This document shows, piece after piece, positions 1 to 64,000 of a stretch of DNA of 64,000 nt. A model generated the notes under the pieces. It did no database searches. It was given only the letters and a program-made list of their open reading frames with translations, and had not been told where the DNA came from. This DNA is from Microbacterium sp. JZ31 (GTDB taxonomy: Bacteria; Actinomycetota; Actinomycetes; Actinomycetales; Microbacteriaceae), in assembly GCF_016805985.1 (NCBI RefSeq), contig NZ_CP017661.1, forward strand, positions 2,170,001 through 2,234,000. Direction: 5' to 3'. Position 1 is the first letter of the stretch, and every line of letters begins with the position of its first letter. The translations under genes and the position numbers were made by a program.

Positions 1-408
1 GCGCTGGCGGCCGTCGCCGACGATCAGCTCGGGCACGCCGTACGTCCACGGCTCGTGGAAGTCGCCGCCGTAGAACGCGTCCCAGTCGTCCTTGCCGGTG
101 AGCCGGTGATCCGCGCCGCAGTCGATCACGAGCTTCACGTCGGTGAGGGCGTCGGTGTACTGACCCGACTGGCCGTGCGGCAGTGCGAGGAACACGATGT
201 CGTGCCCCGACAGGATCTCGGGGGTCGTGTCCTGCAGCGTCAGGTGCGCGAGGGAGCGCAGGTGAGGCTGGTGCGCGATGAGGGGCTGGCCGGCGTTGGA
301 GTGCGCGGTGACCGTGCGGATCTCGACGTCGGGGTGGTCGGCGAGCAGCCGCAGCAGCTCGCCTCCCGCATAGCCAGAAGCGCCGGAGACGGCGACCGAA
401 TAGGTCAT
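1..408 (-). CDS. argC: N-acetyl-gamma-glutamyl-phosphate reductase, N-terminal part (cut by window edge)
   Basis: ArgC reduces N-acetylglutamyl phosphate to the semialdehyde, the third step of arginine synthesis, with NADPH. Only the first 136 codons are present; the rest, including the region that should hold the catalytic cysteine, lies left of the window. The nucleotide-binding motif [13 protein letters not shown] is at residues 8-20, and [10 protein letters not shown] follows near residue 96. The start ATG at 408 has the Shine-Dalgarno GGTGG at 413-417. Other arginine genes presumably follow outside the window (inference). A short Arg-rich ORF lies upstream in the same direction. Family assignment is secure. 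Confidence 0.95.
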
Positions 409-453
409 GATTCCACCTTAGATGTCCGTGAGCAGAGGGCCGGAGACGGCGAC
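382..453. repeat. 15-bp direct repeat at the argC start (382-396 and 439-453)
   Basis: GCCGGAGACGGCGAC occurs twice, 57 nt (19 codons) apart, so the two copies are in the same reading frame relative to argC. One copy encodes residues 5-9 of ArgC; the other lies in the untranslated stretch before argC. An in-frame TAA at 418-420 separates the upstream copy from the argC start, so it is not an N-terminal extension. Confidence 0.6.
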
Positions 454-477
454 ACCGCTCGGCCTGGTGGCCCTGCT
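438..477 (-). promoter_or_regulatory. Possible hairpin in the argC leader
   Basis: On the transcript strand, GGCCGAGCGG (464-455) can fold with CCGTCTCCGGCC (449-438) around a 5-nt loop with two single-base bulges; AGCAG (477-473) can extend it with CTGCT (435-431). CCACC at 470-466 is complementary to the argC Shine-Dalgarno GGTGG at 417-413, and GGCCAC at 472-467 is complementary to GTGGCC at 530-525 inside the Arg-codon run. Mutually exclusive structures are therefore possible. This was judged by eye with no energy calculation. Confidence 0.3.
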
Positions 478-486
478 CGATCGCGC

Positions 487-585
487 TCAGGCGCGAGAGC
501 TTCGCGGCGTCGCCGGGATTCGGCGGCCACGCGGACGTCGGCGCAGGACGATGACCCGGGTGGGGTGCAGGATCGCCTCGCGCAT
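487..585 (-). CDS. Candidate 32-residue Arg-rich leader peptide upstream of argC
   Basis: This short ORF reads toward argC and ends 78 nt before it. Ten of 32 codons are arginine, and six of the eight codons 15-22 are arginine (CGC CGA CGT, CGT, CGC CGA), including three uses of CGA in all. A TACGCT hexamer ends 6 nt before its ATG, the same spacing as many other genes in this window, so it could be the first codon of a leaderless mRNA. A cis-acting arginine sensor for argC is an inference. Chance ORFs in GC-rich DNA are also Arg-rich, so confidence is moderate. No ArgR-like operator was recognised nearby. Confidence 0.45.
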   Translation of the reverse strand: MREAILHPTRVIVLRRRPRGRRIPATPRSSRA

Positions 586-591
586 GCGGCG

Positions 592-597
592 AGCGTA
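592..597 (-). promoter_or_regulatory. -10 box for the argC leader transcript
   Basis: TACGCT lies 6 nt before ATG 585, the leaderless spacing seen for many genes in this window. No clear -35 was recognised. Confidence 0.45.
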
Positions 598-618
598 GCA
601 GAACGCGCACGGCCGACG

Positions 619-624
619 TACGGT
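619..624 (+). promoter_or_regulatory. -10 box of pcm (leaderless)
   Basis: TACGGT ends 6 nt before ATG 631. There is no Shine-Dalgarno in between, so the mRNA probably starts at the AUG. Confidence 0.5.
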
Positions 625-630
625 GGGGCG

Positions 631-1290
631 ATGGGCGACCGGGCCGGGCAGGATCGCGCCGACGAGCGTCAGGCGATGCTCGAGTGGCACATCCGGGCGC
701 GCGGGATCGCGGATCCCCGCGTGCTCGACGCGATGGCCGCCGTGCCGCGCGAGCGCTTCCTGCCGCCGTCCGTGGCGGCCGACGCGTACGCCGACTCGCC
801 GCTGCCGATCGGGCACGGGCAGACCATCTCGCAGCCGTACATCGTGGCGCTCACCGCCGAGGCCGGGCTGCTGAAGCCCGGCGACCGCGTGCTCGACGTC
901 GGCACCGGATCGGGCTACGCCGCCGCCGTGTACGCCGCGATCGGTGCCGAGGTGTGGTCGGTCGAGTTCGTGCCGGAGCTCGCCGAGCAGGCGCGCGCGG
1001 CACTGGCCGCGGCCGGCGTGCGGAACGTGCACGTGGTCACGGGCGACGGCACGCTGGGGCTCCGCGATCACGCGCCGTTCGACGCGATCCTCGCCGCCGC
1101 GGCCGGGCCCGACATCCCGGCCCCGTGGATCGACCAGCTCGCGGAAGGCGGCCGCATCGTCATGCCCCTCGAGCGCAATCCCGGATGGCAGCAGCTCGTG
1201 CGCGTCACTCGCCGCGGCGACGACACCGAGCTGGACGACCTCGGCGCCGTGCGCTTCGTGCCGCTCCGCGGCGAGCACGGCCTGCGCTGA
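631..1290 (+). CDS. pcm: Protein-L-isoaspartate O-methyltransferase
   Basis: The product (219 aa, family usually about 210) uses S-adenosylmethionine to methylate L-isoaspartyl residues in aged proteins, starting their repair in the cytoplasm. The family motif GQTISQPYIVA is at residues 63-73 and the SAM-binding motif VLDVGTGSGYAAAV at 87-100. The frame stays open far upstream, but ATG 631 is chosen because similarity begins just after it and a -10 hexamer sits 6 nt before it. The gene is convergent with pheT, with an inverted-repeat hairpin between them. Assignment is confident. Confidence 0.92.
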   Translation: MGDRAGQDRADERQAMLEWHIRARGIADPRVLDAMAAVPRERFLPPSVAADAYADSPLPIGHGQTISQPYIVALTAEAGLLKPGDRVLDVGTGSGYAAAVYAAIGAEVWSVEFVPELAEQARAALAAAGVRNVHVVTGDGTLGLRDHAPFDAILAAAAGPDIPAPWIDQLAEGGRIVMPLERNPGWQQLVRVTRRGDDTELDDLGAVRFVPLRGEHGLR

Positions 1291-1314
1291 GCCGCGCCGG
1301 CGCGCGGGCCTCGG

Positions 1315-1386
1315 CCGCGAGACCTCATGCGCGCCGCGAGACCTCACCGTGCGGCGATGACTCGTCGCGCTGATGAGGTCTCGCGG
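1315..1386. repeat. Inverted-repeat element between convergent pcm and pheT
   Basis: CCGCGAGACCTCA occurs at 1315-1327 and again at 1334-1346, and its exact inverse TGAGGTCTCGCGG is at 1374-1386. The second and third copies form a 13-bp stem enclosing an inner stem (GCGGCGA against TCGTCGC). The element can act as a bidirectional terminator for the two convergent genes. The doubled unit facing an inverted unit resembles the 44958-46177 elements in layout but not in sequence. Confidence 0.7.
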
Positions 1387-1409
1387 ATCGGGCGGGACCG
1401 GACGCGTGG

Positions 1410-3902
1410 CTATTCGCGCAGCGTCGCGCCGTGGCGCTCGGCCGCGAGCGCGACGCCGGCGAGCTTGGCCTCCGTCGCCTCGGCCGCCGTGAGCGTGCGG
1501 TCGGGCGCGCGGAAGCGCAGCGCGAAGGTGAGGCTCTTCGCACCGTCCGGGATGCCCTGACCGCGGTAGTCGTCGACGAGGCGGAGGCTCTCGAGCAGCT
1601 CTCCCGCACCCTCCACGAGCGCGGCGCGCAGCTCGGAGGCCGGCAGGGCGGCGTCGACCACGAGCGACACGTCCTGCGTGGCGGCGGGGTAGGTCGACAG
1701 CGACGCGACCGTCACGCGCTCCCCCGTGTCCCGCAGGATGGCGTCGAGGTCGATCTCGACGACCGTCACGCGGCCGGGCAGGTCGGCGTCGGCCGCGACG
1801 GACGGCAGCAACTCGCCGACGTAGCCGACCTCGGCGCCGTTCACCGTGAGCACGCCCGTGCGTCCCGGATGCAGCGCCGCGCGCCGTCCCTGCGCGACCG
1901 CGATGTCCACGCCCGCGGCGGCGGCGATCACGCGCACGGCGTCGAGCGCGACCGCGAGCCCCGCGGCCTCGGCGTCGCGCCCCGGCTGCTTCGGCGCGAC
2001 GGCGCCCGCCAGCAGCAGCGCGACGTGGCGCGGCTGGGGCGGGATCGAGGCGTCCAGGCGCGCGAGCGTCTCGGCATCCGGGCGCACCGCGAGCGGCGGG
2101 ATCGTCGAGGTGCCGTACTCGACGCCCGGCTGCGGCAGGAACACGGTGCCGATCTCGAACAGGGCCAGGTCGGTGTGCCCGCGCGACACGTTGCGGTGCG
2201 CGATCTGCAGCAGCCCCGGCACCAGCGAGCGGCGCAGGAACGGCGCCTGGCCGTCGAGCGCGTTCGCGAGCTTCACGCTCGGCAGGTGCTCGCCCGTCGC
2301 CGAGCCGTGGAGGTCGTTCTGCTCCTGGGTCGTGAAGGGGAACGCCGGAGTCTCGACGAAGCCCGCGGCCGCGAGCGCGTTCGCAACGCGGCGACGCCCC
2401 TGCTGGGCGGGGGTCAGACCACGGCCGGACGGCGGCGTCGGCAGGTGCGACGGGATCTTGTCGACGCCGTCGATGCGCGCGACCTCCTCGGCCAGCGTCC
2501 ACTTGTCGGTGAGGTCGGGCCGCCACGACGGCGGCGTGACCGACCAGCCGTCGGGGGTCTCGTCCACGCGGCAGCCGATCATCGTGAGCGTCTCGGCGAT
2601 GCGCGCCGCGGTGTAGTCCACCCCCACGAGACCCTGCACGAAGCCGGCCGGCAGCGCGATCGCCGCGCGCGCGGCGTCGACGCCGAGCGCGCCGCCCAGC
2701 GCGTCCGCCGTGCCGCCCGCGAGCTCGACGAGCAGGTCGACGACCCGCTGCGCGGATGCCGGCGGCAGCAGCGGGTCGACGCCGCGCTCGAAGCGCCGCG
2801 AGGCCTCGCTCGGCAGCTTGTGCCGGCGCGCCGTGCGGGCGATCGAGACCGTGTCGAACACGGCCGCCTCGATCAGCACGTCGGTCGTCGTCTCGCCGAT
2901 CTCCGTCGCGGCGCCGCCCATCACGCCGGCCAGGCCGATCGGGCCCGACTCGTCCGTAATCAGCAGGTCCTCCGGGGAGAGCCTGCGCACCTGGCCGTCG
3001 AGCGTCTCGAGCGTCTCGCCCTCCGTCGCGCGTCGCACCGTGATCCCGCCGGTCAGCTTCGCGAGGTCGTAGCCGTGGATCGGGCCGCCGAGCTCGAGCA
3101 TGACGTAGTTCGTGATGTCCACGAGCAGCGAGATGGAGCGGATGCCGGCCAGCGTCAGGCGCGAGACCATCCACGGCGGCGTGGGGCGCGACGCGTCCAC
3201 GCCGCGCACGACGCGCGTGACGAACTCCGTCACGCCGACCCTGCCGCGGATCGGCGCGACGTCCTGCACCGCGACCGGGAAGCCGGATCCGGATCCGATC
3301 TCCGGCAGCAGCGCCGGGTCGCGGAACGCCGCGCCCGTGGCGTGGCCGTACTCGCGCGCGATGCCGCGGATCGACATGGCGTAGCCGCGGTCGGGCGTCA
3401 CGTTCACGTCGACCGCGACGTCGTCCAGCCCGAGGAGCGCGATCGCGTCGGTGCCGGGCGCGGGGTCGAGTCCCAGCTCGACGAGGCGCAGGATGCCGTT
3501 GTGCTCGTCGCCGAGGCCCAGCTCGCGCGCGGACGCGATCATGCCGTCCGACACGTGCCCGTACGTCTTGCGCGCCGAGATCGGGAACGGCCCCGGCAGC
3601 ACCGCGCCGGGAAGCGACACGACGACCTTGTCGCCCTCGTGGAAGTTGGATGCGCCGCACACGATCCCGCGCGGCTCGGCCTCGCCCACGTCGACCTGGC
3701 ACCAGCGGATGGTCTTGCCGTTCGACTGCGGCTCAGCCTCGAACGACAGCACCGTGCCGACGACCACGGGCCCGCTCAGCTCGAAGCGGACGACGTCCTC
3801 CTCCTCGAAGCCGACCGACACGAGGGCCGCGAGGACGTCCTCGGGGCTCGCCTCGGCCGGCACATCCACGTACTCACGCAGCCACGAAAGCGGGACGCGC
3901 AT
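1410..3902 (-). CDS. pheT: Phenylalanine--tRNA ligase beta subunit
   Basis: PheT (830 aa) is the large subunit of the cytoplasmic alpha2-beta2 synthetase that charges tRNA-Phe. The order seen is an N-terminal domain starting MRVPLSWLREYVD, a tRNA-binding OB fold at about 40-150 (WCQVDVGE, IVCGASNF), the editing B3/B4 domain, B5, the catalytic-like core with FEIGTVFLPQ, and a C-terminal anticodon-binding domain of about 95 residues that includes YPAATQDVSLVVD. Length fits the family. Its ATG overlaps the pheS stop codon by one base (TGATG), indicating translational coupling. Confidence 0.97.
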   Translation of the reverse strand: MRVPLSWLREYVDVPAEASPEDVLAALVSVGFEEEDVVRFELSGPVVVGTVLSFEAEPQSNGKTIRWCQVDVGEAEPRGIVCGASNFHEGDKVVVSLPGAVLPGPFPISARKTYGHVSDGMIASARELGLGDEHNGILRLVELGLDPAPGTDAIALLGLDDVAVDVNVTPDRGYAMSIRGIAREYGHATGAAFRDPALLPEIGSGSGFPVAVQDVAPIRGRVGVTEFVTRVVRGVDASRPTPPWMVSRLTLAGIRSISLLVDITNYVMLELGGPIHGYDLAKLTGGITVRRATEGETLETLDGQVRRLSPEDLLITDESGPIGLAGVMGGAATEIGETTTDVLIEAAVFDTVSIARTARRHKLPSEASRRFERGVDPLLPPASAQRVVDLLVELAGGTADALGGALGVDAARAAIALPAGFVQGLVGVDYTAARIAETLTMIGCRVDETPDGWSVTPPSWRPDLTDKWTLAEEVARIDGVDKIPSHLPTPPSGRGLTPAQQGRRRVANALAAAGFVETPAFPFTTQEQNDLHGSATGEHLPSVKLANALDGQAPFLRRSLVPGLLQIAHRNVSRGHTDLALFEIGTVFLPQPGVEYGTSTIPPLAVRPDAETLARLDASIPPQPRHVALLLAGAVAPKQPGRDAEAAGLAVALDAVRVIAAAAGVDIAVAQGRRAALHPGRTGVLTVNGAEVGYVGELLPSVAADADLPGRVTVVEIDLDAILRDTGERVTVASLSTYPAATQDVSLVVDAALPASELRAALVEGAGELLESLRLVDDYRGQGIPDGAKSLTFALRFRAPDRTLTAAEATEAKLAGVALAAERHGATLRE

Positions 3903-4942
3903 CACACCACCATCCCGAACTGCTCGCTGAAGCGGACATCGCCCTCGGCCATGTCGCGCATGTCCTGCACGTCGCTGCGGAACATCAGGGCCCGCTCGAT
4001 CCCGATCCCGAACGCGAAGCCCGAGTACACCTCGGGGTCGATCCCCGCCGCGCGCAGCACGTTCGGGTTGACCATGCCGCAGCCGCCCCACTCGATCCAG
4101 CGCGCGCCGCCCTTGAAGGTCGGGTGCCACAGGTCGAACTCGGCCGACGGCTCGGTGAACGGGAAGTAGTTGGTGCGCAGGCGCGTCTTGGCGCCCTCGC
4201 CGAACAGCGCCTGGGCGATGTGGTCGAGCGTGCCCTTGAGGTGCGCCATCGTGATGCCCTTGTCGACCACGAGGCCCTCGGCCTGCGTGAAGACCGGAAG
4301 GTGCGTCGCGTCGAACTCGTCCGTGCGGTACACGCGTCCGGGGCACAGCACGTAGATGGGCAGGTCGCGCTCGAGCATCGAGCGCACCTGCACCGGGCTC
4401 GTGTGCGTGCGCATGACGAGGTGGCGGGCGACCGGATCCACGAAGAACGTGTCCTGCATCTGACGCGCCGGGTGGTCCTCGTCGAAGTTCAGCGCGTCGA
4501 AGTTGAACCACTCGTGCTCGAGCTCCGGGCCCTCCGCGATCTCCCAGCCCATGCCGACGAAGACGTCGCTGATCTGCTCCTGCAGCACGCTCATCGGGTG
4601 GCGGGCGCCCACGCGCGTGCGCGACGGAACGGCCGTGATGTCGATGCGCTCGGCCTCGAGACGCGCGGCGGTCTCGGCCTCCGCCAGCTCGGCCTCTCGG
4701 GCAGCGAGGGCCTGGTTCACGCGACCGCGAGCCGATCCCACGAGCTTGCCGAACTCGGCCTTGCGCTCGTTCGGCACGTGGCGCATCTGCGCGTTCAGCG
4801 CGGCGAGCGGCGACCCCTCCCCCGCGTGCGCGGATCGGGCGGCCTTCAGGGCCGCGGTGTCGGGGGCTTGGGCGATCGCCGCGAGCGCGCCTGCGACCGC
4901 CGCCTCCACCGCCTCGGGAGTGATCTCGGGAACGTCAGACAC
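3902..4942 (-). CDS. pheS: Phenylalanine--tRNA ligase alpha subunit
   Basis: PheS (346 aa) is the catalytic subunit of phenylalanyl-tRNA synthetase. It has an N-terminal coiled-coil arm of about 100 residues, the class II region with LNFDEDHPARQMQDTFF, the glycine loop WGGCGMVNPNVL, and motif 3 GIGIERALMFR near the C-terminus. The start is GTG at 4942. A TAGACT hexamer ends 8 nt upstream with no ribosome-binding site, so a leaderless mRNA is likely. pheT follows with a one-base overlap. No Phe-rich leader peptide was found upstream. Confidence 0.97.
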   Translation of the reverse strand: MSDVPEITPEAVEAAVAGALAAIAQAPDTAALKAARSAHAGEGSPLAALNAQMRHVPNERKAEFGKLVGSARGRVNQALAAREAELAEAETAARLEAERIDITAVPSRTRVGARHPMSVLQEQISDVFVGMGWEIAEGPELEHEWFNFDALNFDEDHPARQMQDTFFVDPVARHLVMRTHTSPVQVRSMLERDLPIYVLCPGRVYRTDEFDATHLPVFTQAEGLVVDKGITMAHLKGTLDHIAQALFGEGAKTRLRTNYFPFTEPSAEFDLWHPTFKGGARWIEWGGCGMVNPNVLRAAGIDPEVYSGFAFGIGIERALMFRSDVQDMRDMAEGDVRFSEQFGMVV

Positions 4943-4950
4943 GAGACCCG

Positions 4951-4956
4951 AGTCTA
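4951..4956 (-). promoter_or_regulatory. -10 box of pheST
   Basis: TAGACT lies 8 nt before GTG 4942. It directly abuts the gluD terminator hairpin at 4957-4981, so the upstream promoter contacts would fall inside that hairpin. Confidence 0.45.
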
Positions 4957-4981
4957 GTCGGGCGGCCGTGGGCCGCCCGAC
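4957..4981 (-). terminator. Terminator hairpin after gluD
   Basis: A perfect 11-bp stem, GTCGGGCGGCC with GGCCGCCCGAC, has a 3-nt loop just downstream of the gluD stop. No U-tract follows, as is common in high-GC actinobacteria. Confidence 0.65.
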
Positions 4982-4987
4982 GCGGGG

Positions 4988-5932
4988 TCAGAAGGCGCGC
5001 CCGCCGCCCGGCCCGCCGCGGTCGTCCGTCCGGGCGAGCTCCGCGGCATCCTGGACGCCGATGATCTCGGTGTTCGTGCCCTCGTGCAGGCGCGGCGCGA
5101 GCGCCTCCTGCGCGGCGCGCACGCGCGGCGACTTCTGCATGCGCTTCTCCACGATGCGCGCGACGCCCGACAGGGCGAGGCAGAGGGCGATGTAGATTGC
5201 GCCGACCACGATCGCGGACTGCACGATCGGGCGGTCGAGCTGGCTCTGCGATCCGAGGAACTTCGCGTAGAACAGCAGCTCCTCGTACGTGATGATGAAG
5301 CCGAGCGCGGTGTCCTTCAGCGTGACGACGAGCTGGGCGAGGATGACGGGCATCATCGCGCGGATCGCCTGCGGCAGCAGGATCAGGCGCATCACGCCCG
5401 CCTTGCGCAGGCCGATCGCGTAACCGGCCTCGCGCTGACCGCGCGGCAGCGCCTCGACGCCGGCGCGGATGACCTCGGCGAGCACCGAGCCGTTGTACGC
5501 GATGAGCGCGAGCACGACGACCAGGAACTTGTCGAGGCTCACCCCGATCACGGGCAGGCCGTAGTACAGCAGGAACATCATGATCAGCACGGGCACGGCG
5601 CGCATGAACTCGATCACGACGGTGAAAGGCCAGCGCACCCACGCGTGGTCGGAGAGCCGGCCGATGGCCAGCACGAAGCCCAGCGCGAGCGCGCCGACCG
5701 CGGCGAGAGCGAACGCGCCGACCGTGCGTCCTGTCGCCAGCAGGATCTGCTCCCAGATCCGCGTGTAGGTGAAGGCGTTCCACTTCTCCGGAGCGAACTG
5801 CCCGGTGGCGGCAAGGCGCCACAGGAAGAACGCCAGCACCGCGGCGACGACGAGGATCGTGAGGACCCCGAGGATCCGGTTGCGGACGATCGCCCGGGGA
5901 CCCGGGACGTCGTACAGGACGCTGCCGCTCAT
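4988..5932 (-). CDS. gluD: Glutamate ABC transporter permease GluD
   Basis: This is an inner-membrane permease (314 aa) of a polar amino acid uptake system of the His/Glu/Gln/Arg type. About five membrane segments are visible, with the EAA loop AEVIRAGVEALPRGQREAGY that contacts the ATPase. The start ATG at 5932 overlaps the gluC stop (ATGA). A longer form from 5947 would add MEGRA but has no better support. It carries a charged tail of about 60 residues after the last helix. Gene order matches gluABCD of Corynebacterium, so glutamate is the likely substrate, though the sequence alone does not prove specificity. Confidence 0.88.
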   Translation of the reverse strand: MSGSVLYDVPGPRAIVRNRILGVLTILVVAAVLAFFLWRLAATGQFAPEKWNAFTYTRIWEQILLATGRTVGAFALAAVGALALGFVLAIGRLSDHAWVRWPFTVVIEFMRAVPVLIMMFLLYYGLPVIGVSLDKFLVVVLALIAYNGSVLAEVIRAGVEALPRGQREAGYAIGLRKAGVMRLILLPQAIRAMMPVILAQLVVTLKDTALGFIITYEELLFYAKFLGSQSQLDRPIVQSAIVVGAIYIALCLALSGVARIVEKRMQKSPRVRAAQEALAPRLHEGTNTEIIGVQDAAELARTDDRGGPGGGRAF

Positions 5933-6585
5933 CGCGCGACCCTCCATCGGTTCTCGAGCACTCGCTGCGCCCAGGACAGGAGCAGGACGAGCGCGACGAA
6001 GATGAACATCACGCAGATGATCACGACGAGCTGGTTCTCACCGCGCTCGCTGAGCCAGTCGCGCGCGGATCCGAGGTTCATGACCGAGAAGCCCGCCGCG
6101 ACGGTCGTGTTCTTCAGGAGCGCGATGAACACGCTCATCATGGGAGGGATGACCGACCGGAAGGCCTGCGGCAGCACGACGAGCCGCATCACCTGGCCGA
6201 ACCCCAGGCCGAGCGCCCTGGCCGCCTCGGCCTGGCCGACCGGCACGGTGTTGATGCCGGACCGGATCGTCTCGGCCACGTAGGTGGCGGTGTAGACGCC
6301 CAGCGCCGCGACCGCGAACCACACCTGTACGCCGCCGCTCGCGCGCACCTCGAGCAGGGGCGGCAGGGCGAAGGCGAAGCCGAAGAACACGAGCGTGAGC
6401 GGCGTGTTCCGGATGGTGTTGACGTAGAACGTGCCCACGCCGCGCGCGATCGGGATCGGCGACACCCTCATGGCGCCCACGATCGTGCCGAGGATGAGCG
6501 CGATCGCCCCGCCTCCGAAGAAGAGCACGAGGGTGCCGACCAGCGCTTCACCCCAGAAGTCGAGGTTGTCGGTGATGACTCCCAT
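5929..6585 (-). CDS. gluC: Glutamate ABC transporter permease GluC
   Basis: GluC (218 aa) pairs with GluD to form the membrane channel of the importer. It has about five hydrophobic segments and the EAA motif AETIRSGINTVPVGQAEAAR. The N-terminal stretch MRVSPIPIARGVGTFYV leading into IRNTPL is typical of the HisM/GluC family. A good ribosome-binding site (AGGAAAGG) precedes ATG 6585. It overlaps gluD by 4 nt. A 12-bp hairpin separates it from gluB, probably lowering permease expression relative to the binding protein. Confidence 0.88.
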   Translation of the reverse strand: MGVITDNLDFWGEALVGTLVLFFGGGAIALILGTIVGAMRVSPIPIARGVGTFYVNTIRNTPLTLVFFGFAFALPPLLEVRASGGVQVWFAVAALGVYTATYVAETIRSGINTVPVGQAEAARALGLGFGQVMRLVVLPQAFRSVIPPMMSVFIALLKNTTVAAGFSVMNLGSARDWLSERGENQLVVIICVMFIFVALVLLLSWAQRVLENRWRVAR

Positions 6586-6648
6586 GCGGGCCTTTCCTGC
6601 ACTCGGGACGGGATGGCGGGCTCAGAGGCCCGCCGCGGGAGGGGGGTG

Positions 6649-6677
6649 TCCGGGGCGGCCGGATCGGCCGCCCCGGA
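6649..6677 (-). terminator. Intra-operon hairpin between gluB and gluC
   Basis: A perfect 12-bp stem, TCCGGGGCGGCC with GGCCGCCCCGGA, has a 5-nt loop between the gluB stop and the gluC start. It probably works as a partial terminator or 3'-end protector so the binding protein is made in excess over the permeases (inference from similar operons). Confidence 0.55.
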
Positions 6678-6686
6678 CGAAGGGTG

Positions 6687-7601
6687 TCAGTCGACGGCGG
6701 GCTGCTCGGCCTCGACGCCCGCGGGCGCGAGGTGCTGCTCGAACAGCGCGGTCCAGACGTCGCCACCATCGGTGAAGAGCGTGTTGATGTGCTCCTGCAG
6801 CGCGCTGTCGCCGTCGGTGATGCCGACGCCGTAGCGCTCCTCGCTGAAGATCTCACCCGTGAGCTTCAGGTTGTCGGGGTCCTGCGCGACGTAGCCGGCG
6901 AGGATCGCCTCGTCGGTCGTGATCGCGTCGACCTGGCCGGCGAGCAGCTGCTCGACGCACTCGGAGTACGTCTGGCGCTCGGTGACCTCGCCGTTGTACT
7001 CGTCGCGGATGCGCTGCAGCGGCGTCGAGCCCGTGACGGAGCACGTCACCTTGTCGGCGAGGTCGTCGGGGCCGTTGATGGTGTCGTCGTCCGCGCGCAC
7101 CAGCAGGCCCTGGCCCGTGATGAAGTACGGGCCGGCGAAGTCGATCTGCTCGTCGCGCGCGTCGGTCATCGAGTAGGTGCCGACGTAGAAGTCGACGCCG
7201 CCGTTGATGATCTCCTGCTCGCGGTTCGCCGACGGAACCGTCTTCCACTCGATCGTGTCGTCGTCCTCGGAGAAGCCGAGCGACGCCGCGATCCAGCGGG
7301 CGATGTCGACGTCGAAGCCGGTGCGCTCGCCGGTGACGGCGTCCTCATAGCCGAGGCCAGGCTGGTCCGCCTTGACGCCGATGACGATCTTGCCGGCCTC
7401 GGTGGCCCGCTCGAAGGTCGGGCTGTCGAGCTCGACACCCTCGGCGACCTCCCAGAGCGCCTCGCCGCCTTCGGCCTCGCCGCCCTCGGTGGCGCCGGGG
7501 GTGGTCGGCGAGCCGCTGTTGCACGCCGTGAGCGCGAGCAGCGCGGCCAGGCCGAGGCCCGCGCCCGCGACGACGCGCGACGTCCGCTTGATGCTGAACA
7601 T
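6687..7601 (-). CDS. gluB: Glutamate-binding lipoprotein of the GluABCD importer
   Basis: This secreted solute-binding protein (304 aa) captures the amino acid and delivers it to GluCD. It has a signal peptide with lipobox LTAC, placing the acylated cysteine at about residue 27, then a low-complexity Gly/Glu/Thr linker and an SBP_bac_3 domain from about residue 65. GVKADQPGLGYEDAVTGERT and FDVDIARWIAASLGF are typical. A strong AAGGAGG precedes ATG 7601. It lies between gluA and gluC, as in Corynebacterium. Confidence 0.9.
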   Translation of the reverse strand: MFSIKRTSRVVAGAGLGLAALLALTACNSGSPTTPGATEGGEAEGGEALWEVAEGVELDSPTFERATEAGKIVIGVKADQPGLGYEDAVTGERTGFDVDIARWIAASLGFSEDDDTIEWKTVPSANREQEIINGGVDFYVGTYSMTDARDEQIDFAGPYFITGQGLLVRADDDTINGPDDLADKVTCSVTGSTPLQRIRDEYNGEVTERQTYSECVEQLLAGQVDAITTDEAILAGYVAQDPDNLKLTGEIFSEERYGVGITDGDSALQEHINTLFTDGGDVWTALFEQHLAPAGVEAEQPAVD

Positions 7602-7662
7602 GTGATTCCTCCTTGGTGGGGTGGTCCATCCGTCCGCGTCGGGGCGCGGAGACCGGGTTGGG

Positions 7663-8403
7663 TCAGTGCGTGATGAGCTTCGAGAGGAAGTCCTTCGCGC
7701 GGTCGCTCCGCGCGTTCGTGAAGAACTCCTCGGGCGTCGCCTGCTCGACGATCTGCCCGTCGGCCATGAACACGACGCGGTTCGCGGCCTTGCGCGCGAA
7801 GCCCATCTCGTGGGTCACGACGATCATCGTCATGCCGTCCCTGGCGAGCGAGACCATGACGTCGAGGACCTCGTTGATCATCTCGGGGTCGAGCGCGCTG
7901 GTCGGCTCGTCGAACAGCATGACCTTGGGGTGCATGGCCAGGGCGCGCGCGATCGCGACACGCTGCTGCTGGCCGCCCGACAGCTGCGCGGGCAGCTTGT
8001 CGGCCTGGTGGCCGACACCGACGCGGTCGAGCAGCGCGCGCGCCTCCTTCTCGGCGTCCGCCTTCTTCATGCCGCGGACCTGGATCGGACCGAGCGTGAC
8101 GTTCTCCAGGATCGTCAGGTGGGCGAACAGGTTGAAGGACTGGAAGACCATGCCGACCTCGGCACGCAGGTTCGCGAGGGCCTTGCCCTCCTTCGGCAGC
8201 TCCTTGCCGTCGATCGTGATCGATCCGCTCGTGATGGTCTCGAGGCGGTTGATCGTGCGGCACAGCGTCGACTTGCCGGACCCGGACGGTCCGATCACGA
8301 CGACGACCTCGCCCTTGTCGACGGTGAGGTCGATGTCCTTCAGCGCTTGGAAGTCGCCGTAGTGCTTCTGAACGTCCTTGACGACGACGAGGGGCTCTGC
8401 CAT
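7663..8403 (-). CDS. gluA: Glutamate ABC transporter ATP-binding protein GluA
   Basis: GluA (246 aa) is the ATPase that drives the importer. Walker [10 protein letters not shown] is near residue 39, the signature [15 protein letters not shown] near 143, Walker [14 protein letters not shown] near 166, and the switch histidine in [12 protein letters not shown] 8403 is chosen because it matches the family N-terminus ([11 protein letters not shown] follows); an in-frame GTG at 8412 would add three residues. It is the first gene of gluABCD. Confidence 0.92.
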
Positions 8404-8543
8404 GGGTTTCACCCTATGGTGTGCCCAGGGGGCGAACCAGCAGGGCTCGGGCCGCTTTACCGACTTGTAACAGGACGGGCATGCGCTCCGTGCGGTCCCG
8501 GTGGCCGGGAGTCCGGGCGTGTCGCGCCGGTGCGACCACGGCG
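8404..8543 (-). promoter_or_regulatory. Intergenic region upstream of gluA
   Basis: This 140-nt gap presumably holds the glu operon promoter. The only AT-rich patch is TGTTACAAG around 8463-8471 on the transcript strand. TTACAA (8465-8470) could be a -10 with a leader of about 55 nt, but no matching -35 is evident. Confidence 0.3.
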
Positions 8544-9343
8544 TCAGGCGCGATGCGCGAATGCGCTCTCGTACAGGCAGACGCTGGCGGCCGTGGCGAG
8601 GTTGAGCGACTCGGCTCGTCCGAAGATCGGGAGCTTGAGCACGCGGTCGGCGAGCGCGAGCGCGTCGTCCTGCAGGCCGTGGGCCTCGTTGCCGAACAGC
8701 CACCCCGTCGGGTTGCCGAGCAGACCCTCCGCACGCGCCGCCAGGAGGTCGTCGCCCTTCACGTCGGCGGCGAGCACCGTCATGCCCGCGGCGTGCGCGC
8801 GCTCGACGACGTCCTCGAGCTCTCCCCGACCGCGATGGGCAGGTGGAAGAGCGATCCTGTCGTCGATCGGACGACCTTCGGGTTGTACGGATCGACCGTG
8901 CGTCCGGTCAGGACAACGGCGTCCGCGCCCGCGGCGTCGGCGGCGCGGATGATCGTGCCGAGATTGCCGGGATCGCGCACCTCCTCGCAGATCGCGATCA
9001 GGCGCGGCCCCGCCGCGAAGATGTCCTTCAGCGCGGTCGGATTCTGACGGGCGACGGCGACGAACCCCTGCGGGGTGACGGTGTCCGACATCGCCTCGAG
9101 CACCGACTCGGAGACGAACTCCGCCTCGAGACCCTCGTCCGTCAGGAGCGTCCGGACATCCTGATGCCGCTCCAGCGCCGTCGGCGTCGCGAACAGCTCG
9201 ACGATCGTCTCGGGGCGGAAGGTCAGCGCCTCGCGGACCGCCTGCGGGCCCTCGAGCAGGAACAGCCCCGTCTCCTTCCGGGCGTTGCGCTTCGCCAGCT
9301 TGGCGACCGCACGCACACGCGGTGATCGGGGGTTCTCCAGCAC
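8544..9343 (-). pseudogene. TrmH/SpoU-family rRNA methyltransferase, interrupted by a one-base frameshift
   Basis: The two halves together encode a SpoU-type 2'-O-ribose RNA methyltransferase of about 266 aa. The first frame (from GTG 9343) carries the N-terminal substrate-binding domain and EEVRDPGNLGTIIRAADAAG (motif 1). The second frame carries [14 protein letters not shown] (motif 2) and [13 protein letters not shown] (motif 3). The switch falls at a run of four Cs, 8824-8827 (GGGG in the message). Adding one G restores [13 protein letters not shown] across the junction. No stop occurs at the junction itself, but the first frame ends soon after, at 8780. A sequencing or assembly error, or a recent inactivation, are both possible. 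Position between rplT and gluA is normal for the family. Confidence 0.85.
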
Positions 9344-9349
9344 ATCTCG

Positions 9350-9355
9350 ATTCTA
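9350..9355 (-). promoter_or_regulatory. -10 box of the SpoU methyltransferase gene
   Basis: TAGAAT ends 6 nt before GTG 9343, indicating a leaderless start separate from the rplT operon. Confidence 0.5.
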
Positions 9356-9463
9356 TGGGCGGGAAGGCATATGGACATGACGCCCCGGTGAAGCGCACGC
9401 GCACCGGGCGGGAACACGCGCGGAAAAGGCGCATCCGCTCCCCGCACGGCTCCCCGAGACGGA

Positions 9464-9500
9464 CGAAGAGGGCGCCCCCTTCGCGGGGACGCCCTCTTCG
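9464..9500 (-). terminator. Terminator of the infC-rpmI-rplT operon
   Basis: CGAAGAGGGCGCCCC at 9464-9478 pairs with GGGGACGCCCTCTTCG at 9485-9500, giving 15 pairs with one bulged A and a 6-nt loop, 13 nt after the rplT stop. Confidence 0.75.
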
Positions 9501-9513
9501 GGAAGCGTGATGC

Positions 9514-9900
9514 TTACGCGGCCGACTTCGGCGCGTTCACGTCGGCCGGCAGCGCGGCCTTCGCGGTCGCGACGAGCGAGGCGAACGTGGCGGGCTCGTT
9601 CACGGCGAGCTCGGCCAGGATGCGACGGTCCACCTGCACGCCCGCGAGGCCGAGGCCCTGGATGAAGCGGTTGTAGGTGATGCCGTTCTGACGCGCGGCG
9701 GCGTTGATGCGCTGGATCCACAGACGGCGGAAGTCGCCCTTGCGCTTGCGACGGTCGCGGTACGCGTAGACGAGCGAGTGGGTGACCTGCTCCTTCGCCT
9801 TGCGGTACAGGCGCGAACGCTGGCCACGGTAACCCGAGGCGCGCTCGAGGATGACGCGACGCTTCTTCTGGGCGTTGACAGCCCGCTTGACTCTAGCCAT
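9514..9900 (-). CDS. rplT: 50S ribosomal protein L20
   Basis: L20 (128 aa) binds 23S rRNA early in large-subunit assembly. The N-terminus [18 protein letters not shown] and the block [17 protein letters not shown] are diagnostic, as is [16 protein letters not shown] near residue 78. It carries a short Ala/Lys tail beyond the usual 117-120 residues. It is the last gene of infC-rpmI-rplT, 27 nt after rpmI, with AGGAAG as ribosome-binding site. Confidence 0.97.
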
Positions 9901-9927
9901 TTCTTATCTTCCTAACGAGATTTCGCG

Positions 9928-10122
9928 TCAGCGACCGAGGAGCTTCTTGACCTGCTTGAGGTCGTTGCCCGAGATGACCTGGTCGCCGTTCAGGCGACGC
10001 TTGCGGTGGCTCGACTTCGACTCGAGGTTGTGGCGCATACCAGCCTGCTGCTTCTTGATCTTGCCGCTGCCGGTGATCTTGAAGCGCTTCTTGCTGCCCG
10101 AGTGGGTCTTCTGCTTCGGCAT
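9928..10122 (-). CDS. rpmI: 50S ribosomal protein L35
   Basis: L35 (64 aa, the normal size) is a small basic component of the large subunit. The start [15 protein letters not shown] is characteristic, followed by [25 protein letters not shown] precedes ATG 10122. It sits between infC and rplT in the standard order. Confidence 0.97.
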
Positions 10123-10195
10123 CTTCTCTTCCTTCGTAAAGCGCCCAGGGGGCGACGTGTTCCACCCGCCGGGGCGGGAGTCTGCAGTCGCGGAG

Positions 10196-10807
<612 letters not shown>

Positions 10808-10810
<3 letters not shown>

Positions 10811-10822
10811 GCGGAACTCCTT
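10808..10822 (-). promoter_or_regulatory. Shine-Dalgarno and AUC start codon of infC
   Basis: AAGGAG (10817-10822), six bases, then ATC (10808-10810). Optimal spacing supports the non-canonical initiation codon over the upstream ATG. Confidence 0.75.
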
Positions 10823-11099
10823 GATAGGTGGGTGACGGAGAGCCACCGCGACATGTTCGTCGAAGACGGTCTGCCGCGGGCGGGAGAAGAGTCAGCATCC
10901 ACCCGGCAGACGTCACACGTCGGCCTCACCCATCCCCGTCGCGTGCAGCGCACGATCCGGAGCACCCGCGTGGAACGCGAGGGAGTGCATGACCCGGTAG
11001 CCTTGTAACGGCAAGCGCGGGTGGGATGTGAATCCTCTTTCGTCCGGGATTCTCATCGAGAACCGCCGGAGCCCGGGAAAGTCTACCAGAGAGCGTCAC
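10823..11099. promoter_or_regulatory. Divergent control region of infC and the DUF1844 gene
   Basis: This region has no credible gene. It must hold the promoters of both flanking genes. Toward infC the AT-richer patch TTGCCGTTACAAGGCTACC (around 11000-11020) is the best promoter candidate, implying a leader of nearly 200 nt. Toward the DUF1844 gene, TCTACC about 15 nt before its ATG is a weak -10 candidate. Confidence 0.35.
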
Positions 11100-11510
11100 A
11101 TGAGCACCAATCCCGGCCACAGCCACTCCTTCGACCGCGACCGTGAGGCCCGCTGGGAGGAACAGGAGCGCGCCGGATCGGACACGTCGGCCGTGCGGGA
11201 CATCGCCGACGTCGCCGCCGTCGAGGTGATCGGCACCGCGTGCGTGCACCTGATGAGCGCCGCCGCGGTCAAGCTCGGCCTCGCCGACGCCCCGGAGGCC
11301 GAGGCGGACGTCGACCTCGACGAGGCGCGAAAGCTGATCAACGCCCTGGCCGGCCTCGTGACGGCCGCCGCGCCCGAGATCAGCGACATGCACGCGCGTC
11401 CGATCCGCGACGGCCTGCGCTCCCTGCAGCTGCGCTTCCGCGAGATCTCCTCGATCCCGGATGCCCCCGGCAAGGGACCGGGAGAGAAGTACACCGGTCC
11501 CGTCATCTGA
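11100..11510 (+). CDS. DUF1844 family protein
   Basis: A 136-aa soluble protein of unknown function. The conserved DUF1844 core, from VRDIADVAAVEVIGTACVHL to LDEARKLINALAGL, covers residues 38-95 and is predicted helical. The N-terminus is His/Arg/Glu-rich, and the C-terminus ends in a Gly/Pro stretch. Homologues are commonly next to infC in actinobacteria, transcribed divergently, as here. No catalytic residues are apparent and the role is unknown. Confidence 0.8.
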   Translation: MSTNPGHSHSFDRDREARWEEQERAGSDTSAVRDIADVAAVEVIGTACVHLMSAAAVKLGLADAPEAEADVDLDEARKLINALAGLVTAAAPEISDMHARPIRDGLRSLQLRFREISSIPDAPGKGPGEKYTGPVI

Positions 11511-11511
11511 C

Positions 11512-11539
11512 GCCTCCCGGGAAATTCCACCGGGGAGGC
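11512..11539. terminator. Bidirectional terminator between the DUF1844 and SseB-like genes
   Basis: GCCTCCCGG pairs with CCGGGGAGGC (one bulged G) around a 9-nt loop between two convergent genes. Confidence 0.6.
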
Positions 11540-11546
11540 CGCTGGA

Positions 11547-12314
11547 TCAGGCGCGCTCGAGCTTGACCGAGAGGGAGTCGACGAGCGTCGCGACGCGATC
11601 GTCGGCCGACCAGCGGCGCGCGAGCCGGGCCAGCACGGCGTCGAGCTCGGAGCGGTCGAGCCCGGACATGAGCGTCAGGCGCACGATCAGCTCGGGCCCG
11701 CGCAGCCGTGCGGTCGGATCGCCCGACTCCACGGCGAGATCGAGCACCGCGAGCTCTCCGCCCACGCTCTCCTGCAGTCCGAGGAACACGTCGGGGTTCG
11801 CGAAGCTCGGCGTCCACTCCTCGCCCTGCGCGATCGCCCAGACGGCGGGCCGGCGCACGATGAACTCGGTCTCCGACGCCGGATCGAGCACGATCAGATC
11901 GGTCTGCTCGGCGGACGCCGCGAGAGCGGCGCGCACGGCGTCGACAGGGATGGGGCGCGCGGCGGCGTCCCAGCGCCCCAGCGCATCGACCGAGCTGAAC
12001 ACCGGCAGCACCTTGCGGCCGTCGGGGGCGGCGACCGTGACGATCGACAGCTCCTGCGTCTTGTCGACCTTCAGTCCGTGCGCGCCGACGCCCTCGTCGC
12101 CCTTCTCGGCGACGAGCGGGATCAGCACGCGGGCGTGACGCAGCGCGTCGATGACCTGCACCTGGTCGCCGTCGCCCGCGCGGAACGCGGTCAGCGCCGC
12201 AAGCAGCGCGGGATCGGCGGAGCCGTCATCCGCCGCGTGCGGGTTCGCCTCGAAGTGGCGTCCCTCCCAGGGGACGCCCGCCGAGTCGGCACCGTCGTCA
12301 GTCGGATGCGACAT
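11547..12314 (-). CDS. SseB-family protein
   Basis: A 255-aa cytoplasmic protein with an SseB/YpjD-like N-terminal domain: [27 protein letters not shown] and [19 protein letters not shown] at about residues 39-105, then [14 protein letters not shown]. The C-terminal half resembles the SseB C-terminal domain. The molecular function is not established. Its ATG lies 17 nt inside the end of hisA, so it is the tail of the his operon and translationally coupled to hisA. This linkage is common in Microbacteriaceae (from memory). Confidence 0.75.
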
Positions 12315-13044
12315 CCAGCGCCTCGGCGAGCGTGAACGCGCCCGCGTAGAGGGCCTTGCCGACGATCGCGCCCTCGACGCCGTTCGGGACGAGGCGGCGC
12401 AGCGCCGCGATGTCGTCGAGGCTCGAGACGCCGCCGGATGCCACGACGGGCTTCGTCGTGCGCGCGGTGATCTCGCGCAGCAGATCGAGATTCGGGCCGC
12501 GCAGCGTGCCGTCCTTGGTGACGTCCGTCACGACGTAACGGCTGCAGCCGGCCTCCTCGAGCCGCTCGAGCACGGCCCAGAGGTCGCCGCCCTCCTGCGT
12601 CCAGCCGCGCGCCGCGAGCGTCGTGCCGCGCACGTCGAGGCCCACCGCGATCGACTCGCCGTAGCGGCCGATGACCGACGCGGTCCACTCGGGGTTCTCG
12701 AGCGCCGCCGTGCCGAGGTTGATGCGCTGCGCGCCGCTCTCGAGCGCGGCCTCGAGCGACGCGTCGTCGCGGATCCCGCCGGAGAGCTCGACGTTGATGC
12801 CGCGCATGTGCTTGATCACCTTGCGCAAGATGCCCGCGTTGCTGCCGCGTCCGAACGCCGCGTCGAGGTCGACGAGGTGGATCCACCGGGCGCCCTGCTT
12901 GGCCCAGTTCTCGGCGGCCTCGATCGGGTCGCCGTAGTCGGTCTCGGTGCCGGCGGCGCCCTGCGTCAGGCGCACGGCCTTGCCGCCCTGGACGTCGACG
13001 GCGGGCAGCAGGATCAGTCCGGGCGTGGACGCGAAATCGTTCAT
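12298..13044 (-). CDS. priA: Phosphoribosyl isomerase A (HisA/TrpF-type PriA)
   Basis: This (beta/alpha)8-barrel enzyme (248 aa) isomerises ProFAR to PRFAR in histidine synthesis; actinobacterial PriA enzymes also isomerise phosphoribosylanthranilate in tryptophan synthesis. Catalytic aspartates are expected in [12 protein letters not shown] (residue 17) and [13 protein letters not shown] (about 174). Phosphate-binding loops [10 protein letters not shown] and [12 protein letters not shown] are intact. Whether trpF exists elsewhere in the genome cannot be seen, so dual specificity is inferred from lineage. GGAG precedes ATG 13044, 73 nt after hisH. Confidence 0.92.
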
Positions 13045-13117
13045 GGCTCCAGGTGTTGTTCGGGTCTGTCCGCAGTCGGACGGTGCGAACCGGGGATGTC
13101 CGGTCGCGGGCACGATC

Positions 13118-13780
13118 TCAGAGAGTAGCCCCGCGCAGGCTGTTGATCCAATTCCGCAGGAGCCTGATACCCGCCTCGCCGGACTTCTCCGGGTGGAACT
13201 GCGTCGCCGACAGCGGGCCGTTCTCGACGGCCGCGAGGAAGCGGCTTCCGTGCTGCGCCCAGGTGACGACGGGCTGGGCGAACGGACCGTGCGCCTCGAG
13301 CGTCCAGTTCTGCGCAGCGAACGAGTGCACGAAGTAGAACCGCTCGTCCTCGAGACCGGCGAACAGGCGCGAGCCCTCCCCCGCCTCGACGGTGTTCCAG
13401 CCCATGTGGGGCACGATCGGCGCCTTGAGCTCCTCGACCACGCCGGGCCACTCGCCGAGGCCCTCGGTCTCGACGCCGCGCTCGACGCCCTGCTCGAACA
13501 GCACCTGCATGCCGACGCAGATGCCGAGCACCGGGCGGCCGCCCGCGAGGCGCCGCTCGATCATCTCGGGCCCGCGCACGGACTGCAGCTGCTCCATGAC
13601 GGCCTTGAACGCGCCCACTCCGGGCACGAGCAGCCCGTCGGCGTCGCGGATGAGACCACGGTCGCGTGTGAGATGCACGTCGCCGCCCGCGGCCTGCAGC
13701 GCCTTGACGGCCGAGTGGATGTTGCCGGAGCCGTAGTCGAGGACGGCGACGACCGGGCGACGCTCCTGGGTGTCGGTCAC
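13118..13780 (-). CDS. hisH: Imidazole glycerol phosphate synthase subunit HisH
   Basis: HisH (220 aa) is the glutamine amidotransferase subunit that supplies ammonia to HisF in the fifth step of histidine synthesis. The catalytic cysteine is in [12 protein letters not shown] (about residue 88), and the His/Glu pair in [10 protein letters not shown] near 193. GTG 13780 overlaps the hisB stop (GTGA). hisF is not in the window, so the partner must be encoded elsewhere. Confidence 0.95.
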
Positions 13781-14382
13781 AGTGCTCCCTTGGTGGACGG
13801 GACGCCCTCCACCAGCGGGTCGAGCGCCTTGGCCTGGCGGAAGGCGCGCGCGAAGGCCTTGTACTCGGCCTCGGCGATGTGGTGCGGATCGCGGCCGGAG
13901 AGCACGCGGACGTGCACGGTGAGCCCGGCGTTGAACGCGAGCGCCTCGAACGTGTGACGCACGAGCGAGCCGGTGAAGTGGCCGCCGATCAGGTGCTGCT
14001 CGAAGCCCGCGGGCTCGCCCTCGTGCACGAGGTACGGACGGCCCGAGATGTCGACGACGGCCTGTGCGAGGGCCTCGTCGAGCGGCACGAGCGCGTCGCC
14101 GTACCGGGAGATGCCGGTCTTGTCGCCGAGCGCCTCGCGGATGGTCTGTCCGAGGACGATCGCGACGTCCTCGACCGTGTGGTGGGCGTCGATGTGGGTG
14201 TCGCCCGTCGCGGTGACGGTCAGGTCGGTGAGCGAGTGCTTCGCGAACGCCGTGAGCATGTGGTCGAAGAACGGCACGCTCGTGGAGATCGAGCTTTTGC
14301 CGGTGCCGTCGAGGTTCAGCTCCAGCTCCACGCTCGACTCGCTCGTGGAGCGGGTGCGGCGCGCGATTCGGGCAGTCGTCAT
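13777..14382 (-). CDS. hisB: Imidazoleglycerol-phosphate dehydratase
   Basis: HisB (201 aa, monofunctional form) is a manganese enzyme that dehydrates imidazole glycerol phosphate. The metal-binding repeat [11 protein letters not shown] is near residue 70, with a second equivalent, the [10 protein letters not shown] stretch, near 174; [13 protein letters not shown] is also typical. A TAGGAT hexamer ends 6 nt before ATG 14382, so hisB has its own leaderless promoter in addition to possible read-through from hisC. It overlaps hisH by 4 nt. Confidence 0.95.
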
Positions 14383-14388
14383 GCCTCG

Positions 14389-14394
14389 ATCCTA
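14389..14394 (-). promoter_or_regulatory. -10 box of hisB (leaderless)
   Basis: TAGGAT lies 6 nt before ATG 14382, with no ribosome-binding site between. Confidence 0.5.
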
Positions 14395-14434
14395 GTCGGG
14401 GCGCGGGAAGCGCCGGTCCGCCGGGAGCCGGGAC

Positions 14435-15517
14435 TCAGTGGCTTCCGAGGTCCGACAGCGCCTCGAGGAACGCGGTCGTCTCCTCCTCGGTGCCGGCCGT
14501 CACGCGCAGGTGGCCGGGGATGCCGATGTCGCGGATCAGTACCCCGCGCTCGTACAGCGCCTGCCATGTCTCCGCGGGGTTCTGCACGCCGCCGAACAGG
14601 ATGAAGTTCGTCCAGGACTCGTGCGCCTGATAGCCGAGCGCCTCGAGCGTCGCTCCCATCCGGTCGCGCTGGGCGACGATCTCGTCGACCATGCGCAGCA
14701 TCGTGTCGGAGTGCCGCAGCGCCGCGCTCGCGGCGGCCTGGGTGAGCGCGCTGAGGTGATACGGCAGCCGGACGAGACGGAGTGCGTCGATCAGCACCGG
14801 ATCGGCCGCGAGGTATCCGACCCGCGCGCCGGCGAACGCGAACGCCTTGCTCATCGTGCGCGAGACCGCGAGCCGCGGTCGCCCGCCCAGCAGGCTGAGC
14901 GCCGACGGAGAGTCGTGGGGGGCGAACTCCTGATACGCCTCGTCCACGACGACGATGCCGTCCGCGGCTTCGTAGACGGCCTCCACGACGTCGAGCGTCA
15001 TGGGCGTGCCGGTCGGGTTGTTCGGCGCGCACAGGAACACGACGTCGGGGCGCGCGTCCGCGACCTGGCGGGCGGCGTCCTCCGGCGTGACCTTGTAGTC
15101 GTGGCCGCGCGTGCCGGCGAGCCACTCCGAGCCGACGCCGCGCGTCAGCAGGCGGTACATCGAGTAGGTCGGCTCGAAGCCGAAAGCCGTGCGCCCCGGT
15201 CCCGCGAACGCCTGCAGGACGTGCTGCAGCACCTCGTTGGAGCCGTTGCCCGCCCAGATCTGCGACGCGTCGATGCCGTGACCGAGGTACTGGGCGAAGC
15301 CCTCGCGCAGCTCGGAGAACTCGCGGTCGGGATAGCGGTTGACGTCACGCAGGGCCTGGGCGATCGCGTCCGCGATGTCGTCGGCGACCTCGGCCGGGAC
15401 CGGATGCGTGTTCTCGTTGACGTTGAGCGCCACGGGAAGCGGCGCCTGCGGCGCCCCGTAAGGCTTCTGGCCGCGCAGATCGGCGCGGATCGGCAAGTCG
15501 TCGAGAGTGACCGTCAC
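14435..15517 (-). CDS. hisC: Histidinol-phosphate aminotransferase
   Basis: HisC (360 aa) is a PLP-dependent fold type I aminotransferase converting imidazole acetol phosphate to histidinol phosphate. NVNENTHPVP is at the N-terminus, the PLP phosphate loop AGNGSNEVLQ near residue 90, NNPTG near 171, VVDEAYQEF near 197, and the PLP lysine in SRTMSKAFAFAG near 223. GTG 15517 is the start, with a leaderless-type -10 seven bases upstream. hisD, usually next to hisC in actinobacteria, is absent here. Confidence 0.95.
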   Translation of the reverse strand: MTVTLDDLPIRADLRGQKPYGAPQAPLPVALNVNENTHPVPAEVADDIADAIAQALRDVNRYPDREFSELREGFAQYLGHGIDASQIWAGNGSNEVLQHVLQAFAGPGRTAFGFEPTYSMYRLLTRGVGSEWLAGTRGHDYKVTPEDAARQVADARPDVVFLCAPNNPTGTPMTLDVVEAVYEAADGIVVVDEAYQEFAPHDSPSALSLLGGRPRLAVSRTMSKAFAFAGARVGYLAADPVLIDALRLVRLPYHLSALTQAAASAALRHSDTMLRMVDEIVAQRDRMGATLEALGYQAHESWTNFILFGGVQNPAETWQALYERGVLIRDIGIPGHLRVTAGTEEETTAFLEALSDLGSH

Positions 15518-15524
15518 CCGGTCA

Positions 15525-15530
15525 ATGCTA
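15525..15530 (-). promoter_or_regulatory. -10 box of hisC (leaderless)
   Basis: TAGCAT lies 7 nt before GTG 15517, which supports GTG as the start. Confidence 0.5.
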
Positions 15531-15582
15531 GAGGCCCCATCCCGGGCCCGGACGTCGGGCGTCTGGACTGCGGCGTCGAGGC

Positions 15583-15948
15583 TCAGTCGAAGACGGGGAT
15601 CGACAGGCGCTCGCCGGCCGCGACCGAGGAGGACGGCAGCTGGTTGAGCGCGACGATCGCGTCGACCACGTCGCGCGGGTCCGCCGTGGGCGCGACGTCC
15701 TCGGCGATCGACCAGAGCGACTCGCCGGGCATCACGGTCACGGTGTCGAAGGTGCCCGCGGGCGCGCCCGCGTCGCGCGAGGCGAGCGCGCCGCCGCCGT
15801 TCACGATCGCGAGCGCGAGGCCCGCGGCGACCGGGGCGGCGGCGAGAGATGCGAGCACGCGGCGACCACGGCGCGTCAGCCGCAGGCGCGTGGCCGGCGC
15901 GATGGCGCGTGCGGGGGCCTGGGCGGCGGTGCTGCGGATCGTGCTCAT
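15583..15948 (-). CDS. LysM membrane protein divergent from lexA, probable SOS cell-division suppressor
   Basis: A 121-aa protein with a basic N-terminus, one membrane segment at about residues 31-54, and a single LysM peptidoglycan-binding domain at about 68-118 (VTVMPGESLWSIAEDVAP to ERLSIP). In actinobacteria, small LysM proteins divergent from lexA (Rv2719c of Mycobacterium tuberculosis, DivS of Corynebacterium glutamicum by position) are SOS-induced inhibitors of septation; this gene has the same layout, so the role is inferred. AAGGAG precedes ATG 15948. A longer in-frame start at 16176 is rejected because it would read through the promoter and LexA box. Confidence 0.85.
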   Translation of the reverse strand: MSTIRSTAAQAPARAIAPATRLRLTRRGRRVLASLAAAPVAAGLALAIVNGGGALASRDAGAPAGTFDTVTVMPGESLWSIAEDVAPTADPRDVVDAIVALNQLPSSSVAAGERLSIPVFD

Positions 15949-16023
15949 CGGGTGCTCCTTCTTCGATCGGAGAGGCTTCGCATCCGGCACCTCGGCCGGG
16001 AGGCTGGATGCGAAGCTCTGTAC

Positions 16024-16037
16024 CGAATCTATCTTCG
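16024..16037. promoter_or_regulatory. LexA box of the LysM gene
   Basis: CGAATCTATCTTCG has perfect CGAA-N6-TTCG half-sites, as in the actinobacterial SOS box, and overlaps the -10 element of the LysM gene promoter, a position suited to repression. Confidence 0.8.
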
Positions 16038-16055
16038 AATCTTCGAATGTGTCAA
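16026..16055 (-). promoter_or_regulatory. Promoter of the LysM gene
   Basis: A perfect -35 TTGACA (16055-16050), an 18-nt spacer and -10 TAGATT (16031-16026) on the minus strand. The -10 is embedded in the LexA box. The predicted leader is about 70 nt. Confidence 0.75.
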
Positions 16056-16097
16056 CGGCTTCTTCGAAAACCGATCCGAATGGATCCGCGACACGCT

Positions 16098-16141
16098 CGA
16101 ACGGATCTTCCGAATCGCGACGCCGTTCGGATACGGTTTCG
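16098..16141. promoter_or_regulatory. Two imperfect LexA boxes upstream of lexA
   Basis: CGAACGGATCTTCC (16098-16111) and CGGATACGGTTTCG (16128-16141) each match CGAA-N6-TTCG with one mismatch. The second contains a possible -10 TACGGT (16132-16137) for lexA, mirroring the box/-10 overlap on the other side. Autoregulation of lexA is expected. Confidence 0.55.
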
Positions 16142-16205
16142 ATGACGTAAGACACCCCACCACGGGCCACCGACATTCACCGTCGGAGGAGAAGGAGCCG
16201 GTCAG

Positions 16206-16922
16206 ATGAGCGCCGCCATGACGCCCGCCACGCCCGCCTTGGAGCTCGCAGCGGACGGCGAGGAGAAGCGCCGCACGCGTCGGCGCAAGAGCCTCAGCGA
16301 CAAGCAGCTCGCGATCCTCGAGGTGATCCAGCGCTCGATCCAGTCGAAGGGATACCCGCCCACCATGCGGGAGATCGGCGACGCCGTGGGGCTGAAGTCG
16401 CTGTCGAGCGTCACGCACCAGCTCGGCCAGCTCGAGCTGAGCGGCTACCTGCGCCGTGACCCGGGCAAGACCCGGGCCATGGAGGTGCTGATCGACCTCC
16501 CCGGTCAGTCGGGCGAGAACCTCGACGCGGGCGTGCCCTCGGTGGGCGACGCCGCCATGGTGCCGCTCGTCGGGCGGATCGCGGCGGGCATGCCGATCAC
16601 CGCCGACCAGCAGGTGGAGGAGATCTTCCCGCTCCCCCGCCAGCTCGTGGGCAAGGGCGAGCTGTTCATGCTCAAGGTCAGCGGCGAATCGATGATCGAC
16701 GCCGCGATCTGCGACGGCGACTGGGTCGTCGTGCGGGTGCAGAACACCGCCGAGAACGGCGACATCGTCGCGGCGATGCTCGACGGCGAGGCGACCGTGA
16801 AGGTTTTCCGCCAGCGCGACGGTCACACGTGGCTGCTGCCGCGGAACTCCGCGTTCGAGCCGATCCTCGGCGACGAGTCGGTCGTGCTCGGCAAGGTCGT
16901 CGCGGTGATGCGCGCGGTCTGA
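16206..16922 (+). CDS. lexA: LexA, SOS transcriptional repressor
   Basis: LexA (238 aa) represses DNA-damage genes and is inactivated by RecA-stimulated self-cleavage. The winged-helix DNA-binding domain is at about 29-95 ([35 protein letters not shown]). The cleavage Ala-Gly lies in [11 protein letters not shown], the catalytic serine in VSGESMIDA and the lysine in [11 protein letters not shown] basic KRRTRRRK stretch precedes the domain. GAAGGAG lies 8 nt before ATG. It is divergent from the LysM gene, and recA (also with a LexA box) is in this window. Confidence 0.97.
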
Positions 16923-16960
16923 TCCTCGACGGCTCGCCCGCCCCTCAGCGAGCTCGGCGA

Positions 16961-16966
16961 TAGCGT
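16961..16966 (+). promoter_or_regulatory. -10 box of the S9 peptidase gene (leaderless)
   Basis: TAGCGT lies 7 nt before ATG 16974. Confidence 0.45.
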
Positions 16967-16973
16967 GGGTGTC

Positions 16974-18935
16974 ATGCCGACGCTCCCGTACGGATCCTGG
17001 CCGTCGCCGATCTCGGCGTCCGACATCGCGGGCGGATCGCCCCGACTCGACGGGGCGCGCTTCGTCGGGCCGGATGCGCAGATCTGGTGGAGCGAGAGCG
17101 TCCCCGCCGAGAAGGGGCGCACCGCGATCCTGCGGCAGGGCGGCGACGGAGTGGAGACGCTGCTGCCCGCGCCGTGGAGCGCGCGGTCGCGCGTGCACGA
17201 GTACGGCGGCGGTGCGTGGACCGCGACCGACGACGGCCTGCTGCTGTTCGTCGAGGGCGCGGATCAGCGCGTGCACCGGGTGTCGCCGGGCGGCGCACCC
17301 GAGCCGCTCACGCCCGGCGGGCTGGGGATGGCGTTCGGCGACCTGACATGGGCGGAGGGCCGCTTGTGGGCGGTGCGCGAGACGCACGGCGAGGCGCGCG
17401 TGCCGACGCGCGACATCGTGGTCATCCCGCTCGACGGCTCCGCCGCCGAGGACCCGTCCGCGCTCGTCAGCGTCGTGGCCGGATCGGACTTCCTCGCCTA
17501 TCCCGCCCCGCGCGGCGACCGCCTGGCATGGATCGCGTGGAACCACCCCGACATGCCGTGGGATGCGGCAGAGCTGCGGGTCGGCCGGATCGGACCCGAC
17601 GGGACCGTGGCCGAGCACGCGCTTGTCGCCGGTGGACGAACCGCCGACGGCCCGGTCGCGGCCCTGCAGCCGGAGTGGACGGGCGACGACGAGCTGCTGT
17701 TCAGCGCCGATCCGGCGGGCGATGAACCCGGAAACGGGCGGTGGAACCTCCACGTGGTTCACCTGGACGGCCTCACCCCCACCCGCGCCGAGGGGCTCCA
17801 CCCGGTCGACGCCGACACGGGAGGCCCGCTGTGGAACCTCGGCGCGCGCTGGTTCGCGCCGCTCGCCGACGGCCGGATCCTTGCGGTGCGCACACACGGC
17901 ACCGACGCCCTGGTGGTGCTCGACCCGGCCGGCGGCGCGGCCGACCTGTGGGAGACCCCGCTGTCGGGCGGCATCCTGGTCCGAGACGTGCGCGGCGCGC
18001 GCGTGCTGCTCACGGGCGCCGGGGGCCACGTGCCCGGCGGGCTGTGGCTGCTGGACGTCGATGGCCGAACGATCGCGGCCGTGCGCGGCGGTGCGTCCAC
18101 GCTGGACCCGGCGTGGCTGCCGCCCTCCCGCGCGGTGACGTTCGACGGCCCGGACGGCGACGTCCACGCCTTCGCGTATCCACCGACGAATCCCGACGCC
18201 GACGCACCGAAGGGCGAGCTGCCGCCGTACCTCGTGCTTGTGCACGGCGGCCCCACGGCCCACTCCTCGGGCGTGCTCTCGCTCGCAATCGCCTTCTTCA
18301 CCAGCCGCGGCATCGGCGTGCTCGACGTCAACTACGGCGGATCGACCGGGTATGGGCGCGCGTACCGCGAGCGGCTGCAGGGCCGATGGGGCGTGGCCGA
18401 CGTAGCGGACACCGCGGCGGCCGCGCGCGGTCTCGCGTCCGCCGGACTCGCCGATCCGGCACGCATCGCGATCAAGGGCGGCTCGGCGGGCGGATGGACC
18501 GTGCTGTGCGCGGTCGCCGACACCGATGCCTTCGCGGCGGGCATCAGCCGGTACGGCGTCGCCGACCTGCGCCGCCTGGCCGAGGACACGCACGACTTCG
18601 AGGCCCGGTACCTCGACGGCCTCGTGGGCCCACTGCCGGAGGCGGAGGACGTGTACCTCAGCCGCTCCCCCCTGTCTCGTCCCGAGAGCCTGCGGACGCC
18701 GCTGCTGATCCTGCAGGGCTCGGAGGACCCGGTCGTCCCGCCGTCGCAGTCGGAGGCGCTGCGCGACGCGCTCGCGGCGAACGGCGTGCCGCACAAGTAC
18801 GTGCTGTTCGAGGGCGAGTCGCACGGCTTCCGGCAGGCGGAGACCCTCGTGCGCGCGTTCGAGACGGAGCTGGCCTTCCTCGGCGGGGTCCTGGGATTCG
18901 ACACCCCGGGCGTCCCGCCGCTCGATCTCGACTGA
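16974..18935 (+). CDS. S9-family prolyl oligopeptidase-like serine peptidase
   Basis: A 653-aa cytoplasmic peptidase with an N-terminal beta-propeller-like region (about 1-395) and a C-terminal alpha/beta hydrolase domain. LVLVHGGPTAHSSG forms the oxyanion region, the nucleophile serine is in KGGSAGGWTVL (about residue 505), the aspartate in QGSEDPVVPPSQ (about 585), and the histidine in GESHGFRQ (about 618), completing the triad. No signal peptide. It resembles dipeptidyl aminopeptidase/acylaminoacyl peptidases; the substrate is unknown. ATG 16974 is preferred over an in-frame GTG at 16965 because of the -10 spacing. Confidence 0.88.
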   Translation: MPTLPYGSWPSPISASDIAGGSPRLDGARFVGPDAQIWWSESVPAEKGRTAILRQGGDGVETLLPAPWSARSRVHEYGGGAWTATDDGLLLFVEGADQRVHRVSPGGAPEPLTPGGLGMAFGDLTWAEGRLWAVRETHGEARVPTRDIVVIPLDGSAAEDPSALVSVVAGSDFLAYPAPRGDRLAWIAWNHPDMPWDAAELRVGRIGPDGTVAEHALVAGGRTADGPVAALQPEWTGDDELLFSADPAGDEPGNGRWNLHVVHLDGLTPTRAEGLHPVDADTGGPLWNLGARWFAPLADGRILAVRTHGTDALVVLDPAGGAADLWETPLSGGILVRDVRGARVLLTGAGGHVPGGLWLLDVDGRTIAAVRGGASTLDPAWLPPSRAVTFDGPDGDVHAFAYPPTNPDADAPKGELPPYLVLVHGGPTAHSSGVLSLAIAFFTSRGIGVLDVNYGGSTGYGRAYRERLQGRWGVADVADTAAAARGLASAGLADPARIAIKGGSAGGWTVLCAVADTDAFAAGISRYGVADLRRLAEDTHDFEARYLDGLVGPLPEAEDVYLSRSPLSRPESLRTPLLILQGSEDPVVPPSQSEALRDALAANGVPHKYVLFEGESHGFRQAETLVRAFETELAFLGGVLGFDTPGVPPLDLD

Positions 18936-18942
18936 GCGCGTC

Positions 18943-18959
18943 ACCGCCGGCCGGGCGGT
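18943..18959. terminator. Small hairpin between convergent genes
   Basis: ACCGCC pairs with GGCGGT around a 5-nt loop between the S9 peptidase and a GNAT gene; a possible bidirectional terminator. Confidence 0.4.
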
Positions 18960-18969
18960 CCCGAAGCGG

Positions 18970-19569
18970 TCAGGCCAGCGGCATCGCGAAGGCCTGCACA
19001 CCCGGGTGGGACTCGAGCCGCGTGAAGCCCAGGCGGTCGTAGAAGGCGAGCGCCCCGGTGTTCCTGTCCGACGCGGCGAGGTGAAGGCCCGGCACGCGGC
19101 GGCTCCTCAGCGCCGCGACGAGCGTGTCGATCAGCGCGCGGCCGAGACCCTGTCCCTGCGCTTCCGGCAGCAGGTCGATATGCAGGTGCGCCGGATACCC
19201 GAGCCCCGCGTACGGCTCGGCGCCCGCGCGGCGTCCGTACGCGTAGGTGACGGTGCCGTCCTGTCGCGTGCGCTCGGACTCCGGCTGCGGGAAGCGCTCG
19301 GCGAATCGCGGCCACCACTCGTCGCGGAACCAGTCCTCGAACGAATCGGTGTCGTCCGTGCCGATGACGTAGCCGACGACCCGGCCGTCCAGCGCCTCGA
19401 CGACGAACGCGAGATCCGGATGCCGCGTCACGTACGGCAGCGCGAACACCAGCGCCCAGAGGTCGTCGTCCTCGAAGACGCCCGTCGCATCCGATCCGTG
19501 ATCCGCCGTGCGCAGGCAGACCTCGGCCACCGCGTCGCGATCGCCGGGCCGATAGGGCCGGATGCGCAC
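18970..19569 (-). CDS. GNAT-family N-acetyltransferase
   Basis: A 199-aa single-domain acetyl-CoA-dependent acetyltransferase. It begins RIRPYRPGDRDAVAEVCLRT; the acetyl-CoA pyrophosphate loop is LLPEAQGQGLGRALIDTL near residue 145, followed by ASDRNTGALAFYDRLGF. The DPLAF.VVEALDGRVVGYVIG-like beta4 stretch is near residue 55. The acceptor is unknown; relatives are often annotated as beta-N-acetylglucosaminidase-like or uncharacterised GNATs. GTG 19569 starts one base after the hflX stop, so it is coupled to hflX. Confidence 0.8.
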   Translation of the reverse strand: MRIRPYRPGDRDAVAEVCLRTADHGSDATGVFEDDDLWALVFALPYVTRHPDLAFVVEALDGRVVGYVIGTDDTDSFEDWFRDEWWPRFAERFPQPESERTRQDGTVTYAYGRRAGAEPYAGLGYPAHLHIDLLPEAQGQGLGRALIDTLVAALRSRRVPGLHLAASDRNTGALAFYDRLGFTRLESHPGVQAFAMPLA

Positions 19570-19570
19570 G

Positions 19571-21124
19571 CTATGCGACCCGATACGGGTCGAGCGCGGC
19601 AGCGAGCCGCTCCGACACGTGCGCGTGCACGAGCGTGCCGCCCTCCTCGTGCGAGCGCTCGAGCAGGTGGCCCTGCTCGTGGATCGCCGAAATGAGGTCG
19701 CCGCGGTCGTACGGCACAAGCGCGCGCAGCTCGACGTCCGGCAGCGGCAGCGCCTCCTCGATGACGCGACGCAGCTCCTCGATGCCCGCCCCCGTCCGGG
19801 AGGACACGAACACGGCCTTCGGCTCGAGACCCCGCAGCACGAGCTTCGTGTCCTCGTCCACGAGGTCGGCCTTGTTGAACACGATGATCTCGTGGATGTC
19901 GCGCGCGCCGACATCGCCCATCACGTCGCGCACGGTTTGGATCTGACCGGCGGGATCGGGATGATGCGCATCCACCACGTGCAGGATGACGTCGGCGTCG
20001 GCGACCTCCTCGAGCGTCGAGCGGAACGCCTCCACGAGCTGATGCGGCAGGTTGCGCACGAAGCCGACCGTGTCGGCGAGCGTGTACACGCGCCCGTCGG
20101 ACGTCTCGGACCGGCGCACGGTGGCATCCAGCGTCGCGAACAGGGCGTTCTCGACGAGCACGCCCGCGCTCGTGAGCCGGTTCAGCAGGCTCGACTTGCC
20201 GGCGTTGGTGTAGCCCGCGATCGCGACGGACGGGATCGTGTTGCGCTTGCGCTCGCCGCGCTTCGCCTCGCGGGCGGGCGCGAAGTCGCGGATCTGCCGC
20301 CGCAGCTGCGCCATGCGCGTGCGGATGCGGCGACGGTCCAGCTCGATCTTCGTCTCACCGGGACCGCGCGAGCCCATGCCCGCGCCGCCGGCGCCGACCT
20401 GGCCACCGGCCTGGCGGCTCATCGACTCACCCCAGCCGCGCAGACGCGGCAGCAGGTACTCGAGCTGCGCGAGCTCGACCTGCGCCTTGCCCTCGCGGCT
20501 CTTCGCGTGCTGGCTGAAGATGTCGAGGATGACGGTCGTGCGGTCGATGACCTTGACCTTGACGACGTCCTCGAGCGCACGCCGCTGGCTGGGCGCCAGC
20601 TCGGTGTCGGCGATCACGGTGTCGGCGCCCACGGCCGCGACGATGTCCTTGAGCTCGCCGGCCTTGCCCCGACCGACGTAGGTCGCGGGATCCGGATGCG
20701 GGCGTCGCTGCAGCACGCCGTCGAGCACGACCGCACCGGCCGTCTCCGCGAGCGCCGCGAGTTCGCGCAGCGAGTTCTCGGCGTCGAGCTGCGAGCCCTG
20801 CGAGTAGACGCCGACCAGCACGACGTTCTCGAGTCGCAGCTGCCGGTACTCGACCTCGGTGACGTCCTCGAGCTCCGTCGACAGGCCGACGACGCGGCGC
20901 AGCGCGGCGCGCTCCTCGCGGTCCCACTGCTCGCCGTCGGTCGTGCCCTCACCCGTGGTCGCGCCATCCTGCAGCGCCTGCGCAGCCCCGAAGACCCGTG
21001 CTCCGGTGCGGTTCTCGGCGCGCGAGAGCACGCGATCCACCAGGTCGGTCGTTCCCGCCTCGCGGCCGCGATCGTCATCGACGCCGCCCAGAGAAGTGGG
21101 ATCGGGGGTGGTGGTGTCAGTCAT
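19571..21124 (-). CDS. hflX: GTPase HflX
   Basis: HflX (517 aa) is a ribosome-associated GTPase that splits stalled 70S ribosomes under stress. The N-terminal HflX domain includes DTELAPSQRRALED and EYLLPRLRGWGESM followed by GPGETKIELDRRR. The G domain has G1 GYTNAGKSSLLNRL (about residue 300), G3 DTVGFVRNLPH and G4 FNKADLV. An acidic Asp/Thr-rich extension of about 90 residues precedes the conserved part. GAAAGG precedes ATG 21124. It is followed by a coupled GNAT gene. Confidence 0.95.
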   Translation of the reverse strand: MTDTTTPDPTSLGGVDDDRGREAGTTDLVDRVLSRAENRTGARVFGAAQALQDGATTGEGTTDGEQWDREERAALRRVVGLSTELEDVTEVEYRQLRLENVVLVGVYSQGSQLDAENSLRELAALAETAGAVVLDGVLQRRPHPDPATYVGRGKAGELKDIVAAVGADTVIADTELAPSQRRALEDVVKVKVIDRTTVILDIFSQHAKSREGKAQVELAQLEYLLPRLRGWGESMSRQAGGQVGAGGAGMGSRGPGETKIELDRRRIRTRMAQLRRQIRDFAPAREAKRGERKRNTIPSVAIAGYTNAGKSSLLNRLTSAGVLVENALFATLDATVRRSETSDGRVYTLADTVGFVRNLPHQLVEAFRSTLEEVADADVILHVVDAHHPDPAGQIQTVRDVMGDVGARDIHEIIVFNKADLVDEDTKLVLRGLEPKAVFVSSRTGAGIEELRRVIEEALPLPDVELRALVPYDRGDLISAIHEQGHLLERSHEEGGTLVHAHVSERLAAALDPYRVA

Positions 21125-21269
21125 CCAAACCTTTCGTTCCGACGCTTCGCGGCTGATCCGCGCGCATCGAGTTCTTCAGCTTATTCTTCCGCGTGTCGCG
21201 CGGCTATGGGACGGGTTGTCCGGGCCGATCCGGCGACGCCTGCCCTCGCCCGGGCGGCGGCTCCTCCGC

Positions 21270-21275
21270 TACGCT
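21270..21275 (+). promoter_or_regulatory. -10 box of the class I methyltransferase gene
   Basis: TACGCT lies 8 nt before ATG 21284, a leaderless arrangement. Confidence 0.45.
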
Positions 21276-21283
21276 GGCCCCCT

Positions 21284-21928
21284 ATGGTGGACCATTACTT
21301 CTCCGCGAGTCCCACCAGTCCCGAGAACCTCCGACGCATCCGGCTTTCCCTGGCCGGGCGCCCCGTGGAGCTCACGACGGCCGCCGGAGTGTTCAGCCCC
21401 GAGCGTCTCGACGTGGGGACCTCGGTGCTGCTCGCGAACACGCCCGAGCCGCCCTCCGGCGGCGACTTCCTCGACCTCGGCTCCGGCTGGGGCCCGATCG
21501 CACTCTCCATGGCGATGATGTCCCCCCGCGCACGCGTGTGGGCCGTGGACGTCAACGAGCGTGCCCTCGACCTGGTGCGACGCAATGCGGCGTCGCTCGG
21601 CCTCGACAATGTCAACGCCGTGCTGCCCGAGGATGTTCCCGAGCACGTGACCTTCCGCGCGATCCGCTCGAATCCGCCGATCCGGGTCGGCAAGTCGGTG
21701 CTGCACGACCTGCTGGAGACCTGGATCCCGCGCCTGGCCGAGCGCAGCGACGCGCACCTCGTAGTCAAGCGCGACCTCGGCTCGGATTCGCTGCAGCGCT
21801 GGCTCGCCGCGACGTTCGCGGACGGCTTCAGCGTCCATCGCACGGCGACGGGGAAGGGCTACCGCGTGCTCAAGGTGCGCCGACACGGCTCCCCTCCCAC
21901 CGAGCCGGTGCAGCTTCCCGAGGTCTGA
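21284..21928 (+). CDS. Class I SAM-dependent methyltransferase, RsmC-like
   Basis: A 214-aa methyltransferase of the MTS/RsmC type. The start MVDHYFSASP, SAM motif FLDLGSGWGPIALSMA (about residue 64), acidic loop VWAVDVNERALDLVRRN and the catalytic-type tetrapeptide in IRSNPPIRVG (about 131) fit 16S rRNA (guanine-N2) methyltransferases, though the actinobacterial enzyme is half the size of E. coli RsmC and consists of the catalytic domain only. The rRNA target is inferred. It ends 3 nt from convergent mobA. Confidence 0.82.
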   Translation: MVDHYFSASPTSPENLRRIRLSLAGRPVELTTAAGVFSPERLDVGTSVLLANTPEPPSGGDFLDLGSGWGPIALSMAMMSPRARVWAVDVNERALDLVRRNAASLGLDNVNAVLPEDVPEHVTFRAIRSNPPIRVGKSVLHDLLETWIPRLAERSDAHLVVKRDLGSDSLQRWLAATFADGFSVHRTATGKGYRVLKVRRHGSPPTEPVQLPEV

Positions 21929-21931
21929 CCC

Positions 21932-22507
21932 TCACTCCCCCGCCGCGTCGGCCTCGGCCAGCGCCGCGCGCAGGAGGTCGGGGGTGTCGACGTCCATCGC
22001 CTCGCGCGCGCCGATCGTCACGCGCGCCGGCTCGACGTCGTCGTACAGGATCCGCAGGGGGCGGTCGGCCGGATCGCCCAGCCGCGCGAGCCGCTCGCGC
22101 AGCAGCGCCTCGGGCCACGCGGCGCACAGGGGCTGCATCCGCCCGTCCCCGTCGACGGCGACCGCGGGCGCAGCCTGGGCGAGGGCATGCAGCGTGGCGG
22201 GCGTGACGTACGGCATGTCGCCGCCGAGCAGCAGGATCACGCCGCCGCTGGCCGGATCGAGCGCCGCGACGCCCGCGGCGACGGCCGCGAGCGGTCCTGC
22301 GAAGGGCGGATCCTCGCGGACGACCGCGACGCCGTCCGGCACACCCGCCGGGTCGCCGACCACCAGCGGATCGGCCCCCGCGGCGCGCAGCGCGGAGATC
22401 GCGCGCGCCACGATCGGGACGCCGCCGATCGAGATGGCGGGCTTGTGCCTGCCGCCCAGGCGCGACGACCGCCCGCCCGCCAGCACGATGCCGCGCAGGG
22501 GCGTCAT
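21932..22507 (-). CDS. MobA-like nucleotidyltransferase
   Basis: A 191-aa NTP-transferase of the MobA (molybdenum cofactor guanylyltransferase) family. The nucleotide-binding signature GIVLAGGRSSRLGGRHKPAI is at residues 6-25, and the metal-binding aspartate is in LLGGDMPYV near residue 95. No other molybdenum cofactor gene is nearby, so the exact role is uncertain; other sugar or cofactor nucleotidyltransferases remain possible. It starts one base after the dapF stop and is probably cotranscribed with dapF. Confidence 0.75.
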   Translation of the reverse strand: MTPLRGIVLAGGRSSRLGGRHKPAISIGGVPIVARAISALRAAGADPLVVGDPAGVPDGVAVVREDPPFAGPLAAVAAGVAALDPASGGVILLLGGDMPYVTPATLHALAQAAPAVAVDGDGRMQPLCAAWPEALLRERLARLGDPADRPLRILYDDVEPARVTIGAREAMDVDTPDLLRAALAEADAAGE

Positions 22508-22508
22508 G

Positions 22509-23387
22509 TCAGGCCAGGGTGACGGTACCGGAGTAGACGAGCACGGCGGGCCCGGACAGCGCGACGTGCTCGCCGTCCTGGGCGGGGAACATCCGGACGC
22601 CGAGCGTCCCGCCCGGCACCTCGACGCGCCAATGGTCGGGCGCGCTGCGCCCGGCCCAGTCGCGCACGGCGAGCGCCGTCGCGGCGACGCCCGTGCCGCA
22701 GCTGAGCGTCTCCCCGACGCCGCGCTCGAAGACACGCATCCGGACGTGTCCGACGCCGTCCTTCACGAGCGGCTCGCGCGGCACGACGAACTCCACGTTC
22801 GCGCCGTGCGGCGGCTCGGGATCGATGATCGGCCGGGAGGCGAGCTCGAGGCCGTCGAGCTCCTCGTCCGATGCGAGCGCGACGACCACGTGCGGGTTGC
22901 CGACGTCGATGCCGAGCCCCGGACGCGCCACGCTGAGGCCCTTCGCCGCGACGAGCGGATCGCCCGGCTCGGCGCGCCAGCGGCCGAGGTCCACCTGGTA
23001 GCCGCTGTCGCTGCGCATCACGTCGCGGACGCCGGCGCGCGTGCCGATGGGCAGCGTCGATCCGGCGGGCAGCTCGGCAAGCCCTGCCTGCAGCAGGTAG
23101 TGGGCGAAGACGCGCACGCCGTTGCCGCACATCTCGGCCTTCGAGCCGTCGGCGTTGCGGTAGTCCATGAACCACTCGGCGTCGGGCTCCTCGGCGAGCG
23201 ACGCGGCGCCCTCCGGGATGCGCGCCGAGCGCACCACCCGCAGCAGGCCGTCGGCGCCGATGCCGAACCGGCGATCGCACAGGGCGGCGATCTGCGCGTC
23301 GCTCAAGTCGAGCTCGCCGTCGGGGTCGGCGACGATCACGAAGTCGTTCCCCGTGCCGTGGCCCTTGGTGAAGGCGATCTCGGTCAT
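22509..23387 (-). CDS. dapF: Diaminopimelate epimerase
   Basis: DapF (292 aa) interconverts LL- and meso-diaminopimelate in lysine and peptidoglycan synthesis, without cofactor, using two cysteines. These are in [11 protein letters not shown] (about residue 85) and [14 protein letters not shown] (about 227). The N-terminus [14 protein letters not shown] is typical, as is ANVEFV. A leaderless-type TAGACT lies 6 nt before ATG 23387. dapA and dapB are elsewhere in this window rather than in an operon with it. Confidence 0.96.
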
Positions 23388-23393
23388 TCGTCC

Positions 23394-23399
23394 AGTCTA
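23394..23399 (-). promoter_or_regulatory. -10 box of dapF (leaderless)
   Basis: TAGACT lies 6 nt before ATG 23387. Confidence 0.5.
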
Positions 23400-23507
23400 T
23401 TTGCGCTCGGGAGCGGAAGATCCGGCCGGCTCAGCGGAGCACGTACACGGCATGCGCGTCGTCGCCCTCCCCATCGGTGCCCCAGCCCGCGCTGCGTCGC
23501 GCTCGGC

Positions 23508-23933
23508 TCAGTCGTCGGGGATCAGGCGGCGGCCGGTCACCCGTGTCATCTCGCGCCGGTAGCCGATCGCGTCGTAGTACTCCAGCACCGGTTCGTTGTC
23601 GGCGCGCACCATCAGCATGACCTTGGGACAGCCGAGCGCCTCCAGCCGCGCCTCCGCCTCGGCGATCAGGCGGCGGCCGATGCCCTCGCCGCGGCGCTGC
23701 GACGCGGTCGCCAGGTAGTAGAGCCAGCCGCGATGCCCGTCGTACCCGGCCATGACGGATCCGACGACCTCGCCGCCGTCCGCCGCGACCAGCAGCAGGT
23801 TGGGCCAGACCGCGCGCGCCCGCGCGATATCGGCGTGGGGGTCGTTCCAGGGCCGGGTCAGCCCGGCCTCGCGCCACAGGGCGACGACCGCACCCTCATC
23901 CGCGGCGGCGAAGGAGCGGATGTCGACGGTCAC
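23508..23933 (-). CDS. GNAT-family acetyltransferase (YpeA-like)
   Basis: A 141-aa single-domain acetyltransferase similar in layout to E. coli Ype[31 protein letters not shown] at the N-terminus in two conserved pieces, then [20 protein letters not shown] and the acetyl-CoA loop [17 protein letters not shown] near residue 85. The substrate is unknown. GTG 23933 overlaps the miaA stop (GTGA), making it the last gene of the miaB-miaA unit. Confidence 0.82.
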
Positions 23934-24895
23934 GCGATCGAGTCTGCCAGGGACTGCGGATCCGCCGCGCCGGCGTCGAACCAGCTGACGTCCACGCCCG
24001 GTGAGGGCGAGTAGCGCTTGAACCACGACACCTGCCGGCGCGCGTAGCGGCGGGTCAGGGCCTGCGTCTCGGCGATCGCCTCCGCCTCGGTCGTCTCGCC
24101 CTTCAGCTGCGCCAGCGCCTGGGCGTAGCCGATCGCACGGGCGGCCGTCTTGCCGCGCTCGAGCCCCTGCTCGCGCAGCCGGGCGGTCTCCTCCAGCATC
24201 CCGTCGGCCCACATCCGCTCGACGCGGCGATCGAGGCGGTCGATCAGGGCGGGTCGCTCCATCCGCAGCCCGACGATGGTCACCGGCCGCCAAGCCACAG
24301 GCTCCTCCGGCAGCGCGGCGCCGTGCGTGCCCTCCCCCAGCGCGAGGATCTCCAATGCGCGGACGATGCGCCGCCCGTTCTGCGGATCCACCCGGGCGGC
24401 GGTGGCCGCATCCTCGCGCTGCAGCCGGGCGTACAGCGCGCCCGCGCCGTGCTCCGCCAGCTCCGCCTCGAGCCGGGCGCGCAGGGCCTCGTCACGGGGC
24501 GGGAAGCGGAAGTCGAACAGCACGCTCGAGACGTACAGCCCCGATCCGCCGACGAGGATCGCGTGGCGTCCGCGATCCTGGATCGCCCGGATGGCGGTGC
24601 GCGCGTCCCGCTGGTAGCGCGCGACCGCCGCGTCCTCCGTGACGTCCAGGACGTCGAACAGGTGATGCGGAATGCCGCGCCGATCCTCGACCGGGAGCTT
24701 CGCGGTGCCGATGTCCATGCCCCGATAGAGCTGCATGGCGTCGGCGTTCACGATCTCGGCGGGCTCGCCGCGCGCCGCGAGAGCGTCGGCGAGATCGAGC
24801 GACAGGTCGCTCTTGCCCGTGCCGGTGGCGCCGACGACGGCGAAGAGACCGGGGTCGTGGGTGCCCTCCCGGGGTGTGCGCGGCGGCGGGTTCAC
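23930..24895 (-). CDS. miaA: tRNA dimethylallyltransferase
   Basis: MiaA (321 aa) transfers a dimethylallyl group to A37 of tRNAs reading UNN codons. The P-loop [18 protein letters not shown] is near residue 20, [18 protein letters not shown] near 53 and [11 protein letters not shown] near 110. Its product is the substrate of MiaB, encoded just upstream. The start is taken as GTG 24895, which overlaps the miaB stop (GTGA). The first 15 residues are Pro/Arg-rich and outside the conserved domain, so a later start is possible. Confidence 0.95.
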
Positions 24896-26439
24896 ACGCC
24901 GATGCGCAGCGTGGGAAGGCCCAGCTTGACCGCGCCGCCCGCCGTCGTGGAGCCGGGCGCCGGCACGGCGCACGACTCCGCCTGCGAGCGGTCCCAGGCA
25001 TCGCCGGCACGCGTGCGGCGGATGCGCAGCGGCGCGCCGTCGCGCGAGTCGGCGAGCAGGTGCGAGGGCGCGGCGTGCGTGACCTCGACCGTGACGACGT
25101 CGCCGGGCCGCGGCAGCTCGGAGCCGGCGGGCACCTCGAAGTGCACGAGGCGGTTGTCCTCCGCGCGACCCGTGAGCCGATGCGTCGCGGCGTCCTTCTT
25201 CCCCTCGCCCGTCGAGACGAGCACCTCGAGCGAGCGGCCGAGCTGCTTCTGGTTCTCCTCGAGCGTGATGCGCTGCTGCAGCGCGATCAGGCGGTCGTAG
25301 CGCTCCTGCACGATCTCCTTGGGCACCTGGTTCGGCATGGTCGCCGCCGGTGTGCCCTCGCGGATCGAGTACTGGAACGTGAAGGCGCTCGCGAAGCGGG
25401 ACTGCTCGACGACGCGCATGGTGTCCTCGAAGTCCTCGTCGGTCTCGCCGGGGAACCCGACGATGATGTCGGTCGTGATGGCGGCGTGCGGGATCCGCTC
25501 GCGCACCCGTTGGAGGATTCCGAGGAACTTCGCGCTGCGGTAGGAGCGGCGCATCTCGCGCAGGATCCGGTCGCTCCCCGACTGCAGCGGCATGTGCAGC
25601 TGCGGCATCACGGCGGGCGTCTCCGCCATCGCGTCGATCACGTCGTCGGTGAAGGCCGCAGGGTGCGGGCTCGTGAAGCGGATGCGCTCGAGCCCCTCGA
25701 TCTCCCCGGCGGCGCGCAGCAGCTTGCCGAACGCCTGGCGGTCGCCGAACTCGACGCCGTACGAGTTCACGTTCTGGCCGAGCAGCGTCACCTCGATCGC
25801 GCCGTCCTCGACGAGCAGGCGGATCTCGTTCAGGATGTCGCCGGGCCGGCGGTCCTTCTCCTTGCCGCGCAGGCTCGGCACGATGCAGAACGTGCAGGTG
25901 TTGTTGCAGCCGACCGAGATCGACACCCAGCCGCTGTAGACGGAGTCGCGCTTGGTGGGCAGCGTCGAGGGGAACGTCTCGAGCGACTCGAGGATCTCCA
26001 GCTCGGCCTCGCCGTTGTGCCGCGCGCGCTCGAGCAGGCTCGGCAGCGAGCCCATGTTGTGCGTGCCGAAGACGACGTCGACCCACGGCGCCTTGGTCTG
26101 CACCGCCTCCTTGTCCATCTGCGCGAGGCAGCCGCCGACGGCGATCTGCATGCCGTCGTGCTTGTCCTTGCGGGACTTGAGGTGACCGAGCGTGCCGTAG
26201 AGCTTTCCGGCCGCGTTGTCGCGCACGGCGCACGTGTTGATGATGACCACGTCGGCGTCGACGCCGGCCTCCGCGCGCACGTAGCCGGCGCTCTCGAGGG
26301 AGCCGGCCAGGCGCTCGGAGTCGTGCACGTTCATCTGACAGCCGAAGGTGCGCACCTCGTACGAACGCGGGCGGCCGTCGACGGTGAGGGCGGCGGGCGA
26401 CGGCTCGATGAGTGTGGGGGCGCTGGATGGTGTGGTCAT
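24892..26439 (-). CDS. miaB: tRNA-2-methylthio-N6-dimethylallyladenosine synthase
   Basis: MiaB (515 aa) is a radical SAM methylthiotransferase that adds the methylthio group to i6A37. The N-terminal UPF0004 domain has cysteines in [12 protein letters not shown] and [10 protein letters not shown] plus a third in VGGCLAQ. The radical SAM cluster is in [12 protein letters not shown] (CxxxCxxC, about residue 178), and a TRAM domain occupies about 385-450. It runs about 50 residues past the TRAM domain. TACAAT lies 9 nt before ATG 26439. miaA follows with a 4-nt overlap. Confidence 0.96.
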
Positions 26440-26448
26440 GGCCAGGCC

Positions 26449-26454
26449 ATTGTA
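26449..26454 (-). promoter_or_regulatory. -10 box of miaB
   Basis: TACAAT lies 9 nt before ATG 26439. A leaderless or near-leaderless start is likely. Confidence 0.5.
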
Positions 26455-26488
26455 CGTTTCGCCGACCGCGACGGCCCTGCGAGCGGGA

Positions 26489-27229
26489 TCAGTCGAAGCG
26501 GACCGAGGAGCGCGGGCGCCGTGCCTCCTCGAGGGCGGCCCGGGCCGCCGACAGAGCGAGTCCCCCGCCGTACCCGCGACGCGCCAGCTGGCCGCTCAGT
26601 CGCCGCAGCGCCGTGTCGTCATCGAAGCGCAGCAGGGACGACGCCTTTCCACGCGCGTACTCCAGTGCCCGCTCGAAGTCGTCGTCGGGCAGCTCCGCGA
26701 GCGCCTGATCGATCACGGCGCGGTCGATGCCGCGTGCCGAGAGCGCCTGCGCGATCGCCCGGCGCCCCTGGTTCTTGCGCTCGACGCCCGCGTACACGAG
26801 CTGGTCGGCGAGAGCGGCGTCATCGAGCGCTCCGAGGCGGACCAGCCGCTCGACGATCTCATCGATGTCGTCCATGTCGAGCTCGTCCTCGCGGAGCTTG
26901 GCGCGCGCTTCGGAGACCGACAGCGATCTCCGCCGGAGGGCCTTGACGAGCCGTGTCTCCGCCTGCGCGCGCCGCTCGTCCTGGTCGGGCTCGGCCGTGT
27001 CGTCCTCCGGCAGCTCGACGAAGCGGACGCCGGCTTTGCTCGGAGTGACCTCGAGTGGCTTGACGGGCTTGGGCCGCCGATCGCCCGGGCGCGACCCGAG
27101 GTCTCGCCACGTCGTGTGCCAGCTCTCGCCCTCGGGCGCTCCGCCGCGCGGAGCCTCCTCCGGCGAGGGCGCAGGTCCGCCGAAGAGCGGGATGACCGGC
27201 GCGATGCCGTCATCCCGCTCGTCAGCCAC
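26489..27229 (-). CDS. recX: Recombination regulator RecX
   Basis: RecX (246 aa) binds RecA filaments and limits their activity. Three tandem three-helix modules occupy about residues 95-240 ([54 protein letters not shown]). The first 90 residues are a Pro/Arg/Gly-rich extension, longer than in E. coli RecX (166 aa) and presumably disordered. GTG 27229 starts 30 nt after the recA stop, so it is cotranscribed with recA and shares its SOS control. Confidence 0.92.
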
Positions 27230-27259
27230 GGTTCACCCCTGGTGCGCGGTCCACATCCA

Positions 27260-28318
<1,059 letters not shown>

Positions 28319-28517
28319 GACCTGCTCCTACTCACTCGTGTGTCCGTCGCCTGTAGGCTGTCGCGCCCCGTGCCGTCTGGCCGGGGTCTGCGACAAGGCG
28401 CGTGGCTGATGTGCCACCTGCCACGCTAGGGAGGGCCACCGACATCGGATGCGGCGTGCGCCCCGAGAGGAGCAGATGGGCGGCATTCGCCACCTGTGGA
28501 CGACACTACGCCGACTT
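28319..28517 (-). other. Long recA leader without a gene
   Basis: About 200 nt between the LexA box and the recA start hold no convincing ORF. GC skew is ordinary. The distance suggests a structured 5' leader or a second, SOS-independent promoter closer to recA, as known in mycobacteria; neither can be pinned to a sequence here. Confidence 0.4.
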
Positions 28518-28531
28518 CGAACGCATCTTCG
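28518..28531. promoter_or_regulatory. LexA box upstream of recA
   Basis: CGAACGCATCTTCG is a perfect CGAA-N6-TTCG site, about 200 nt before recA. A possible -10 TAGTGT (28502-28507 region, minus strand) lies just downstream, so transcription would start near 28495. Confidence 0.75.
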
Positions 28532-28539
28532 ATGACACG

Positions 28540-28552
28540 CCGCGAATCGCGG
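28540..28552. terminator. Short hairpin after the DUF3046 gene
   Basis: CCGCGAATCGCGG is a perfect 5-bp stem with a 3-nt loop between the DUF3046 stop and the recA LexA box; possibly the terminator of the clgR unit. Confidence 0.35.
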
Positions 28553-28570
28553 AGCGGGATTCGAACCGAC

Positions 28571-28789
28571 TCAGCGGCGCGGTTCGAGGCGGCCGACGCC
28601 ATAGCGGCGCTCGACCGGAACGTCGGTCTCCTCGCACAGCGAGAGCCAGATCTCGCGCGGCGGCACGCCCGCCTCCAAGGCGTCGAGCGCGGACCGCCCG
28701 ATGCCGGGCAGCACGAGATCGCTCAGGAGCGTCGTCGCGCGAGCGCCGAACTCGTCGTCGACCGCGCGCAGGAACTCGCTGCGCCTCAA
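28571..28789 (-). CDS. DUF3046 family protein
   Basis: A 72-aa protein of unknown function. The full-length DUF3046 pattern is visible: MRRSEFLRAVDDEFG, ARATTLLSDLVLPGIG, RSALDALEAGVPPREIW. It is almost always found between clgR and recA in actinobacteria, as here. ATG 28789 overlaps the clgR stop (ATGA), so it is translationally coupled to clgR. The helical, acidic character gives no hint of enzymatic activity. Confidence 0.85.
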   Translation of the reverse strand: MRRSEFLRAVDDEFGARATTLLSDLVLPGIGRSALDALEAGVPPREIWLSLCEETDVPVERRYGVGRLEPRR

Positions 28790-29094
28790 CGCAGCGACAG
28801 CTCGGGGCCGACCTCTGCGACGAGGTCGTAGGGCACCACGTCGGGGAAGGGCTGCACACCCTCGAGCACGGCGATGCGGTCGCCCACCTCGCGCATGATC
28901 GACGAGATCGGCACGTCGAGGGCCTCGGCCACCGACGCCAGGATCTCGCTCGACGCCTCCTTCTGCCCGCGCTCCACCTCGCTGAGGTAGCCGAGCGCGA
29001 CGCTCGCCCTGCTGGCGACCTGACGGAGGGTCTGGCCCTTCTGCTGACGCATGTCACGCAGAACATCGCCGATCTCTTGACGAACCAGGATCAT
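28786..29094 (-). CDS. clgR: XRE-family transcriptional activator ClgR
   Basis: ClgR (102 aa) is a helix-turn-helix regulator that activates clp protease and related stress genes in actinobacteria and is itself degraded by Clp. The HTH_3 domain occupies about residues 9-65: IGDVLRDMRQQKGQTLRQVA, then SVALGYLSEVERGQKEASSE. The start ATG 29094 follows GAGGAGGGG. It forms a unit with the DUF3046 gene and lies just downstream of cinA. Size, motif and context all fit. Confidence 0.9.
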   Translation of the reverse strand: MILVRQEIGDVLRDMRQQKGQTLRQVASRASVALGYLSEVERGQKEASSEILASVAEALDVPISSIMREVGDRIAVLEGVQPFPDVVPYDLVAEVGPELSLR

Positions 29095-29130
29095 TGCGGC
29101 CCCCTCCTCACTGCTCCCACCGGGTGCACA

Positions 29131-29159
29131 ACAGTACAACACCCATGAGCCCAATTTAA
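29131..29159 (-). promoter_or_regulatory. Candidate promoter of clgR
   Basis: -35-like TTAAAT (29159-29154), a 17-nt spacer and -10 TACTGT (29136-29131) on the minus strand, in an unusually AT-rich stretch. The predicted leader is about 30 nt. No convincing ClgR operator was recognised. Confidence 0.45.
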
Positions 29160-29230
29160 TCCCGCGCGCATATGTATCGGGTGGGAATCGGCGAAGTCCC
29201 TGCCGGCGGGACGCAAGACGGACGCGACCA

Positions 29231-29737
29231 TCAGCCCGCGCCGCCCCCCATGCGCACGGCGTCGGCCACATCTGCGAGCGCCTGCGCGCACGCGGCGCTC
29301 CGGATGGCGGCGCGCCCCCCGGGGAAGACCCACGAGCTGACCGTCGCTCCCCCTGGCGTCGCGACGCCGACGTGCACCGTGCCGACCGGCTGGCCGTCGG
29401 GCGAGCCCGGGCCGGCGATACCGGTGGTCGCGACGCCGACGTCTGCGGGCCTGCCGCCGACCGCCAGCGCCCGGCGCACGCCCTCGGCCATCTGGCGGGC
29501 GACGTCCGGGTGCACCGCGCCGTGCGCGGCGAGCAGGTCGTCATCGACGCCCAGGACGGACGCCTTGATCGCGGTGTCGTAGGCGACCACTCCTCCGCGC
29601 AGACTCGCGGATGCGCCCGGCACGTCGACCAGCGCCGACACCACCAGCCCGCCGGTGAGCGACTCCGCGACCGCGATGCTCCATCCGCGCTCGCGCAGCG
29701 CGGCGAGCACGGCGACGGCGGCGGATGCGGCGCTCAC
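29231..29737 (-). CDS. CinA C-terminal-type nicotinamide-nucleotide amidohydrolase
   Basis: A 168-aa stand-alone CinA C-terminal domain (PncC family), which deamidates nicotinamide mononucleotide for NAD salvage. Diagnostic segments are VAESLTGGLVVSALVDVPGAS (split over residues 23-43), GVVAYDTAIKASVLGV and GVATTGIAGPGSPDGQPVG. The N-terminal MoaB-like half of full CinA is absent, as usual in actinobacteria. GTG 29737 overlaps the pgsA stop (GTGA). Confidence 0.9.
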   Translation of the reverse strand: MSAASAAVAVLAALRERGWSIAVAESLTGGLVVSALVDVPGASASLRGGVVAYDTAIKASVLGVDDDLLAAHGAVHPDVARQMAEGVRRALAVGGRPADVGVATTGIAGPGSPDGQPVGTVHVGVATPGGATVSSWVFPGGRAAIRSAACAQALADVADAVRMGGGAG

Positions 29738-30309
29738 CGCGCCGCCCTCGCCCCCCGCACCTGTGCGACGACGTAGTCGATGCCGCTCGCGATCGTCAGG
29801 AGCACGGCGAGCGACATCAGGACCAGCGAGACGACCGAGAACGCCTGCACGCCGATCAGCAGCCAGAACGGCAGCAGCGCCCACGACAGCGCGATCGCCT
29901 GCACGACGGTCTTGATCTTGCCCATCCAGGCGGCGGCGACCACGTGCTCGTTCGCGATCATGAGGCGGTGGACGGTGATGCCCCACTCGCGGATCAGGAT
30001 GATCACGACCATCCACCACCACACCTCGCCGAGGATCGCGAGGCCGATGAAGCCCGCGCCGGTGAGGAACTTGTCGGCGATCGGATCCCACAGCTTGCCG
30101 AAGTCGCTCACGATGTCGTGGCGACGCGCGAGGTAGCCGTCGACCCAGTCGGTCGACATCCCGACCACGAAGATGATCGCCGCGGTCCACCGCAGCGCGA
30201 GGTTCGAGTCCCCCAGCATCCCGCCGAGCAGCAGCAGGATCAGCGAGAGCACCGCGAGCGGGATGCGCGCGACCGTGATCGCGTTCGGCAGCTGCCGGGG
30301 AATCGCCAT
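29734..30309 (-). CDS. pgsA: CDP-diacylglycerol--glycerol-3-phosphate 3-phosphatidyltransferase
   Basis: An integral membrane enzyme (191 aa) making phosphatidylglycerol phosphate. The CDP-alcohol phosphotransferase signature D-x2-DG-x2-AR-x8-G-x3-D-x3-D is complete from DWVDGYLARR to LWDPIADK (about residues 54-80). About five or six membrane segments are visible. It starts 5 nt after the ftsK stop and overlaps cinA by 4 nt, so ftsK-pgsA-cinA are probably cotranscribed. A paralogue acting on inositol phosphate is less likely given the context. Confidence 0.92.
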   Translation of the reverse strand: MAIPRQLPNAITVARIPLAVLSLILLLLGGMLGDSNLALRWTAAIIFVVGMSTDWVDGYLARRHDIVSDFGKLWDPIADKFLTGAGFIGLAILGEVWWWMVVIILIREWGITVHRLMIANEHVVAAAWMGKIKTVVQAIALSWALLPFWLLIGVQAFSVVSLVLMSLAVLLTIASGIDYVVAQVRGARAAR

Positions 30310-30314
30310 GTGTA

Positions 30315-33062
30315 TCAGTCCCGTCCGGTCAGCTGCCAGGCGTCTTCGTCGCCCTCGTCGTCCTCGACCGGATGGCCGCGGAACTGCGCCTCGATCGGGT
30401 CGTCGCCGTAGCGATCGTCCGCGTGGCCCTCGCCGCTCTCGGGAGCGGCGGCGGGACGCGCGGGCGGCTCCTCGCCCTTGATGCGCGCCAGCACCTCGGG
30501 CAGCTGCTCGGGCGTCACGAGCACGTCGCGGGCCTTGGATCCCTCGGACGGCCCGACGATCTCGCGCGACTCCAGCAGGTCCATGAGGCGACCCGCCTTC
30601 GCGAAGCCCACGCGGAGCTTGCGCTGCAGCATGGAGGTCGAGCCGAACTGGCTCGTGACCACGAGCTCTGCCGCGGCGAGCAGCACCTCGAGGTCGTCGC
30701 CGATGTCCTCGTCGATCTCCTTCTTCTTCGCCTCGATCGCCTCGGCGACGTCCGAGCGGTACTCGGGGCGGGCCTGGCCGGTGACGTGCTTGACGACGCG
30801 GTCGATCTCGTCCTCGGTGACCCAGGCTCCCTGCACACGCAGCGGCTTGGACGACCCCATGGGCGAGAACAGCGCGTCACCCTGACCGATGAGCTTGTCG
30901 GCGCCGCCTTCGTCGAGGATCACGCGGCTGTCGGTCACGCTCGTGACCGCGAACGCCAGACGCGAGGGCACGTTCGCCTTGATCAGGCCCGTGACGACGT
31001 TCACGGACGGGCGCTGCGTCGCGAGCACCAGGTGGATGCCGGCGGCGCGCGCCAGCTGCGTGATGCGCACGATCGAGTCCTCGACGTCGCGCGGCGCGAC
31101 CATCATCAGGTCGGCGAGCTCGTCGACCACGACGAGAAGGTAGGGGTACGGCTTGAGCACCCGCTCGCTGCCGACGGGCACCTCGACCTCGCCCTTCGCG
31201 AGCGCGGCGTTGAAGTCGTCGACATGGCGGAACCCGAACGACGCGAGGTCGTCGTACCGCATGTCCATCTCCTTCACGACCCACTGCAGGGCCTCGGCGG
31301 CCTTCTTCGGGTTCGTGATGATGGGCGTGATCAGGTGCGGCACACCCGCGTAGTTCGTGAGCTCGACGCGCTTGGGGTCGACGAGCACCATGCGCACCTC
31401 GCTGGGCTTCGCGCGCATCAGGATGCTCGTGATCATCGAGTTGATGAAGCTCGACTTGCCGGAGCCCGTCGAGCCCGCCACCAGCAGGTGCGGCATCTTG
31501 GCGAGGTTCGCGACGACGAAGCCGCCGCCGACGTCCTTGCCGACGCCGACCGTGAGCGGGTGCGAAGACTTCTGCGCGGCGGCCGAGCGCAGCACGTCGC
31601 CCAGCGCGACCGTCTCGCGGTCGGTGTTGGGGATCTCGATGCCGATCGCGCTCTTGCCTGGGATCGGCGCCAGGATGCGCACGTCGTTCGACGCCACGGC
31701 GTAGGAGATGTTGCTCTGCAGCTGCGTGATCCGCTCGACGCGCACGCCGGGCGCCAGCTCGATCTCGTACTGCGTGACGGTCGGTCCGCGCGAGAACCCG
31801 GTGACCTTCGCCTCGACCTTGAACTCCGCGAGAACACGGGTGAGCTGCTCGACGACGCGGTCGTTCGCCTCGCTGCGCGCCACGGCCGGCGGGCCGGACG
31901 ACAGCGACGCGGGCGACGGCAGCACGTAGGGGGCGACGGGCGGCTGCGGGCCGCGTCCGCCCGGGCCGTCGGTGCCGAAGCCCATCAGTCCCGGCAGCTC
32001 GCCCGTCTCGGAGTCGTCGCCGTCGCCGACGAGCCCCGTGGAGCCGTGTTCGGCGAGCGATCCGGTCACGCCGCTGATCGAGCTGAGCACCTGCGTCGCG
32101 GAGTCGCGCGGGTCCTCCTCGGGCTCGGCCACGACGATCGCCTTGTCGTAGCCCCCGTCGCTCTGCTCGGTGAGCAGCTCGGTGAGATCCTGGGGCGAGT
32201 CGACGACATCCGGGTCCTCTTCGCGACCCGACTTGTTTCGGCGCCACCACGGGACGTGCTCGTCGTCGCTCTCGGTGAGCACCTCGGTGGGCGCCGTCTG
32301 CGCCTTCGCGTTCGCGTTCGCGTTCTCCTCCGCGTGCTCCGCCCCGAACATCCATGCGTACAGCTCGCCCAGGCGGCGGCCGATGCGGTTCGGCGGCGTC
32401 TTGGTGATGATCAGCACGCTCAGGGCTGCGACCAGCGACAGCAGCACGTAGGCGCCGATCGGGCTCAGCAGCATGGCCGTCGGCTCCCCGACCAGCCAGC
32501 CGAACAGGCCCCCGGACCGGCTCAGTGCCGGCATGCCCTCGGACGGCTGGGGGCGGGAGCCCGCGATATGGCAGAAGCCCGCGACCGTGACGGTCAGCAG
32601 GGTGAAGCCGATGCCGATGCGGCCGTTGTCGTGCACGGAGGAGGGATGGCGGAACAGCCATCCCGCGAGCAGGAGCAGCGCGACCGGGAAGACGAACGCC
32701 GTGCGCCCGATCAGCATGCCGAACGTGTACGCGCTGATGTTCATCGCGATCTCGTTGCCGATGAAGAACCACTCGGTCACGGCGCCCGCGATCGCGAGCA
32801 TCACGAGCAGCAGCGGGAAGCCGTCGCGGCGGTCGTCCTTCTCCAGCCCCTCGGGCCCGAACGCGCGGAAGAGCGCGCCGACCGCGTGGCCGAGCCCGTT
32901 CCAGGCGCGCACCACGACGGACGGGCGGTCCGTCTCCTCGAAGTAGGGCTTCGCGGCCGGCTCAGCCTTCTTGCGCGCGCGCGAAGGTGCGGCCTCGGGC
33001 TTCGAGGCCGCCCGGCTCTTGCTCGCGGCCTGACCCTTGGACGCGGCGGACGTGCGTGGCAT
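30315..33062 (-). CDS. ftsK: DNA translocase FtsK
   Basis: FtsK (915 aa) couples chromosome segregation to division at the septum. The N-terminus is Lys/Ala-rich, followed by four or five membrane segments at about 60-235, an acidic low-complexity linker to about 400, then the motor: [16 protein letters not shown] (Walker A, about 545), [19 protein letters not shown], and [15 protein letters not shown] (Walker B). The gamma winged helix ([20 protein letters not shown]) occupies about 815-880. TACCGT lies 6 nt before ATG 33062. Confidence 0.96.
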
Positions 33063-33068
33063 GCCTCC

Positions 33069-33074
33069 ACGGTA
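33069..33074 (-). promoter_or_regulatory. -10 box of ftsK
   Basis: TACCGT lies 6 nt before ATG 33062. GGAGGC between them could also serve as a ribosome-binding site if transcription starts further upstream. Confidence 0.4.
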
Positions 33075-33146
33075 CGCGCGAGGGCCGACATCGCGCGGCA
33101 GCGACGCCGGGCACTGCCCGGATCCGCGCCGCGGGACCCGCCCGGA

Positions 33147-33854
33147 TCACTCCGGGTCGGCGCAGAAGCCCACGACGTCGTCGGTCGCAGCGATGCCCGT
33201 GGGCTCGCGATCGGCGCCGATCACCCTGAGATAGACGACGGTGTCGGCGTCCTCCTGCCAGTACGCGAGATCCGATCCCGCCACCTCGATCAGCAGCTGC
33301 CCGGTCTCCCCCGGCACCACGAACAGCGTCGTCAGGCCGGCGTCGTCGACGCGCTCCGCGTCGGGATACGCCGCCTCGACGTCGCTCCGCGGAGCACCGA
33401 CCCGGATCCCCTCCTCGGTCGCGATCTCCTGCCCGAGCACGTCGATCCGCTGCAGCGGCGCGTCCGGCGCCTCGGACCGGACCGTGAACGCCGGCCCGCC
33501 CGCGCCGCCATACCCACCGTCCGGAACGGTGTAGGCGTCGACGGTCTGCCAGAACGGCCGCGAGCAGTCCTCGACGAGCTCGACCATCTCGAGCCCCTCG
33601 CCTGCGACGGCGCTCCCCAGCAGGAGCGGACCGAGCCCGTCGGCGGACACGGTCAGCTCCGCGAGCCCCGGCGCGCCCGTCGGCACGGCACTCGGCGTCG
33701 GCACGGCAGTCGGCGTCGGCGAAGCGCTCGCCGACGGCGACGGGGCGGTGGACGACGGGCTCGCCGCGGCGGAGTTGCCCGGTGATGGCTCTCCGCCGCA
33801 CGCGGCGAGCACGAGCATCGTGGCGAGGAGCGGAACGGCCGATAGGCGCTTCAC
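33147..33854 (-). CDS. Predicted lipoprotein of unknown function
   Basis: A 235-aa exported protein. The signal peptide ends in lipobox LAACGG (cysteine at about residue 18), followed by about 45 residues of Ser/Pro/Thr/Ala spacer typical of wall-spanning linkers. The rest is one globular domain with two far-apart cysteines (VEDCSRPF and GFCADPE). No known catalytic motif was recognised. GTG 33854 has TAGGCT seven bases upstream (leaderless). It is flanked by rnj and ftsK, with no evident functional link. Confidence 0.75.
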   Translation of the reverse strand: MKRLSAVPLLATMLVLAACGGEPSPGNSAAASPSSTAPSPSASASPTPTAVPTPSAVPTGAPGLAELTVSADGLGPLLLGSAVAGEGLEMVELVEDCSRPFWQTVDAYTVPDGGYGGAGGPAFTVRSEAPDAPLQRIDVLGQEIATEEGIRVGAPRSDVEAAYPDAERVDDAGLTTLFVVPGETGQLLIEVAGSDLAYWQEDADTVVYLRVIGADREPTGIAATDDVVGFCADPE

Positions 33855-33861
33855 GCGAGCG

Positions 33862-33867
33862 AGCCTA
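33862..33867 (-). promoter_or_regulatory. -10 box of the 33147-33854 lipoprotein gene
   Basis: TAGGCT lies 7 nt before GTG 33854. Confidence 0.45.
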
Positions 33868-33919
33868 TGCGGTCGAGCGACGCCGAGGCGACGCCGGGTC
33901 CGCGCCGCGGGACGCGCTG

Positions 33920-35596
<1,677 letters not shown>

Positions 35597-35640
35597 GGTC
35601 CGCCTTTCACGGGCGCGGCGCGAGGCGGCACCCGGTTTCG

Positions 35641-35668
35641 GGTCGCATGCCGAGTCGGGCATGCGACC
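35641..35668 (-). terminator. Hairpin between dapA and rnj
   Basis: GGTCGCATGCC pairs perfectly with GGCATGCGACC (11 bp) around a 6-nt loop. It could terminate dapA transcription or structure the rnj leader; no U-tract follows. Confidence 0.5.
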
Positions 35669-35735
35669 TCGGTGTCGTGTTCTCTTGTGTGGGTGCGGCG
35701 TTCTCCGCCGCGGGGAATCGTGGGCCGACGTCGCG

Positions 35736-36713
35736 TCAGCGGGTGGTGCCGGCGATCTTCGGCAGTGCGCCGCCCGCGGCCGCGTTGCGGTCGGGGCGGA
35801 AGTTCGAGAGGTCGACGCCGGCGACATCCTTCACGAGGGCCAGCTCGTCCTCGATGATCGCGGCCTCCCACTCCTCCGGCCCGACGAGCGGCAGGCGCAC
35901 GCGCGGGCTGGAGATGCGGCCGAGGCCGTGCAGGATGTACTTCGCCGACACCGTGCCCGGCACGTGCGTCATGACGGCGCGCACGAGCGGCTCGAGCTTC
36001 ATGTGCTGCTCGGTCGCCGCGGCGAGATCGCCGCGGTTCACCGCGTCGACGATCATGCGGTACGGCGCCGCCGCGATGTTCGCGGTCACGCCGATCAGCC
36101 CCGATGCGCCGATCGCGAGGTGCGGCAGCACGTTCGCGTCGTCGCCCGAGAAGTACAGCAGGTCGGTTTGGTTCAGCACGCGGCTGACCTCGCTGAAGTC
36201 GCCCTTGGCGTCCTTGATCGCGAGGATGTTGGGGTGCTTCGCGAGCCGCAGGATCGTCTCGTATTTGATGGGGACGCCCGTGCGGCCCGGGATGTCGTAG
36301 AGGATGACCGGCAGGTCGGTGGAGTCCGCCACCAGCCGGAAGTGCGTCAGGATGCCCGCCTGCGTGGGCTTGTTGTAGTACGGCGTGACGATCATGATGC
36401 CGTCGGCGCCGGCCTTCTCGCTCTTGCGGTAGAGCTCGATCGCGTGCGCGGTCTCGTTGGATCCGCCGCCCGTGATGATCTTTGCGCGCCCCGCCGCGAC
36501 GTCCTTGCCCACCTCGACGAGGCGCAGCTTCTCGGGGTCGGTGAGCGTCGAGGTCTCGCCCGTCGTGCCGGTCACGACGATGCCGTCGGCACCCGACGTG
36601 ATGACGTCGTCGATGTGCTTCTCGACGGCGGGCCAGTCGACCTCGCCGTCGGCCGTCATCGGAGTGACGAGCGCGACGAGCACCTGTCCGAAGGGGTTGC
36701 CCGAGTGCGTCAT
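35736..36713 (-). CDS. dapA: 4-hydroxy-tetrahydrodipicolinate synthase
   Basis: DapA (325 aa) condenses pyruvate with aspartate semialdehyde, the first committed step to lysine and diaminopimelate. It is a (beta/alpha)8 aldolase. GTTGETSTL is near residue 52, the catalytic tyrosine in VTPYYNKPTQ near 114, and the Schiff-base lysine in LAIKDAKGDF near 170. GRTG near 146 is also typical. TAGCCT lies 7 nt before ATG 36713. The C-terminal tail (NAAAGGALPKI) is slightly longer than in E. coli. Confidence 0.96.
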   Translation of the reverse strand: MTHSGNPFGQVLVALVTPMTADGEVDWPAVEKHIDDVITSGADGIVVTGTTGETSTLTDPEKLRLVEVGKDVAAGRAKIITGGGSNETAHAIELYRKSEKAGADGIMIVTPYYNKPTQAGILTHFRLVADSTDLPVILYDIPGRTGVPIKYETILRLAKHPNILAIKDAKGDFSEVSRVLNQTDLLYFSGDDANVLPHLAIGASGLIGVTANIAAAPYRMIVDAVNRGDLAAATEQHMKLEPLVRAVMTHVPGTVSAKYILHGLGRISSPRVRLPLVGPEEWEAAIIEDELALVKDVAGVDLSNFRPDRNAAAGGALPKIAGTTR

Positions 36714-36720
36714 GCTCCCC

Positions 36721-36726
36721 AGGCTA
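36721..36726 (-). promoter_or_regulatory. -10 box of dapA
   Basis: TAGCCT lies 7 nt before ATG 36713. The intervening GGGGAG could alternatively be a ribosome-binding site. Confidence 0.45.
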
Positions 36727-36739
36727 TCGTCCCGCGCTC

Positions 36740-37258
36740 TCAGGCTCCTGCGGATCCCGCGCGCTCGAGCACCTCGAAGCGGTAGCGCGTGCCCGTGCGG
36801 CTCGTGTGCCACTGTCCGGGCGCGGGGTCGGCGCGACTGAGTCGCCAGGAGGCGTCGACCTCGGGCGCGAAGGCGTCGCCCTCGACGTCGACGTCGATGC
36901 GGGTGACCCAGAGCTCGTCGAGCAGCGGCATCGCCTGCCGGTAGATCTCGGCGCCGCCGATCACCCACACGTCGTCCCCCAGCTCACGGGCGCGGTGCAG
37001 CGCGTCATCGAGCGCATGCACGACCTCGGCGCCCGGTGCGTCGAACGACTCGTCGCGCGTGACCACCACGTTCGGCCGGCCCGGCAGCGGGCGGAACCGA
37101 TCCGGAAAGGACTGCCACGTGCGCCTGCCCATCACGACGGGCGCACCGGTCGTGACCCGCTTGAAGTACGCCATGTCCTCCGGGAGGTCCCACGGCATGC
37201 CGCCGTCGGCGCCGATCGCGCCGTTGGCCGCCTGCGCCCAGATCGCGCGGACCGCCAT
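36740..37258 (-). CDS. folA: Dihydrofolate reductase
   Basis: FolA (172 aa) regenerates tetrahydrofolate with NADPH after thymidylate synthesis. IWAQAANGAIGADGGMPWDLPED holds the substrate-binding region (split at residues 6-28), the conserved acidic residue follows GGMPWDLPED, and MGRRTWQSFP and WVIGGAEIYRQAM form the NADPH site. ATG 37258 overlaps the thyA stop (ATGA), so the two enzymes of the thymidylate cycle are translationally coupled. Confidence 0.95.
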   Translation of the reverse strand: MAVRAIWAQAANGAIGADGGMPWDLPEDMAYFKRVTTGAPVVMGRRTWQSFPDRFRPLPGRPNVVVTRDESFDAPGAEVVHALDDALHRARELGDDVWVIGGAEIYRQAMPLLDELWVTRIDVDVEGDAFAPEVDASWRLSRADPAPGQWHTSRTGTRYRFEVLERAGSAGA

Positions 37259-38058
37259 CAGACCGCGACGGCCGCGCGGATCGGCGGGTGGTGCTGGTAG
37301 TCGTGCACCGCGAAGTCCTCGAACTCGTAGTCGAAGATCGACGCGGGCTTCCGGGTGATCTCGAGCGTCGGGTACGGGAACGGATCGCGCGAGAGCTGCT
37401 CGGCGACCTGATCGCGGTGGTTGTCGTAGATGTGCACGTCGCCGCCCGTCCACACGAACTCGCCCGGCTCCAGGCCCGTCTGCTGCGCCATCATCATGGT
37501 CAGCAGCGCGTACGACGCGATGTTGAAGGGCACACCCAAGAACATGTCCGCACTGCGCTGATAGAGCTGGCACGACAGCTTGCCGTCGGCGACGTAGAAC
37601 TGGAAGAACGCGTGGCACGGCGGCAGCGCCATGTCGGGGATCTCGGCGGGGTTCCACGCCGAGACCACGATGCGGCGCGAATCGGGGTTGCTCTTCAGCA
37701 GGTCGACGGCCTGCTGGATCTGGTCGATCTGCTCGCCGCTCGGGGTGGGCCACGAGCGCCACTGCACGCCGTACACGGGCCCGAGCTCGCCGTCGGCGTC
37801 AGCCCACTCGTCCCAGATCGTCACTCCGCGCTCCTGCAGCCAGCGCACATTCGAGTCGCCGCGCAGGAACCACAGCAGCTCGAGCGCGACGGACTTGAAG
37901 TGCACGCGCTTGGTCGTGATCAGCGGGAAGCCCTGCGAGAGGTCGTAGCGCAGCTGCCGCCCGAACACGCTGGTCGTGCCGGTGCCCGTGCGGTCGTCCT
38001 TGTGCGTGCCGTGCGCGAGCACGTCGCGCAGCAGGTCTTCGTACGGTGTCGGGATCAC
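37258..38058 (-). CDS. thyA: Thymidylate synthase
   Basis: ThyA (266 aa from this start) methylates dUMP to dTMP using methylenetetrahydrofolate. [11 protein letters not shown], the catalytic cysteine in [12 protein letters not shown] (about residue 149), [18 protein letters not shown] and VHIYDNH are all present. GTG 38058 is chosen over the upstream ATG 38088 because TACCCT ends 7 nt before the GTG, giving a leaderless start, and because the length matches E. coli ThyA (264 aa). folA follows with a 4-nt overlap. Confidence 0.95.
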
Positions 38059-38065
38059 GCGATCC

Positions 38066-38071
38066 AGGGTA
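38066..38071 (-). promoter_or_regulatory. -10 box of thyA-folA (leaderless)
   Basis: TACCCT lies 7 nt before GTG 38058; it decides the thyA start. Confidence 0.5.
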
Positions 38072-38228
38072 GACCCGGCTTCGGACATCCGGATCAGGCG
38101 CGCGCGAACCGGGCCGCCGGGCGCGAGGACGTCGCCGCGCGCGTCGCGGACATCCCTGCCTGGGCAGTTCTGCCCTCGTTCACCGGACGGTCGTCCTCCG
38201 GTGACGCGGGGAGAGAAGCGTCGCGCGG

Positions 38229-40502
38229 GTGACGATCACTCCCCCGCAGCGCCGCCGGCACACGTCGCCCGCCGCGCTCATCGCCCTCTCCGCCGCGGCG
38301 TCGCTCATCGCCGCGCTCCTGCCCGCCGCGGCGTCCGCGACGACCGCGGTCACCGGCCACGGCTCCTCCCCGCGATCTGAGAAGACCGTCGTCCCCACGC
38401 TCGACGCGCGGGCGACGCTCTCGGCCGACTACCTCGCCGAGGGGCCGGCCTCCGGCGCGGCCGTGACGCCCGCGAACGGCCGCAGCGGACCGTTCGACGG
38501 CCAGGTCATTCCCGGCTTCTCCGCCATGCTCGACAACGGCGACGGCACCTTCTGGGCCCAGCCCGACAACGGATTCGGCGCGAAGGGGAACTCGGCCGAC
38601 TTCCTGCTGCGCAACTACCTCGTCAAACCGGAGTGGCAGACCTCCCGGGGCGGCGCGGGCGAGATCGACATCCTGCGCCACATCTCCTACAACGACCGCA
38701 ACGGCGTGCTCGACTTCGCGATCGTGAACGAGGACACCTCGGAGCGCCTGCTGACGGGCGCCGACTTCGACATCGAGTCGATCGTGCGGGCGAAGGACGG
38801 CACGTTCTGGGTCGGCGAGGAGTTCGGTCCGTTCCTGCTGCACTTCGACAAGAACGGCACGCTGCTCGAGAAGCCGTACCCGCTCGCCGGCGCCCAGTCG
38901 CCGCAGAATCCGTACCTCGGCGGCGCCCAGCCCACGGTCGCCGCGAGCCGCGGCTTCGAGGCCATGGCGGGGTCGCGAGACGGCCGCTATCTCTACCCCG
39001 TGCTCGAGGGCGCGTACCTGGCGGACACCGACCAGCGCCGCCGCGTGATCAACGAGTTCGACACCCGCAAGGGCCGCTACACGGGCCGCACGTGGTCGTA
39101 CCAGACCGACATCACCCCGAACGTGATCGGCGACGCGTTCACGACGCGCGACGGCAAGCTGCTGCTGATCGAGCGCGACGACTTCGAGGGCGACCAGTCG
39201 GTCATCAAGCGCGTGTACCAGGTCGACCTGCGCCAGCGCCCGGACCGCGAGGGCTTCCTGCACAAGACGCTCGTGCTGGACGCGCTGCGCGTCGACAACC
39301 CGCACGGCATCGACGAGGGCGAGGGCTACGGCCTGGGCGAGACGTACGCGCTTCCGGTGCAGTCGTTCGAGACGGTGCTGCAGCTGCGCGACGGCCGGCT
39401 GCTGATCGGCAACGACAACAACTACCCCGGCAACGATGCGCGCAACACCGGCACGCCGGACGACACCGAGTTCGCGATCGTCGACCTGCAGCGCACGCGG
39501 GTGACCCCCGACGCCGTGACCGTCGTCGCCCACCGCGGCGCGAGCGGCTACCGCCCCGAGCACACGCTCGCCGCCTACGAGACCGCCATCACGCAGTGCG
39601 CCGAGTACATCGAGCCCGACGTCGTCGCGACGAAGGACGGCGTGCTCGTCGCCCGCCACGAGAACGAGATCGGCGGCACGACGGACGTGGCCGCGCACCC
39701 CGAGTTCGCCGACCGTCGCACGACCAAGACGATCGACGGCGTCCAGGTCACCGGGTGGTTCACGGAGGACTTCACGCTCGCCGAGCTGCGGACGCTGCGC
39801 GCCGAGGAGCGCCTGCCGCAGGTGCGCCCGCAGAGCGCGGCGTTCGACGGCCTTTATCCGATCCCGACGCTGGACGAGGTCATGGACCTCGCCCGGCACT
39901 CGAAGACCTGCGACGGCCGCCCCGTCGGCGTCTACCCGGAGACCAAGCACCCGACGTACTTCGACTCGATCGGCCTCTCGCTCGAGGAGCCGCTCGTGGT
40001 CGAGCTGCGCCGCAACGGCCTCGACGACCGCCGTGCACCGGTCATCCTGCAGAGCTTCGAGACGCGCAACCTCCGCGACCTGAACCGGATGACGAACGTG
40101 CCGCTCGCGCAGCTGATCAGCAACTCGGGAGCGCCGTACGACCTCGTCGCCGCCGGTGACCCCCGCACGTACGCCGACCTCGTGACCCGACGCGGCGTCG
40201 CCGAGATCGCGCGCTACGCCGACGGCATCGGCGCGGAGAAGAACGTGATCATCCCGCGCAATGCGGACGGCACGCTCGCCGAGCCGAGCAGCGTCGTCCG
40301 CGACGCGCACCGCGCAGGTCTGACGGTGCACGCCTGGACCTTCCGCGTCGAGAACCAGTTCCTCGCGGCCGACTTCCGCTCGGGCGCCGACCCGTACGCC
40401 CCCGGCGACCTGGCGGGCGAGATCCGCGCGTTCCTCGACACGGGCATCGACGGGTTCTTCACCGACAACCCGGACATCGGCGCCGCGACCGTCGCCGAGT
40501 AG
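38229..40502 (+). CDS. Secreted phytase-like esterase / glycerophosphodiester phosphodiesterase fusion
   Basis: A 757-aa exported two-domain protein. A Sec signal peptide (about residues 1-38, hydrophobic core then AAASA) is followed by an esterase-like phytase domain at about 65-420 ([50 protein letters not shown]). From about 430 comes a GDPD domain with [37 protein letters not shown] and, at the end, [10 protein letters not shown]. The GDPD half should hydrolyse glycerophosphodiesters outside the cell; the first half may release phosphate from other esters. Phosphate scavenging is the inferred role. The start is a GTG. A strong terminator follows. Confidence 0.88.
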
Positions 40503-40510
40503 CAGTGACA

Positions 40511-40547
40511 GGATCGGCCCGCTCTCCTCGCGAGGGCGGGCCGATCC
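40511..40547 (+). terminator. Terminator after the phytase-like/GDPD gene
   Basis: GGATCGGCCCGC pairs with GCGGGCCGATCC (12 bp, perfect), 8 nt past the stop codon. Confidence 0.7.
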
Positions 40548-40596
40548 GCGTGTTACGCCGGGTGTCCGCGCCGCTTACGCCGCGCGGGACGCCCGT

Positions 40597-40602
40597 TATC
40601 GT
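40597..40602 (+). promoter_or_regulatory. -10 box of the thioredoxin-like gene (leaderless)
   Basis: TATCGT lies 6 nt before GTG 40609. Confidence 0.45.
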
Positions 40603-40608
40603 GGCGGC

Positions 40609-41049
40609 GTGGAACCGCTGACCGCGCTCGGGGTGCTCGGCGCCGTCGTGGGCGCCGCTGCGGTGCTGGGCCTCGTCCTGCGCCGGCGGGAAGGTCGCGT
40701 GCGCGCGGCCTCCCCCGGCGCCCGCGCGACGCCCGCGTCCCTCGACGTCGACCCGGCGACCTTCGGGGCGCGCGCCACGCTCGTGCAGTTCGGCACCGCG
40801 TACTGCACGCGCTGCCCGGCGACCAGACGCGTGCTCGGCGGCATCGCACATGCGAGGCACGGCGTCGCGCACGTCGATGTCGACCTCACCGACCGACCCG
40901 ACCTCACCCGCCGCTTCGGTGTGCTGCAGACCCCGACGACGCTGATCGTCGACCCCGACGGCGCCGTGCGCGCCCGCATCGGCGGCTCCCCGCGCGCCCA
41001 CGATGTGACACGCGAGCTCGACCGACTCCTGGAGGAGACCCATGTCTGA
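40609..41049 (+). CDS. Membrane-anchored thioredoxin-family protein
   Basis: A 146-aa protein with one N-terminal membrane segment (about residues 4-25) and a thioredoxin fold from about 45. The redox motif is CTRC in QFGTAYCTRCPATRR (about residue 66), and the cis-proline is in LQTPTTLIVDPDG. An atypical CxxC dipeptide (TR) and the membrane anchor suggest a dedicated reductase rather than general thioredoxin. The orientation of the domain is uncertain. Its end overlaps the DUF4395 gene by 8 nt, a conserved actinobacterial pair. Confidence 0.85.
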   Translation: MEPLTALGVLGAVVGAAAVLGLVLRRREGRVRAASPGARATPASLDVDPATFGARATLVQFGTAYCTRCPATRRVLGGIAHARHGVAHVDVDLTDRPDLTRRFGVLQTPTTLIVDPDGAVRARIGGSPRAHDVTRELDRLLEETHV

Positions 41050-41614
41050 CGCGCCCGCGCCCGCCCGCATCGACCCCCGCGGACCGCGCTTCGCGGCCGT
41101 CATCACCACCGCGCTGCTGCTCGTCGCGACGTATCTGTCGCTCGTCGGCATCTCGCCGCGTCTCGGCCAGGAGAGCGAAAGCTTCGGCTGGTTCGCCTAC
41201 CAGCCGCTGGCAGACAGCGTGTACGTGCCGGGCACCGCGCCGCTCTGGCAGCGCATCGCCGACCCGGGCTTCCTCGCCGTCGCGATCGTCGCGGCGCTGT
41301 TCGCGTGGAGCGTCGTGTCGCCCCGCACGGCTCCGTGGGGCGTCGTGTTCCGCCGTCTCGTGCGCCCGCGCCTCGCTCCCCCGAGCGAGCTGGAGGATCC
41401 GCGACCGCCGCGTTTCGCGCAGGGCGTTGGTCTGTTCGTCACCGCGACGGGCCTCATCCTGCACGCGATCGGCGTGCCCTGGGCGCTGCCGATCGCCGCG
41501 GCGGCCGCCCTGATCGCGGCCTTCCTGAACGCCGCGTTCGGCTTCTGCCTCGGCTGCCAGATCTACCTGCTGCTGCAGCGCGCCGGCGTCGTCGGCCGCA
41601 CGCGCGCTGCGTGA
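41042..41614 (+). CDS. DUF4395 membrane protein
   Basis: A 190-aa integral membrane protein with about four hydrophobic segments, conserved cysteines in FGFCLGCQIYLLLQR near residue 168 and the family motif RIDPRGPRFAA at the N-terminus. Function is unknown. Constant linkage to a membrane thioredoxin and the CxxC in the last helix suggest disulfide or persulfide exchange across the membrane (inference). It overlaps the thioredoxin gene by 8 nt. Confidence 0.82.
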   Translation: MSDAPAPARIDPRGPRFAAVITTALLLVATYLSLVGISPRLGQESESFGWFAYQPLADSVYVPGTAPLWQRIADPGFLAVAIVAALFAWSVVSPRTAPWGVVFRRLVRPRLAPPSELEDPRPPRFAQGVGLFVTATGLILHAIGVPWALPIAAAAALIAAFLNAAFGFCLGCQIYLLLQRAGVVGRTRAA

Positions 41615-41755
41615 CGCGGGTGTCCGGGCGCGCCCGGGCATGGGGCGGCTCGAGCGGGCATCCACGGCCCGAGCAGGCACGCCCGCGCATGCGGTCTCGC
41701 GGCGACGATGCCCCTCGGGATGGGCGCGGCCGGTGACGGGCGGCGCACCGGTCGA

Positions 41756-41792
41756 TAGGCTGGCCGGACACCGCTCATCGCCGATTCGGAGG
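41756..41792 (+). promoter_or_regulatory. Promoter and ribosome-binding site of osmC
   Basis: -10 TAGGCT (41756-41761) and Shine-Dalgarno GGAGG (41788-41792), five bases before ATG 41798. This is a leadered transcript, in contrast to many neighbours. Confidence 0.5.
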
Positions 41793-41797
41793 ATGCC

Positions 41798-42220
41798 ATG
41801 ACCGTCACCAGCGAAGCCACCACCGCCTGGACAGGAAGCCTCGCCGAGGGATCCGGAACCGTCTCATTCGCGTCGGGCATCGGCTCCTTCCCCATCAACT
41901 GGAAGGCGCGCTCGGAAGGCTCCGAGTCCACGACCACGCCGGAGGAGCTCATCGGCGCCGCGCACGCGTCGTGCTTCAGCATGGCGCTGTCGCACGCGCT
42001 GAGCGAGAACGGCACGCCGCCCGAGAAGCTCGACACGACCGCCTCGGTGACGTTCAAGCCGGGCACCGGCATCACCGGCAGCCACCTCAACGTGAACGCC
42101 GTCGTGCCGGGTCTGGACGCGGAGAAGTTCCAGGAGATCGCCGAGGGCGCGAAGGCCGGCTGCCCGGTCTCGCAGGCGCTCGCGGGAATCGACATCACGC
42201 TGGAAGCAACGCTGGCCTGA
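41798..42220 (+). CDS. osmC: OsmC-family peroxiredoxin
   Basis: A 140-aa OsmC-type thiol peroxidase that reduces organic hydroperoxides. The two redox cysteines are in IGAAHASCFSMALS (about residue 58) and KAGCPVSQAL (about 122). The conserved arginine expected in the N-terminal part may be that in WKARSEGSE. The osmotically induced OsmC subgroup fits better than Ohr. Its stop codon overlaps the ATG of the next gene by one base (TGATG). Confidence 0.9.
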   Translation: MTVTSEATTAWTGSLAEGSGTVSFASGIGSFPINWKARSEGSESTTTPEELIGAAHASCFSMALSHALSENGTPPEKLDTTASVTFKPGTGITGSHLNVNAVVPGLDAEKFQEIAEGAKAGCPVSQALAGIDITLEATLA

Positions 42221-43098
42221 TGCACGTCGTCATCGGGGGCGCGTCCGGCCTGATCGGGCGCGCCCTCGTCGCGTCTCTGCACGAGCGCGGCGACCGCGTC
42301 ACGCGGCTTGTGCGGCGAGAGTCGGCGGCCCCGGATGAGGTGCGCTGGCTCGACGGGTCGCCTCTCGACCCCGAAGTCGTGGCTGGAGCGGACGCCGTCG
42401 TCGGCCTGAACGGCGCCAGCATCGCACGCCTGCCGTGGACACGCTCCTACCGCAGCGAGCTGCTGTGGTCGCGCATCACCCCCACCCGCGCACTCGCCCG
42501 GGCGGTCGAGGCGCTGCCGCGCGGCGAGCGGCCGCACTTCGTCTCCGCGAGCGCCACTGGATTCTACGGATCGGGCCGAGAGCTGGAAGAGGATGCCCGA
42601 CCCGGCAGCACGTTCCTCGCCTCGCTCTGCGTCGAATGGGAGCACGCCGCCCGGATCGCGGGCGAGCGCACCGCTCTGCTGCGCACCGCCCCGGTCCTGC
42701 ACCCCGAGGCCGTGCTCAAGCCGCTCATCGCGCTCACGCGCGCCGGCGTCTCGGGCCCGCTCGGATCCGGCACCCAGTCCTGGCCCTGGATCTCGCTCGA
42801 CGACGAGATAGCGGCGATCCTGCACGTGCTGGATCAGGGGCTCACCGGTCCGGTGAACCTCGCGGGGCCGACGCGGGCGACCGCGAACGACATCGGCTTC
42901 GCCCTCGCGCGTCGCCTGAACCGGCCCTATGTGCTGCGCGCGCCGACCTGGGCGATGCGCACCGCCTTGGGCGACGACTTCGCCGACGCGGTGCTGCTCA
43001 CGGACGCGCACGTCGTACCCGCGGCGCTGTCGGCATCCGGCTTCACGTTCCGCCACCGGACGGCCGAGGACGCCATCGAGGCGGCCGTCCCGGCCTGA
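42220..43098 (+). CDS. TIGR01777-family NAD-dependent epimerase/dehydratase
   Basis: A 292-aa member of the extended SDR family related to SDR39U1/YfcH. The Rossmann motif VVIGGASGLIGRALV is at residues 3-17; NGASIARLPW and VSASATGFYG are family signatures, with the C-terminal DUF1731-like end (APTWAMRTALGDDFADAVL) also present. The reaction is unknown. It is coupled to osmC by a one-base overlap, and the two may be expressed together in stress (inference). Confidence 0.85.
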   Translation: MHVVIGGASGLIGRALVASLHERGDRVTRLVRRESAAPDEVRWLDGSPLDPEVVAGADAVVGLNGASIARLPWTRSYRSELLWSRITPTRALARAVEALPRGERPHFVSASATGFYGSGRELEEDARPGSTFLASLCVEWEHAARIAGERTALLRTAPVLHPEAVLKPLIALTRAGVSGPLGSGTQSWPWISLDDEIAAILHVLDQGLTGPVNLAGPTRATANDIGFALARRLNRPYVLRAPTWAMRTALGDDFADAVLLTDAHVVPAALSASGFTFRHRTAEDAIEAAVPA

Positions 43099-43132
43099 CG
43101 CCGGTCAGCGCGCCGCGCTCAGCGTGTCTCGC

Positions 43133-43576
43133 TCAACGGGTCGCGCGCTCGTGGCGGATCGCCTCGCGCGCGGCCTGACGTGCCCGTCGGCGGTCGCCCG
43201 CCGCGTCGTACGCGAGGCTGAGGCGGAACCAGGCCTTCCAGTTCTCGGGATCGTTCTCGACCTCGGCGCGGTAGCGCGGGAAGACCGCGTCGCCCTCCGC
43301 GCGCGTCACCCGGCCGCTCGGCGTCGTGGCCACCACGTCGTCGGGCAGCCCGCCCTCGGTCTCGAGACGTCGCGCCAGCTGCTCGGCCCGGACGCCGAAC
43401 CACAGCTCGCGTCCGAGCGCCCACGCGGCGATCACCGGCAGAACGAACAGCGCGACGCCCATCGCGATGCCGACGGGATCTCCCGTCTGGACGAGCTGCA
43501 CCGCCCGCCATCCGACGAGCACGATGTACAGCGCGAGAAGCACGGCCATGACGGCCACGCCGATGCGTGCGCTCAC
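43133..43576 (-). CDS. Small membrane protein with a TPR-like C-terminus
   Basis: A 147-aa protein with two hydrophobic segments (about residues 5-25 and 35-55), then a cytoplasmic or periplasmic part ending in a tetratricopeptide-like helix pair: NDPENWKAWFRLSLAYDAAGDRRRA in two pieces at about 108-133. The function is unknown. GTG 43576 overlaps the dapB stop (GTGA), so it is the second gene of a dapB unit. Confidence 0.75.
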   Translation of the reverse strand: MSARIGVAVMAVLLALYIVLVGWRAVQLVQTGDPVGIAMGVALFVLPVIAAWALGRELWFGVRAEQLARRLETEGGLPDDVVATTPSGRVTRAEGDAVFPRYRAEVENDPENWKAWFRLSLAYDAAGDRRRARQAAREAIRHERATR

Positions 43577-44379
43577 GCGCTCGTCGCCTGCGCGACCTGG
43601 CCGGGCACGGACTCGTCCTTCACGGGGCGCCGCTCGGCGAGCCGGGGGGCGCCGATGCCGATGTCGATGAAGTTCTCGAGTCCGATCACGACACCGCGCA
43701 CGTCGCCCGCATGCTGCAGCGCGACGCGGATGCCCGGCGCGTACGCCGCGGCCGGATCCGTCGTGTCGTGCACGATCGAGAGCGACTCGCCGGGGCCCGA
43801 CAGGATCGTCTCCTGGCGAGCGATCACGCCGGGGCGGCGCAGCGAGTGCACAGGCACGCTCGCGACCTGCTGCCCGCGGGCGCGCTGATCCACATGCGGC
43901 GCCTGGACGGGCGTGCGGCGCGCCGTGGCGATCAGCTCGGCCGTGCGGACGGCGGTGCCGCTCGGCGAATCCACCTTCGTGTCACGGTGGGCCTCGACGA
44001 TCTCCGCCGAGGGGAAGTGCGGTGCCGCCGCGGCGGCGATCGCGCTGCCGATCACGGAGCCGAGCGAGAAGTTCGGGACGAACACGGCACCGGTGCCCGA
44101 GGCCTCGACGAGCGGACGCACCAGGGCGATCCGCTCCGCCGACCATCCGCTGGTGCCGACGACGACGTTGATGCCGCGCTCGATCGCGGCCCGGACGACA
44201 TCCACGCTGACCGCGGGGACGGACGCGTCGACCACGAGGTCGGCGCCGTCCAGCTCGGACAGGTCGCTGCGGGACGTGAGCACCGCCGAGACCTCGAACC
44301 CGTCGAGGCCCTCGATGACCTCGTGGATGATGCCGCCCAGCTTGCCGGTGCCGCCGACCAGGGCGATCCGTGTCGTCAT
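43573..44379 (-). CDS. dapB: 4-hydroxy-tetrahydrodipicolinate reductase
   Basis: DapB (268 aa) reduces the DapA product to tetrahydrodipicolinate with NAD(P)H. The dinucleotide site ALVGGTGKLGG is at residues 6-16 (many homologues have GAxGRMG here), NVVVGTSGW is near 71, and the substrate-binding EAHRDTKVDSPSGTA near 129. Length is normal. TAGGAT lies 6 nt before ATG 44379, so the mRNA is probably leaderless. It is divergent from a GNAT gene. Confidence 0.94.
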   Translation of the reverse strand: MTTRIALVGGTGKLGGIIHEVIEGLDGFEVSAVLTSRSDLSELDGADLVVDASVPAVSVDVVRAAIERGINVVVGTSGWSAERIALVRPLVEASGTGAVFVPNFSLGSVIGSAIAAAAAPHFPSAEIVEAHRDTKVDSPSGTAVRTAELIATARRTPVQAPHVDQRARGQQVASVPVHSLRRPGVIARQETILSGPGESLSIVHDTTDPAAAYAPGIRVALQHAGDVRGVVIGLENFIDIGIGAPRLAERRPVKDESVPGQVAQATSA

Positions 44380-44385
44380 GCGTCC

Positions 44386-44391
44386 ATCCTA
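44386..44391 (-). promoter_or_regulatory. -10 box of dapB (leaderless)
   Basis: TAGGAT lies 6 nt before ATG 44379. Confidence 0.5.
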
Positions 44392-44448
44392 GTTTCCGGC
44401 GGTGCCATCGCCCGCGGAGGGTTGACAACCGGGGCGCTCATCCGGCTC

Positions 44449-44454
44449 TACGCT
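44449..44454 (+). promoter_or_regulatory. -10 box of the 44462 GNAT gene
   Basis: TACGCT lies 7 nt before GTG 44462. The TTGACA at 44422-44427 is too far (21-nt spacer) to be its -35. Confidence 0.4.
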
Positions 44455-44461
44455 CGAAGGC

Positions 44462-44947
44462 GTGATGACGTTCCGCGCCGCCTCGCCCGCCGATCCCGAC
44501 GCCCACGAGCTGATCGTCGAGTACTTCGCCGAACGCGCATCCGGGTTCCCGGGCGAGTACCGGCCCGTGCTGCCGGGGCCCGACGCGTTCCGCGCACCCG
44601 ACGGCGTCCTGCTGCTCATCGAGCACACGGATCCCGAGGGGGACGCCACGCGCGGGCTGATCGGATGCGGCGCCATCCGCCGGATCGCGGACGGCCCGCT
44701 GGGAGCGCGTTACGAGATCAAGCACGTGTACACGCGCCCCGCCGCCCGCGGCCTGGGCGCCGGACGCCTGCTCATGGCCGAGCTCGAGCGCCAGGCACGG
44801 GCGTGGGGAGCACGGGAACTCGTGCTCGACACGCACCACACGCTCGAGGCCGCCGCCGCGCTCTACGCCCGCACGGGCTTCGCCCCCATCGAGCCCTACA
44901 ACGACAACCCCAACGCGACGCGCTGGTACGGCAAGGCCCTGGTCTGA
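44462..44947 (+). CDS. GNAT-family N-acetyltransferase
   Basis: A 161-aa acetyltransferase. AASPADPDAHELIVEYF opens the fold; IKHVYTRPAARGLGAGRLLMAELERQA (in two conserved pieces near residue 90) is the acetyl-CoA site, and ALYARTGFAPIEPYNDNP matches GNATs of the PanZ/YjdJ-like size class. The acceptor is unknown. Both GTG 44462 and ATG 44465 fit; GTG is listed because the -10 spacing suits either. An inverted-repeat element follows immediately. Confidence 0.82.
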   Translation: MMTFRAASPADPDAHELIVEYFAERASGFPGEYRPVLPGPDAFRAPDGVLLLIEHTDPEGDATRGLIGCGAIRRIADGPLGARYEIKHVYTRPAARGLGAGRLLMAELERQARAWGARELVLDTHHTLEAAAALYARTGFAPIEPYNDNPNATRWYGKALV

Positions 44948-44957
44948 GCAAGGGCCT

Positions 44958-45036
44958 GCCCGCTTCTCAGGAGATGTCGCGTTCTCAGGAGCGCGAACGC
45001 GGATCCGGTCCTGAGAAGCGGGCATCTCCTGAGAAC
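44958..45036. repeat. Inverted-repeat element, copy 1
   Basis: TTCTCAGGA occurs at 44964-44972 and 44982-44990, and its inverse TCCTGAGAA at 45009-45017 and 45027-45035, all at 18-nt steps. The 27-nt arms form a long hairpin with an 18-nt loop. The first 33 nt (44958-44990) are identical to 46096-46128. It lies between the GNAT gene and a small membrane-protein gene. Confidence 0.85.
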
Positions 45037-45059
45037 CGGCGATGAGAGTGGAGCGGAAG

Positions 45060-45311
45060 ATGTCACACCTCCTGGCGGGAGCCACCGTCGTCCTCGGCGT
45101 CGTCGTCACGATCGCGGGCGGCGGCGCGATGGTCACGCACGGGATGATCGCGGACGAGACCGGCATCAGCGGATGGAATCCCTGGCTCTGGCTCATCCTC
45201 GTCGCAGGTGCGGCGACTCTGCTGGTCGGGGTGCTGCAACTCGCGGCCGTCCTCCGCGATCCGACCTCGTTCGCCGAAGCCCGGGATCCGGAGACGCCCG
45301 CACCGTCCTGA
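45060..45311 (+). CDS. Small two-helix membrane protein
   Basis: An 83-aa protein with two hydrophobic segments (about residues 3-25 and 40-62) and a short acidic, Pro-rich tail. No family was recognised. ATG 45060 is chosen because GTGGAG lies 6 nt before it; an in-frame ATG at 45042 would add six residues and start inside the end of the repeat region. It is convergent with the next gene and lies between the two copies of the inverted-repeat element. Confidence 0.65.
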   Translation: MSHLLAGATVVLGVVVTIAGGGAMVTHGMIADETGISGWNPWLWLILVAGAATLLVGVLQLAAVLRDPTSFAEARDPETPAPS

Positions 45312-45317
45312 CCGTCG

Positions 45318-46037
45318 TCAAGGCGTTCGCCGCGCTCTCCGCGCCCGGACTTCACTCGTATCGAGCTTCACCACAGTGGTCCGCGCGAGTCTCCCCGCGA
45401 CGGTCACCTTCTTCGTCCGCAACAGCGCGGCGCAGAGAAGAGCGGCGGTCGCCCCGCTCGCGATGCCGATGCCGGGCTGAAGGACCGTGGCGATCCCGAT
45501 GCTCACCACCGCGGCCACGGTGAGTCCAAACGCCATGCGGCCGCTGACGAACAATGCCATCACGGCGACGACGAGCGCGAGCAGGCAGACGAGCGCAGCA
45601 GGACCGAGGGAGCCGATCCAGTACTCGATGGGGTGCACGCCGGGCGGTGGGTAGACGAGGCGCTCGGAGCCGTACCAGGTCCATGCCAGGGTCCAGACGA
45701 TGGGAAGCGCAGCGAGAACTGTGAACCACACTCGCGCTGAGCGGTCGGACCGAACCAACGCGGTGACGACGAGTCCGACGACTACGACCAACGCCGTCAT
45801 CGTCACCAGTGTCAGTCCTGGCGCGAGGTAGCCAATGCCGTCGGAGCAGATCCAGCTGTAGGCAGCCTCAGGCCCGTCGGCGTACGCGTCGCAGCCGATG
45901 TGCAGTTGCTCGCGCAGCAGCCAGAGCGTCGCGGCGCCGAACACGAGCGACGTGAATCCGCCGCTGAAGATCAAGAGCGCGCCTCCGAGCTTCTGATCCA
46001 GCTGCGGCCACGCCGTGCCGGTTTTCGCGGAAGGCAT
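45318..46037 (-). CDS. Multi-pass membrane protein of unknown function
   Basis: A 239-aa protein with about six hydrophobic segments and a basic C-terminal tail (RARRARRTP). Two cysteines in LHIGCDAYA and YSWICSDG could form an extracytoplasmic disulfide. No family was recognised. Base composition looks less GC-rich at third positions than the neighbours, consistent with recent acquisition (visual impression, not computed). It faces the small membrane gene, only 6 nt apart, and both sit between two copies of the inverted-repeat element. Confidence 0.7.
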   Translation of the reverse strand: MPSAKTGTAWPQLDQKLGGALLIFSGGFTSLVFGAATLWLLREQLHIGCDAYADGPEAAYSWICSDGIGYLAPGLTLVTMTALVVVVGLVVTALVRSDRSARVWFTVLAALPIVWTLAWTWYGSERLVYPPPGVHPIEYWIGSLGPAALVCLLALVVAVMALFVSGRMAFGLTVAAVVSIGIATVLQPGIGIASGATAALLCAALLRTKKVTVAGRLARTTVVKLDTSEVRARRARRTP

Positions 46038-46095
46038 GCGCTCACACTATGTCCGGCGAGCCGATACTCGTCCTGCACACGGACGCGGCAGCGCC

Positions 46096-46177
46096 GCCCG
46101 CTTCTCAGGAGATGTCGCGTTCTCAGGACCCGAGACGCGCATCCGCCCCTGAGAAGCCCCCCGACATCTCCTGAGAA
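46096..46177. repeat. Inverted-repeat element, copy 2
   Basis: TTCTCAGGA at 46102-46110 and 46120-46128, facing CCCTGAGAA (one mismatch) at 46147-46155 and TCCTGAGAA at 46169-46177. It is in the same orientation as copy 1 and identical to it over the first 33 nt. The right arm has diverged and gained about 4 nt. Confidence 0.85.
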
Positions 46178-46208
46178 CGCGGCGACCGGTCAACGGACCC
46201 GCCCCGAG

Positions 46209-46811
46209 TCAGAAGGAGAGCTGGTCGGGCAGTCCGGTGCGCAGCTCGACCGGGAGGTGGGCGAGGTCGTTGTGGGTCAGGAGGGTCCAGGGGCGGCCCT
46301 GACGCTGGCTCAGCACCGTGAGGCCGCAGTTCGCCTGGTTGAGGGTCATCCAGCGCCACTCGGGAGCGCCGAGCACCTCGCGCACGAACCACGAGATGAC
46401 GAAGTTGTGGGTGATGAGCAGCTCGTGCACGTCGCCCGTCCTGCGAGCCAGGAACTCGCCCACGGCGTCGGCCATCTGCGCCTTGCCCGCCTCGATCTCG
46501 GCCTCCGTGACGCCGCCGAAGAACGGCTCGAACGCCGCGGGTGTCTCGTCGGTCATGCCGGTCGGCACGCAGTCGAACAGGAGGGCGTGGGGCTCGGGCG
46601 TGACGGACGGGAGGCGCTCGGCGATGATCCGCGCCGTGTCGGTGGCCCGCACGAGCGGCGAGTGGCACACCCGCTCCAGCGGGATGCCCGAGAGCCGGTC
46701 GGCGATCAGCTCGGCCTGGCGTCGGCCCCGCGGGGAGAGCGGGCCGTCCTCCATGCCGTGCTCTGCATCCAGCTGCTCGCCGTGCCGGACGAGATAGATG
46801 TAGTGCGCCAC
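46209..46811 (-). CDS. Histidine phosphatase family protein
   Basis: A 200-aa phosphatase of the phosphoglycerate-mutase-like superfamily. The phosphohistidine is expected in LVRHGEQLD (H10) with arginine 9; SPLVRATDTA supplies the second arginine, and THNFVISWFVRE (about 137) the second histidine. The substrate is unknown. The start is GTG 46811 with only a weak ribosome-binding site. It is not obviously in an operon. Confidence 0.88.
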   Translation of the reverse strand: MAHYIYLVRHGEQLDAEHGMEDGPLSPRGRRQAELIADRLSGIPLERVCHSPLVRATDTARIIAERLPSVTPEPHALLFDCVPTGMTDETPAAFEPFFGGVTEAEIEAGKAQMADAVGEFLARRTGDVHELLITHNFVISWFVREVLGAPEWRWMTLNQANCGLTVLSQRQGRPWTLLTHNDLAHLPVELRTGLPDQLSF

Positions 46812-46956
46812 AGTCTCACCCCGTCCTTCACCGCATCATGTTCGGATCGACCTCGGACCGAGCATGCGGCGCCGGAGCACCCGCGGTCCTCCCCCACACT
46901 ACGTGACCGCGGCGGCACCGCCGGCAGGCGTGTGGCGAGCCGTCACAGCCGGTGGC

Positions 46957-47976
46957 CTATTCCGTCGCCTTGGTCAGGTCGGACAGGTGGGCCCGCGTGA
47001 GGCGCACCCCCACGCCCTGCACGAGCTCGTCGAGCTGCGCGGGCGAATAGGTGTTGACGATCGCCGCCGTCACCGACCGCTGCGCGAGCAGCCACGCGAT
47101 CGCGATCGAGGCGTGCGGCACGGCGAGCTCGGCCGCGATGACGTCGAGCGCCTTCAGCACCCGCACGCCGCGGCGGTTGAGGCTGCCGGCGAGCTGGCGC
47201 CCGCGCGCGGAGGCCGCCACACCCTGCCGCGACCGGTGACGCCCCGACAGGAAGCCGTGCTCGAGCGCCTGCGAGGGTGTCACGGCGAGGGCCTGCGCGC
47301 CCGCCACGAGCCGCAGGTCGCCCTCGAACTCCTTCCGCCGCATCAGGTTGTACGGCACGTCGAGCGCCTCGATGCGCGGGTAGCCGGCGGAGGCCAGGAT
47401 GCGCGCCTCGACCAGCTGCTCGGCCGTGAAGCCGTAGGCGCCGATGTGGCGCACCTTGCCCGTCTCGATGAGCCATTCCGCGGTCGCGAGGGCGTCCTCG
47501 ACGGATCCGATGCGCTCGGCGGTCGCGTCGAGGTACAGCACGTCGATGCGGTCGGTGTCGAGCCGCAGCAGTGAGGCCTCGACCGCGCGGACGAGGTTCA
47601 CCGAGCCCAGGCCCGGGTTGTCGGGATGACCGCCCACGCGCACCGCGAGCGTGATGTCGTCGCGCATGCGACGCCGGCGGATCCAGCGTCCGATGATGTG
47701 CTCGCTGCGCCCGGCTGCGAAGCTGTCGGCCGTGTGCACGGCGTTGCCGCCGATCCGGACGAAGTGGTCGAGCAGCGCGTCGGCGCGATCCTGATCGACC
47801 GTCCAGCCGAACTCCGCGCCGCCCAGCATCACGGGGAAGATGTCGATGCCCGTGTCGCCCAGGCGCTCGCGCACGAACGTCCCCACTCCGGGACCCAGCA
47901 CGGGGATCGGAGCGGACGGATGCTCGCGCGGCGTGGCGGCGGCTTGAGTCAGCCCGCCTGCCTGCGCTTCATCCAT
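46957..47976 (-). CDS. Aldo/keto reductase-like protein lacking the catalytic tetrad
   Basis: A 339-aa protein with the complete AKR (beta/alpha)8 outline: PVMLGGAEFGW, GGNAVHTADSFAAGRSEHIIG, DRIDVLYLDATAERIGSVE, GKVRHIGAYGFTAEQL, ALDVPYNLM. All four catalytic positions differ from the family: His81 for Asp, Phe86 for Tyr, Arg113 for Lys and Asp150 for His. It should therefore not reduce carbonyls in the usual way and may be a binding or regulatory protein, or use different chemistry (inference). AAGGGG precedes ATG 47976. It lies downstream of pnp, separated by a terminator. Confidence 0.82.
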   Translation of the reverse strand: MDEAQAGGLTQAAATPREHPSAPIPVLGPGVGTFVRERLGDTGIDIFPVMLGGAEFGWTVDQDRADALLDHFVRIGGNAVHTADSFAAGRSEHIIGRWIRRRRMRDDITLAVRVGGHPDNPGLGSVNLVRAVEASLLRLDTDRIDVLYLDATAERIGSVEDALATAEWLIETGKVRHIGAYGFTAEQLVEARILASAGYPRIEALDVPYNLMRRKEFEGDLRLVAGAQALAVTPSQALEHGFLSGRHRSRQGVAASARGRQLAGSLNRRGVRVLKALDVIAAELAVPHASIAIAWLLAQRSVTAAIVNTYSPAQLDELVQGVGVRLTRAHLSDLTKATE

Positions 47977-48123
47977 GTTCCCCGCCCCTTCACGCGACCG
48001 TCCCGGGGAAGGGGACTCGCGTCACGCCCGCTGCCGACGTGTGCTTCGAGCGTATTGCAGGCCACGGACACCGCCGTGCACCGCGCCGTAACGTTCTCGT
48101 CACGCGAGGTGACGGGAAGCGGA

Positions 48124-48157
48124 ACGGCCCGCCCGCCCCGAAGGGCGAGCGGGCCGT
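48124..48157 (-). terminator. Terminator after pnp
   Basis: ACGGCCCGC (48124-48132) pairs with GCGGGCCGT (48149-48157), with CCC/GGG pairs inside. It lies 16 nt past the pnp stop. Confidence 0.65.
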
Positions 48158-48172
48158 CGGACCTTCCGAGGC

Positions 48173-50434
48173 TCAGGCCTCGACGGCCTCCTCCGCGGGC
48201 GCGTCGCCCGCCGGGGTCTCGTCGATGACCGGCTCGAGCGCCATCTTGCCGCGGTCGTCGATCTCGGCGATGCGGACCAGGATCTTCTGACCCACCGAGA
48301 CGACGTCCTCGATGCTCTCGACGCGCTTGCCGCCGTTGAGCTTGCGGATCTGCGTCACGTGCATGCGACCGTCCTTGCCCGGCAGCAGCGAGATGAACGC
48401 ACCCGAGGGGATGATCTTCACGACCGTGCCGAGGAACTGCTCGCCGACCTCCGGGTTGGTGGGGTTGGCGATCGCGTTCACCTGCGCGCGGGCCGCCTCG
48501 GCCGAGGGGCCGTCGGTCGCGCCGATGTAGACGGTGCCGTCCTCCTCGATCGAGATCTGCGCGCCGGTCTCGTCCTGGATCGCGTTGATCGTCTTGCCCT
48601 TGGGGCCGATCAGCTCGCCGATCTTGTCGACCGGGATCTGCACGCTGATGACGCGCGGCGCGGTGGGCGCCATCTCGTCGGGAGCGTCGATCGCGGCGTT
48701 CAGGACCTCGAGGATGCGCGTGCGCGCGTCCTTCGCCTGCGTCAGCGCGCCGGCGAGCACCTCGGAGGGGATGCCGTCGAGCTTGGTGTCGAGCTGGATC
48801 GCCGTGATGAACTCGCTCGTGCCCGCGACCTTGAAGTCCATGTCGCCGAGGGCGTCCTCGGCGCCGAGGATGTCGGTCAGCGCGGCGTAGCGCGTCTGGC
48901 CGTCGACCTCGTCGGTGACGAGGCCCATCGCGATGCCGGCGACGGGCGCGCGCAGCGGCACACCCGCGTTCAGCAGCGACAGGGTCGAGGCGCACACGGA
49001 GCCCATCGACGTCGAGCCGTTGGAGCCCAGCGCCTCGGAGACCTGCCGGATCGCGTACGGGAACTCCTCGCGCGACGGCAGGACCGGCACGAGCGCGCGC
49101 TCGGCCAGGAAGCCGTGGCCGATCTCGCGACGCTTCGGGCTGCCCACGCGGCCGGTCTCACCGGTCGAGTAGGGCGGGAAGTTGTAGTGGTGCATGTACC
49201 GCTTGCTCGTCGTGGGCGACAGCGAGTCGATCTGCTGCTCCATCTTGAGCATGTTCAGCGTGGTGACGCCCATGATCTGCGTCTCGCCGCGCTGGAAGAT
49301 CGCCGAGCCGTGGACGCGCGGGATGACCTGCACCTCGGCGTCGAGCGGACGGATGTCGGCGAGGCCGCGGCCGTCCATGCGCACGCCCTCGCTGAGGATG
49401 CGTCCGCGCACGATCTTCTTCGTGATCGACTTGTAGGCGGCGGCGAACTCGAGCGGCGCGGCGGCGGGCAGCTCGCCCGCCTCGACCTTCTCGACCAGCT
49501 CGGCCTTGACGCGGGCCTTGACCTCGTCGTCGGCGTTCTGGCGCTCCTGCTTGTCGGCGATCTGGTACACCTTCGCCAGGTCGTCGGAGGCCTTCTCGCT
49601 CACGAAGGCGAAGGTCTCCTCGCTGTAGGCGGGGAAGACCGGGAACTCCAGCGGCGCCTTCGTCGAGGCGGCGGCCATCTCGGCCTGCGCCGCGACGAGC
49701 TGCTTGATGAACGGCTTGGCCGCCTCGAGACCGCCGGCGACGATCTCCTCGTTCGGCTTGGTCGCGCCGGCCTTGATGAGGTTCCAGCTGTTCTCGGTGG
49801 CCTCGGCCTCGACCATCATGATCGCGACGTCGCCGTTGTCGAGGACGCGACCGGCGACCATCAGGTCGAACACGGCCGACTCGACCTGCTCGGCGTTCGG
49901 GAACGCGACCCACTGGTCGGCGTGCTCGCCGTGACCGGGGATGAGCGCGAGGCGCACACCCGCGATCGGGCCCGAGAACGGCAGACCCGAGATCTGGGTC
50001 GACGCCGACGCGGCGTTGATCGCGAGAGCGTCGTAGAACTCGCCCGGAGCGATCGAGAGCACCGTCACGACGATCTGGATCTCGTTGCGGAGGCCGTCGA
50101 CGAACGACGGGCGCAGCGGACGGTCGATCAGGCGGCAGACGAGGATCGCCTCGGTCGAGGGGCGGCCCTCACGACGGAAGAACGAGCCGGGGATCTTGCC
50201 CGCGGCGTACGAGCGCTCCTCGACGTCCACCGTCAGGGGGAAGAAGTCGAAGCCCTCGCGGGGGTGCTTGCTGGCGCTGGTCGCCGAGAGGAGCATCGTC
50301 TCCTCGTCGAGGTACGCGGCGACCGCGCCCTGCGCCTGCTGCGCGAGGCGGCCGGTCTCGAAGCGGACGGTGCGGGTGCCGAAGCGGCCGTTGTCGAGAA
50401 CGGCCTCGGCGGCGGTGATTTCAGGACCTTCCAA
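48173..50434 (-). CDS. pnp: Polyribonucleotide nucleotidyltransferase (PNPase)
   Basis: PNPase (753 aa) degrades RNA 3' to 5' with phosphate in a trimer. The first RNase PH domain is at about 20-160, a helical linker, then the second at about 340-560 ([34 protein letters not shown]), a KH domain ([17 protein letters not shown], about 610) and an S1 domain ([19 protein letters not shown], about 685). The start is TTG 50434, six bases after AGGAGA. Unlike in many bacteria, rpsO is not adjacent. Confidence 0.96.
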
Positions 50435-50816
50435 GAGGTCTCTCCTTCTGTTGGCCGCGCAGACACGCGGTGTTCCTTCTCGGCACGCGTCTGCACGGGT
50501 GGGCTCTTGTCTGTGCCCGCGATGCGGGACTCACGTCAGGAGCAGGGAACAGGCAGATATGGGCGCGCACACGTCCGATCGTGCGGGGCATCGATCACGC
50601 TCGCCTGCGCTGGCCACCAGGAGAAATCCACCAGACCGGATCCATCGGATCGTGCGCCTGGGAGACCACTTCAGGGGACCAGCTTCCTGCCAGCCTGCTC
50701 CTCTTGCGTATTCAGTTCGCGACATCCGCGGACGGACGTCCCCGCAAGCCTATCAGCGGGAGGCCGATCCGGTCAGGGTCTGTCGGCGACTCGGCGCGCG
50801 TGCCTACCCTGGCGGC
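50435..50816. other. 382-nt region between pnp and the acidic-protein gene
   Basis: No convincing gene. It carries the pnp leader, with several short stems such as CCGCG with CGCGG near 50455-50475, and the AT-richer block CTTGCGTATTCAG near 50705, which may hold the pnp promoter. Leaders of pnp are often structured targets of PNPase autoregulation; here that is inference. The -10 of the acidic-protein gene is at its right end. Confidence 0.4.
50805..50810 (+). promoter_or_regulatory. -10 box of the acidic-protein gene (leaderless)
   Basis: TACCCT lies 6 nt before ATG 50817. Confidence 0.45.
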
Positions 50817-50999
50817 ATGTCGGATTTCCCTGAGCAGACCACCCCGGACGCGGAGCGCGAGGTCGACCTCGACGACGAGACGGAGCTCGAGCTGCCGCCT
50901 CCCACGCTCGACCCGGACGAGCGCATCCAGGACGATCAGGACCCCCTCGTCGACCAGGAGCGCGATGAGGCGCGCGGTCTCGGCGGGCTGGACGAGTAG
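50817..50999 (+). CDS. Small acidic protein of unknown function
   Basis: A 60-aa protein, about 40 percent Asp and Glu, with no hydrophobic core and no cysteine, so it is probably disordered or folds on a partner. LDDETELELPPPTLDPDERI is its most distinctive segment. No family was recognised. A leaderless promoter with exact 6-nt spacing supports it as real. It is convergent with the glycosyltransferase fusion gene, 7 nt away. Confidence 0.6.
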   Translation: MSDFPEQTTPDAEREVDLDDETELELPPPTLDPDERIQDDQDPLVDQERDEARGLGGLDE

Positions 51000-51006
51000 G
51001 GCGGCG

Positions 51007-52968
51007 TCAGCCCAGCTTCGTGCGCTTGGGCGCGTTGCGCCCGGGGATCACGACGTAGTCGGCGTGCTTCGCGAGCAGGCCGTCCCCCGCCGTGCGCCCA
51101 CGCATCCGGCGCCACACCCACGGCAACGCGTGCGTGCGGAGCCAGTCGCCCTGCGGCGTCGGGTCGTCGATCGGGTCGAAGCCGTGCAGCGCATCATCTA
51201 GGCGGCCGAGCGCCTCGGCGTCGGGGATGCCGAGCGCCTCGGCCGCGCGGTACGCGAGGTAGCGGTGCCCGCGTGAGCTGAGGTGCACCATGTCGTCCGC
51301 GTACATCGCGCAGTCGCTGAGCGCGGGAAGCGCGGCCGCGTCGAGGAGGTACGAGTCGGTGACCGCCGCGATCCGGCGCAGCTCGGTCGCATACAGCGCG
51401 AAGCGACGCGCGAAGATGCGGGCCGCGGGGCGATCGGGCAGGAACGGCGTGACGAGCAGCACGTCGGCGCCGGAGGCGCGGAGGTCGCGCACCACCCTCT
51501 CGACGTCCGTCGCCAGTCGCACCGGATCGGCGCTGTGCCCGACGAGGTCGTTGGCCCCCATGAAGACCGACACGAGGTCGGGCTTCATGGCGAGCGCCTG
51601 GGGCGCCTGCTCGTTCACGAGGTCGCGGACGCGACGGCTGCGCACCGCGAGGTTCGCGTACTCGAACCGGCCGCGCCCCTGCGCGAGCATGGTCGAGAGC
51701 CGGTCGGCCCAGCCCCGGTACTGCCCGTCCGCCATGCGCGACGTGTCGCACAGGCCCTCGGTGAGCGAGTCGCCGAGCGCGATGAAGCGCTTCCACGGCC
51801 GGCGCTCGGGCGGCGTGACGACCTCCGGACGCGTCAGCTCGCGCCCGCGGGACGCGTCGTCGAGGGGCCGCAGACGCTGCGCCTCGCGGTAGTAGTCGAT
51901 CAGCTGGTCGCCCAGCGACTCCCACGTGCGCGCGACCACGCTCTCGCGGGCCGCGGACGCGAACGAGCGGCGCTTGGCGTCGTCGCCCGTGAGGTCGAGC
52001 ACGCGCTCGCGCAGGTCGTCCAGGTCGCCGGGGGCATACAGCCAGCCGTCCACGCTCGATCGGACGAGGTCGACCGGGCCGCCGCGCCCCGTCGCGACCA
52101 CCGGCACGCCGCTCGCGAGCGCCTCCTGCACGGTCTGGCAGAAGGTCTCGCTCTCACCCGGGTGCACGAACACGTCGAGGCTCGCGAGCGCCTTGGCCAG
52201 CTGGTCGCCGCCGAGGAATCCCGTGAACACGGCGTCCGGCAGCAGCCGCTCGAGCCGCTCGCGCTCGGGGCCGTCGCCGATGATCACCAGACGCACGCCC
52301 GGGATCCCGCACAGCACCCGCAGATCCTCGACCTGCTTCTCGGCCGCCAGGCGGCCGACGTAGCCGACGAGCAGGTCGCCGCGGCCGATCTTCGCGCGCC
52401 AGCTCTCGCTGCGACGCTCGGGGCGGAACCGCTCGGCGTCGACGCCGCGCCCCCACCGGCGCAGGCGATCGACGCCCAGCGCGGCGAGCTGCGACTCCGA
52501 GGCCGAGGACGGCGCGAGCGTGAGCGTCGCGCGCTTGTGGAGTCGCGCGACGTGCGCGGACGCGAGGGGGACGGCGCCGGGGACGCCGTAGCGCTCGGTG
52601 TAGGCGATGACGTCCGTCTGGTAGACCGCGACGCTCGGCAGGCGCAGCGCGTCGGCCGCGACCTGGCCCTTCCATCCCAGCGCGAACGGCGATGCGAGGT
52701 GCACGACGTCGGGGTGGAAGTCGCGCAGCACGCGCGCGAGACGCGCGGTCGTCGGATAGGCGACGCGGACCTCCGGGTAGGACGGCATGGGCAGGGACGG
52801 AAGCAGCTCGGTGCGGCCGTGCGGGGCGCGCTCGGCGCCGCCGCCGTCGGGTGCGACGACGAGCGTCTCGTGGCCGCGTCGCTCGAGGTGCCGGATCATC
52901 TGCAGGACGGAGTGGGTGACCCCGTTCATGTGCGGGAGGAAGGACTCTGCCACCAGTGCGACCCTCAT
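51007..52968 (-). CDS. GT4 glycosyltransferase fused to an SGNH/GDSL hydrolase
   Basis: A single 653-aa reading frame with two complete domains. Residues 1-380 are a GT-B glycosyltransferase of family GT4 close to GDP-mannose-dependent mannosyltransferases (LVAESFLPHMNGVTHSVL, YVGRLAAEKQVEDLRV, HPGESETFCQTVQEALASG). Residues about 390-640 are an SGNH hydrolase with FIALGDSLTEGL (block I serine), FMGANDLVGHS (block III) and DDMVHLSSRGHRY (block V His). No stop or frameshift separates them. The enzyme may mannosylate a lipid or wall glycan and remove or transfer an acyl group (inference). Confidence 0.88.
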   Translation of the reverse strand: MRVALVAESFLPHMNGVTHSVLQMIRHLERRGHETLVVAPDGGGAERAPHGRTELLPSLPMPSYPEVRVAYPTTARLARVLRDFHPDVVHLASPFALGWKGQVAADALRLPSVAVYQTDVIAYTERYGVPGAVPLASAHVARLHKRATLTLAPSSASESQLAALGVDRLRRWGRGVDAERFRPERRSESWRAKIGRGDLLVGYVGRLAAEKQVEDLRVLCGIPGVRLVIIGDGPERERLERLLPDAVFTGFLGGDQLAKALASLDVFVHPGESETFCQTVQEALASGVPVVATGRGGPVDLVRSSVDGWLYAPGDLDDLRERVLDLTGDDAKRRSFASAARESVVARTWESLGDQLIDYYREAQRLRPLDDASRGRELTRPEVVTPPERRPWKRFIALGDSLTEGLCDTSRMADGQYRGWADRLSTMLAQGRGRFEYANLAVRSRRVRDLVNEQAPQALAMKPDLVSVFMGANDLVGHSADPVRLATDVERVVRDLRASGADVLLVTPFLPDRPAARIFARRFALYATELRRIAAVTDSYLLDAAALPALSDCAMYADDMVHLSSRGHRYLAYRAAEALGIPDAEALGRLDDALHGFDPIDDPTPQGDWLRTHALPWVWRRMRGRTAGDGLLAKHADYVVIPGRNAPKRTKLG

Positions 52969-53120
52969 GACTCCAGCGTGGCGGTCGCGGATGTCGCGAG
53001 GCGGCGCCGGGCGCGCCGCTTCGCCGAGCGTTCATCCGGCCTGCCCCGAATCTTCACCGCCCCTCCCCCGGAGCGTCATGGGATCCCCGGATCGCCCTCG
53101 TGCGGCGGGAGCCGGGCAGG

Positions 53121-54326
53121 ATGGAGGGACCACCCGCCGACGAAAGCGAGCCTCGCGTGTTCCAGAGCCGCCATCCCTTCGACGACATCACGGTCGAATC
53201 GCTGCGCGAGGTCGGGAGCCTGAAGTGGACCGCGTTCCCGGACCGGCTGGCGGCCTGGGTCGCGGAGATGGACTTCGGGATCGCGCCGCCGATCACCGAC
53301 GCCCTGCATGCGGCCGTGGACCGCGGCGCGTTCGGCTATCTGCCGACCGCCGACGGCACCGCCATGGCGGAGGCCTTCGCGGACTGGTCCGCGCAGCGGT
53401 ACGCGTGGAGCGTGAACCCGGGAGATGTCCACGCGTTCCCGGACGTGATCAGCGCGCTCGAGGTCGCGATCGAGCACTTCAGCGCGCCCGGCTCCGCGAT
53501 CGTGGTGCCCACGCCCGCGTACATGCCGTTCCTGACCGTGCCGCTGCTGCACGGTCGCCGCATCATCCAGCTGCCGCTCGCGCGCGACGGCGAGCGCTGG
53601 GTCTACGACCTGGACGCGCTGGATCGCGTGCTCGCGGAGGGCGGCGGCCTGCTTGTGCTCTGCAACCCCCACAACCCGATCGGCAAGGTGCTCGACGCCG
53701 CGGAGATGGCGGCGATCGGCGAGGTCGTGGAGCGGCACGGCGCCCGGGTGTTCTCGGACGAGATCCATGCGCCGCTCGTGTACCCCGGCCGCCGGCACGT
53801 CCCCTACGCGTCGGTGAACGAGGTCACCGCCGGCCACACGCTGACCGCGACGTCGGCGTCGAAGGCGTGGAACCTGCCGGGCCTGAAGGCGGCGCAGGTC
53901 GTCGTGTCCAACGCCGCCGATCGCGCGCGGTGGCTGACGGAGGGCGCGATGTGGGGGCACGGCGCCGCCAACCTCGGGGTGATCGCGAACACCGCCGCCT
54001 ACACCTCCGGCGGCGCGTGGCTCGACGACGTCGTCGGCTACCTCGACGACAACCGCCGCCGACTGGCCGAGCTGATCGCCGAGCATCTCCCGGGCGTGCG
54101 GTACACGGCCCCGGATGGCACCTACCTGGCGTGGCTCGACTGCACGGCGCTGGATCTGGCGCAGGCGCCGGCCGCGTTCTTCGGCGAGCGCGCCGGCGTG
54201 TCGCTCACGGACGGCGCCATGTGCGGCGAGATCGGGGCGAGCGCCGTGCGGTTCAACTTCGCGACGCCTGGGCCGATCATGCAGCGCGCGGTCGAGGCGA
54301 TGGGCGAGGCGCTGCGCACGCGCTGA
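53121..54326 (+). CDS. MalY/PatB-type PLP-dependent C-S lyase or aminotransferase
   Basis: A 401-aa fold type I PLP enzyme of the MalY/PatB subgroup, usually cystathionine beta-lyases. LKWTAFPDRLAAWVAEMDF is the subgroup N-terminal signature, CNPHNPIG is near residue 185, SDEIHAPLVYPG near 215 and the PLP lysine in TSASKAWNLPGLK near 250. Cleavage of cystathionine to homocysteine is the best guess. The start is uncertain: GTG 53100, ATG 53121 and GTG 53157 are all in frame; none has a strong ribosome-binding site. Confidence 0.85.
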   Translation: MEGPPADESEPRVFQSRHPFDDITVESLREVGSLKWTAFPDRLAAWVAEMDFGIAPPITDALHAAVDRGAFGYLPTADGTAMAEAFADWSAQRYAWSVNPGDVHAFPDVISALEVAIEHFSAPGSAIVVPTPAYMPFLTVPLLHGRRIIQLPLARDGERWVYDLDALDRVLAEGGGLLVLCNPHNPIGKVLDAAEMAAIGEVVERHGARVFSDEIHAPLVYPGRRHVPYASVNEVTAGHTLTATSASKAWNLPGLKAAQVVVSNAADRARWLTEGAMWGHGAANLGVIANTAAYTSGGAWLDDVVGYLDDNRRRLAELIAEHLPGVRYTAPDGTYLAWLDCTALDLAQAPAAFFGERAGVSLTDGAMCGEIGASAVRFNFATPGPIMQRAVEAMGEALRTR

Positions 54327-54371
54327 GACGCCGTTACCCGGCCGTTCACCGACGGCGGGTACACACGTGCC

Positions 54372-54959
54372 GTGGATGAGCTGATCGCCGACCTCGCGGC
54401 GAACCCGTGGGCGCTCGTCGTCCTCGCCGGGGTCGTGTTCGCCGACGCGTTCCTGGTCGTCGTGCCCGGCGAGGTCGCGGTCACGGCTCTGGGGACGGTC
54501 GCGGTCGCGCAGGGTCTTCCGCCGCTGTGGTCGGTCATCCTGATCGGCGGGCTGGCGGCCTTCGCGGGCGACGTTTCGTGCTACCTGATCGGGCGGCTGC
54601 TGCATCCGCGCTCGTGGCGCCCGCTCCAGCGGCCGAGCATGCAGCGCGCGCTCGACTGGGCGTCGCGCCGGCTGCACACCCACGCGGCGACGGCGGTGTT
54701 CACCGCGCGCTTCATCCCGTTCGGCCGCCTCGCGGTGAACCTGTCCGCCGGCGCGGCGAGCGTGCCCGCGCTGCGCTATCTGCCGATCGCCGGCGGCGCG
54801 GCGCTCGCGTGGGCCGCGTTCCAGGCGCTGGTCGGCGCGGCGATCGCCTCGATCATCCCCGGCGGCACGGTCGTCGCGGTGATCGTGTCGATCGTGATCG
54901 CGCTGGCCGTGGGCTGGACCGTGGACTTCGTGCTGGCCCGCGTGCGCCCGGTCGACTGA
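54372..54959 (+). CDS. DedA-family membrane protein
   Basis: A 195-aa integral membrane protein of the DedA/VTT superfamily, whose members include lipid-carrier flippases. VPGEVAVTALGTVAVAQG, GDVSCYLIGRLL (a form of the GDxxxYxxGR motif) and FTARFIPFGRLAVNLSAGAA (membrane re-entrant FxRFxPxxR) are present, with about five hydrophobic segments. Family members are implicated in recycling undecaprenyl phosphate or phospholipid scrambling; the substrate here is unknown. GTG 54372 is the start. Confidence 0.88.
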   Translation: MDELIADLAANPWALVVLAGVVFADAFLVVVPGEVAVTALGTVAVAQGLPPLWSVILIGGLAAFAGDVSCYLIGRLLHPRSWRPLQRPSMQRALDWASRRLHTHAATAVFTARFIPFGRLAVNLSAGAASVPALRYLPIAGGAALAWAAFQALVGAAIASIIPGGTVVAVIVSIVIALAVGWTVDFVLARVRPVD

Positions 54960-54972
54960 CCGGGTGCTGACC

Positions 54973-54978
54973 TAGGGT
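54973..54978 (+). promoter_or_regulatory. -10 box of the ATPase gene (leaderless)
   Basis: TAGGGT lies 6 nt before GTG 54985. Confidence 0.45.
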
Positions 54979-54984
54979 CGGCGT

Positions 54985-55710
54985 GTGAGACCCGAGGAGC
55001 TGGGGCGCGGCGCGCTGCCCGTGCGACGCATCGAGGAGCACCCGCTGGCGCCCGCCGACAGGAGCGGCTGGCCGGCGGCGCTTGCGCCCGTGCGGCAGGT
55101 GCTCGACGCGGGCCTGGACCTCGGTGCCGTGACGGTGCTGACGGGCGAGAACGGGGTCGGCAAGTCGACGCTCGTCGAGGCCCTCGCCGTCGCCTACGGC
55201 ATGAACGCGGAGGGCGGATCGACCGGCGCGATGCACGCGACCCGCGCGTCGGAGTCTCCGCTGGGCGAGCACCTGCGGCTGGTGCGCGGGGCGGGCGCCT
55301 CCCGGCGCGGGTTCTTCCTGCGCGCCGAGACCATGCACGGCTTCTACACGTACCTCGAGGACGTCGGCATCGGCGCCGCCCTTCACGAGCGCAGCCACGG
55401 CGAGTCGTTCCTCGACCTGGTCGGGGAACGGACGTCGATCAGCGGCCTCTGGGTGCTCGACGAGCCGGAGTCGGCGCTGTCGGTGTCGGGCTGCCTGGCG
55501 CTGCTCGCCCTCCTGCGCGAGCTGGTGGCGAACCGATCGCAGGTGGTCCTGTCCACGCACTCGCCGATCCTCGCCGCCTTCCCCGGCGCGGAGCTGCTCG
55601 AGCTCGGCGCGTGGGGGATCCGGCGATCGACGTACGACGACCTCGATCTCGTGCGCACCTGGCGGCTGTTCCTCGACGCGCCGCAGCGCTTCCTCCGGCA
55701 CCTGGACTGA
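54985..55710 (+). CDS. ABC-type/AAA ATPase of the COG3910 group
   Basis: A 241-aa soluble ATPase. Walker A TGENGVGKSTLVEAL is near residue 52, Walker B LWVLDEPESALSVSG near 155, and the switch histidine in VVLSTHSPILAAFPGA near 185. There is no signature-bearing ABC transporter context and no coiled coil, as in stand-alone SMC/RecF-like predicted ATPases. The biological role is unknown; it is not adjacent to a nuclease or other defence gene, so a defence role is not suggested. Confidence 0.82.
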   Translation: MRPEELGRGALPVRRIEEHPLAPADRSGWPAALAPVRQVLDAGLDLGAVTVLTGENGVGKSTLVEALAVAYGMNAEGGSTGAMHATRASESPLGEHLRLVRGAGASRRGFFLRAETMHGFYTYLEDVGIGAALHERSHGESFLDLVGERTSISGLWVLDEPESALSVSGCLALLALLRELVANRSQVVLSTHSPILAAFPGAELLELGAWGIRRSTYDDLDLVRTWRLFLDAPQRFLRHLD

Positions 55711-55747
55711 GGCGGCCCCAGCCCGCGGGAACTGATTGACTTCTGCA

Positions 55748-57052
55748 GTGGCACGCACGCGCAACCCCCTCTGGCAGACCCTCGTGACGCTGCGCGGCAA
55801 TCCGCGGGCGTGCGTGTGGACCGAGCCGCTGTGGGGCCTGTCGATGGCCCTCGTGCTCCCCTACCTGTCGGTGTTCATGCTCGCGCTCGGCGTGCATGAC
55901 GCGCAGATCGGGCTGATCGCCTCGGCGGGCATGGTGTCGCAGGTCGTGTTCGGCTTCGCGGGCGGCATCATCACGGATCGCCTCGGGCGCCGCTGGACGA
56001 CCGCCGTGTTCGACGTCATCGCGTGGGTCATCCCGTGCGTGATCTGGGCCTTCGCGCAGAACTTCTGGTTCTTCCTGGCCGCCGCGCTCGTGAACGGCGC
56101 GATGCAGGTGACGTCGAACTCGTGGGACTGCCTCATGGTCGAGGACGCCGAGCGCAGTCAGCTCACGCAGATCTACTCGCTCGTGCGCGTGGCCGCCGAC
56201 TGCTCGGCGCTGTTCGCGCCGATCGCGGCGATCCTCGTCGCGCAGCTCGGGCTGGAGCCCGCCGTGCGCCTGCTGTTCGTCAACGCGGCGATCGTGATGC
56301 TCGCCAAGGTGATCTGGCTGTATCGGTGGTCGCGCGAGACGCGTCGCGGCGAGATCCGGATGGCGCAGACGCGCGGCGAGAGCGTCTGGCGCCTGCTCGC
56401 CGGCTATCGCGGCGCGCTGGGCCTGCTGCTGCGGTCGCGCGGCGCGCTGCTGGCGCTCGTGATCGCCGCGCTCGTGGCGGCGGTCACACTCGTGAACGGC
56501 ACGTTCTGGCAGGTCGTGGTCAGCGCGCACCTGCACGTGCCCGACGCACTCCTGCCGTTCTTCCCGATGGCGCGATCGCTGCTGTCGATGCTGTTCCTGT
56601 TCACGCTGATCCCGCGTCTCAGCACGGGCGTCGACCTCAAGGCCGCGACCCTCTGGGGCTTCGGCGTGTACCTCGCGGGCCAGGTCGTGCTCGTGCTGAT
56701 CCCCGCGGCCTCCGGCGCCGCCGATGCGCGGACCTACGCGCTGCTCGGGGTCTGCCTGCTGCTGGACAGCTTCGGGGCGGGGATGGTGTTCATGCTGTCC
56801 GAGTCGCTCGTGGCGCTGCACGTCGACGAAGCCGAGCGCTCGCGCGTGATGGCGCTCCAGCGCACGGTCATCATGCTCGCGGCCGCGCCGTTCGGCTGGA
56901 TCTCCGGCTGGCTGTCCGGCATGGACCGGACGTGGCCGTTCCTGCTGACGTCGGGCCTGCTGCTGCTCGGCCTCGTCCTCACGGCGGCGCGGTGGGTGCC
57001 GCACCACGATGTGGCGGCGGCACCCACCGCGCGGACCGTCGAGAGCGCCTGA
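55748..57052 (+). CDS. Major facilitator superfamily transporter
   Basis: A 434-aa integral membrane protein with about 12 hydrophobic segments. The loop 2-3 signature GGIITDRLGRRW (DRxGRR) is near residue 75, and a second, weaker copy of the fold follows a central loop with RRGEIRMAQTRGE. The substrate is unknown; drug or metabolite efflux is common for this group. GTG 55748 is preferred; a TTG at 55736 is also in frame. Its TGA abuts the stop of the next, convergent gene with no spacing. Confidence 0.85.
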   Translation: MARTRNPLWQTLVTLRGNPRACVWTEPLWGLSMALVLPYLSVFMLALGVHDAQIGLIASAGMVSQVVFGFAGGIITDRLGRRWTTAVFDVIAWVIPCVIWAFAQNFWFFLAAALVNGAMQVTSNSWDCLMVEDAERSQLTQIYSLVRVAADCSALFAPIAAILVAQLGLEPAVRLLFVNAAIVMLAKVIWLYRWSRETRRGEIRMAQTRGESVWRLLAGYRGALGLLLRSRGALLALVIAALVAAVTLVNGTFWQVVVSAHLHVPDALLPFFPMARSLLSMLFLFTLIPRLSTGVDLKAATLWGFGVYLAGQVVLVLIPAASGAADARTYALLGVCLLLDSFGAGMVFMLSESLVALHVDEAERSRVMALQRTVIMLAAAPFGWISGWLSGMDRTWPFLLTSGLLLLGLVLTAARWVPHHDVAAAPTARTVESA

Positions 57053-57700
57053 TCACTCCCCCGCGAGACCGCCCAGCAGGTGGCCGAAGCCGCGTCCCTG
57101 TCCCAGGTAGGTGTCGGGGTCGAACGGGTCGGTCGCGGTCAGCGACGGCTTGGCCGCGATCGCCTCGGACAGCTCGCGCGCCCCGCGCTCGATGCGGGCG
57201 CTGAGCGGCGCGACGTCGTCCTCCTTGCCGCCCCAGTCGCTGGATGCGGCGAACACGCCGGTCGAGACGGGCTCCGCGTGCAGGTACGCGAACAGCGGCC
57301 GGATGGCGTAGTCGATCGCGAGCGAGTGGCGTGCGGTGCCGGCGTTCGCGCCGATCAGCACGGGCTTGCCGCTCAGCGCCTCGCGGTCGAGGATGTCGAT
57401 GAACGACTTGAACATGCCCGAGTAGCTCGTCGAGAAGATCGGCGTGACGACGATCAGCGCGTCGGCGGCCTGCACCTTTCCGAGCATCTCCTCGAGCGCG
57501 GGCGGCGCGAAGCCGGCGAGCAGGTTGTTGGTGATGTCGTGCGCGTAGTCGCGCAGCTCGAATGCCTCCGCGGTCGCCTCGATGCCGCGCTCGGCGAGCT
57601 CCGCGACGGTGGCCGCGGCGAGGCGGTCGGCGAGCATCCGGGTGGACGAGGGCGTGGAGAGCCCCGCGGAGACCACCGCGATGCGACGGGTGTCGGTCAT
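57053..57700 (-). CDS. NADPH-dependent FMN reductase, CE1759-type
   Basis: A 215-aa flavodoxin-fold reductase that would supply reduced FMN. IAVVSAGLSTPSSTRMLADRL holds the flavin phosphate loop (split at residues 7-27), and IVVTPIFSTSYSGMFKSFID and GANAGTARHSL form the isoalloxazine site. It is the partner of the LLM monooxygenase encoded just upstream, a pair known from Corynebacterium efficiens (CE1758/CE1759). It starts 19 nt after that gene. Confidence 0.88.
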   Translation of the reverse strand: MTDTRRIAVVSAGLSTPSSTRMLADRLAAATVAELAERGIEATAEAFELRDYAHDITNNLLAGFAPPALEEMLGKVQAADALIVVTPIFSTSYSGMFKSFIDILDREALSGKPVLIGANAGTARHSLAIDYAIRPLFAYLHAEPVSTGVFAASSDWGGKEDDVAPLSARIERGARELSEAIAAKPSLTATDPFDPDTYLGQGRGFGHLLGGLAGE

Positions 57701-57719
57701 GATCGTGATCCTTCCTTGC

Positions 57720-58964
57720 TCAGCGGGTCGCTGCCGCGCCGAACGCGGAACCGGCCTTGGGGGCGGCGGCGGGCGTGTCCTGGTACGGACCGCCCACCGT
57801 GAGGTTGTTGCCGCCCGCGGCGTTCGGCCGCGCCTGACGCGGCTCGGCGTCGCCGTACACCGCGCGCACGCGGGCGGCGTGGGTGGGGCCGTCCGGCACC
57901 TCCGCCGGACGGTTCTGCGCCAGCTCGCGGCGCAGCACCGGCACGACCTCGCCGCCGAGCAGGTCGAGCTGCTCGAGCACGGTCTTCAGCGGCAGGCCCG
58001 CGTGGTCCATCAGGAACAGCTGGCGCTGGTAGTCGCCGTAGTAGTCGCGCATCGCGGCGTAGCGGTCGATAACCTGTTGCGGAGAGCCGACGGTCAGCGG
58101 CGTCATCTCCGTGAAGTCCTCCATCGAGGGACCGTGGCCGTACACGGGCGCGTTGTCGAAGTACGGGCGGAAGGCCGTGACGGCATCCTGCGAGTTCTTC
58201 GCCATGAACGCCTGCCCGCCGAGGCCGACGATCGCCTGCTCGGGCGTGCCATGACCGTAGTGCGCGTAGCGCTGGCGGTACAGCTGGATGAGGCGCTGGT
58301 AGTGCTCCTTCGGCCAGAAGATGTTGTTCGCGAAGAAGCCGTCGCCGTAGTACGCGGCCTGCTCGGCGATCTCGGGCGTGCGGATCGAGCCGTGCCACAC
58401 GAAGGGCGCGACGCCGTCGAGCGGGCGCGGCGTGGCCGTGAAGCCCTGGAGCGGCGAGCGGAACTTGCCCTCCCAGTCGACGACGTCCTGGTCCCACAGC
58501 TGGCGCAGCAACGCGTAGTTCTCGATCGCGAGCGGCAGCCCCTGGCGGATGTCCTGTCCGAACCACGGGTAGACCGGCCCGGTGTTGCCGCGGCCCATGA
58601 CGAGGTCGACGCGGCCGCCCGTGAGGTGCTGCAGCATCGCGTAGTCCTCGGCGATCTTCACCGGGTCGTTCGTCGTGATCAGCGTGGTGGCGGTCGACAG
58701 GATGAGCTTCTCGGTCTGCGCGCCGATGTACGCGAGCGTCGTCGTGGGCGAGGACGAGAAGAACGGAGGGTTGTGGTGCTCGCCGAGGGCGAAGACGTCC
58801 AGCCCGACCTCCTCCGCGTGCTTCGCGATGGTGACGATGTCGCGGATGCGCTCGGCCTCGCTGGGGGTCCGGCCGGTCGTGGGGTCGGTGGTGATGTCGC
58901 TCACCGAGAAGATGCCGAACTGCATCTCCGAGGTCTCCGGCTGCGACGTGGTGGTCTCGCTCAT
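57720..58964 (-). CDS. LLM-class flavin-dependent monooxygenase, CE1758-type
   Basis: A 414-aa luciferase-like monooxygenase that should use FMNH2 from the neighbouring reductase. FGIFSVSDITTDPTTGR is near the N-terminus; VFALGEHHNPPFFSSSP (about 56-72), LSTATTLITTNDPVKIAEDY and GGRVDLVMGRGNTGPVYPWF are typical LLM segments. The tail beyond 360 is low-complexity Ala/Gly/Pro. The substrate is unknown. It is first of a two-gene unit; the region upstream is unusually AT-rich. Confidence 0.88.
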   Translation of the reverse strand: MSETTTSQPETSEMQFGIFSVSDITTDPTTGRTPSEAERIRDIVTIAKHAEEVGLDVFALGEHHNPPFFSSSPTTTLAYIGAQTEKLILSTATTLITTNDPVKIAEDYAMLQHLTGGRVDLVMGRGNTGPVYPWFGQDIRQGLPLAIENYALLRQLWDQDVVDWEGKFRSPLQGFTATPRPLDGVAPFVWHGSIRTPEIAEQAAYYGDGFFANNIFWPKEHYQRLIQLYRQRYAHYGHGTPEQAIVGLGGQAFMAKNSQDAVTAFRPYFDNAPVYGHGPSMEDFTEMTPLTVGSPQQVIDRYAAMRDYYGDYQRQLFLMDHAGLPLKTVLEQLDLLGGEVVPVLRRELAQNRPAEVPDGPTHAARVRAVYGDAEPRQARPNAAGGNNLTVGGPYQDTPAAAPKAGSAFGAAATR

Positions 58965-59031
58965 GGCTGCTTCTCCGATCCGTCCCGTCGTCCGGCGGGC
59001 TACGTGGTCATCCGACATTTGTATGCGGCTG

Positions 59032-59037
59032 AATATA
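59032..59037 (-). promoter_or_regulatory. Candidate -10 box of the LLM/FMN-reductase unit
   Basis: TATATT (minus strand) lies in the AT-rich patch between divergent genes; the predicted leader is about 60 nt. GTAT and ATAC flank a 10-nt gap there and may mark an operator, but the signal is weak. Confidence 0.35.
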
Positions 59038-59107
59038 CCTCGTGCAACGCCGCCGCGTGAGATCTATTCCCATGCTCCTCCTCCTGACGTCCCGATCGCT
59101 CGCGGCA

Positions 59108-59113
59108 TAGTGT
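59108..59113 (+). promoter_or_regulatory. -10 box of the acyltransferase gene (leaderless)
   Basis: TAGTGT lies 7 nt before ATG 59121. Confidence 0.45.
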
Positions 59114-59120
59114 TGTCAGG

Positions 59121-60284
59121 ATGAGCACAGCACCCGCGACCGGCTCGGTCCCCCGCCAGCGCCGGCGGGTCCCGTACTGGGACAACGCCCGCTTCGCGTG
59201 CATCGTGCTCGTGGTGCTGGGTCACGCGATCCAGCGACTCACGTACGACTCGGACATCGCGTACGCGCTGTACCTCGTGGTCTACGCGTTCCACATGCCC
59301 GCGTTCGCGATCATCTCCGGCTACTTCTCCAAGTCCGATCCGCCCTCGCGGCGCCAGATGGCGCGCGTGATCACCGACATCCTCGTGCCGTACGTCATCT
59401 TCGAGGCCCTGTGGTGGCTGACGAAGGGACTCGTCGAGGGCGATCCGGATCCGAACCTGACCCAGCCCTCGTGGACCCTGTGGTTCCTGCTCGCGCTCGG
59501 CATCTTCCGGCTGATCCTGCCGTACCTCGCGCTGCTGCGCTGGCCGCTGCTGTGGACCGTCGTGATCTCGATCGGCGTCGGCTACCTGCCGAACGTCGAC
59601 AGCACGTTCTCGCTGTCGCGCACGCTCGGCTTCCTCCCCTTCTTCGCGCTCGGCTGGTGGCTGCGCGAGCACCAGGTGGTCGACAGGCTGCGGCTGCTCG
59701 AGCGCAAGGCGTGGTGGGCGCGCATCAGCGCCGTGGCGGTGTTCGCGCTCGCCGGATTGACGGCGTGGGCGGGGCTCGAGGGCTGGCACGAGATGGACAT
59801 GCGCAACTGGCTGTTCTACGACCAGGACTACGCGCACTTCCTCGGCACGGATCCGGTCACGGGCGTGCCGTGGTGGGCGGGCGGCGTGCGTCTGCTGCTC
59901 ATGGGGGTGGCGCTCGTGCTGTGCGCGGCGTTCTTCGTGATCGTCCCCCGCGGCCAGTTCGCCTTCACGCCGCTCGGCACGTACACGATGTACATCTATC
60001 TCCTGCACTCGTTCGTGCTGTACCCGTTCCGCGAGTCGGGAGCGCTGCGGGACCTCGAGCCGACGTGGCTGTGGCTGCCCCTCGTGATCGTCCTGTCCGT
60101 CGCGATCACGGTCCTGCTCGCCTCCAAGCCCGTGCGATGGGTGTTCCGCCCGCTCGTCGAGCCGCGCTCGCGATGGCTGTTCCGCGATCCCACGGTGACG
60201 CCGCAGTCGGGTCGCGCGGTCGATCCGACGGGCGCGCGCCGCCGCCCCGCGAAGCCGTCGGAACGACCCGGCGCGGACGCCTGA
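59121..60284 (+). CDS. Acyltransferase-3 family membrane protein
   Basis: A 387-aa integral membrane acyltransferase with about ten hydrophobic segments. RRRVPYWDNARFACIVLVVLGH (split, residues 12-33) contains the conserved Arg and His of the family, followed by AFHMPAFAIISGYF near 54, a second signature. Members O-acylate extracellular glycans or lipids. The GT4-SGNH fusion at 51-53 kb may belong to the same theme, but there is no direct link. A Pro/Arg-rich cytoplasmic tail follows the last helix. Confidence 0.87.
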   Translation: MSTAPATGSVPRQRRRVPYWDNARFACIVLVVLGHAIQRLTYDSDIAYALYLVVYAFHMPAFAIISGYFSKSDPPSRRQMARVITDILVPYVIFEALWWLTKGLVEGDPDPNLTQPSWTLWFLLALGIFRLILPYLALLRWPLLWTVVISIGVGYLPNVDSTFSLSRTLGFLPFFALGWWLREHQVVDRLRLLERKAWWARISAVAVFALAGLTAWAGLEGWHEMDMRNWLFYDQDYAHFLGTDPVTGVPWWAGGVRLLLMGVALVLCAAFFVIVPRGQFAFTPLGTYTMYIYLLHSFVLYPFRESGALRDLEPTWLWLPLVIVLSVAITVLLASKPVRWVFRPLVEPRSRWLFRDPTVTPQSGRAVDPTGARRRPAKPSERPGADA

Positions 60285-60312
60285 GCGGGGCCCCGGTTCC
60301 CCGGAGCCCCGC
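60285..60312. terminator. Bidirectional terminator between the acyltransferase and AztD-like genes
   Basis: GCGGGGC (60285-60291) pairs with GCCCCGC (60306-60312), with CCGG/CCGG pairs inside; convergent genes flank it. Confidence 0.6.
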
Positions 60313-60329
60313 CCAGCACGCTGCAGACC

Positions 60330-61532
60330 TCAGCCGAGCGCGACCGCGATCTCGTTGGGCGCGGCGCTCAGCTCGGCCGTCGCCACGGTCTCTCCCGTCG
60401 TCAGGTCGACCGCGTGCACGGCGTTCGACGCGGGCTCGGTGACGTACGCGATGTCGCCGTCCACCTTGATCGCCGGATGCGCGTCCTGCCACTCGGCGGG
60501 GCCCTCCCACGGCTCGATCACCGGGTAGGAGTCGGTGAGCTCACCGGTCTCCGGATCCAGCACATGGATGGAGCCGTCTGTCGCCAGGATGTACGCCAGG
60601 TCGCCGGGACCGCGCGCCACGTCACGGAAGGTGTACTGCACGTCCTCCGGCAGGTCGACGACCTCGTAGGTCTCTGCCGCGGTGTCGATGAGAGTCACGG
60701 CGTTCAGCAGGTAGCCCTCCGCGTCGGGGTCGTTCTTGTAGTCGCCCACCACGATGGGGCTGCTCTCCGAGACGTACGCGTTGCCCATGCGACCGTACTC
60801 GTCCGGAGCGTCGAGCTTGACGAAGGCGCCGTCCTTGAACAGCAGGGCGCCATCCTCGCAGCCGAAGACCACCGCCTCATCCGCCGCGGTGCCCTCGCCG
60901 TGGATACCCGGGCACTCGTCGCTCGAGGCGGCCACATCCCAGTGGTCGTCGTGCGGGTGCAGCGCCATGGCTCCCGTGCGCGAGGTCTCGTCGCCCACCG
61001 TGGTGAGCAGCGTGCCGTCCTCGAGCACGATCGAGACGCCGTGGTGTGCGGCATCCGCCGCGTAGGTCTCGGTCTCCGGCAGCGCCTGCGCCCCCGGCTC
61101 GACGGCGTCGGTGTCGACGATCGTGGTGGTGCCCGTGCCGTCGTCGAACAGCACGGTGCGGCCGTGGTGCACCACGACGTGGCCCGGCGTGGTCGCGTCG
61201 AAGACGAGATCGGTGAGCTCGGGCGCGGCCGTGTCGAGCAGCTGGAAGCCCTCGGACGTGGTGACGGCGACATGCCGCCCGTCGCCGAACGGGTTGAGCC
61301 GCGTGAAAGGCTCGGTGGAGACCTCGCCGACGACCTCGAGTGTCGCGGGGTCGAGCACGGCGATCCCGTTCTCGTAGGCCACGGCGACACGTCCCACCGC
61401 AGGCGCCTCCTCCGGCGCTGCGCTCGTCTCGGCCGCACCCGGCGTCGCGGACGGGCTCGCGCACGCCGTCGAGACGAGCGCGGCTCCTGCGAGCGCGGCC
61501 GCCGCGGCGATCAGTCGCGTCTGTCGTTTCAT
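60330..61532 (-). CDS. AztD-like zinc metallochaperone lipoprotein (paralogue 2)
   Basis: A 400-aa exported protein: signal peptide with lipobox STAC (cysteine near residue 24), a Ser/Ala/Glu spacer, then a beta-propeller-like domain as in AztD, which hands zinc to AztC. HPHDDHWDVA near residue 198 and CPGIHGEGTA near 213 contain clustered histidines and a cysteine suited to metal binding, and VVFGCEDGALL supplies a second cysteine. AAAGGGA precedes ATG 61532. It follows aztC by 23 nt. Confidence 0.78.
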   Translation of the reverse strand: MKRQTRLIAAAAALAGAALVSTACASPSATPGAAETSAAPEEAPAVGRVAVAYENGIAVLDPATLEVVGEVSTEPFTRLNPFGDGRHVAVTTSEGFQLLDTAAPELTDLVFDATTPGHVVVHHGRTVLFDDGTGTTTIVDTDAVEPGAQALPETETYAADAAHHGVSIVLEDGTLLTTVGDETSRTGAMALHPHDDHWDVAASSDECPGIHGEGTAADEAVVFGCEDGALLFKDGAFVKLDAPDEYGRMGNAYVSESSPIVVGDYKNDPDAEGYLLNAVTLIDTAAETYEVVDLPEDVQYTFRDVARGPGDLAYILATDGSIHVLDPETGELTDSYPVIEPWEGPAEWQDAHPAIKVDGDIAYVTEPASNAVHAVDLTTGETVATAELSAAPNEIAVALG

Positions 61533-61555
61533 CGTTTCCCTTTCCATGGATGACC

Positions 61556-62488
61556 TCATTCGGTGAGGCCCTGTGCGATGCGCTCCGTGTTGGCGCGCAT
61601 CATCGTCAGGTAGGTGTCGGCGCCCTCGCCCTTCTCGGTGAGCGACTCGGTGTAGAGCTCGACGACCTCGACGTCGATGCCCACCTCGCTCGCGAGCGCC
61701 TGGACCAGGCGGTCCGGCTGAGAGGACTCGGCGAAGATGGCGGGCACGCCGGCCTCCTCGATCGCCGTCGCGAGATCGTGCAGGTCGGCGGCGCTCGGGG
61801 CGGCGAGCGTCGTGCCGCCGGGAATCACCGCGCCGATGATCCGGAAGTCGAAGCGGTCCGCGAGATAGCCGAAGACGTGGTGGTTGGTCACGAGCGCGCG
61901 GCGGTCGTCGTCGATGGCGGCGAACCGGTCGCGCATCTCGAGATCGAGCAGTCGCAACTCGTCACGGTAGGCCTCCGCGTTCGCCCGGACGGCGGCCGCG
62001 TCGATGCCCTCGATCGCGCCGAGGGCGTCCTCCAGCCCGTCCAGGACGTCGTGCATCCGCTCCGGATCGGTCCAGAAGTGGGGGTCGGCTGCGCCGTCTG
62101 CCTGCTCGGCGCTGTAGGCGAGCACCTCGATCGCGTCGCCCGCGACGAACTGGGGCACACCCGCCTGCGCCGCGCGCTCGAGGTGCTGCGCGAGGCCCTC
62201 CTCGAGGCCCAGTCCGTTGGAGACGACGAGGTCGGCCGCGGCGAGCTGCGAGGCCTCCTGCGCCGAGATCTCGAAGGAGTGGGGATCCGCGTTCGGCTTC
62301 ATGAGGACGCGCACGTCGGCCTCGTCCCCCGCGACGTTGCGCACCACGTCGCCGAGGATGTTCGTCGTCACGACGATGTCGACGCCCGCCTCGCCCTCGC
62401 CCGCGGCGTCGGCGCAGCCCGTCAGTGCGAGCGCGACGGCGACGGCCGCACCGGCGCCCGTGAGGCGGCGGAGCCGGGCGGCGCTCAT
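61556..62488 (-). CDS. aztC: Zinc-binding lipoprotein AztC of an ABC importer
   Basis: A 310-aa cluster A-I (ZnuA-like) solute-binding protein. Lipobox LTGC (cysteine near residue 24) follows the signal peptide. Zinc ligands are expected at PNADPHSFEIS (about 68), DPHFWTDPERM (about 136) and TNHHVFGYLADRF (about 203), with an acidic residue in IFAESSQPD (about 270). The long His-rich loop of many ZnuA proteins is missing, fitting the AztC type that receives zinc from AztD. ATG 62488 overlaps the preceding stop by 4 nt. Confidence 0.85.
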   Translation of the reverse strand: MSAARLRRLTGAGAAVAVALALTGCADAAGEGEAGVDIVVTTNILGDVVRNVAGDEADVRVLMKPNADPHSFEISAQEASQLAAADLVVSNGLGLEEGLAQHLERAAQAGVPQFVAGDAIEVLAYSAEQADGAADPHFWTDPERMHDVLDGLEDALGAIEGIDAAAVRANAEAYRDELRLLDLEMRDRFAAIDDDRRALVTNHHVFGYLADRFDFRIIGAVIPGGTTLAAPSAADLHDLATAIEEAGVPAIFAESSQPDRLVQALASEVGIDVEVVELYTESLTEKGEGADTYLTMMRANTERIAQGLTE

Positions 62489-63699
62489 CGCCCCACCTCC
62501 GCGAAGAAGTCGGGACGCGTCGGCGTCTCGAGCGTGCGGGCGATGCGCGCCTCGTCGGCGTACGCGATCTCGTGCACGACGCCGGTCGCCGGGTCGTTGA
62601 GGTAGGCCCGCTGCGCGTCGACGGACAGGCCGACGCCCGGCCCGTCTGCGGCGTCGACGAGCGGCTCCGTCACCGCGCGTTCCTCGCCCGTCGCGGCCGC
62701 GTACACCCGCACCCGGCCGTCCTCGTCCAGTGCGACGACGTTGCCGTCGGCGTCATCGGCCGCCACCACGCTCACGAGCGGCACCGCCGTGCGGACCAGC
62801 TGCCATGCGCGCTCGCGCGCGTCCAGCAGCCAGAAGCCCTGATCGCCGGCGAGCGCCGCGACCGTGGGGCGGCCCTTGCGCGCCTCGAAGGCGCTGGCGC
62901 GCTCCGCGGTGGCGCCTTCCGGGTACGGGATCCGCTCGAAGGCCGGATCGCCGCCCTCGAGCGTGGCGAGCACCGCGCCGTCCGCGCAGCCCACGACGAG
63001 TCCCGCCCGTGTGGCGATCGCACCGGACGGCGACGCGCACGCCACGACGCCCTGCGCCGCGGTCCCGTCCGCGCCGTGGAAGCTCAGCCCTCCGTCGGCA
63101 TCGCTCACGAGCGCCCCGTCGCCGAGCGGCGCGACGACGCCGTCCGCCAGACCCGTCTCGACCCGGAGAGTCTCGACGATGCGTCCCCGGGAGAGCTCGG
63201 CGTTGTCGAGCAGCACGGCCTCACCCGATCCGGCGAAGTACAGCCCGGTCCCGCCCGCCGTGGAGAGCGGCCCGGTCGAGACGCTCACCGGCCCCTCTCC
63301 CCGCACCTCGCCGACGACCGCGGGCTCGGCCCGGTAGTAGTGGAAGTGGTCGACGTGGTCCCACGTCCAGACGCCGCTGTCGATCACGCCGACGCCGCCG
63401 TCGACGGCGACGAACACGTAGCGCCCGTCGGTCGCGACCGACTCCGGCTCACCGACGGTGCCCAGGCGCGACGCGCTGCCGTCGAGGAGATCCAGGGAGC
63501 CGACGGCTCCCTTGTCGTCGATCGACACGAGCTGCAGCGGCGGCTCGGCGACCTCGGCGGCCCCGGCGATCTCGCCGTGACCGGCGGAGGACTCGGTGGG
63601 CGTCTCGGCGGGTGACGCGGGGGCGCCCGACGCGCACCCGGCGAGGACGACGAGCGCGAGGGCGCCGGTGAGGAAGGTGAGGGGGCGTCGGTCGGTCAT
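62485..63699 (-). CDS. AztD-like zinc metallochaperone lipoprotein (paralogue 1)
   Basis: A 404-aa exported protein: signal peptide with lipobox LAGC (cysteine near residue 22), a Pro/Thr/Ser/Ala linker, then a propeller-like domain. DHVDHFHYYRAEPA near residue 115 holds four closely spaced histidines/aspartates, likely metal ligands. SPSGAIATRAGLVVGCADGAVL parallels the CEDGALL region of the other paralogue (split over two turns). AAAGGAA precedes ATG 63699. It overlaps aztC by 4 nt and follows the permease gene by 17 nt. Confidence 0.75.
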   Translation of the reverse strand: MTDRRPLTFLTGALALVVLAGCASGAPASPAETPTESSAGHGEIAGAAEVAEPPLQLVSIDDKGAVGSLDLLDGSASRLGTVGEPESVATDGRYVFVAVDGGVGVIDSGVWTWDHVDHFHYYRAEPAVVGEVRGEGPVSVSTGPLSTAGGTGLYFAGSGEAVLLDNAELSRGRIVETLRVETGLADGVVAPLGDGALVSDADGGLSFHGADGTAAQGVVACASPSGAIATRAGLVVGCADGAVLATLEGGDPAFERIPYPEGATAERASAFEARKGRPTVAALAGDQGFWLLDARERAWQLVRTAVPLVSVVAADDADGNVVALDEDGRVRVYAAATGEERAVTEPLVDAADGPGVGLSVDAQRAYLNDPATGVVHEIAYADEARIARTLETPTRPDFFAEVGR

Positions 63700-63716
63700 C
63701 GGTTCCTTTCGAACGG

Positions 63717-64000
63717 TCAACGGAGGGCCTCCACGGGCTCGGCGTGGGAGGAGGCCAGGCGCAGGCGCCGGGTCATGTCTCGCAGCAGCGCGGACAGGCC
63801 GGCGAGGAGGATCGCGCTGCCCGCGATGGACGCCCCGGCCGCCGTGCCCGCATGCCACGAGACGAGCAGCCCGATCACGACCGCCGCGGTGCCGAGCGCT
63901 GCGGCGAGCAGCATGGTGGACGGGATGCGGGTGGTCCACGCACGCGCGGCCACGGCGGGCCCGAGCAGCAGTCCGACGACGAGCAGCGAGCCGACCGCCT
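63717..64000 (-). CDS. aztB: Metal ABC transporter permease, C-terminal part (cut by window edge)
   Basis: The last 93 codons of a cluster A-I (ZnuB/AztB-like) permease. VGSLLVVGLLLGPAVAAR matches the conserved membrane segment before the C-terminal helices; two more helices follow, ending in a cytoplasmic RLRLASSHAEPVEALR tail. It begins outside the window. With aztC and the AztD-like genes downstream it forms a zinc uptake operon, probably under Zur control at a promoter outside the window (inference). Confidence 0.8.
   Translation of the reverse strand, partial: AVGSLLVVGLLLGPAVAARAWTTRIPSTMLLAAALGTAAVVIGLLVSWHAGTAAGASIAGSAILLAGLSALLRDMTRRLRLASSHAEPVEALR

Follow-up and report, generated by a model that had tools for sequence, protein, structure and literature searches.

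A candidate leaderless, ribosome-stalling arginine attenuator upstream of argC in Microbacterium and its family

The upstream region of argC

We analysed a 64,000-nt stretch of DNA, hereafter the window, from Microbacterium sp. JZ31 (NZ_CP017661.1), whose own genome is labelled G000 in our set. The window opens with the start of an arginine biosynthesis operon, and the following features lie there.

592..597, minus strand: -10 element TACGCT of a leaderless-type promoter, a TAnnnT that ends 6 nt 5' of the leader ATG
487..585, minus strand: leader peptide ORF of 32 codons plus TGA (ATG at 585-583, TGA at 489-487), conserved in other genera
520..543, minus strand: Arg cluster RRRPRGRR, codons 15-22, the common part of otherwise differing leaders
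506..514, minus strand: arm A, GGCGACGCC, directly 3' of the Arg cluster, with A:C co-variation in 37 genera
448..456, minus strand: arm C, GGTGTCGCC, by co-variation the pairing partner of A or of the stretch before argC
409..443, minus strand: region E, between arm C and the argC start, which can pair with C (C:E co-variation, 37 genera)
413..420, minus strand: TAAGGTGG, in sequence the argC Shine-Dalgarno (SD) and also a -10-like hexamer, TAAGGT
1..408, minus strand: first 136 codons of argC, cut by the window edge, the first gene of argC-J-B-D-F...argH

The leader of the window translates as MREAILHPTRVIVLRRRPRGRRIPATPRSSRA (585-487, minus strand), and 78 nt separate its stop codon from the argC ATG. 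Arginine occupies codons 2, 10, 15, 16, 17, 19, 21, 22, 28 and 31, with CGA at 16, 22 and 28. The original prediction had described a 32-codon ORF reading toward argC, in which six of the ten Arg codons fall within codons 15-22, and its coordinates and counts were confirmed, as was the choice of TACGCT (597-592), ending 6 nt before the leader ATG, as the -10 element. It had also put the leaderless genes of the window at about twenty, in agreement with a count over both strands of the whole window, in which TAnnnT stands 6-7 nt before ATG or GTG at 24 sites and 20 of these precede ORFs of at least 100 aa (argC included; they were counted as ORFs, not as individually confirmed genes). The argC leader is the sole ORF of 15-45 codons opened by any of the 24 sites. 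The hexamer of argC itself, TAAGGT (420-415), is of the leaderless type as well, lying 6 nt before the ATG and overlapping the Shine-Dalgarno.

With names given by reading the translations, the operon of G000 runs argC-J-B-D-F, membrane protein, argH, membrane protein, tyrS; the membrane protein gene between argF and argH occupies L251:9006-10742 on the minus strand. On the other side of the leader, a protein-L-isoaspartate O-methyltransferase-like gene (by reading; 631-1290, plus strand; TACGGT 6 nt before its ATG) sits divergently between pheT and the leader, and in six reduced genomes of the family (L252-L257) a pheT-like end, again by reading, adjoins argC. A search of the window with Rfam families, T-box included, gave no match at gathering score.

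Conservation and codon content of the leader

Conservation had been named by the original prediction as the decisive test of the leader, and it was assessed at two depths, in sets that may overlap. The first was a scan of genome contigs that yielded 80 argC loci, nearly all titled Microbacterium, of which 79 were testable (L070, with only 52 nt upstream, was left out). A leaderless-type start followed by an Arg-rich ORF of 22-43 codons precedes argC in 77 of the 79. The two misses, L032, which is without such an ORF, and L059, in which a frameshift separates the start from the Arg block, were excluded from the later set of 77 leaders. The second comprised 120 genomes of the family of the window (Microbacteriaceae, a family of soil bacteria), of which 4 had no argC match, 6 were reduced genomes whose argC upstream regions were read by eye, with no leader seen, and 110 were scored by one uniform criterion, which asked for an ATG or GTG start with TAnnnT 6-7 nt ahead of it, a length of 15-45 codons, a stop at least 50 nt before argC and at least 4 Arg within 10 residues. 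By this criterion 60 of the 110 genomes, G000 included, carry the leader; G020, whose leader has a -10 spacing of 9, was scored as a miss. Applied to 18 other families of the order, represented by 60 loci whose genomes all have an ArgR match, the same criterion picked out none, and among dinucleotide shuffles of the family argC upstream regions, 4 or more Arg in 10 residues arose in 9 of 2200 and 6 or more in none of 2200.

What recurs is the start, the frame and the Arg cluster, while the remainder of the peptide varies: N-termini differ widely between genera, and the Arg block stays in frame across fifteen leader lengths. Single-base codon differences are synonymous in 40.3% of cases against 32.5% expected, a modest excess. 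Judging from these comparisons, the predicted leader peptide before argC is a real, conserved element and not a chance ORF, which answers the worry, raised with the original prediction, that random GC-rich ORFs are Arg-rich too. On an argC tree of 70 rows, leader-bearing rows occur in both large parts of the family; the tree is poorly resolved (in its best version the leader state changes 14 times, at least 3 of these changes being forced by starred branches), and gain and loss are indistinguishable on it.

Several features were seen in part of the leaders only. In L015, L036, L063, L066 and L048 the leader is lengthened by in-frame insertions resembling short palindromic repeats (FLSERSESK-like, LNLSKG), with the Arg block still in frame. 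About 35 nt upstream of many Microbacterium leader starts (L007-L080) lies a conserved GATTTGCGG, probably a -35 element, of which no counterpart was seen in the window. A hairpin within the leader ORF is common in Microbacterium, not family-wide: L006, L051 and L082 (the same as G096) have a strong one just before the Arg codons, GACGCTCG..CGAGCGTC, and L017, L040, L062 and L073 have one at the same place with other sequences. We also considered a leader of the same type on argG and rejected it, with no Arg-rich leader in the 19 standalone argG loci scanned (of 30 fetched) from leader-bearing genomes; in all 19, TAnnnT stands before argG itself. Divergent standalone argG genes with a leaderless-type start were observed far from the arg operon in G000 (L318, C1:111241-111684) and at L300-L317, and the best argG match was a full-score argG in 11 of the 30 genomes searched.

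The choice of Arg codons in the leaders is also distinctive. Among 500 Arg codons of Microbacterium leaders CGA makes up 31.2% and CGG 2.2%, whereas the argC genes of these loci, with 1277 Arg codons, use them at 2.0% and 26.8%, respectively; the leaders of 60 family genomes (470 Arg codons) have 23.8% CGA and 7.2% CGG. Fisher tests on codon use drew on counts back-derived from the rounded shares. CGA had been expected to be rare in this genome, and so it is, with no occurrence among 116 Arg codons in five operon genes of G000 in addition to the 2.0% just given. Typing of 30 of the 46 tRNA loci of G000, together with their surroundings, gave tRNA-Arg genes with the anticodons ACG, CCG and TCT; a TCG tRNA may lie among the other loci. 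CGC, CGU and CGA are read by the tRNA with the ACG (ICG) anticodon, and CGG by that with CCG. Since the Arg codons of the leaders are CGC, CGA and CGU and CGG is avoided, a single isoacceptor, tRNA-Arg(ICG), may be what the leader reads, although RNA pairing could contribute to the codon bias too. Watching one isoacceptor is an arrangement that selective-charging theory favours, as set out in the accessible part of PMC1183508.

Proposed competing helices and the argC start

Arm A lies directly 3' of the Arg codons and overlaps the TAG stop codon of the leader in many species. In 55 of 59 family genomes the distance from the core of arm C, GGCGTCGCC, to argC is 41-53 nt. Pairing between these elements was tested with one sequence per genus (37 genera) and independently chosen anchors; anchoring was possible for 135 of 137 leader sequences, and G015 was left out. 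Permuting the partners gave weaker A:C pairing than the cognate pairs (z -3.5, 13 of 20000 permutations), and C:E co-variation was more pronounced (z -4.8, 0 of 10000 permutations), figures that are optimistic because the genera are related, a relatedness that the control pairs share. Those controls gave z of -0.6 for C with reversed E, -0.1 and 0.3 for the promoter with C and E, and 0.0 and -0.4 for the ORF start with C and E. Within A:C, pairs 1-4 are invariant by construction of the anchoring, pairs 5 and 7-9 have changed in both partners in a few cases, and pair 5 is non-standard in 14 of the 37 genera. Other pairings were not robust or were weak: the Arg codons gave z -4.3 with E in one sequence window versus -1.4 in another, and -2.3 versus -0.5 with C, and loop B with E was matched in 10 of 5000 permutations. 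Taken as comparative evidence, these results support A:C and C:E as competing, mutually exclusive helices. An intrinsic terminator was rejected as the output. Only 4 of 135 sequences have a T-rich stretch (5 T in 8 nt) in the interval from C to argC, which makes such a terminator unlikely, and no terminator-like site was found in positions 1-1400 of the window; the element is thus not filed as a classical transcriptional attenuator.

To follow the predicted switch, we simulated the RNA with the ribosome stalled or set at the leader stop codon. From the stalled to the stop position the mean P(A:C) fell from 0.51 to 0.02 and the mean P(C:E) rose from 0.17 to 0.41, P(C:E) being higher at the stop in 31 of 37 genera. 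The consequences for the argC start are small in the model: E is unpaired at 0.48 when stalled versus 0.47, with no gain on stalling (20 of 37 genera), and moving the ribosome from the stalled position to the stop raises the mean energy cost of opening the argC start by only 0.5 kcal/mol (a rise in 22 of 37 genera and 54 of 77 Microbacterium loci), while in the window the cost is slightly lower at the stop (11.27 versus 11.36). Simulated untranslated RNA resembles the stalled state (P(A:C) 0.51), so the model requires a further step that keeps untranslated RNA off. In the window, as in L001-L005 and L011, the ORF has lost the TAG next to arm A and reads on to a TGA. In the window's own copy this stop lies beyond arm A; a ribosome simulated there would not cover A, and P(A:C) keeps a value of 0.58, with P(C:E) at 0.06. 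On average across the family the modelling thus favours a termination-based switch, but support is poor in the clade of the window, in which the passage of the ribosome through arm A would have to do the switching.

The sequence directly before argC changes with the presence of the leader. Ahead of argC, an SD core is present in 59 of 60 family genomes with the leader but in 16 of 50 without it, and also in all 77 Microbacterium leader loci; this co-occurrence is expected if argC is carried on the mRNA of the leader. TAnnnT lies 6-7 nt before argC in 45 of the 60 leader-bearing family genomes and in 77 of 77 Microbacterium loci, and 33 of the 50 leader-lacking genomes (for example L116, L125, L130, L133 and L139) have TAnnnT alone, without the SD core, as if many leader-lacking lineages had argC itself on a leaderless mRNA. 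In rows whose argC alignment starts beyond residue 1, we located the argC start by counting codons, which makes the SD and -10 counts for those rows approximate, above all among the 60 controls.

ArgR and the control of the arginine operon

Textbooks present arginine operons as repressor-controlled, with ArgR as the repressor. The C-terminal domain of ArgR (PF02863) was found in none of the 120 family genomes (78 genera), G000 included, and the N-terminal domain (PF01316) had no match in G000. A control search with PF02863 matched 8 of 14 control genomes, C. glutamicum among them. In a sample of the order, ArgR was present in 137 of 149 genomes, and in 137 of 139 outside the family of the window; the 12 without it were 10 members of that family, one genome of 0.8 Mb and one assembly in about 290 contigs. 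In other families an ArgR match lies about 4.6-8.6 kb downstream of argC (same-contig pairs compared by eye). ArgR was apparently lost once, at the base of the family. Control of the operon by ArgR was rejected on these grounds, and the earlier statement that no ArgR-type operator is seen here agrees with ArgR not being found in G000. The 50 genomes of the 110 that have no leader by our criterion are likewise without ArgR.

We consider it likely that the region is a leaderless, ribosome-stalling, cis-acting arginine attenuator of the arginine biosynthesis operon. The transcript would begin at the leader ATG. With tRNA-Arg(ICG) poorly charged, the ribosome would stall on the run of CGC, CGA and CGU codons and leave arm A free to pair with C, by which C:E beside the argC Shine-Dalgarno would be blocked and argC expressed; with arginine plentiful, the ribosome would reach the stop codon and cover A, C would pair with E and expression would fall. 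The comparative support comprises the leaderless-type start, the frame, the Arg cluster, the codon choice, the co-variation of A:C and C:E, the linkage of leader and SD, and the absence of ArgR; leader translation, stalling, the direction of the response, the effect on expression and the output step, whether at translation initiation or by Rho-dependent termination, are what we infer. A fuller version, in which the family lost ArgR and control moved to a leaderless attenuator with tRNA-Arg(ICG) as the monitored species, A:C as antisequestor and C:E as sequestor beside the SD, is offered more tentatively, as an account that may or may not hold in all its parts.

The place of the leader transcript in argC expression and the step at which it acts could be read differently. 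A second proximal promoter is possible because TAAGGT is SD and -10-like hexamer at once, and it might start a second leaderless argC mRNA that provides basal or even most expression, with the leader transcript a mere adjunct. Such a promoter would be in keeping with the 20 of 24 window sites that lead into an ORF of 100 aa or more (that of argC included), with the recurrence of TAnnnT before argC in leader-bearing genomes and Microbacterium and with its occurrence alone in 33 of 50 leader-lacking genomes; yet a leaderless mRNA needs no SD, the SD core is kept in 59 of the 60 leader-bearing genomes while TAnnnT is missing in 15 of them, and the conservation of the leader would be left unexplained, so that we regard this arrangement as rather unlikely. 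An output by Rho-dependent termination in the stretch from C to argC, instead of blocked translation initiation, is a distinct possibility, even if we lean against it. The accessibility of the argC start barely differs between the simulated states, region E is richer in C (0.355) than in G (0.222), T-rich stretches are as rare as described above, and Rho has been proposed for the mycobacterial cys leaders (PMC1262725, as far as its accessible part goes), but the position of C:E beside the SD and the linkage of leader and SD fit translational control equally well.

Other readings concern the peptide itself. Stalling might come from the positively charged nascent chain, or from sensing of free arginine by the peptide, in place of low tRNA charging: the Arg run is dense, and the fungal arginine attenuator peptide senses free arginine, according to the portion of PMC11550727 at hand. 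We hold this to be improbable, as the N-terminal part of the leader differs widely between genera with only the Arg cluster recurring, and a preference for CGA over CGG would be meaningless to a peptide sensor, though RNA pairing could also cause it. That the ORF encodes a small trans-acting protein would suit the modest synonymous excess (0.403 versus 0.325) and is very improbable, given that the Arg cluster, together with its position with respect to arm A, is all that recurs and that lengths span 20-43 codons. To a chance GC-rich ORF, for which only the general richness of GC-rich DNA in Arg codons speaks, we give practically no credence; it is refuted by conservation, with the shuffles (9/2200) and the control loci (0/60) set against 60/110 family genomes and 77/79 Microbacterium loci.

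The preferred reading, an arginine attenuator worked by a stalling ribosome, has relatives among known systems. A 2020 report by Canestrari is said to treat the leaderless, cysteine-rich ORFs that lead mycobacterial cys genes. Like the argC leader as proposed here, the mycobacterial cys leaders are short leaderless actinobacterial ORFs that head an amino-acid operon and contain a run of codons for the product, with no evident intrinsic terminator in the accessible parts of PMC4633059 and PMC1262725; the argC leader differs in serving arginine rather than cysteine, in belonging to another family, in its co-varying A:C and C:E helices and in accompanying the loss of ArgR. In orf34-speF of Salmonella, a stall at consecutive Arg codons versus a pause at the stop sets a post-stop hairpin and the opening of the ribosome-binding site; it controls ornithine decarboxylase, not arginine synthesis, and its ORF has an SD and a conserved peptide domain (PMC6386406, in part). 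As is proposed for the argC leader, the rbfL leader ORF of Staphylococcus aureus senses arginine limitation via Arg codons, but it has two of them (AGA, AGG) and represses a biofilm regulator at low arginine, thus acting with the opposite sign on another target (PMC13009471, in part). Actinobacterial ilvB, leuA and trp leaders share with the proposed argC attenuator a leader peptide and alternative RNA structures (PMC1262725; for M. tuberculosis ilvB1, PMC13236596), whereas the trp and ilvB leaders contain terminator hairpins with U-tracts after them, as far as the accessible text of the same sources goes. Closest in mechanism is orf34-speF, and closest in anatomy are the mycobacterial cys leaders.

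No leader peptide for arginine biosynthesis in Actinobacteria appeared in the literature searched, which took in little of the subscription literature. A 2005 survey of Actinobacteria gives, in its accessible part, no conserved RNA structures before arginine operons (PMC1262725), and "attenuation" in the accessible parts of the Corynebacterium papers denotes lowered enzyme activity. As judged from sequence comparison, the argC leader extends the leaderless amino-acid leader peptides to arginine, and does so in a family whose genomes gave no ArgR match. If the proposed mechanism is true, it would be, within the literature searched, the first ribosome-mediated attenuator of bacterial arginine biosynthesis. 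It would also offer a natural test of selective tRNA charging, and, with CGA raised and CGG avoided, a clean one of the idea as presented in the accessible part of PMC1183508. For the family, it would amount to a testable swap of repressor for attenuator, with ArgR in 0 of 120 genomes and a cis-acting peptide sensor before argC in about half.
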